A DNA stretch of 26,353 nt. Origin: a virus. Of the stretch, positions 1 to 26,353 are shown one piece after another. A program made the position numbers and the translations under genes. Positions within the stretch are counted from its first letter, which is position 1, and every line of letters begins with the position of its first letter. The stretch spans positions 1 through 26,353 of IMG/VR virus record IMGVR_UViG_3300033142_000849; one strand, written 5' to 3'. The notes beneath the pieces were generated by a model. It saw nothing but the letters and a program-made list of their open reading frames with translations, did not search any database and was not told the DNA's origin.

Positions 1-127
1 TCTAAGCTCTGCCAATCTAAGCTCTGCCAATCTAAGCTCTGCCAATCTAAGCTCTGCCAATCTAAGCTCTGCCAATCTAAGCTCTGCCAATCTAAGCTAT
101 GCCAATCTAAGCTATGCCAATCTAAGC
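1..127 (+). repeat. 15-bp tandem repeat array (coding)
   Basis: Eight full copies of a 15-bp unit (tctaagctctgccaa) run from base 1, followed by a 7-base partial copy. The first six units are identical; units seven and eight share a single c-to-a change. The period is a multiple of three, so gain or loss of copies keeps the frame. In frame 2 each unit encodes one pentapeptide repeat, so the array is part of the gene at 2-355. The array touches the window edge, so its full copy number is not visible. Confidence 0.97.
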
Positions 128-355
128 AAACGAGTTGTAGTAATTAATGGGATATGTAAATGGTCATTACGATATAATGAATATACGGACAAAAAACTCA
201 GAATTGGTTGTGAGGCTCGAACGATTACAGAATGGAATAAGTTTTTCAAAAGCACAAAAACCATCGAAACACCGAGAAACACGGCGGAGTTTAAGCGTAT
301 AAAATTGGCATTTGAAACCATCAAAACACTAATTAAATTATGGGGGATGAAATGA
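2..355 (+). CDS. Pentapeptide-repeat protein, 5'-truncated by window start
   Basis: Frame 2 is open from the first base to TGA at 353-355 (117 codons visible, no start codon in the window). The first 40 residues are six copies of LSSAN and two of LSYAN, that is, the A(N/D)LXX pentapeptide consensus that folds into a right-handed quadrilateral beta-helix. The remaining 77 residues are not repeated and contain an [15 protein letters not shown] stretch, which resembles the tail seen on many phage pentapeptide proteins. Family members include DNA mimics and proteins of unknown role; no specific function can be given. The stop overlaps the next start (ATGA at 352-355), so the two genes are probably co-translated. 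Frame 1 is also open through the repeats (SKLCQ units) but stops at 147, and only frame 2 fits a known family. Confidence 0.85.
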
Positions 356-705
356 AAATCATATATTTAGAAGATGATGAGAGCCTTCAATCTTACTTCA
401 AAACGCTGTTTTCTGAAATGGCCGAAATTGTCGGTTATCGCACTATAGAGGAAACCGTCCAACATTTGAAGATTAACGGCCCGAGCATTGACGGGATAAT
501 AACAGATGATAATGTCCTCGACGGTGGAGTCGTTCACAACTTCGACCGGATTCGCTCAATATATAAAGGCCCTGTTGTTTTGATATCTGGCAACGATTAC
601 GAACTCGACGAAATGCAGGAGATCGGATTCACTCACTTTTACCAGAAGCCCGTCGGAATGAATGAATACACGGAAGCCATTAAAATGATTGAGGGCTCTA
701 TTTAA
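352..705 (+). CDS. Stand-alone response-regulator receiver domain (CheY-like)
   Basis: This 117-residue protein is the length of one receiver domain and has no output domain. The phosphorylation site is intact: acidic pocket E7/D8/D9 after a short beta strand, phospho-acceptor D52 in ITDDN, the switch hydroxyl S79 in LISGN, and K99-P100 in FYQKP. The D8-D52 spacing of 44 matches CheY D13-D57. I chose ATG 352 over ATG 340 because GGGGG at 342-346 lies 5 bases upstream and because it gives an ATGA overlap with the pentapeptide gene. Known single-domain receivers act as phosphorelay or motor-binding proteins; a partner kinase is not present in this window, so it would have to use a host histidine kinase. 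A receiver gene in a phage accessory operon is unusual. Fold confidence is high; role is inference. Confidence 0.88.
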   Translation: MKIIYLEDDESLQSYFKTLFSEMAEIVGYRTIEETVQHLKINGPSIDGIITDDNVLDGGVVHNFDRIRSIYKGPVVLISGNDYELDEMQEIGFTHFYQKPVGMNEYTEAIKMIEGSI

Positions 706-1187
706 TGGACGTAGTCAAGAAATTAATCGACGCCTCCCATGTCGGCCTTCCTGCATTGTTCGCCGTCGGAGTGAGAGACACAACACAGATGAAACGCGCT
801 CCATTTGGGCGGTTGCTGAATATCTCGGTCAAGGTTCGGAGTTTAGAAGAGCATGGAAACTTTCGCGGCAAAGTGCAATTTGTCTATGAAAATCTCCCTG
901 AACATTTGGAGGGACAATTTGCGAGTTGTGACGAATTCTACGACTTTACAAAGTGCCAAGCTGGATTTTGTCACACTCATGTACATGAGATCGACGGTCA
1001 AAAGGTTATCACTCGCATGGCCCGTCGGTCTAACTTTAAAGATCAAAAAGACGAAACCGAGTATCAAGAAAAACTTAAAATTCCAGGTGAAAAATATCTC
1101 GCTGAATTAATGGGTATGGATTTATCCGACCTCGAAACGATTTATTATCAGTGGAAAGTCGAAAATAGAAACGGAGTAAAATCATGA
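705..1187 (+). CDS. Unknown Cys/His-rich protein
   Basis: A 160-residue soluble protein that I do not recognise. Its start overlaps the receiver gene's stop (TAATG at 703-707) and its stop overlaps the next start (ATGA at 1184-1187), so it sits firmly inside the operon. A cluster of possible metal ligands (C75, C84, C89, H90, H92, H94) lies mid-protein in the segment KCQAGFCHTHVHEIDG. This could bind zinc or another metal, but it matches no family I can name. The C-terminal third is charged and probably helical. No signal peptide or membrane segment is visible. Confidence 0.85.
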   Translation: MDVVKKLIDASHVGLPALFAVGVRDTTQMKRAPFGRLLNISVKVRSLEEHGNFRGKVQFVYENLPEHLEGQFASCDEFYDFTKCQAGFCHTHVHEIDGQKVITRMARRSNFKDQKDETEYQEKLKIPGEKYLAELMGMDLSDLETIYYQWKVENRNGVKS

Positions 1188-1408
1188 CCCAATCAAAAAG
1201 AGGCTCTCTCGCTGAGAGTCTGACAAACGTCGCTATTGGTTACGGTATAGCCATTCTCACTCAAGTGATAGTTTTTCCGCTGTTCGGTATCCATGCGTCA
1301 ATCGGTCAGAATATCGGTATAGGTGCATGTTTCACTGTTGTAAGTATCGCCCGTTCGTATTGTATACGGCGGCTGTATAATTATTTTAATTTTTTCTCAA
1401 GGGGATAA
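1184..1408 (+). CDS. Small phage membrane protein, DUF7220-like
   Basis: A 74-residue protein with two hydrophobic segments (about residues 16-34 and 43-57) and a basic C-terminus (SIARSYCIRRLYNYF). The pattern SLxESLxNVAIGYGxA, then FPLFGIH, then an RSYxxRR end matches a small two-helix phage membrane protein family that I recall as DUF7220. Its function is unknown. It is coupled to the upstream gene by an ATGA overlap and ends just ahead of the diphosphohydrolase-like gene. It presumably inserts into the inner membrane. Confidence 0.85.
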   Translation: MTQSKRGSLAESLTNVAIGYGIAILTQVIVFPLFGIHASIGQNIGIGACFTVVSIARSYCIRRLYNYFNFFSRG

Positions 1409-1409
1409 T

Positions 1410-1919
1410 ATGTTTAAAGAAGGTGATATTGTCGCAGTTCTAAAGAATACAGAAATCAATGGAATACATGGACGAACGCTAATTCCAAAAGGTTCGGCTG
1501 GTAGTGTTGTCAAGGTTGACAATGATGACGGTGTAGTAAAAATTGATGTTCTCGGTATATTGTCATGGTTCGATTTTGACGAAGTCGAGAAGGTAGACTC
1601 TGAAACACAGAATATTTTGAAACAGAGAAGCGGGGTTAAGTACGATTCTGAGAAATTACAATACCAATTAATCCCGCCCGAGAGTCTTGAGAAAATCGCC
1701 GAAGTTCTCACATTTGGCGCGAAGAAATACCCGCAACCGGACAACTGGAAGCGTATAGATGACATTCAAGGCCGTTATATCGGGGCGTTAATGCGACATG
1801 TCGAGGCGTATCGGTCAGGCGAAAAGATCGACCCTGAGTCGAAGTTGCCACATTTGGCTCATGCTGGGTGTTGTTTGATGTTTATGTTATGGGCCGATGA
1901 CACTCAAAAATCAGATTGA
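1410..1919 (+). CDS. dATP/dGTP diphosphohydrolase-like (MazZ/DUF5664) with N-terminal SH3-like domain
   Basis: A 169-residue two-part protein. Residues about 1-62 (GDIVAVLKN... then a small beta-barrel pattern ending in VEKVD) look like an SH3-like or DUF4926-type domain. Residues 76-161 match the phage dATP/dGTP diphosphohydrolase N-terminal family (DUF5664): KYDSEKLQYQLIPP, then FGAKKY...NW, then RHVEAYRSGE, then a DPES..PHLAHAGCC end carrying the acidic and histidine metal ligands. In phages with 2-aminoadenine DNA, MazZ hydrolyses dATP/dGTP to monophosphates. No PurZ is visible here, so a Z genome cannot be claimed. A general nucleotide-pool role is the safer reading. The AAGGGGA ribosome site at 1400-1406 supports ATG 1410. 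Confidence 0.82.
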   Translation: MFKEGDIVAVLKNTEINGIHGRTLIPKGSAGSVVKVDNDDGVVKIDVLGILSWFDFDEVEKVDSETQNILKQRSGVKYDSEKLQYQLIPPESLEKIAEVLTFGAKKYPQPDNWKRIDDIQGRYIGALMRHVEAYRSGEKIDPESKLPHLAHAGCCLMFMLWADDTQKSD

Positions 1920-2208
1920 GTCAATCATGGTTGACGTTCCAGCCTGTCGGAACAGTGACCGCTTATTGTATCAATTCTACCTCGAGAGACACTTTCCTAG
2001 CGTGTTTGACAGAATAGGTCACATTAAACCGGAAATGTCGTCTCAGGCCGTCTCAGCGTCAAAAATAGAGCGTCTGAGGCGAATCATTCAAGGCTCAGAG
2101 CGTCGATTATTGCCTACTTGCTGGAAAATCGCCAGGGAGCGGCGGGTTTTGCGAGTAGCATGGGAGGCGTGGGTTAAGGCTGAAAAATTAAAGGGTGTTT
2201 TTCCTTAA
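1897..2208 (+). CDS. Conserved small phage protein of unknown function
   Basis: A 103-residue basic, helical protein that overlaps the previous gene by 23 bases. The pattern LKxQIESIM...CRNSDRLL near the N-terminus, followed by SKIERLRRIIQ...RLLPT, resembles a common small phage family located near replication genes. I know no established function for that family. The N-terminal helix is part of the pattern, so I kept ATG 1897 rather than ATG 1927, although neither has a strong ribosome site. It ends just before the promoter-like box at 2213. Confidence 0.78.
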   Translation: MTLKNQIESIMVDVPACRNSDRLLYQFYLERHFPSVFDRIGHIKPEMSSQAVSASKIERLRRIIQGSERRLLPTCWKIARERRVLRVAWEAWVKAEKLKGVFP

Positions 2209-2212
2209 AATA

Positions 2213-2221
2213 TGTTATACT
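2213..2221 (+). promoter_or_regulatory. Candidate extended -10 promoter ahead of the replisome organiser
   Basis: TGTTATACT gives an extended -10 (TG-n-TATACT). No good -35 hexamer lies 16-18 bases upstream. It sits in the first clear intergenic gap of the window and would start a leader of roughly 150 bases before ATG 2380. The same kind of box recurs at 6957, 9370, 12224 and 13649. This is inferred from sequence only. Confidence 0.4.
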
Positions 2222-2266
2222 CTCTATGTCGTTCTATCCTTGTGTTAGAGCCTCCTTTATCTTTTT

Positions 2267-2357
2267 GTTCCCCAAGATCAAAACATATCGTATGGGGCGG
2301 GCTTAGTGCCTTGCCCCCCTTTCTAAAACTTGGGAGCCATTGGGGAACGGTTGGGGG
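2267..2357 (+). promoter_or_regulatory. Structured leader with nested inverted repeats and phased TTGGG repeats
   Basis: A perfect 9-bp inverted repeat, GTTCCCCAA (2267-2275) and TTGGGGAAC (2340-2348), encloses a hairpin: GGGGC (2294-2298) with GCCCC (2313-2317), plus an inner GGC/GCC stem. CCCAAG (2271-2276) can pair instead with CTTGGG (2329-2334), so two folds exclude each other. On the + strand TTGGG starts at 2330, 2340 and 2351, about one helical turn apart. It could be a regulatory 5' leader, an operator, or part of a replication origin next to the initiator gene. Nothing here distinguishes these. Confidence 0.5.
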
Positions 2358-2379
2358 TGATTATGAACAAGGAGTCAGA

Positions 2380-3120
2380 ATGTCGGATAATAAAAAATAC
2401 TACTACCTAAAACTCAAGGATAACTTCTTTGAGCAAGACGCAATCCAAGCCATTGAGGGCGAAGAAAACGGATATATTTACTCAAATATAATCTTAAAAT
2501 TATACCTAAAGTCTGTTAAGCATGAAGGCTGTCTAAAAATAACCGAGGCCGTTCCATATTCCCCCGCTCAAGTTGGGATATTGGCAAAAGCTATTCACCA
2601 TGATATTGCACACGTCAAAGAGGCAATTAAAAAAGCTCTTGAATACGGCATTATGGCATTGGTAGACGGGCATGAGATGTGGTTTACAGATATTCAGAAT
2701 TATATAGGCCATTCAAGTACCGAGGGCGACCGAATTAAGGCACATAGAGAGAGATTAAAAAACCCTCAAAAGTATCGTAAACTCAAGGAAATAGAGGCGA
2801 CCGTACAAACGTACGACAAATGTACACCAGAGTTAGAGTTAGATACAGAGAGAGAAATAGAGATAAAGAGAGAGACAAAGCCAAAACCGCCCCGCCATAA
2901 ATACGGAGAGTATAAGAGGGTCTTGCTCACAGATGATCAACTCAACACCTTAAAAGCCTCTTTTCCTACCGATTGGGAGTCTCGAATTCAAAACCTCGAC
3001 GAATATATGGAGATGAAAGGCGCGACATATAAAAATCATTTACTTACTATCAAGAAATGGGCGCACAAAGATTTTATTAAAGCAAGGACTCGACCAATCG
3101 AGGACGTGGCGACGTTATGA
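2380..3120 (+). CDS. Phage replisome organiser (N-terminal Phage_rep_org_N-like)
   Basis: A 246-residue replication initiator-like protein. Residues about 5-125 match the phage replisome organiser N-terminal winged-helix pattern: KYYYLKLKDNFFEQDAIQAI, then a helical NIILKLYLKSV segment, then an LEYGIMAL/WFTDI wing, and the characteristic EGDRIKAHRERLK end. A charged linker (about 130-190) leads to a C-terminal LLTDDQLNTLKASF...YKNHLLTIKKWAHKD region, as in other phage replication proteins. Known relatives bind the phage origin and recruit host helicase machinery. The open frame extends upstream to 2212, but ATG 2380 has AAGGAG 5 bases ahead (2369-2374) and begins the conserved domain, so the upstream 56 codons are treated as leader. 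The stop overlaps the methyltransferase start by four bases. Confidence 0.85.
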   Translation: MSDNKKYYYLKLKDNFFEQDAIQAIEGEENGYIYSNIILKLYLKSVKHEGCLKITEAVPYSPAQVGILAKAIHHDIAHVKEAIKKALEYGIMALVDGHEMWFTDIQNYIGHSSTEGDRIKAHRERLKNPQKYRKLKEIEATVQTYDKCTPELELDTEREIEIKRETKPKPPRHKYGEYKRVLLTDDQLNTLKASFPTDWESRIQNLDEYMEMKGATYKNHLLTIKKWAHKDFIKARTRPIEDVATL

Positions 3121-3851
3121 AAATATTCAATGAAGATTGTATTCCGGCTATAAAGGCAATGAAAGAAAATCAATTTGATATTTGTATAACATCACCACCC
3201 TATAATATGAACTTGAGGATTATGAACGGCAAATATAAATCACGTCAAATAGTGCGGGAGTTGTCTACAAAATACATGGGATATGATGACAACCTTCCCA
3301 TGGATGATTATTTCGAGTTTTTGCGGGGCGTTGTCGCTGAGTTGGTTCGGGTTTGTGGTTTAGTGTTTTTTAATGTTCAAATAGTCACAGGAAACAAGCC
3401 ATCCATTTTCCGATTATTGGGCGAGTATCATGATCAAGTAAAAGAGTTGATTGTTTGGGATAAGACCAACGCCGAGCCATCAATTTCTGATGGGTGTCTC
3501 AATAGTGAGTTTGAATTATTGATTGTTTTTTCGTCAAAAGCATTGACGCGGGCCTTCTCTCCTGCTTATTTCGAGCGGGGGACACTGTCGAATATTTTTA
3601 GAATCAAAAAGGGTCGATCATCCGACCCCACCCATGGGGCGTCGTTCCCTGTTCAGTTACCTAGTAAAATATTATCAAACTTCGGCAAGCGGGGCGATTC
3701 TGTTCTCGATCCGTTTGCTGGGACTGGCACAACTGGGATCGCATGTCATGACTTTGGGTTTGATTTTACGGGTTATGAAATAAACCCGGAATATTTTAAA
3801 ACTATGCAGGGACGCATTAAAAGACACAGCGACCAAATGAGGCTATTATGA
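3117..3851 (+). CDS. Beta-class DNA methyltransferase (N6_N4_Mtase), TSPPY type
   Basis: A 244-residue amino-methyltransferase. Motif IV TSPPY (residues 25-29) precedes the AdoMet-binding motif I DPFAGTGTTG (198-207), which is the beta-class order; HGASFPVQLP (173-182) and GYEINPEYF (219-227) are also typical. TSPPY occurs in N4-cytosine enzymes but also in some N6-adenine ones, so the modified base is not settled. The variable region (about 35-165) would set the target site. No cognate restriction endonuclease sits beside it, which suggests a solitary phage enzyme for evading host restriction or for timing events. It overlaps its neighbours at both ends (ATGA), so it belongs to the replication operon. 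Confidence 0.93.
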   Translation: MKIFNEDCIPAIKAMKENQFDICITSPPYNMNLRIMNGKYKSRQIVRELSTKYMGYDDNLPMDDYFEFLRGVVAELVRVCGLVFFNVQIVTGNKPSIFRLLGEYHDQVKELIVWDKTNAEPSISDGCLNSEFELLIVFSSKALTRAFSPAYFERGTLSNIFRIKKGRSSDPTHGASFPVQLPSKILSNFGKRGDSVLDPFAGTGTTGIACHDFGFDFTGYEINPEYFKTMQGRIKRHSDQMRLL

Positions 3852-4321
3852 ACCTACCATCCAACGTAAACAGCGTATTAAAGAATCTCGTAACCGTCGG
3901 CCAGTGTGCATGCGGTCAAGATATTAAACTCCCGGCCTTCGCGAAAACGTTACCCCCGCCTGAAAGGTGCGGGGGTTGTGAGGGCATATACCGAGCGGCC
4001 AAAGAAGAGGCTGACATTCAGCGAATCGCAGAGGGAATCAACGATGAAAAAGTTGAGCGTATCCAGGCCGTTAAGGACACCGGAAAGCGACTAACTACGC
4101 GAGAAATTCAGGATTATGTCACGGCGTTGTATAAAGATCGTACAGGCTTTCCAGCGGGTGCGGAAATATCAGCTCAGTATATCAGCGTACTTGGTACATA
4201 TTGCGACGAGCGAGTGAAAAAGAATTTTATTTACTGGATATATCAGTCTACCGAGAAGCCGACCATTAAGCGGTTTTTAGAGACTATGGGTGTTAAGAAT
4301 TATAACGGGAGGGCGAATTGA
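3848..4321 (+). CDS. Unknown protein with four-cysteine zinc-binding motif
   Basis: A 157-residue protein with C20-x-C22 and C41-xx-C44 arranged as CxC-x18-CxxC, the pattern of a small zinc ribbon or zinc knuckle. The rest is charged and helical, ending in a region rich in aromatic residues (NFIYWIYQSTEKPTIKRFLE). Its position between two methyltransferases in the replication block suggests a nucleic-acid role, but I do not recognise the family. Start and stop overlap the neighbouring genes (ATGA at 3848-3851; TTGA at 4318-4321). Confidence 0.85.
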   Translation: MNLPSNVNSVLKNLVTVGQCACGQDIKLPAFAKTLPPPERCGGCEGIYRAAKEEADIQRIAEGINDEKVERIQAVKDTGKRLTTREIQDYVTALYKDRTGFPAGAEISAQYISVLGTYCDERVKKNFIYWIYQSTEKPTIKRFLETMGVKNYNGRAN

Positions 4322-4593
4322 AAACACTACATTTAACACTAAAAAAGAAATGGTTTGACATGATTGTTAGCGGTGAAAAAAAAGAAGAGTATCGAGAAAT
4401 TAAGCCATATTGGTCTAAACGCCTGACGAATGGCAAATACGACCGGATTTTATTTAAAAATGGTTATTCGCGAGGTTGCCCGTCTGTAATGGTTGCATTG
4501 AGGGATATATCCCAAAGCCTTGGAATTGTTGAATGGGGAGCGCCCGAGGGCGAAATGGTTTATATTCTTAGGCTCGGACAAATCATTTCATGA
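4318..4593 (+). CDS. ASCH-domain protein with TTG start
   Basis: A 91-residue protein spanning one ASCH domain: LHLTLKKKWFDMIVSGEKKEEYRE, then KPYWSKRL, then a KYDRILFKNGYSR beta strand, and a closing WGAPEGEMVYILRLG. ASCH folds are PUA-like and bind RNA; some relatives are N4-acetylcytidine amidohydrolases. Phage ASCH proteins of this length are common and mostly unassigned. The start is TTG at 4318, supported by GGGAGGG (4307-4313) just upstream and by the TTGA overlap with the previous stop. The next in-frame ATG falls inside the conserved domain and would remove its first strand. Confidence 0.9.
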   Translation: MKTLHLTLKKKWFDMIVSGEKKEEYREIKPYWSKRLTNGKYDRILFKNGYSRGCPSVMVALRDISQSLGIVEWGAPEGEMVYILRLGQIIS

Positions 4594-4811
4594 CTAACTT
4601 CATAGACACCGCCAAAAACATGGGCCTCGTTAAACAGAGAAACCCACTCGACGAATTCATGTCGGAATATTCAGCGACCGAGCGGAATCTATCCAAGCAT
4701 CTGAAGGCTCTCGAGTTTTTCCGTGAATATTATCGGCTTAGAATCGAGGCTCGGAATGTTGACTCTGAGCTGAAAAAGACTGGTAAAAAAATTGCAGACG
4801 TATTACAATAA
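4590..4811 (+). CDS. Small helical protein of unknown function
   Basis: A 73-residue charged protein, predicted by eye to be almost all helix (ERNLSKHLKALEFFREYYRL and the following segment), with no membrane segment. It starts inside the ASCH gene's stop (ATGA at 4590-4593) and ends 15 bases before the second methyltransferase. No family is recognised. Its tight packing and open reading frame support a real gene. Confidence 0.75.
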   Translation: MTNFIDTAKNMGLVKQRNPLDEFMSEYSATERNLSKHLKALEFFREYYRLRIEARNVDSELKKTGKKIADVLQ

Positions 4812-4826
4812 GCGAGGGGAACAATT

Positions 4827-5609
4827 ATGATATATAGAGATCATTTTCAAAATTACAAATCTTACGGAATACCAAAAGCACAATTAATTATTGCGGATAT
4901 ACCTTACAATCTCGGTAATAATGCTTACGCCTCGAATCCGTCATGGTATAAAGACGGCGACAACAAAAACGGCGAAAGCAAATTAGCTGGGACTGAGTTC
5001 TTCGATACTGACAAGGATTTTCGACCCGCTGAATTCATGCACTTTTGCTCGAAGCTATTAAAAAAAGAGCCAAAAGAAAAAGGCAAATCACCATGTATGA
5101 TTGTTTTTTGTGAGTTTGAGCAACAATTTCCACTTATAGAATTGGCGAAGCGTTACGGATTAAACAGGTATATTAACCTTGTTTTTAGAAAAAACTTCTC
5201 AGCTCAAGTATTAAAGGCAAATATGCGGGTAGTTGGTAATTGTGAATATGCTCTAATCCTTTACAGGGAAAAATTACCAATGTTTAATAATTTTGGGAAA
5301 ATGATTTTTAATTGCATTGATTGGGAAAAAGACACAATGAGCGAAAAACTCCACCCAACACAGAAACCACTCGCGGTATTAAGCAAATTAATCAAGATAT
5401 TTACAAACGAGGGCGACGTAGTAATTGACCCATGCGCCGGGTCTGGTTCGACATTAGTCGCGGCAATTCAAAACAACCGGAAGGCGTTCGGATTTGAGAT
5501 TAAAAAGGATTTTTATTTGAAGGCGAAAAAATGGATTGATGATACCTCTAGTATTGGGATGGTTAAGGATAAAAACGCTCCGACATTTTTTGAAATGGAA
5601 AACGCATGA
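4827..5609 (+). CDS. Phage DNA adenine methyltransferase, DIPY type (beta class)
   Basis: A 260-residue enzyme of a well-conserved phage family. Motif IV is ADIPYNLG (residues 23-30), with isoleucine replacing the usual first proline of DPPY; NPSWY...NGES and FCEFEQQ follow, then SAQVLKANMRVVGNCEYALILYREKLP, HPTQKP (176-181) and the AdoMet-binding DPCAGSGST (201-209). IV-before-I order makes it beta class, and D-x-PY points to N6-adenine methylation. It has its own ribosome site (GCGAGGGG at 4812-4819). It is clearly distinct from the methyltransferase at 3117, so the phage probably modifies two different sites. No partner endonuclease is evident nearby. Confidence 0.93.
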   Translation: MIYRDHFQNYKSYGIPKAQLIIADIPYNLGNNAYASNPSWYKDGDNKNGESKLAGTEFFDTDKDFRPAEFMHFCSKLLKKEPKEKGKSPCMIVFCEFEQQFPLIELAKRYGLNRYINLVFRKNFSAQVLKANMRVVGNCEYALILYREKLPMFNNFGKMIFNCIDWEKDTMSEKLHPTQKPLAVLSKLIKIFTNEGDVVIDPCAGSGSTLVAAIQNNRKAFGFEIKKDFYLKAKKWIDDTSSIGMVKDKNAPTFFEMENA

Positions 5610-5869
5610 ACCCATTCACAGCCTATAATATGACCAACCTCCCCCGCCCGTCCGGTGTCGTCTGGAAGAAAAAAGATATTGACGCATGGATAGCGCAAAT
5701 TAACCCGTCTATTAAGTGGAAAATTCAGCGATACAAAACGAAATCTAATCAGGAGAGCGTCGACGGTTATCTCTACGCCCTTTTATACGGCCATGCTGAG
5801 AATCGTTGGTGGACTTTTACGACTCCCGAGAAGGCCATGGAAGTCGTCGATGTGTTGAGTAATCCATAG
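5606..5869 (+). CDS. Small unknown protein, tryptophan-rich
   Basis: An 87-residue protein coupled to the methyltransferase by an ATGA overlap (5606-5609). It has several tryptophans (WKKKDIDAWIAQINPSIKWK and NRWWTFTTPEKAMEVVDVL). The latter segment suggests a small alpha/beta fold, but no family is recognised. No signal peptide or membrane segment is seen. It may work with the methyltransferase because of the coupling, but that is only positional. Confidence 0.75.
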   Translation: MNPFTAYNMTNLPRPSGVVWKKKDIDAWIAQINPSIKWKIQRYKTKSNQESVDGYLYALLYGHAENRWWTFTTPEKAMEVVDVLSNP

Positions 5870-5908
5870 CTGGACTAATACCAGAGCAAAAAACAAAAGG
5901 AGAATAGA

Positions 5909-6115
5909 ATGGAATTAGCAGAAACGGTAAAGACACAAACAGAGGTTGATAAGTTAATAGCGGACATCAAAAAGCAGAATGAAATCATGAAAATAGCGCT
6001 AAGGTGTTCGTTTCCATATTTTCTGAGGTATGAACCAGAGGACGATAAGGATTATAAGCAGTGCAAAAAGATAGCTGATTCGATTAAGCAGATTTTAGAT
6101 AGCTTTAAATCATAA
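5909..6115 (+). CDS. Small helical protein of unknown function
   Basis: A 68-residue protein, largely charged helix (KTQTEVDKLIADIKKQNEIM, then DYKQCKKIADSIKQILDSF). A strong ribosome site (AAAGGAG at 5897-5903) lies 5 bases before the ATG and supports translation. The 39-base gap upstream holds nothing obvious beyond this site. No family is recognised. Confidence 0.75.
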   Translation: MELAETVKTQTEVDKLIADIKKQNEIMKIALRCSFPYFLRYEPEDDKDYKQCKKIADSIKQILDSFKS

Positions 6116-6129
6116 CAGGGGGAAACATA

Positions 6130-6312
6130 ATGACTATTTCATTTAATGAGATACCACCAGAGAAAAGGAAGAAAATACGGGAATTGATCGATAGCGGGGA
6201 GGATGTTTTTGAAAGGAAAAACTCTAATTTCTTTCGGAATTGGTGTCGGATTAACGCTGGAATGGACACTGACGCCAACCCCCTACCACCAGCACCCAAG
6301 GAGGCGGAGTGA
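6130..6312 (+). CDS. Small unknown protein upstream of nuclease
   Basis: A 60-residue basic protein (ISFNEIPPEKRKKIRELIDS at the start, proline-rich end). The GGGGGAA ribosome site at 6118-6124 is well placed. Its stop overlaps the GTG start of the nuclease-like gene (GTGA at 6309-6312), which indicates translational coupling. It could be a small accessory partner of that nuclease, but no family or motif confirms this. Confidence 0.72.
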   Translation: MTISFNEIPPEKRKKIRELIDSGEDVFERKNSNFFRNWCRINAGMDTDANPLPPAPKEAE

Positions 6313-6953
6313 ACATTCAAGAAAAAGGAAAACGTTTCGAGCGTAGAATAGCGAAAACGCTCTCGCAAATGTTCGGCCAGGATATACGACGGACTCCCAA
6401 TTCAGGCGGGTTATCTCTCAAAGGTGATATTATGACCGTTCAAGAAGGCCCGCTTAAACGCTTTCATTATGAACTCAAGCATCATGAAACGGTCAAAATC
6501 TGGGATTTCATCAAACAATCTCAAGCCGACGCTGACCCGGGGAAAATCCCGCTTGTTATATTTACCCGAAATCAGGCAGATGATTATGTCACGTTAAAAT
6601 TTGACGATTTTTTTAACTTAGTTAAGGAGTGCGAAGATATGAGATTATTATATAAAGAGAAGCAAAAACCCATGAGCGTCGAAGAGTTTGAGAAGGATTT
6701 CGGCGTCGAATTGCATGTCATTGCTAAAGACAGCGTATATTATGCAGAGTTCAAAGGAAAAGAAAAAGCGAACCCGATGTTTAAAGCAGAGTTGAAAAGC
6801 GAAGGTCATCAGCCTGTTATGGGTCATGAGAATCCGGCCGAGGCCGTTTCGCAATTATTTTCGCTTATCGAGGGTACTTACTCAGGCCGTGGATTTCCAA
6901 AAGACAAGCAAGATAAAAGAATTCCAGTGATTGAAGTACCAAAAAACCTGTAA
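6309..6953 (+). CDS. PD-(D/E)XK nuclease-like protein with extra C-terminal region
   Basis: A 214-residue protein starting at GTG 6309, supported by the GGAGGCGGA stretch just upstream. The N-terminal half carries the PD-(D/E)XK pattern in order: E11 in KGKRFERR, the RRTPNSGG loop, D40 in KGD, and E55-x-K57 in YELK, followed by a helical/strand end (IPLVIFTRNQ). This arrangement resembles Holliday-junction-resolvase-like and Mrr-type phage nucleases. Residues about 110-214 are a separate region with HENPAEAVSQLFSLIEG, which is like the helix of HicB-type folds, but this likeness is weak. Possible roles are recombination, DNA repair or branch cleavage before packaging. The gene closes the replication block; terminase follows. 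Confidence 0.75.
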   Translation: MNIQEKGKRFERRIAKTLSQMFGQDIRRTPNSGGLSLKGDIMTVQEGPLKRFHYELKHHETVKIWDFIKQSQADADPGKIPLVIFTRNQADDYVTLKFDDFFNLVKECEDMRLLYKEKQKPMSVEEFEKDFGVELHVIAKDSVYYAEFKGKEKANPMFKAELKSEGHQPVMGHENPAEAVSQLFSLIEGTYSGRGFPKDKQDKRIPVIEVPKNL

Positions 6954-6956
6954 TAA

Positions 6957-6965
6957 TGTTAAAAT
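6957..6965 (+). promoter_or_regulatory. Candidate extended -10 box (TGTTAAAAT)
   Basis: TGTTAAAAT lies just after the nuclease gene's stop and 10 bases before ATG 6976, at the boundary between replication and packaging genes. It matches the box at 9370 exactly. No convincing -35 is seen. It may start packaging/late transcription, or the match may be chance in AT-rich spacer DNA. Confidence 0.35.
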
Positions 6966-6975
6966 AAGGACTCAC

Positions 6976-7254
6976 ATGCATAAAACAATCTATTTCTTTT
7001 CTGGTGTTTTCAAGTTTATCTTTAGATCATCACCCGCCGCCGCCATTGTATTTTCAACAATATACGGAAACCCAAACCCAGGACTGGCCGCCGTCGCTAT
7101 TATTTACTTTTTCATGTATATATTGCAGATAGCCCGAACTCAAAAGGTCGAGGATAGGGCCGATAAAATACTTTTTAGCACTTTCGATGTTATACGCAAG
7201 AATAATTTAACCGTACGAACTCCAGGTGATTCGGACAATGAAAAAACCACCTAA
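6976..7254 (+). CDS. Small membrane protein preceding terminase
   Basis: A 92-residue protein with one or two hydrophobic segments (about residues 4-30 and 36-53: GLAAVAIIYFFMYILQIA) and a charged C-terminal tail. I chose ATG 6976 with AAGGA just upstream (6966-6970) over the in-frame ATG at 6931, which lies inside the nuclease gene. It overlaps the small terminase by 17 bases. No family is recognised. It could be a membrane-anchored accessory or lysis-related protein, but position gives no support for lysis. Confidence 0.75.
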   Translation: MHKTIYFFSGVFKFIFRSSPAAAIVFSTIYGNPNPGLAAVAIIYFFMYILQIARTQKVEDRADKILFSTFDVIRKNNLTVRTPGDSDNEKTT

Positions 7255-7708
7255 AGAAGAAACAAAAGCCGGATATTGGGACGACATTCGCGATTCTCTC
7301 GAAATATTAAAGAAAGCTAAAGACCGCACTGACTACACGAACAACCCGAAACAGCTCCTCGCTAAAGCCCTTGAGTATTTCCAGTGGTGCGACAACAACC
7401 CCATTGGTGACAAAGTCCGACCCTATACGGTCGCTGGTTTATGTATAAAGGGATTAGGCAGAGCCGGAAATTATCTCGCTGACCTAAAGGGTGACATTAA
7501 AAACGGTCAAATAGAAGAGAAGGACGAATTGTCCGAAGTCGTTGAGCTTATTTATTCAATTTGTGACAATCAAAAGCTCGAAGGGTCAATGGTTAATATA
7601 TTTAATTCCAATATTGTGGCTCGATTGTTGGGTCTCGTTGATAAACAACAGGTCGAAGAGAAGGGAAACATCACGCTAAATGTTAGCGAGGCCGAGGCCG
7701 ACGTTTGA
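7238..7708 (+). CDS. terS: Terminase small subunit (DNA-packaging)
   Basis: A 156-residue protein directly upstream of the large terminase. The region PKQLLAKALEYFQWCDNNPI, then RPYTVAGLCIKGLG, then an NQKLEGSMVNIFNSNIVARLLGL stretch is typical of one phage small-terminase group, where a helix-turn-helix binds the packaging site and the C-terminus contacts the large subunit. ATG 7238 is preferred over GTG 7226 because CAGGTGA at 7223-7229 forms its ribosome site. It overlaps the preceding membrane-protein gene and abuts the TTG start of the large subunit. Confidence 0.82.
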   Translation: MKKPPKEETKAGYWDDIRDSLEILKKAKDRTDYTNNPKQLLAKALEYFQWCDNNPIGDKVRPYTVAGLCIKGLGRAGNYLADLKGDIKNGQIEEKDELSEVVELIYSICDNQKLEGSMVNIFNSNIVARLLGLVDKQQVEEKGNITLNVSEAEADV

Positions 7709-9031
7709 TTGAAGCTAAATCCACGCCAAACAGAAGCGATTCAGTTATTAAATAATCCAGAGAAAACCTTCTATCTTCTCTACGGTGCGGCACGTTCAGG
7801 CAAAACGATGCTGATTTGTAGGTATTACATTCTCACGGCTATCAAATACCCTGGGTGCCGGTTATTACTCGGTCGGTTTCGCTTTAATCACGCTAAACTA
7901 TCAGTGTGGGTGCAAACACTCATGCCACTTGTAAAAGAAATGCTCCCGATTGGGTCGTATGAAGAGAACCGAACAGACTGGATTCTCAAGATAGGCGATA
8001 GTGAAATATGGCTCGCAGGGTTTGACGACAAGGAAAGGGCCGAGAAAATACTATCTATGGAATTCGCCAGGATAGCAATTATTGAAATGTTTCAGATATC
8101 ATTCGAGGTGTTTGAGATATTACGCTCCCGGCTGAATTCGCCTAGAAATATAGTCGACCAAAAAGGGAATCGAATAGCCACTAAAATGATCGGAGACGGT
8201 AACCCTCGAGGTAAGAAACATTGGACATATAGAGTTTTTCTGTTAGGCGTTCACCCTCAAAAGAAAGGCGAAGAGATTAAGAAGTACGAACGATACGCAA
8301 ACATGAAGTTTAGGACTGAGGACAACGAGCATAACTTGTCCGATGGATATATAGAGAACAATCTCGACTCATTGTCAGGTGTACGATTAAAGCGTCTGAG
8401 GTATGGAGATTTCGCCGATGAGGTGGAGGGCGGTGTCTATAAGTTTGACCGAGCCGTCAATCACGTTGACAAGATAATAGAGTATGACCCGAATTTACCT
8501 ATTTGGACGGGGTGGGATTTCGGTATTGCCTCCGATCAATTTATATTCGTGGCTCAAGTGGCAAAGACTCCCATGGGGCCGGAGCTTCGAATTATCAATG
8601 AGTACGTCGAGAACAATAAAGACTATATGCACTATCGAAACTGGTTATTCAATCAAGGCTACAATATGAACGGAGCGAGACATGCGGGCGACCCTGCCGG
8701 ACGCTCAAGGGACGCTAAACTCGAGAGCTGGTTTTCTTTATTGGATAGTGTGGGAATACAACTAGAAAGCCCGTCGCGTAAATTCAGGCCCGCTGATATG
8801 ATCGACGGTGCGAATAGAATTATGCAGTATGTGAGAATTAACGAAACTCAATGCCCCGACATGGTGGAAATGTTTGAAAATTGGGCGTTTCCACAGGACA
8901 AAGACGGAGCAATTAAAGAAGGTGTTTTACCAGAGCATAATAAATTTTCTCATCCAGGTACGGCGTTTTATTATACGACTTCAATGATATGGCCCCCGAG
9001 AAAAATTAGGTATAGTGTGTCAGAAATATAG
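7709..9031 (+). CDS. terL: Terminase large subunit (TTG start)
   Basis: A 440-residue packaging motor. The ATPase half has Walker A GAARSGKT (residues 26-33) and a Walker-B-like AIIEMFQIS segment in place of the more usual DEA/NEA sequence. The nuclease half has GWDFG (D270) and AGDPAG (D328). The usual third acidic position, in a HxxDAxxY pattern, reads HPGTAFYY with T418 where Asp is expected. The TTG start immediately follows the small-subunit TGA, implying coupled translation. The enzyme translocates DNA into the prohead through the portal and cuts concatemers. The overall assignment is certain; the missing acidic residue needs an alignment, since a neighbouring acidic residue might substitute. 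Confidence 0.95.
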   Translation: MKLNPRQTEAIQLLNNPEKTFYLLYGAARSGKTMLICRYYILTAIKYPGCRLLLGRFRFNHAKLSVWVQTLMPLVKEMLPIGSYEENRTDWILKIGDSEIWLAGFDDKERAEKILSMEFARIAIIEMFQISFEVFEILRSRLNSPRNIVDQKGNRIATKMIGDGNPRGKKHWTYRVFLLGVHPQKKGEEIKKYERYANMKFRTEDNEHNLSDGYIENNLDSLSGVRLKRLRYGDFADEVEGGVYKFDRAVNHVDKIIEYDPNLPIWTGWDFGIASDQFIFVAQVAKTPMGPELRIINEYVENNKDYMHYRNWLFNQGYNMNGARHAGDPAGRSRDAKLESWFSLLDSVGIQLESPSRKFRPADMIDGANRIMQYVRINETQCPDMVEMFENWAFPQDKDGAIKEGVLPEHNKFSHPGTAFYYTTSMIWPPRKIRYSVSEI

Positions 9032-9063
9032 ATTTATGATAGTATTTAAAACAGGGGAATAAT

Positions 9064-9375
9064 ATGAAAATAACATTTGACCACAACGGCGAAGTAATAA
9101 CTATTAATAAAATAAAAGAGGTTGAGATTTCCGGTGTAAAAATCGAGAAGGAATCCCATGTCGACTTAGACCCCCCGCTCTCAAGAACGCCCAAACAATT
9201 AAAGCCATTTCATAGGGCATTAAATGAATTAATCACTCAGTCTGGCAAATTCGCCTCTCAGCCCGTGGACGGGTTTTGTCTTAGTACGGAATACGACCGC
9301 CTCAATGATGCACTCAGGAGAGCCGAAGATAATATAATCGGGCCATACTACACAGTAGAGGGAAAACAATGTTAA
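9064..9375 (+). CDS. Small protein between terminase and portal, unknown
   Basis: A 103-residue protein with an N-terminal beta hairpin (KITFDHNGEVITINKIKEVE) and a helical C-terminal half (KPFHRALNELITQ and DRLNDALRRAEDN). The ribosome site ACAGGGGAA at 9051-9059 supports ATG 9064. It lies in the head operon but matches no head protein I know. The last codons overlap the TGTTAAAAT box before the portal gene. Confidence 0.8.
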   Translation: MKITFDHNGEVITINKIKEVEISGVKIEKESHVDLDPPLSRTPKQLKPFHRALNELITQSGKFASQPVDGFCLSTEYDRLNDALRRAEDNIIGPYYTVEGKQC

Positions 9376-9384
9376 AATACCCTC
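9358..9384 (+). promoter_or_regulatory. Promoter-like box and hairpin immediately before the portal gene
   Basis: TGTTAAAAT (9370-9378) ends 7 bases before the portal ATG, so a transcript from it would be leaderless. GAGGG (9358-9362) and CCCTC (9380-9384) can pair around the box, placing the only SD-like sequence in a stem that ends at the start codon. There is no other ribosome site for portal. Interpretation as promoter or translational control is open. Confidence 0.35.
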
Positions 9385-9385
9385 C

Positions 9386-10963
9386 ATGCCTTACACACCT
9401 TTAAACCTCAAGAAGACCGCCGACAGAATATCACAGTTTGGCCGTGACTCTTTAAAGATCGCCGTTCAAAATAAGATTGACATATATAACGATAATTGGA
9501 AAGACCAACTCCTGCAAGAATTACGCGGCCAGTTCTCACTTAAAACCTGGGAGCGGTTGAAACTTCTCGCCTCGATTGAGTTTAACATTTTCAAGCGTGT
9601 TATCAACATGACTTCGATGGTATACAAAAACCCGGCCATGCGTCGGGCATTGCTACCCACAACAGAGAAGCCCGTCGAAGGTGTCAAGGTCGCCCCAAAA
9701 GAAGATCAAAATTATTCTGATATGATCGGGGCGTCTGATATTAACGCCGTCATGCCTCAAGTCAATCGGATGGTAAACGCTACAAATCAAGTGTTGGTTC
9801 GTCCTGTTGTCCGTGATGGTCGTATGGAAGTCGACATGTTCACCTTCTCGAATGCAGAGATAATTGTCGACCCAGATGATTGGAAGCGGATTATAGGTGT
9901 CAAGTTTTACACTGGACAATCACTGCCTATTAATTACACGTATGATGAGACTGTCGCAGATAAAAAAGCCGATGAGAAACCCACAAGCAAAGCGACAGAC
10001 ATAAATCAATCAGCCGTCAGTGATTATGACAAAGCAATTATATTCTTGCTTGAGAACAAAGACGCTAAAGGCAAATATCAAGATTGCATGGTCTATACAA
10101 TGGTCAACAAAAACGGAGTTGAATACTCCGAAACGCCGCCCGAAAAATGTGACTATAAAGACAAAGACGGGCGGCCCGTTATACCTTTTCTCCTTTTTTG
10201 GAGAGAGTATCCCACCCTCGAGCTATTAGACTTCACAACTGGTAATGATTTGCTTGACGCCAATATGACATTCGCTATGGATATGACACACTTGCGGTAT
10301 TTGAAGAAATTCCAGTCTTACAAGGTAATGACATGGCGAACCCGCGACAAGTCGAAAATGCCGAATACAATCACAATCGACCCCGGCTCATTGACAGTCG
10401 AAGAGGACAGCGAAGGAAGCGGGAACACTGGCCTTGAAGTTATCGACCTCCAGGCTGATATAAAATCATTCTGGGAAACCAACAAGGACACATTGACTAC
10501 TTTTTTGACGAACTATAATATAAGTCCTGAGAACTTCACAATGTCTGGGAATCCTCAGTCTGGATTCGCCGCTAAAATAAGCCGTGAAGGACAGATGGAA
10601 GCTAGACAGGCTCAGATTCCAGTATACCGAGAGCGTGAAACCGCCCTATTTAATGTTATGCGAATTGTCTGGAATACTGACGAACCGACGAAGAAAATAA
10701 GTGAAGACGCGAAGTTTGATATTAACTTCGGAGAGATTGACGTACCAATGTCAGCCGACGAAGAAATGAAACAAGATACATTCGATATTCAGAATAACGT
10801 TATAACCCCAATTGATATAATTCAACGAAATGACCCCGACCTCGACGAAAAAGAAGCCGTTGAAAAGTATCTTAAAAACAAGGCGTTTAATAGTTCCCAA
10901 CGTGGGACACTGACACCGCCGGAGCAACCGGGAAATGGCGTCACCGAACCAGATAATACTTAA
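9386..10963 (+). CDS. Portal protein
   Basis: A 525-residue protein in the canonical place after terminase and before a minor head protein. The N-terminal part (QFSLKTWERLKLLASIEFNI, then FKRVINMTSMVYKNPAMRRA), a central stretch with IIVDPDDWKRIIGVKFYTGQ, and a C-terminal acidic segment (DPDLDEKEAVEKYL) resemble SPP1 gp6-like and related siphovirus portals. It would form the dodecameric ring through which DNA enters and leaves the capsid. It has no good ribosome site. It overlaps the next gene by 29 bases. Confidence 0.88.
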   Translation: MPYTPLNLKKTADRISQFGRDSLKIAVQNKIDIYNDNWKDQLLQELRGQFSLKTWERLKLLASIEFNIFKRVINMTSMVYKNPAMRRALLPTTEKPVEGVKVAPKEDQNYSDMIGASDINAVMPQVNRMVNATNQVLVRPVVRDGRMEVDMFTFSNAEIIVDPDDWKRIIGVKFYTGQSLPINYTYDETVADKKADEKPTSKATDINQSAVSDYDKAIIFLLENKDAKGKYQDCMVYTMVNKNGVEYSETPPEKCDYKDKDGRPVIPFLLFWREYPTLELLDFTTGNDLLDANMTFAMDMTHLRYLKKFQSYKVMTWRTRDKSKMPNTITIDPGSLTVEEDSEGSGNTGLEVIDLQADIKSFWETNKDTLTTFLTNYNISPENFTMSGNPQSGFAAKISREGQMEARQAQIPVYRERETALFNVMRIVWNTDEPTKKISEDAKFDINFGEIDVPMSADEEMKQDTFDIQNNVITPIDIIQRNDPDLDEKEAVEKYLKNKAFNSSQRGTLTPPEQPGNGVTEPDNT

Positions 10964-11684
10964 TACAGTCAAGCAAGTCGGAGATATAGCCGACGAAAAT
11001 ATCCTCGCTCTCGAGGGTGTCATGGCTGATTTGGAGCGTCGATTAATAGCCGACTTCTCAAGAATAACCACCACTCAGGGTGTTGACGTTGCTCTCGCTC
11101 GCTCTCAAGTTGAGGCCATGCTGGTAGAGGCTGGATATTTCGAGCGGGTCGATTCACTTGTAAACAAATCCTTTCAGGCAGAGATTGAACTCGCTCACGG
11201 AAAATATAAGGCTTTATATAACGAATCGTTTCAGTTTTCAGCCGATAGCATGGCACGTTTAGGCGTTATCAAGCAAATGACATTCGCTGATTTTGGCGGT
11301 ATTGCTGACGATATGACAAAGGGAATAGCCCGAGCGGTCATTGATAACCAATTCGGGGCAACTGATAAATTAACGCTTATTAGTGATATAGCAAAGCAGA
11401 CACAAAAAACAACGAACCAAGCAAAGACGATTATTGACACAGCGACCCATGGTTATTATCAGGAAGCGAATAACAAATTGGCAGAGGATAATGGATTTAC
11501 TCGTTATGTACCTGTTGGCCCGCTTGACAATAAAACAAGGGATTTTTGCGCCGCTCAAATGAGTGACCCTTCGCCACGTACAAAAGCAGAGATTCAAAGT
11601 CTAGACAACGATCAAGGGTTGTCTGTATTGACTTATTTCGGCGGGTATAATTGCCGCCACATTTGGGAACCTATCCGTGGTTAA
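10935..11684 (+). CDS. Minor head protein, SPP1 gp7/Mu F-like
   Basis: A 249-residue protein. The C-terminal part (about 190-247) carries the MuF signature: YVPVGPLDNKTRDFC, a GLSVL segment, and GGYNCRHIWEP with the conserved Cys-Arg-His. The N-terminal two thirds are helical. In SPP1 and Mu this protein binds the portal and a few copies enter the prohead, where it aids DNA exit and correct head size. The overlap with the portal gene is typical. Cysteines C208 and C240 (approximate numbering) are part of the conserved motif. Confidence 0.88.
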   Translation: MASPNQIILNTVKQVGDIADENILALEGVMADLERRLIADFSRITTTQGVDVALARSQVEAMLVEAGYFERVDSLVNKSFQAEIELAHGKYKALYNESFQFSADSMARLGVIKQMTFADFGGIADDMTKGIARAVIDNQFGATDKLTLISDIAKQTQKTTNQAKTIIDTATHGYYQEANNKLAEDNGFTRYVPVGPLDNKTRDFCAAQMSDPSPRTKAEIQSLDNDQGLSVLTYFGGYNCRHIWEPIRG

Positions 11685-11765
11685 ATGTTCTCTTCATATT
11701 TTCTCATCCTATATGGCGTCACATGCCAGAGTTGTGATGTAGCCCTCGGCGTGTTCGGGGATTGA
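11685..11765 (+). CDS. Possible 26-residue small protein in head operon gap
   Basis: The only sizeable head-operon gap is filled by an ORF whose ATG follows the minor head gene's TAA directly (TAAATG) and whose TGA lies 6 bases before the next ATG. The 26-residue product has a hydrophobic N-terminal half (FSSYFLILYGV) and a CQSC motif. No ribosome site of its own is seen, so it would depend on reinitiation. It is only a candidate; the spacing is the main support. Confidence 0.3.
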   Translation: MFSSYFLILYGVTCQSCDVALGVFGD

Positions 11766-11771
11766 TTTATA

Positions 11772-12236
11772 ATGGGCATAATTAAGACTGAAAACGCGAT
11801 CATTGACCTACGTAATATTGAGCGTCGTTTTAAATACTTAAAGACTGGGTTATCTAAGGATTTAATTGCCGAGGCTCAAGCAACTAAGATATTTTTAAAG
11901 CGTAATTGGTTGGCTGGAAAGGGTGGAGATGAAAAAGCCATGAAGGGACTCACACCCAGATATAAGAGACTCAAAACAAGTCAGGGCGGAAAGGGTATAC
12001 CTGATTTAATAGGTCCGAATACTAAGCGGGGAGCTGGTGGTCAATTACAATCATCCATGGTGGTTATTAAAAAGTCATCATCTAAAGTTATAATTACATT
12101 CTCAGGAAATAGAAATTTAAACGTTGCCAGGGGATTGATTAAAAAGCGACGAGGCATGATGATGATATCTGAGAAACAAAAACGCCGAGTCATTAAGAAT
12201 ATTTACAAACGCATGACCAAAGGTGGTATAATGTAG
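11772..12236 (+). CDS. Putative head-morphogenesis protein, basic
   Basis: A 154-residue, strongly basic protein. The pattern GLTPRYKRLKTSQGGKGIPDLIGPNT...GGQLQSSM, then a beta hairpin, then IYKRM at the end recalls small virion-morphogenesis proteins (HK97 gp10-like or Mu gpG-like), where a substrate-sized basic protein completes head or tail joining. The match is by general pattern only. GGGGA at 11757-11761 lies 10 bases before the start. It sits between the minor head protein and the secreted protein, and its 3' end contains the promoter-like box at 12224-12232. Confidence 0.7.
   Translation: MGIIKTENAIIDLRNIERRFKYLKTGLSKDLIAEAQATKIFLKRNWLAGKGGDEKAMKGLTPRYKRLKTSQGGKGIPDLIGPNTKRGAGGQLQSSMVVIKKSSSKVIITFSGNRNLNVARGLIKKRRGMMMISEKQKRRVIKNIYKRMTKGGIM
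12202..12232 (+). promoter_or_regulatory. Candidate promoter before the secreted head-region protein
   Basis: TTTACA (12202-12207) and an extended -10, TGGTATAAT (12224-12232), are separated by 19 bases, a little longer than ideal. The -10 ends 12 bases before ATG 12245, so the leader would be very short, and that start lacks a ribosome site. Of the boxes in this window it is the best promoter match. Confidence 0.45.
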
Positions 12237-12244
12237 GCTTATTT

Positions 12245-13633
12245 ATGAAATACTTAATTGCTTTATTTTTATTTTTATCTCCCTTGTTTGCTGGGAATAC
12301 TGTCATATATGGCATTAACACAAACCACGACCCCCGAGCGGTTAGGGTTGATGATTACGGGAATCTAAATATTACTAATGTAAACGAGGTATATTCTGAG
12401 TCATCGGTCACAAATTCAACAACCAACACATTGACAGCTAATTCTGTATTTATTGGCGGGGCTGATGATGTTAGTGAGTATTCAGCCATAACAATATTAA
12501 TTCACTCAGACGCCCCGAGCGCGACAAATGGCTTAAAAATACAATTTAGTGCAGCCGCTTCTGTTTGGCATATCGGCGAAGAGTATACAATCAAGTCTAA
12601 CGCCACAAAGTTTTTTACCCCGCCGATTCAAGCTAAATACATGCGTATTATGTATTCGAATGGTTCTCAGTCTCAGACTGAATTCAATATCCACACTATG
12701 CTCAAAAAATACCCGATTAAATGGTCAAGTCATAATATAGCCGAGCCGATTGTAGACGAGGATGACTCAGAGCTTGTTAAGGCGGTGTTGACTGGCAAGG
12801 ACCCTGGCAACGGTTATCTAAATGTAGCCGTCACAGCCGACGGTAATCTTGCCATATCAGATAATTCCAGCGGGTTATCTATTGCTCAGGGAAATGTATC
12901 GGGGGCGTCATTTATTCATAAATTTGGAGCAACAGGTCCAGATGGAGGTTTTGACGTAGCCGACGGATTCGTTACTGTATGGGATGGAGCCGAGGATGGA
13001 ACAGCATGGGAGGCTATGAACTATACCTATTCAGCAACCGCCGATATTGACGGATTGTCCTCAACAGGAACAACAGATGGGCAATTAATAGAAATTCAAG
13101 GCCTTGATTCAAGTTCTAATTTAATAATTCAAACCGTAACATTAACGGGTCAGACTCCGGTCGCCATTCCTACTAATTTGCTCCGAGTATTCAGACTAAA
13201 AAATATTAGCTCAACAAATCTGACAAATCATGTTTTTTGTTTTGTAAACGGTGGAGGGTTGACAGGTGGGGTTCCAAATCTCGCCACAAACATTAGAGCT
13301 ATTATTCAGCCTAACAATAATCAAACACTCATGGCTGTCTTCACAATTCCAGATGATGGGGCGGTTGGTTATATGCGGGATTGGTACGCATCAACAGCGG
13401 GGGCAAAGAGAGATAGCACTCACACAATAAAAGTATTGGCCCGTCCACCGGGTGGAGTTTTTCAATTAAAACATATTGCGAATATTTCCGTTACTGGAAC
13501 ATCATATATCCAACATAGATATATTGAACCTGAAGTATTTTCAGCGGGTACTGATATAGAAGTTCAAATGGACACAGATCAAGACGCCGCCGGGGTTGCC
13601 GCTGGATTTGATATAGTTTTAGTAGAAGAGTGA
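12245..13633 (+). CDS. Exported beta-rich protein in head gene cluster
   Basis: A 462-residue protein with a Sec signal peptide: K2, a hydrophobic core LIALFLFLSPLF, and a likely cleavage in FAG/N near residue 17. Residues about 27-43 (HDPRAVRVDDYGNLNI) resemble segments of phage virion proteins that carry a conserved VxDxxGNL stretch, and the rest is beta-rich with many N, T, S and G, like decoration or fibre proteins. It lies between head-morphogenesis and scaffold genes, and has promoter-like boxes on both sides, so it may be an independent cistron or moron. Possibilities are an exported surface protein expressed from the phage, or a virion protein with an unusual leader. No known family is assigned. 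Confidence 0.85.
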   Translation: MKYLIALFLFLSPLFAGNTVIYGINTNHDPRAVRVDDYGNLNITNVNEVYSESSVTNSTTNTLTANSVFIGGADDVSEYSAITILIHSDAPSATNGLKIQFSAAASVWHIGEEYTIKSNATKFFTPPIQAKYMRIMYSNGSQSQTEFNIHTMLKKYPIKWSSHNIAEPIVDEDDSELVKAVLTGKDPGNGYLNVAVTADGNLAISDNSSGLSIAQGNVSGASFIHKFGATGPDGGFDVADGFVTVWDGAEDGTAWEAMNYTYSATADIDGLSSTGTTDGQLIEIQGLDSSSNLIIQTVTLTGQTPVAIPTNLLRVFRLKNISSTNLTNHVFCFVNGGGLTGGVPNLATNIRAIIQPNNNQTLMAVFTIPDDGAVGYMRDWYASTAGAKRDSTHTIKVLARPPGGVFQLKHIANISVTGTSYIQHRYIEPEVFSAGTDIEVQMDTDQDAAGVAAGFDIVLVEE

Positions 13634-13648
13634 ATCTCAGAATAAACA

Positions 13649-13657
13649 TGTTATAAT
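13649..13657 (+). promoter_or_regulatory. Candidate extended -10 box before scaffold/capsid genes
   Basis: TGTTATAAT is a perfect extended -10 in the 85-base gap between the exported protein and the scaffold gene. No -35 is seen. A transcript from here would carry a leader of about 55 bases with the strong ribosome site GGAGG (13705-13709). The leader also has a short CCCA/TGGG stem (about 13681-13692). Capsid genes often have a dedicated strong promoter, which fits. Confidence 0.45.
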
Positions 13658-13718
13658 CTCACACAATAATAATTAAATCTCCCACGGATGGGACACGCGG
13701 CCACGGAGGGCCAATTTT

Positions 13719-14327
13719 ATGCCAGAAACAGGTCAGGAACCAACACCACCAACAAACGAAGATAATCCAATAGAGAGCTTGCCGGAGAGTTGGCAGACCA
13801 CTATCAAGGATTTACGCAGAGAAGCCGGAGCATATCGAACCGGGAACAAAGACCTCAAAGCAGAGATTGACGCCATGAAGGCTGAGATTGAGCCTCTTCG
13901 TACTCTTAAGACTGAACACGAAGAAAAGAACGGCGAATATAAAACACTCTATGAATCAACCAAAGCCGAAAACGACGGCCTCAAATCAGTGGCCGAAACT
14001 AACAAAAGCTATGAAAGCTATTTTACTGACAGGATTGAGACTGTTCTCGAAGGACAGGACGAAACAATCAAAGACTTGGTAAATTCTAGTAGTAAAACCC
14101 TCGCGGAAAAACTAGAGCTTGCCGAAAAACTAGCCGGAGACAGAAAGCCGGGAGGCTCTTCTCAGGCGAACACACGCCCCGGCGGTAGTGGAAAGGGTGA
14201 GAGTGAGTATATGAAGAGATACTCAGAGACAAAAGACCCTACAGAGAGGATTAATATTCTCAATGAAGTAAAGCGGGTTGATCCTGCCATGCATGCTCGA
14301 ATGTTGGAGAACGTCTCACAACTATAA
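13719..14327 (+). CDS. Capsid scaffolding protein
   Basis: A 202-residue acidic/charged protein just upstream of the major capsid protein, the standard scaffold position. Residues about 30-100 form a long coiled coil (DLKAEIDAMKAEIEPLRTLK and on); the middle is Gly/Pro/Ser-rich and probably disordered (KPGGSSQANTRPGGSGKG); the C-terminal helix (ERINILNEVKRVDPAMHARM) is where scaffolds usually touch the coat protein. It would guide prohead assembly and then leave. GGAGG at 13705-13709 gives strong initiation. Confidence 0.85.
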   Translation: MPETGQEPTPPTNEDNPIESLPESWQTTIKDLRREAGAYRTGNKDLKAEIDAMKAEIEPLRTLKTEHEEKNGEYKTLYESTKAENDGLKSVAETNKSYESYFTDRIETVLEGQDETIKDLVNSSSKTLAEKLELAEKLAGDRKPGGSSQANTRPGGSGKGESEYMKRYSETKDPTERINILNEVKRVDPAMHARMLENVSQL

Positions 14328-14344
14328 ACAAACAGGAATAACAA

Positions 14345-15325
14345 ATGGCAATTTCACAATATACGGATCAAATCGACCCGCAAAACATCATAGCCGTAAT
14401 GGGCAAAAACTGGCTTTATAACACTAAACTAGTACAGGGAGCGCCGAATATTTTTATTCGTGACGTGCGACCCGTTGAAGGTTCTCTTACGACTACAGTG
14501 AGGAATAAGTTTTTTCAAGGCTCATCCGGTCAGGTAGTCGCCCCCGGTGCGGCAATTTCAAGCGTCGGACGTGTTCAAAACTCTGAGATTCACCCTATCA
14601 TATGGCGTGACGGAGCAATTGACGAAGACTATAAAATCATGGACGTTATCTCTAAAGCGTCTGGAGCACAGAGCATGGAGGCTGAATACGTTCAAGCGTG
14701 TAATGATGCCGCTTCTCAGTGGTTCGAAGATGCTTTCATTAAAATGATTGAAGGTGTCGGAGCCGCTATCACTGCAAACCAAACAGGGTCAGGTGCTATC
14801 GTAACGCTTGCCGGAATGATTGCCGCGAAAGCCGCTCTCGCTGATAATGGTCTGGTTCTACAGGGTGGAGCAACCCTAATGAATTCGGCTATCTATTGGA
14901 AGCTTGCTGGCCTCGGTGTAGTCGCCGCAACTTCTAATACTTTTGGTAATGCCGCTCAGGACGCCATGGTTCAAAGTGGGTCACTTCCTGAGACTGTTGT
15001 AGGACTCACTCCTATAATGAGTGACAAAGTAACCGCCGCCCCTTCAAGTAAAAATTATGTTTACTTCCTTGGGCCAAATTCTGTTGTTGTCCGTGGTAAC
15101 GATTCCGCTGATATCCGGATGGCTGATAAAACAGTTATCAAGGAACAGGGAATGGTAACTACTCTCCGTCTCGCGTTTGGTCTAGGTGCTAGAAACGCAA
15201 CATGGGGCAAGGCCGCTTCTGTTAATATTTCAGATACCGACCTGTCAACAGCGGCTAATTGGAGCGGATCAGACACTAACGATAAGTATGTCCGAATCGC
15301 CCGATACCACACTAACGAAAGTTAA
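14345..15325 (+). CDS. Major capsid protein (HK97-like fold)
   Basis: A 326-residue protein directly after the scaffold. Length, position and patterns (APGAAISSVGRVQNSEIHPI, IWRDGAIDEDYKIMDVISKA, then an alpha-helical QWFEDAFIKMIEG spine, and a C-terminal MVTTLRLAFGLGARNATWG) match siphophage coat proteins of the HK97 fold. There is no long N-terminal delta domain, consistent with the separate scaffold. It forms the icosahedral shell. An AACAGGAA ribosome site lies 6 bases before the ATG. Confidence 0.9.
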   Translation: MAISQYTDQIDPQNIIAVMGKNWLYNTKLVQGAPNIFIRDVRPVEGSLTTTVRNKFFQGSSGQVVAPGAAISSVGRVQNSEIHPIIWRDGAIDEDYKIMDVISKASGAQSMEAEYVQACNDAASQWFEDAFIKMIEGVGAAITANQTGSGAIVTLAGMIAAKAALADNGLVLQGGATLMNSAIYWKLAGLGVVAATSNTFGNAAQDAMVQSGSLPETVVGLTPIMSDKVTAAPSSKNYVYFLGPNSVVVRGNDSADIRMADKTVIKEQGMVTTLRLAFGLGARNATWGKAASVNISDTDLSTAANWSGSDTNDKYVRIARYHTNES

Positions 15326-15347
15326 TTAAATCTTGAAGGAAACAACA

Positions 15348-15791
15348 ATGAAAAAAATATCATTTGTATCTATTATAATCCTTCTCAGCGTGGCCCTGCT
15401 TTTTGCGGGTCGCGTTCGGGAACGTACCATAGCGACTACAGTCACCGCAAGCATGAGCACAGGAAACAACGTAGCATCAACCAATATCCTTATTGGGTAT
15501 ATGTCTCCTAATTCTGTGATAAGCTCTATTGACGTGCTAACATCAACGGCGTTTGATTGTTCAACAAATAACTACTTGGACATATTCGCCATTACTGAGT
15601 CTACCACAAATCAATATGTGAGCGACTATGATATGGTAGCCTTGAACACTGTTTATATTGCAATGACAAACGTCGGGTCGATTGAAAGCACATCGTACTC
15701 CGTCCCTGTTTACGCGCAACTATCATTCAGTGGTCATTCTAATGTGTCGCTTGGTGAGGCTAAAATCGTAATTAATTACGTACAATTTTAA
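15348..15791 (+). CDS. Second exported beta-rich protein, next to the capsid gene
   Basis: A 147-residue protein with a clear Sec signal peptide: KK at residues 2-3, the hydrophobic core FVSIIILLSVALLF, then AG/R. The cleavage region LFAG matches that of the protein at 12245. The mature part is beta-rich with S, T, N repeats and no lipobox. I chose ATG 15348 with GAAGGAA at 15335-15341 over the TTG at 15333. In this position many phages carry a head decoration protein, so it may be a decoration-like protein with a leader, or an exported accessory. No family is recognised. Confidence 0.82.
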   Translation: MKKISFVSIIILLSVALLFAGRVRERTIATTVTASMSTGNNVASTNILIGYMSPNSVISSIDVLTSTAFDCSTNNYLDIFAITESTTNQYVSDYDMVALNTVYIAMTNVGSIESTSYSVPVYAQLSFSGHSNVSLGEAKIVINYVQF

Positions 15792-15976
15792 TGCCCGAGA
15801 CTGAGATAGATTCTCATAAGAGTTTCGAACATGTAAAACGAAAGGTAGACGCCGCCGTCAAAAGTGGCGAGCTACCACGTGAACAAGCCCGAGAAGTGAT
15901 TAATCAAGCTAGAAAGTCATACTCAAATAACGATTACAATCGGGCAATTTCTAAACATAACAGGAGTAGAGAATAA
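15791..15976 (+). CDS. Small charged protein, unknown
   Basis: A 61-residue, highly charged helical protein (SFEHVKRKVDAAVKSGELPR, then EQAREVINQARKSY). Its start overlaps the previous stop (TAATG at 15789-15793) and its stop overlaps the next start (TAATG at 15974-15978). It is part of the head-tail operon but fits no family I recognise. Confidence 0.78.
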   Translation: MPETEIDSHKSFEHVKRKVDAAVKSGELPREQAREVINQARKSYSNNDYNRAISKHNRSRE

Positions 15977-16458
15977 TGGCTGAAACAAAAACGCCCCCGG
16001 TGGGCAACGAAGAGAAGAAACCCGAGATTAAAAAAGCAACATTGACAGTCGGAGAAAACGCCGTCATTGTTGACCGTGTGTCACCCGATGGCGTACATCT
16101 GGCAGTTAATCCTTTAAACATTGATATGTCAGGACAATTTTTCCCAACTCACTATTGGGAACAATGTACCAGTGTTAAAGGCAGGGACGTGTTAAGCGAT
16201 ACTACTTTCGCCGTTCGTATCGAGGCAACTCGGAAAGTTGAGAGTCAATTGGTTGTGGCTAAGAATGCCGAACTTGAGAAGGCTATCGCAAAAATGGACA
16301 ATGACAAAGTTGAGTCATTAATCGTTGAAATTGGAAAACTTAAACAGACCCCGGCCCCTGATTATCTAGTCGAATTCGACATTAAAAAGGGCCGTGAAAA
16401 ACTACAGGAATGGAAAAAATGGCAACAAAGCAGAGCGGATATACCTCTAAATACGTAA
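15976..16458 (+). CDS. Head-tail region protein, unknown
   Basis: A 160-residue protein with a disordered, lysine-rich N-terminus, a mixed central domain (LTVGENAVIVDRVSPDGVHL and FFPTHYWEQC) and a helical, charged C-terminal half. It overlaps the next gene by 40 bases. Position between capsid and connector suggests a head-completion or internal protein, but nothing identifies the family. Confidence 0.78.
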   Translation: MAETKTPPVGNEEKKPEIKKATLTVGENAVIVDRVSPDGVHLAVNPLNIDMSGQFFPTHYWEQCTSVKGRDVLSDTTFAVRIEATRKVESQLVVAKNAELEKAIAKMDNDKVESLIVEIGKLKQTPAPDYLVEFDIKKGREKLQEWKKWQQSRADIPLNT

Positions 16459-16616
16459 TTTCCAAATACAAAACGACCGGAGTCACATTATCTCGGGCGT
16501 CTGTAAATGGTAAACACGCTGGAGAATTCATCGAAGCGAAGGACTGTGAAAAAGTTCTTGGAGAGTCTTATGTCTCATTGATTGAGAATAAGCCCGGTAA
16601 TAAAAAGGACAAATAA
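16419..16616 (+). CDS. Small protein, unknown, overlapping start
   Basis: A 65-residue basic protein (MATKQSGYTSKYVISKYKTT at the N-terminus, KKDK end). I prefer ATG 16419, 10 bases after AGGA (16405-16408), to ATG 16410, which is too close to that site. The 40-base overlap with the upstream gene is in a different frame. It may be a small head-tail connector accessory; no family is recognised. Confidence 0.7.
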   Translation: MATKQSGYTSKYVISKYKTTGVTLSRASVNGKHAGEFIEAKDCEKVLGESYVSLIENKPGNKKDK

Positions 16617-16618
16617 CT

Positions 16619-17521
16619 ATGCGACGGGAGGTCAAAGTATCAACGAGCTATGAGTTTTTATTCAAGTTCTATACTAATGGCCTCCAGGTCGTTCCAGCAT
16701 CGGCGAGTGCTATTCTATTGAATAGTGGTGGTACTGAGATATCATCGGGGGCATGTTCGATTGACGTGTCCAGCGGTGATGTTACATATACACTGTCAAG
16801 CTCATTGAATACCGAACTGGGTGAAAACTTCCGAGCTGAAATCACTTATAACGAAGAGGGCGAAACTAAATATTATTATGAGCTTTATACCGTAGTATAT
16901 ACGCCTCTCGTTTCGTTGTGTTCAGATGAAAACCTATTTGCTAAACTGCCTGAATTGAGAAATCAATCATTCGACAAGGTTGACCGAACAACTGAAACCG
17001 GATTTATCAATGAGTTAAGGTGTCTTAATTTAATCAGTGATACTCGGGAGTATGAAGGCGGAAAGCTGGAAATATACATATCAGACACCGAAACACATTC
17101 AGCCAGGGTTACCAGTTATGAAAAAACTTCTGGAAGTTGTATATTTTCACCGGCTTATACGTCTGCCATTGGTGACAATGTAACGTTTAAAATTCGGCCA
17201 TCGTTTCAGTTTATTATTGACGATGCGTGGGAACAGGAAGTCCAGCGAGATATTAGAAACAGGATCGGGGTAGCGTCTCGGTTTATTGATTCCAACATTG
17301 TGACGAATTTAATCTGTTATAAAGCTCTCGAATTGTATTGTCTTTCACAGATTGAGGAAGAGGGTGATAAATGGTCTATTCGTGAGTTAAAATACCGCAA
17401 ACGATACATGGGCGAGTTCACAGCCTTGAGCGAAGCGGTTGATACTAGCAACGACGGACAAATAAACGACACAGAAAACAAAGAGAAATCATCCACCGTG
17501 AATGTTGGTATAACGAGATAA
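16619..17521 (+). CDS. Head-tail connector with extra N-terminal beta domain
   Basis: A 300-residue protein. Residues about 1-95 form a beta-sandwich-like domain (KVSTSYEFLFKFYTNGLQVV, then FRAEITYNEEGETKYYYELY) similar to immunoglobulin-like or BppU-type N-terminal domains. Residues about 100-275 resemble head-tail adaptors: SDENLFAKLPELRNQ, a beta insertion (TETHSARVTSYEKTSGSCIF), and a helical part (DDAWEQEVQRDIRNRIG, then LICYKALELYCLSQ, then WSIRELKYRKRYMGEF). It probably completes the connector below the portal. Location before the tail terminator agrees. The domain fusion is unusual. Confidence 0.7.
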   Translation: MRREVKVSTSYEFLFKFYTNGLQVVPASASAILLNSGGTEISSGACSIDVSSGDVTYTLSSSLNTELGENFRAEITYNEEGETKYYYELYTVVYTPLVSLCSDENLFAKLPELRNQSFDKVDRTTETGFINELRCLNLISDTREYEGGKLEIYISDTETHSARVTSYEKTSGSCIFSPAYTSAIGDNVTFKIRPSFQFIIDDAWEQEVQRDIRNRIGVASRFIDSNIVTNLICYKALELYCLSQIEEEGDKWSIRELKYRKRYMGEFTALSEAVDTSNDGQINDTENKEKSSTVNVGITR

Positions 17522-17522
17522 T

Positions 17523-17900
17523 ATGTTTTACGATCAACTTATTAACTTACAGCGATACATTACTAAAGAGTGCGCTATAAAATGTATTATCGGTAATGAT
17601 GTCCTCGGGCCGAATTCATACCCAGCCGTCAGGATTATACACACCAATAAAGGCACTTTTAACCGTAATACGCAACACGGAGGGAGCGCACATTTGCCCG
17701 TGACACTTGAGGTGGTCGCAGGGAGAAAAGAAGAGGCAAAGGTCTGGAAGGCCATGGACGAGCTTTTCACAAAGCTCAACAACTTCGAATCTGAAGAGGG
17801 TCATCAAATAGATGATGATTTCTTGCCGGGTTACGAAGAAAATACTTTTAAAATATTAATCGGCTATGACCTCATGGTTCGATTTTTAAATAAGCCATAA
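17523..17900 (+). CDS. Tail terminator/completion-like protein
   Basis: A 125-residue alpha/beta protein between connector and major tail protein, the usual position and size of siphophage tail terminators. The helix-strand pattern (YDQLINLQRYITKECAIKCI, GGSAHLPVTLEVVAGRKEEA, KVWKAMDELFTKLN) is consistent. It would cap the tail tube and join it to the head. Sequence alone supports this only moderately. Confidence 0.65.
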   Translation: MFYDQLINLQRYITKECAIKCIIGNDVLGPNSYPAVRIIHTNKGTFNRNTQHGGSAHLPVTLEVVAGRKEEAKVWKAMDELFTKLNNFESEEGHQIDDDFLPGYEENTFKILIGYDLMVRFLNKP

Positions 17901-17912
17901 CAGGAGTACACC

Positions 17913-18761
17913 ATGGCAACATTAGACAGATTTTTTACCAGCCCCCAGGATATTGACCTCGCAAAAGATATGGTCGCGAAGCGGTCAGACATTTACATTC
18001 AGAAGGAAGAGTATTCCGGCTCGGCTGTTTATGGTTTGAGCGTTGGAACCTCTACATTAACGCCCGCCGTCGCCCCCGTTTGGGCCGCCGATGAGTTCAA
18101 TAGTACGGTTGCCAAAAACCTCTACGTTATAGATGATAATGGAAAGGTTGCGACATGCTTAATTGACGACACAACCTTAAATCAGGACGTTATTTTTGAC
18201 GAAGCTACCCTTTTACTAGAAGAGGATGGAACCACTGCGGCAACGTTGACTGATACGAACACCTATGATTTCAGAATCTTTACTCCGTGTTCAGTGGCTG
18301 GTCAAGTAAATGGCCCATTCTTTGGATATACTGAAGAGGTTGATTTAAACATCACTGACGAAGTAATGAAGTATAAGTATTCACAACCAGCTAAAACAAT
18401 CCGAACCGACCTCAAAGAGAGAGTTGGAACGATTGAAGGCGCGACAATGAACACCACAAACGAGGATATGATCGCGGCTCTATTTGGTGCGGATCAATAC
18501 GGAAGTCAAACCTCGCAATTTGCATATGGAGTTGGCTCAAATCCTTCGTTTAATAAGTTCTACCGCATTACTTTTGTAACGCGAGACGTGACCGGGCGGG
18601 TATTAAATACTATCGTTAGACGTTCTCAGTTGTTTTTGAATGGTGGAATGTTTAAGCCGTACCAAGATGGACACCTTGGAACACCTTTCAAGGGTGAAGT
18701 TATTTCCGACCTATTCTATCCAGAAGGTGCGGATATGGTTTGGATTCAGAGAGCCGATTAA
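17913..18761 (+). CDS. Major tail (tube) protein
   Basis: A 282-residue beta-rich protein following the terminator-like gene and preceding the chaperone/tape-measure pair, the standard place of the tail tube subunit. The segments GPFFGYTEEVDLNITDEVM and YKYSQPAKTIRTDLKERVGT, then FYRITFVTRDVTGRVLNTIV, fit the tube fold, where subunits stack as hexamers. Residues about 45-110 appear to be an added beta-rich insertion. ACAGGAG at 17901-17907 gives strong initiation, as expected for an abundant protein. Confidence 0.85.
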   Translation: MATLDRFFTSPQDIDLAKDMVAKRSDIYIQKEEYSGSAVYGLSVGTSTLTPAVAPVWAADEFNSTVAKNLYVIDDNGKVATCLIDDTTLNQDVIFDEATLLLEEDGTTAATLTDTNTYDFRIFTPCSVAGQVNGPFFGYTEEVDLNITDEVMKYKYSQPAKTIRTDLKERVGTIEGATMNTTNEDMIAALFGADQYGSQTSQFAYGVGSNPSFNKFYRITFVTRDVTGRVLNTIVRRSQLFLNGGMFKPYQDGHLGTPFKGEVISDLFYPEGADMVWIQRAD

Positions 18762-18768
18762 GCATGGC

Positions 18769-19440
18769 ATGGTGTATTTATTTATATCAGCACTCGCCGG
18801 ACTTTTTCTCGGTTATGTCCTAAAACCTAAAACCAAAACAATTCAAAAGTTCTATCCCGTTGACTCATCGGGGATAGAAGTAAACCCGCCGAAAAACTTC
18901 ATTGATATTTGGGCGGGTAAAACTCTAAACTTAAAGATTAAAGACCTTGAGGTCACAATACCGCCAATGCCAATTAACCAGGCGTTAAGTAATATCAGGC
19001 TCTTACAATCTTGTTATGCCTCACTTGAAGAAATAAGTAAATCAGACGATACACCCCTCGATAATAAACAAATTAAGGAACGGCAAGGAATAATCATTAA
19101 TTTGTATCATGGCATTATTGGCATTATTTACCTATTGAGCCGTGACAGTGTTCATGGGTGGAGAGCGAGATGGAAATATAGCAGGAAACTAATGAAGGCT
19201 GGAATGGATAATCATGAGATTGTGTTATCCATTACTAATGAGATTTTAAAATATTGGTCCTTTCTGGGGCTAAAAAAAAAAGCCCTGGCGGTGGGAAAAT
19301 GTTTCGAGGAGATTCATGGAGGCGGTTATACATGGAACAGCTCAGGAACGGGCGATCAACAGAAGATATTAATAACACCTCTCTACGAATTGCCCTTGAA
19401 TACTCCGACGAAAAAAACGAACGAACCTATGAAGAAATAA
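18769..19440 (+). CDS. Tail assembly chaperone-like protein (zero frame), membrane-anchored N-terminus
   Basis: Zero-frame product of 223 residues, located between the tube and tape-measure genes where lambda G-like chaperones lie. Residues about 1-20 (VYLFISALAGLFLGYVL) form a hydrophobic N-terminal segment, unusual for this family. The middle (LKIKDLEVTIPPMPINQALS, then SCYASLEEISK, then IIINLYHGIIGIIYLL) is mostly helical and resembles tail assembly chaperones. At A10 (19272-19281) the ribosome may slip into the -1 frame; without slipping, translation continues 53 more codons to 19440. The in-frame ORF upstream to 18640 overlaps the tube gene and is not used. ATG 18769 has no strong ribosome site and is probably coupled to the tube gene stop at 18761. 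Confidence 0.6.
   Translation: MVYLFISALAGLFLGYVLKPKTKTIQKFYPVDSSGIEVNPPKNFIDIWAGKTLNLKIKDLEVTIPPMPINQALSNIRLLQSCYASLEEISKSDDTPLDNKQIKERQGIIINLYHGIIGIIYLLSRDSVHGWRARWKYSRKLMKAGMDNHEIVLSITNEILKYWSFLGLKKKALAVGKCFEEIHGGGYTWNSSGTGDQQKILITPLYELPLNTPTKKTNEPMKK
19272..19281 (+). other. A10 slippery run, candidate -1 programmed frameshift site
   Basis: Ten consecutive A residues read as CTA AAA AAA AAA GCC in the zero frame, so Lys codons can re-pair after a -1 slip. A -1 open frame continues to 19469. A short CCC/GGG stem could form just after the run, but it is weak. In lambda and most siphophages a -1 slip at this position fuses the G and T chaperone parts. Confidence 0.6.
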
Positions 19441-19469
19441 AAGCGGCGGAAAAGAGTGCCAACAGATAA
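19281..19469 (+). CDS. -1 frame extension of tail assembly chaperone (T-like part)
   Basis: After a -1 slip the reading frame runs 62 codons to TAA 19467-19469. The product ends in a charged helical stretch (SLRIALEYSDEKNERTYEEI) and would make a fusion of about 233 residues with the upstream part. The extension overlaps the tape-measure start at 19456 by 14 bases, as lambda T-type frames often do. This segment is also open in the zero frame to 19440, so the DNA is dual-coding if both products are made. The alternative is a single-base error in the homopolymer, in which case this is simply the C-terminus of one gene. Confidence 0.5.
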   Translation, partial: SPGGGKMFRGDSWRRLYMEQLRNGRSTEDINNTSLRIALEYSDEKNERTYEEIKAAEKSANR

Positions 19470-21447
19470 AATTGAGATTCAAGTCGAGGCCAAAGTAGGG
19501 TCAGCCATTAAAAATCTCGGGAAGGTCGAGAAGAAAGGCGAGAAGGCCGCGAAGTCTCAACAGAAATTAATGCAGGGATTGAAGGCTGGATGGCTAGGAG
19601 CCGCCGCCGCCGTTGCTGTTGTAGCTGGAACAATTAAAAAGACATTGACTCTATTCGCAGAGCAAGAAAGGGCAGAGAAAACCCTCGCCGCCGCAATGAA
19701 ACAGGCTGGCACTTTCACAGAGGAAGCATTCCAACATAATTTAAAATACGCAAGCTCATTACAGAAAATGACCACGTTTGGAGATGAGGCCATTTTAAGC
19801 GTTCAAAAGATGCTTACTAACTTCGGTATTGAGGGCGAGACAATGGACAAGCTGACAAAGGCCACGTTGGATCTTGCCGCCGCAAAAGGAATGGATTTAA
19901 AATCAGCCGCCGATATTGTGGCGAAGTCGGTCGGAAGCTCTACGAACGCATTGTCAAGATATGGAATTGAAGTAACGGGGGCCGCAGGAAGTACGGCCAG
20001 AGCCAATCAAGCGTTTGACAATATAACTAAACTATTTGGAGGAGCCGCCGCCGCTGAAGTCGATACATTTAGCGGTAAAATAAAACAACTTTCAAACACG
20101 TACGGCGACATATTGGAGCTGGTTGGTGGTGAAATCGCCGGGAGTAGTGGTGGGTTTCTCGATTCATTAAACGAAATAGCGTCCTCTGAGAAGGTCTTCA
20201 ATGGAATTATTCGCGGGTTGCGGTCGGTAACATTCCTTTTTCATTTTGCTACAATTACAGTTAAATCATTATTATTACCAATGCGTGCCGTCGGTGTTAT
20301 CGGTCATGCCGCATTTACATTGATTGGCGGGTCTATACAGTGGGTTATCGGTAAATTTGAATTTTTAAGTAAAACTATAACAGCCGTCGGAAACGGCATG
20401 TCATGGATTGGTAAAAAGGTATCTACTGGATTTGGATTACTTGGAAGTGAGGGCGAAAAGAACATTGAGGAGTTGGATGAAAAAAGTCAAGGCGTTATTA
20501 AAAACTCTCTAAAGGTTTTAACAGAGGGGTTTTCAGGCTTAGCAACGGGAACGGCGTCAGATTATGGCAATTCGTTAAAAAACTTCTCGAAAATATTCGC
20601 AAGTCTTAAAGAAGAAAGCGACGCCGCAACAGAATTAGTATTAGCAAACAATGAGAAAATGACTCAAACAGGTGACGGCAAAGGAAAGCCGAAAAAAGCG
20701 ATTGACCCAGAGAAGCAACTCGCGGCCCTTGGAAAACTTAACGACGAGATAACAAGCCGTGAGGCGTCAATGTTTGAGAAGCGTCGTGAAATGCTCGACG
20801 AATTCGCCGAATTTTACGCTGGAAACTCTGAAATATTAGGACAGATTGACGCCCTCAGGCGAGAGAACACCGAACAGGAAGAGGCCGCCGCCCTCGCAAG
20901 GAAAAAAGCACGTATTCATCAAGGTACTAAAATGTTCGGTCAGGGTGTTGACGCCGCAAAGCAATTAACGGGGGCAATGTTTGACGCTCAGATTGCCGCC
21001 GCAGAGGGCAACGAAGCTAAACAAAAACAGTTAAAGAAAAAACAAGCGAAAGCAGACAAGGCGTTTTCAGTGTTTCAGGCTGGTATGAATATAGGAACAG
21101 CCATCGCATCGGCGTATGCTTTTACTAAAGGCGGTCCAATTATTAAAGGAATTGCCGCCGCTATTGCGGGGGTAGCCGCAACCGCTAATTTTGTGAAGGT
21201 TGCCGCGACACCTATTCCTGCCTTTTTTCAGGGAACCTCACCAGGTGGATTTACTACGAGCGGCCCTCAATTGATTCAGGTTGGTGATAATGCTAGCGGT
21301 CGAGAGCGTGTCTCTGTTGAGCCGTTAGATAGTACCGAATCAGCCGGAGGCGGGGGAAATACTTATATTTTCCACGGAGTAGAGGATATTGTCGAGGCGG
21401 CGAACCAAGCAAAACAACGTACGGGCGTTAATATTTTCGAGGCATAA
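19456..21447 (+). CDS. Tape measure protein (GTG start)
   Basis: A 663-residue protein with the tape-measure layout: lysine/alanine-rich N-terminal helices with a hydrophobic stretch (GWLGAAAAVAVVAG, about residues 46-59), a long helical core, hydrophobic segments at about residues 255-300, and a C-terminal part with FQGTSPGGFTTSGPQL followed by VGDNASGRERVSVEPL, common in tape-measure ends. At the family rule of about 1.5 angstrom per residue the tail would be near 100 nm, a medium siphovirus tail. The GTG start lies inside the -1 chaperone frame, so it may be coupled to that product. Confidence 0.9.
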   Translation: MPTDKIEIQVEAKVGSAIKNLGKVEKKGEKAAKSQQKLMQGLKAGWLGAAAAVAVVAGTIKKTLTLFAEQERAEKTLAAAMKQAGTFTEEAFQHNLKYASSLQKMTTFGDEAILSVQKMLTNFGIEGETMDKLTKATLDLAAAKGMDLKSAADIVAKSVGSSTNALSRYGIEVTGAAGSTARANQAFDNITKLFGGAAAAEVDTFSGKIKQLSNTYGDILELVGGEIAGSSGGFLDSLNEIASSEKVFNGIIRGLRSVTFLFHFATITVKSLLLPMRAVGVIGHAAFTLIGGSIQWVIGKFEFLSKTITAVGNGMSWIGKKVSTGFGLLGSEGEKNIEELDEKSQGVIKNSLKVLTEGFSGLATGTASDYGNSLKNFSKIFASLKEESDAATELVLANNEKMTQTGDGKGKPKKAIDPEKQLAALGKLNDEITSREASMFEKRREMLDEFAEFYAGNSEILGQIDALRRENTEQEEAAALARKKARIHQGTKMFGQGVDAAKQLTGAMFDAQIAAAEGNEAKQKQLKKKQAKADKAFSVFQAGMNIGTAIASAYAFTKGGPIIKGIAAAIAGVAATANFVKVAATPIPAFFQGTSPGGFTTSGPQLIQVGDNASGRERVSVEPLDSTESAGGGGNTYIFHGVEDIVEAANQAKQRTGVNIFEA

Positions 21448-21448
21448 T

Positions 21449-21814
21449 ATGGCAACATTTCAGAATGATTTAGGTGACTCACTTGAGATTAAATATGTCG
21501 ATGAAGTGATAGAGCCGGGAATAGAGAAGGCGTCATCTTTGACAAGTGGGTCAAGGTCAAAAGAACAAGTTGCCGGAGAGCGTTTAAAAATGGCAGGTAA
21601 GGCCAGAGCAACGGTTGCGGAAATGCGGTCATTGTTGGACTTATTAAAAAACCCTCGAGCGAGATATTTCTTTTATACACCGGAAGAGGATCACCCGATT
21701 TATACAGGACTCGAGAAGCCTTTCGCCGCTCGAATTTATAACGTGAAATCACAATGGGATAATCGAAGCGTACATTATATTAAGTTCAATGTTCAATCGG
21801 TGGAGCTGATATAA
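21449..21814 (+). CDS. Distal tail protein, short, unknown family
   Basis: A 121-residue protein immediately after the tape measure. It starts at ATG 21449 with GAGG (21439-21442) upstream; the longer in-frame ORF from 21389 overlaps the tape measure and is rejected. Strands near the end (RYFFYTPEEDHPIYTG and HYIKFNVQSVELI) give a compact beta fold. In this position many phages have a distal tail (Dit) or similar adaptor; this is a location-based suggestion only. Confidence 0.72.
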   Translation: MATFQNDLGDSLEIKYVDEVIEPGIEKASSLTSGSRSKEQVAGERLKMAGKARATVAEMRSLLDLLKNPRARYFFYTPEEDHPIYTGLEKPFAARIYNVKSQWDNRSVHYIKFNVQSVELI

Positions 21815-21815
21815 T

Positions 21816-23900
21816 ATGAGCGTTCAGGCATCAACAGACGAGGCGACAGAATTCATAGCTGAAACGCTCCAATCTGATTCATGTGTAGGACTTGTCCAAC
21901 TTGAGAAGTGGAATATTCAAAATCAGATATGGGAGATAATAAACGATGTTGATGTGGGTAGAGGTATCGACTTTAGTCAATCAGCGAAGGTGGAAAAATA
22001 CTCTACGTATGGATTAACGCCAGAGGCGGGGGAAATACAATTTTCTGTTAATAACTTCCTCGGTCAATATTCGCCAGGAGCACCAGGAAAGTTTGCAGAT
22101 TTTCTACAGATAGGCGACAGGGTGCGGCTTCGTGGTGGATATTACGTTCAAAGCGAGACAACCACGGTCGAAGAGGATTTGAGTATCGCGGGTATTTCAT
22201 CCGACTTCTATTATACGATTGCAAACAACGGCAATATTTGGCCTGATATGAACAACTCATCTGGTAGGGTTGATGACTTCTTTACTGATTTTTTCAGGGT
22301 CGGGACTGACTTAACATACGCTGATTTGTTCGGGTCTTCTGACGGGTATACGCCATCTGGCTATTGGTCATATACGTATGATACAAATTATATATCGGCG
22401 GCTGTATTTACGAATTTCAAAGTGAGCGCGAATACTGCCGGGTGGCGGGTTTATTATAGAGCATACAACGGCCCGTCTGATATCATCCCCAAAATAGATT
22501 CAACCTCATGGACATTGGCGGGTCATACTATTAACGGCGAGGCGTCTTTTGATATCTCTCAATCTAAACGATATTTACAGATTGCAGTACTTTTCGATGG
22601 TATTACATGGACTCAGAATGCCCAAATAACGGGCGGTAGTGTCAAGTATACGACTTATATTGAATGGTTGTATAATTCAGTGTATACCCTTGACAAAGTC
22701 GCTTACGACGAACCACAGGCCCCAAATATACCACAGATTAAATGCACAGGGCATGATGCTTATAAGAAAGCAAACGACATGTCAACGACTTTAAAAGACT
22801 TGACTGGTTTAGGGTTGGATGATTTGGTCAAATATTTATGTGATTATTGCGGTATTTTATACAGTTCGGACTCGATTGCTGATTTGAGTAGTTTCGGAGA
22901 TAGAACACTTGCAACGGGTTTGGACTCAAAAAAGAAGGTATCCGATGTTTTCGCATGGGTCATGGCCATTCTGAATAAAGACGGCTTTAAGTACACCATG
23001 TATTTGAAATATGATGAGACGCTCGACGATAATATAATGTTTGTTCAATCGGCCCCTGCTTTATACGAGGCTGACTTTGTATTTGATTATCGGAATTACA
23101 ACAAAATAGGGAGCCGTGAAAAAGATAATCAGAGTCAGACTCAGCGATTAACTGTGAAGGATGACGCTGGAGACAGCGAAACCGAGGAAGTATTAAGTGT
23201 GGATGTTTTTACTGGAAATGGAGAGATTAATCTCAAATGGGTGGATAATGCTCAATCCAAATGGCTCCAATTTTCCCAAACTAATGGTTTTCATATTGAC
23301 GTTTTAGAGTGGAATACTACTAATATAAAGCTCGAAGTATCTAATCACCCAGGTGGAGCGGTTACCGTTACAACTCACGGCAAAAAATGGGACACACCAC
23401 CAACCTATCAAGGCGAATATGCGAACGGGCCAAATATGCTTAATCGGCTCGGTCAACAATTGACGCTCGAAATACCGATTTTAATCTCAAACACAGAGGC
23501 GAGGGATGTGGCAAAGGGACTGACTGACAAATACGGCGGTCTATTCTGGAGCATTAAAAGGCTCTCATGGCCTTACATCAATTTTTTCGTTGAATTAAAT
23601 GACATGGTCATGATGTGGACTAGGTATCTATGGATGGATGACCTCCATTTTGTGGTTAAAATTAATCATCATTGGGATATGAGTAATAATCCCAGTCAGA
23701 AAACATCGTATCAATTACATGATTCAGGGCTTAATTTCAGAGATTTGGGAAGTTTTGTATATGATAACGACAAACATTCGATAAAAGGACAACAAATATT
23801 GTATAATACGGGGTGGGTTCATGATATGGCGTATACCACCTTGCAGACGGACGCAGATATACCAGATTCAGAATTTCATTATGATGTAGACGAGGCATAA
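21816..23900 (+). CDS. Tail tip/hub-like baseplate protein
   Basis: A 694-residue protein in the tail-tip position. The N-terminal 110 residues (CVGLVQLEKWNIQNQIWEII, VDVGRGIDFSQSAKVEKYST, FLQIGDRVRLRGGYY) look like the fold of tail hub proteins, which start with beta-barrel-like domains. Residues about 125-300 appear to be a beta-sandwich carbohydrate-binding-like insert (the span contains WRVYYRAYN and YLQIAVLFDG). The C-terminal half has a lysozyme-free, beta/alpha composition. It probably forms the central tip from which fibres hang. No protease, amidase or glycosidase signature is visible. Confidence 0.7.
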   Translation: MSVQASTDEATEFIAETLQSDSCVGLVQLEKWNIQNQIWEIINDVDVGRGIDFSQSAKVEKYSTYGLTPEAGEIQFSVNNFLGQYSPGAPGKFADFLQIGDRVRLRGGYYVQSETTTVEEDLSIAGISSDFYYTIANNGNIWPDMNNSSGRVDDFFTDFFRVGTDLTYADLFGSSDGYTPSGYWSYTYDTNYISAAVFTNFKVSANTAGWRVYYRAYNGPSDIIPKIDSTSWTLAGHTINGEASFDISQSKRYLQIAVLFDGITWTQNAQITGGSVKYTTYIEWLYNSVYTLDKVAYDEPQAPNIPQIKCTGHDAYKKANDMSTTLKDLTGLGLDDLVKYLCDYCGILYSSDSIADLSSFGDRTLATGLDSKKKVSDVFAWVMAILNKDGFKYTMYLKYDETLDDNIMFVQSAPALYEADFVFDYRNYNKIGSREKDNQSQTQRLTVKDDAGDSETEEVLSVDVFTGNGEINLKWVDNAQSKWLQFSQTNGFHIDVLEWNTTNIKLEVSNHPGGAVTVTTHGKKWDTPPTYQGEYANGPNMLNRLGQQLTLEIPILISNTEARDVAKGLTDKYGGLFWSIKRLSWPYINFFVELNDMVMMWTRYLWMDDLHFVVKINHHWDMSNNPSQKTSYQLHDSGLNFRDLGSFVYDNDKHSIKGQQILYNTGWVHDMAYTTLQTDADIPDSEFHYDVDEA

Positions 23901-23903
23901 CAC

Positions 23904-25343
23904 ATGGCGGCAACTAAAATATTAAACTCGGAAATGATAAACGTTCCTTTCCAATCTCCCGTCTATTCTCGGGCTCATCGGGAAAACTACAAAACCCTAC
24001 AGAATCATTTCAATGAATTGTATGACCGTATCACGGAAGTAGCCACGGCAACACCGAGCGGGACGGAAGTAACCGACGCGAGAGATTATGCCACCGTCTT
24101 ACAACAAAGAAACCAATTAGCTGGCCGTTTATGGTCCAACGAAGTGATTGACGGCTTAGCAGTTGCCGAACAATCAGTACCTGATATGACAGTCCAGATT
24201 GCGGCTGGTAGTGCTTCCATTAATGGTACGCTTTGTTATAGGGCCGCATCAAGTAATACGGGCACAATCACAGCTCCCACGAATTCCAGATATGACGTTG
24301 TTGTCCTTAATTCAGACAACACTATATCAGTATCAACGGGCAATGATAGCGTTAATCCAATTTTACCAGCAATATCCGTCACTCAAAGGCCACTCGCGAT
24401 AATATCCTTAACTAGTACCGATGTCACAATAACCAGCTCCATGATAACGGCATGCAAGGCTCAGGGTGCTATATCGACTGACAATACCAATACAGATAAA
24501 TGGCATTGGTATATTCAGGACGCTATCGACGCTATTGACAACGATTCCGGCGGTACGGTAATTGTAAACCCAGGCAAGTATTACGAAGAAATTGATATCA
24601 CTGGTAAAAATTATCTAACCATTGAACTTTCCCAGGGGGCAAAGTTGTATCGGCAAGCACCGACAGCCGAGGTATTATTGAGTATAAACACGGTAGGAAA
24701 CGAGACAACGGGCAACCGCATCATCGGGGGTTCTTTTTTTGGAAACTCTAAAGCGGGAGCCAAGGAACTTGTTTCGATTGACTATACTGATAATTTTATA
24801 TGGCTCGATTCTGTCTTAGATGATAACGCCATATCAACGGCGACGTATAAATTATTCACGATAGATAATAGTGATGGATTTCACCTCAAATCTCTCGTAT
24901 ATAGTGACTCCACCAATTCAAATATAGCCACCTCAAGCGGGTATCTGGAAGACGGACACCACAAAGGCGAGGTTGTTTTTTGTGGGACAACTGGTGAAAA
25001 AGCAAGCATGCTTAAAAATGGATGGCTCGAATTATCTGCCGCTGATGCTAGGTTCCCGAGGGTTAATAATGCGGCGGCTGGCGGTACGGGTGGATCTGAC
25101 ACGAAAGATTTAGAACATAATCACAAGTGGTATACATTTACAGGTGAAGATGCGTATTCAGGACTTGATAAGAATAGCGGGGTAGATGATGGAGCATCGT
25201 CTTTTGATGTTGATGGAGTTGAGCAAGATTGGCCTACTGGTGGTGGGAGTCTGGAAGTTGATCAATGGACAGCAAATGGGAGTTCAGCAACTCAAGATAT
25301 TAAACCAGCATATTACGAACTAATAGCACTTATTCATAGGTAA
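23904..25343 (+). CDS. Tail fibre/receptor-binding protein with beta-helix and collar-like C-terminus
   Basis: A 479-residue fibre protein. Residues about 1-185 form an N-terminal virion-attachment and shoulder region (VQIAAGSASINGTLCYRAAS, YDVVVLNSDNTISVSTG, ISVTQRPLAIISL), a pattern common in phage fibre proteins. Residues about 200-345 (WYIQDAIDAIDNDSGGTVIV, NPGKYYEEIDITGKNYLTIE, then SGDG-like turns) resemble a right-handed beta-helix as in pectate-lyase-like spikes. The C-terminal part (ADARFPRV, GGTGGSDTKDLEHNHKW, KPAYYELIALIHR) resembles phage tail-collar domains with the HNH metal-like motif. It probably binds a host surface glycan; no catalytic residues can be assigned. Confidence 0.8.
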   Translation: MAATKILNSEMINVPFQSPVYSRAHRENYKTLQNHFNELYDRITEVATATPSGTEVTDARDYATVLQQRNQLAGRLWSNEVIDGLAVAEQSVPDMTVQIAAGSASINGTLCYRAASSNTGTITAPTNSRYDVVVLNSDNTISVSTGNDSVNPILPAISVTQRPLAIISLTSTDVTITSSMITACKAQGAISTDNTNTDKWHWYIQDAIDAIDNDSGGTVIVNPGKYYEEIDITGKNYLTIELSQGAKLYRQAPTAEVLLSINTVGNETTGNRIIGGSFFGNSKAGAKELVSIDYTDNFIWLDSVLDDNAISTATYKLFTIDNSDGFHLKSLVYSDSTNSNIATSSGYLEDGHHKGEVVFCGTTGEKASMLKNGWLELSAADARFPRVNNAAAGGTGGSDTKDLEHNHKWYTFTGEDAYSGLDKNSGVDDGASSFDVDGVEQDWPTGGGSLEVDQWTANGSSATQDIKPAYYELIALIHR

Positions 25344-25349
25344 AAATTA

Positions 25350-26353
25350 ATGAAAAAAATAATTCTCATCATTCTATTTCTCGTCGGTTGTAATACACTC
25401 CCGGCACAATATACGAATATTCCCGTCAGGTCAAATCTATCGCCGATAATTATAAGCTCAGACATGAACCAAGCCATGGAAAACATGCGATATTTAGGCG
25501 GGTATATTACAAACATTTACACGAATTTTACTATTCCAGACGGCGACCAAAACGGAATATATAATGTTTATTGTTATGGTACGAATCTAACTATCACTCT
25601 TCCTCTAGCATCAAATAATGTGGCGAAACGAATCACAATAATGAGGCCAGAGGGTAGCGGAGGTTTAGCAATAGAAGCTCAGGGAGTTGATACAATTAAT
25701 GGATTATCTTCAAACGTACTCTCGAATGCTTTCGATTATCGTTCATTTTATTCTGACAACTCGACATGGCTGATTGATTCCAGTGTTGGCGGTGACGGAA
25801 TATTTCTACCATTAGCGGGTGGAACGATGTCAGGCGATATAAACATGGGCAGTAGTTTTATATCAAATGTGCCCGAGCCGACGCATTCAAATCATGCTGT
25901 AACAAAGTGGTATAATGACAATGCTACAAATGGAATACCCGAGCACATGTCAACTTTATATGATATGACTAGAGGTGGTGGTTTGGTTTCTTTTGGGCGA
26001 GAAGTTCGCATTGGGCTAAATCAGGCATTTCCGCAGACGTTGGCCGCATATGGGTCGATTGAAGCATATAAGAATATAGGGTTTAAAACTACTGGATTAA
26101 CAATTAGTAATATTGCAGAGCCAACGTATTCAAATCATGCCACGACAAAATTCTATGTTGATTCAGCTACAAACGGTTTAAGCGGTGGAGGCGGGGGAGT
26201 ATCATCAACTCCAATTACATTACGTGGTAATGCCTATGTTAAAACAAATATAACCGGCTTTCTATCGCCTGCCGATACTTCTATAAAGTCTGTAAGGGCA
26301 ACTGTTGGAACAGCACCAACAGGCAGAGATATATTAATTGATTTCACAACAGG
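25350..26353 (+). CDS. Second tail fibre, lipobox N-terminus, runs off window
   Basis: Frame open from ATG 25350 to the window end (334 codons), with no stop, so the gene is 3'-truncated. The first 14 residues (MKKIILIILFLVGC) are a lipoprotein signal with a perfect lipobox L-V-G-C, C14 being the predicted lipidation site. The mature part has two tail-fibre repeats: PLAGGTMSGDINM at 154-166 with ISNVPEPTHSNHAVTK after it, and ISNIAEPTYSNHATTK from 252, the well-known fibre repeat. A later part (TNITGFLSPADTSIKSVRAT, then APTGRDILIDF) resembles C-terminal fibre-related domains. If lipidated it would be tethered to a membrane, which is not expected for a virion fibre. Confidence 0.85.
   Translation, partial: MKKIILIILFLVGCNTLPAQYTNIPVRSNLSPIIISSDMNQAMENMRYLGGYITNIYTNFTIPDGDQNGIYNVYCYGTNLTITLPLASNNVAKRITIMRPEGSGGLAIEAQGVDTINGLSSNVLSNAFDYRSFYSDNSTWLIDSSVGGDGIFLPLAGGTMSGDINMGSSFISNVPEPTHSNHAVTKWYNDNATNGIPEHMSTLYDMTRGGGLVSFGREVRIGLNQAFPQTLAAYGSIEAYKNIGFKTTGLTISNIAEPTYSNHATTKFYVDSATNGLSGGGGGVSSTPITLRGNAYVKTNITGFLSPADTSIKSVRATVGTAPTGRDILIDFTT

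Follow-up and report, generated by a model that had tools for sequence, protein, structure and literature searches.

The DNA analysed here, from an uncultured tailed phage, is an entire IMG/VR viral record of 26353 bases, hereafter the window. Its last ORF, located at 25350-26351 on the + strand, begins with ATG, comprises 334 codons and is open at the 3′ end of the record. The corresponding protein starts with MKKIILIILFLVGCNTLPAQYTN. The features of this region are the following.

23904..25343, + strand: preceding gene, 479 aa, fibre- or collar-like by position and by its C-terminus ...KPAYYELIALIHR
25350..26351, + strand: fibre-like ORF of 334 codons, running off the end of the record
25350..25391, + strand: putative lipoprotein signal peptide MKKIILIILFLVGC, with an LVGC lipobox and Cys14 at 25389-25391
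25434..25508, + strand: residues 29-53, NLSPIIISSDMNQAMENMRYLGGYI, which by eye seem to resemble a phage fibre N-terminal segment
25515..25778, + strand: residues 56-143, 'ITLP...TINGLSS...FYSDNSTWLID', probably beta-rich
25818..25847, + strand: fibre motif GGTMSGDINM, residues 157-166
25875..25919, + strand: fibre motif EPTHSNHAVTKWYND, residues 176-190, NHAxTKxYxD type
26118..26162, + strand: fibre motif EPTYSNHATTKFYVD, residues 257-271, NHAxTKxYxD type

The start at 25350 is located 6 bp past the preceding stop, with AGGT slightly upstream, and no promoter-like site was found on the + strand in 24900-25700. The preceding gene (23904-25343) gives no family match and has no signal peptide; its position and C-terminus suggest a role in receptor binding.

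The N-terminus of the terminal ORF has the sequence attributes of a lipoprotein. A charged KK n-region (MKK, residues 1-3) is followed by an uncharged hydrophobic core (IILIILF, residues 4-10) and by a lipobox of the form [LVI][ASTVI][GAS]C (LVGC, residues 11-14), the predicted cleavage context being MKKIILIILFLVGC followed by NTLP.... In lipoprotein signals the Cys is commonly found from about residue 15 onward. With Cys at residue 14 and an h-region of about 7 residues, the present signal is short, at or just under the usual minimum; it has a precedent in the 124-aa ORF at 109-483 of L136, located just upstream of terminase genes, whose lipobox-like N-terminus likewise places Cys at residue 14 in the lipobox-rule scan. 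Among the 2117 phage ORFs scanned, each at least 100 aa long, four match the rule against 0.26 expected after N-terminal shuffling, which rules out a chance lipobox and confirms the one that the first-pass annotation had reported at residues 11-14. The 25350 ORF is the sole fibre among these four and by far the longest. From its N-terminus we soundly infer that the protein would be lipidated and tethered to a membrane. In E. coli, an Asp after the Cys bears on lipoprotein sorting; the residue after Cys14 is Asn, so that sorting to the outer membrane would be allowed by this rule, which may not be that of the host.

The remainder of the ORF appears to be of tail-fibre type, as indicated by its repeat motifs and its place in the tail module. 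The fibre repeats announced at first pass are present, with NHAVTKWYND and NHATTKFYVD occurring downstream of GGTMSGDINM. By sequence similarity, the PHROG matches are families of fibres, of decoration proteins and of virion proteins without assigned function (phrog_30390, E 8.6e-8; phrog_2647, head decoration, E 2.4e-5; phrog_26630, tail fibre, E 0.0036), and Pfam yields no match. Residues 56-143 look by eye like common virion-fibre segments and are probably beta-rich, and residues 39-48 form a weak helix in a low-confidence AlphaFold2 monomer model (mean pLDDT 48).

Tail fibres with LAGGTMSGDI and PTxxxDAxTKxYVD repeats (phrog_30390, phrog_26630, phrog_16122) resemble the 25350 ORF in motifs and gene position, but ordinary LAGGTMSGDI fibres (95/96) have no export signal. 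This count comes from a LAGGTMSGDI scan of viral contigs in which 96 fibre ORFs whose 5′ end is intact were retained, including some near-duplicates: a signal-peptide-like N-terminus occurs in one (L115) and a lipobox in none. The best N-terminal hydrophobicity peak of the set is 2.32, against 2.92 for the 25350 ORF. When the set was widened to 101 distinct ORFs with fibre motifs, two carried a signal (L115 and L233), neither of them with a lipobox. The initial premise that fibres of the virion lack export signals holds in general, such signals being present in about 1-2% of sampled fibre ORFs, but L213, which is the same phage as L115, is an apparent exception.

Two contigs unrelated to the window show a comparable layout. 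In L213, a fibre-like protein of 1000 aa (6001-9003) has a Sec-type signal and an ATG that overlaps the preceding stop; it matches the virion structural family phrog_16122 (E 7.7e-21) and looks like the main fibre of that phage. A VanY/M15-type peptidase is encoded shortly downstream. In L233, a gene for a 344-aa signal-peptide protein (10358-11392), with GGTMSGDINMG near its end, starts 9 bp behind that of a 1279-aa tail protein and is followed by a membrane-like ORF. Both proteins share with the 25350 ORF a Sec-type signal, a GGTMxGDIN motif and a place directly behind a tail or fibre gene, but their signals are of type I, without a lipobox. Nothing was detectable in common with the 25350 protein beyond the short motif. 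Given this lack of relatedness, the signal-peptide fibre-like gene behind a tail gene is a recurring layout that arose more than once.

Searches for relatives covered viral, phage, plasmid and genome collections and returned no syntenic relative. In viral contigs, peptide-pattern scans based on the fibre, the terminase and the head protein recovered no relative; a genome scan with the terminase and a plasmid search were equally negative. In phages, tblastn recovered nothing beyond the GGTMSGDI motif of Achromobacter phage Motura; by this search and the peptide-pattern scans, no phage homologue extends along the full length of the 25350 protein. A degenerate NHAxTK scan retrieved five viral contigs and one Saccharibacteria contig, the latter open at its 5′ end, and none of the six contains a signal-bearing fibre. 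The terminase profile identified 80 loci, none of which has structural genes (portal, capsid, tail or others) in common with the window. In a partial search of the literature, seen mostly as titles and the beginnings of abstracts, no tailed-phage fibre with a lipobox surfaced, which is weak evidence of novelty.

The window encodes two further signal-bearing proteins of virion type, both in the head region.

12245..13633, + strand: SP462, Sec signal MKYLIALFLFLSPLFA followed by G; DUF6385; C-terminal half a phrog_8198 / cyanophage tail-fibre-type domain
14345-15325: major head protein gene, adjoining SP147
15348..15791, + strand: SP147, 147 aa, Sec signal MKKISFVSIIILLSVALLFA followed by G; immediately behind the gene of the major head protein

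In SP462, DUF6385 narrowly exceeds the Pfam cut-off, and the C-terminal half also matches cyanophage proteins, which some records list as tail-fibre or virion structural proteins. The relative in cyanophage MA01 (258 aa) has this domain without a signal peptide; the signal of SP462 therefore appears as an addition to a virion-type domain in the present phage. SP147 matches phrog_20969, labelled Rz-like spanin (E 9e-7). This identity was rejected on the position of the gene, right behind the capsid gene and outside any lysis cassette. Its AlphaFold2 model (pLDDT 56) is, like that of the 25350 fibre, too poor to be used for a fold search. In L175, a 139-aa signal-peptide protein (15743-16162) is likewise encoded 10 bp behind the capsid gene; it does not align with SP147, and the common post-capsid place is thus an analogy. 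Across 83 terminase-related loci (1188 ORFs), ten signal-like hits were obtained, never more than one per locus, and five of them are terminase N-termini and hence false. The window has three signal-bearing virion-type proteins against at most one in each of these 83 loci; two of the three were included in that tally, and the 25350 fibre, whose 3′ end is open, was for this reason left out of it. At the level of sequence, the group of exported fibre- or decoration-like proteins envisaged in the first-pass annotation is borne out.

Phage lipoproteins encoded next to receptor-binding genes are known to block the receptor, as do T5 Llp (PMC9586334) and Cor (PMC13164509). The T5 llp gene is adjacent to and downstream of pb5 (PMC9586334), and the cor locus lies immediately downstream of the tail fibre genes in HK022, N15, ES18 and phi80; exclusion by Cor also keeps progeny from adsorbing to the remnants of lysed cells (PMC13164509). 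In T5 Llp and the Cor family (T1, phi80, N15, HK022), the lipoprotein gene adjoins a receptor-binding or tail-fibre gene, as it putatively does at 25350. The differences are nevertheless substantial. Llp and Cor are small and devoid of fibre motifs, whereas the 25350 protein exceeds 334 aa, contains such motifs, and has no Pfam match and only fibre, decoration and unknown-function PHROGs. Their mode of action is to bind an outer-membrane receptor, FhuA or another, on its periplasmic face and to block it, with no fibre displayed. T5 Llp is made early, whereas the 25350 gene looks late. The size of the 25350 protein would require a different mechanism and, since it departs from Llp and Cor in both size and sequence features, the relationship is one of analogy and not of membership.

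The union of a lipobox and fibre motifs in one chain, encoded directly behind a tail gene, is rare though not unique, and suggests that the protein has its site of action in the infected cell's envelope, instead of or in addition to the virion. Together with the lack of a promoter-like site, it points to a late, envelope-anchored protein. The gene is probably co-transcribed with the tail genes, late in infection; the protein would be exported by Sec, lipidated on Cys14 and held in the envelope of the infected cell. Its fibre segment would face the periplasm or the cell surface, where it would most likely bind or mask a surface ligand. Such masking could prevent adsorption of progeny or competing phages to the dying cell and to cell debris, a task of the Llp/Cor kind carried out through a fibre domain. 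We assign a probability of about 0.42 to this reading of the 25350 gene as encoding a late, Sec-exported, Cys14-lipidated and envelope-anchored fibre-like protein that binds or masks a surface ligand. Receptor occlusion, or a decoy function, would be the leading role by analogy of gene position. An exclusion role leaves the signal peptides of the two head-region proteins unexplained. Also against this reading, the C-terminal part, in which a receptor-binding domain would be expected, lies beyond the end of the record.

Other explanations deserve consideration. The protein could be an ordinary virion tail fibre, kept from export by fast cytoplasmic folding or trimerisation, its N-terminus serving as a tail adaptor or a membrane-touching tip. 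The tail-operon position and the fibre motifs agree with this, as does the signal-like N-terminus of the main-fibre-like protein of L213. A perfect lipobox, going beyond mere hydrophobicity, is nevertheless hard to account for in these terms, such N-termini are exceptional among LAGGTMSGDI fibres, and the same phage has two more virion-type proteins with Sec-type signals and cleavage-like sites, which together make an ordinary fibre rather unlikely. An error at the 5′ end, either translation from M39 (25464) or a join to foreign sequence close to the end of the contig, could be invoked for an incomplete gene located at that end, all the more as the segment from M39, MNQAMENMRYLGG, could be a fibre N-terminus. 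M39, however, has no Shine-Dalgarno-like sequence, in contrast to the AGGT and close spacing found at 25350, and no alternative ATG, GTG or TTG was found between the two. The 38 upstream codons would moreover form a lipoprotein signal by chance, and such an error is highly improbable.

Exported proteins with fibre-like domains are common in bacterial genomes. The 25350 gene could accordingly be a moron, or a gene of host origin lodged downstream of the tail genes, whose product would serve cell-surface adhesion or act on host physiology and would have no part in phage adsorption. The failure to find a full-length phage homologue and a slightly lower GC content in the 5′ part of the ORF (0.37-0.38 against about 0.42 in its surroundings) are in line with such an origin. 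It is at odds with the 6-bp coupling to a tail gene on the same strand, with the lack of a promoter-like site of its own and with the two other signal-bearing virion-type proteins, and we regard it as improbable. These two proteins also raise the question of export as a feature of the virion itself. The host's export machinery might carry several proteins of virion type, namely SP462 of the head region with its fibre-type domain, the post-capsid SP147 and the putatively lipidated tail-type fibre, so that part of the phage's surface coat would be shown on the envelope or would join the particles outside the cytoplasm, an idea that we consider quite doubtful. In its most specific form, in which all three are decorations that pass the envelope and join the particles at or after lysis, it is more doubtful still. 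The signal-free occurrence of the SP462 domain in a cyanophage, the place of SP147 directly behind the head protein gene, paralleled by the unrelated L175 protein, and the number of such proteins compared with the 83 loci all argue in its favour. Head decoration, however, is normally cytoplasmic, and the partial literature search revealed no tailed-phage precedent; the earlier proposal of a fibre attached after export finds no precedent there either, and is supported by nothing more than the presence of three signal peptides in one phage.

The putative envelope-anchored fibre-like protein retains its interest for several reasons. The arrangement is real and rare, and probably corresponds to a phage-encoded envelope lipoprotein of a new variety. 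The receptor-blocking phage lipoproteins hitherto described, Llp and Cor, are small; one containing a tail-fibre domain would occupy receptors, or trap rival phages, in a novel manner. A signal-peptide fibre-like gene following a fibre or tail gene, as in the window, L213 and L233, provides a simple search rule for finding more. That one phage has three virion-type proteins with signals is more intriguing than the 25350 fibre alone, and bears on whether tailed phages export structural proteins through the host.

Several features were observed elsewhere in the window. The record opens inside a run of pentapeptide repeats (2-150). In a phage early region, the ORF at 340-705 weakly matches a receiver domain of response regulators (E 0.0045, under the curated cut-off). 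The ORF at 1410-1919 contains the N-terminal domain of a dATP/dGTP diphosphohydrolase (E 1e-31), an enzyme of the nucleotide pool. One early region contains two genes (3117-3851 and 4827-5609) for DNA methyltransferases of phrog_67 type.
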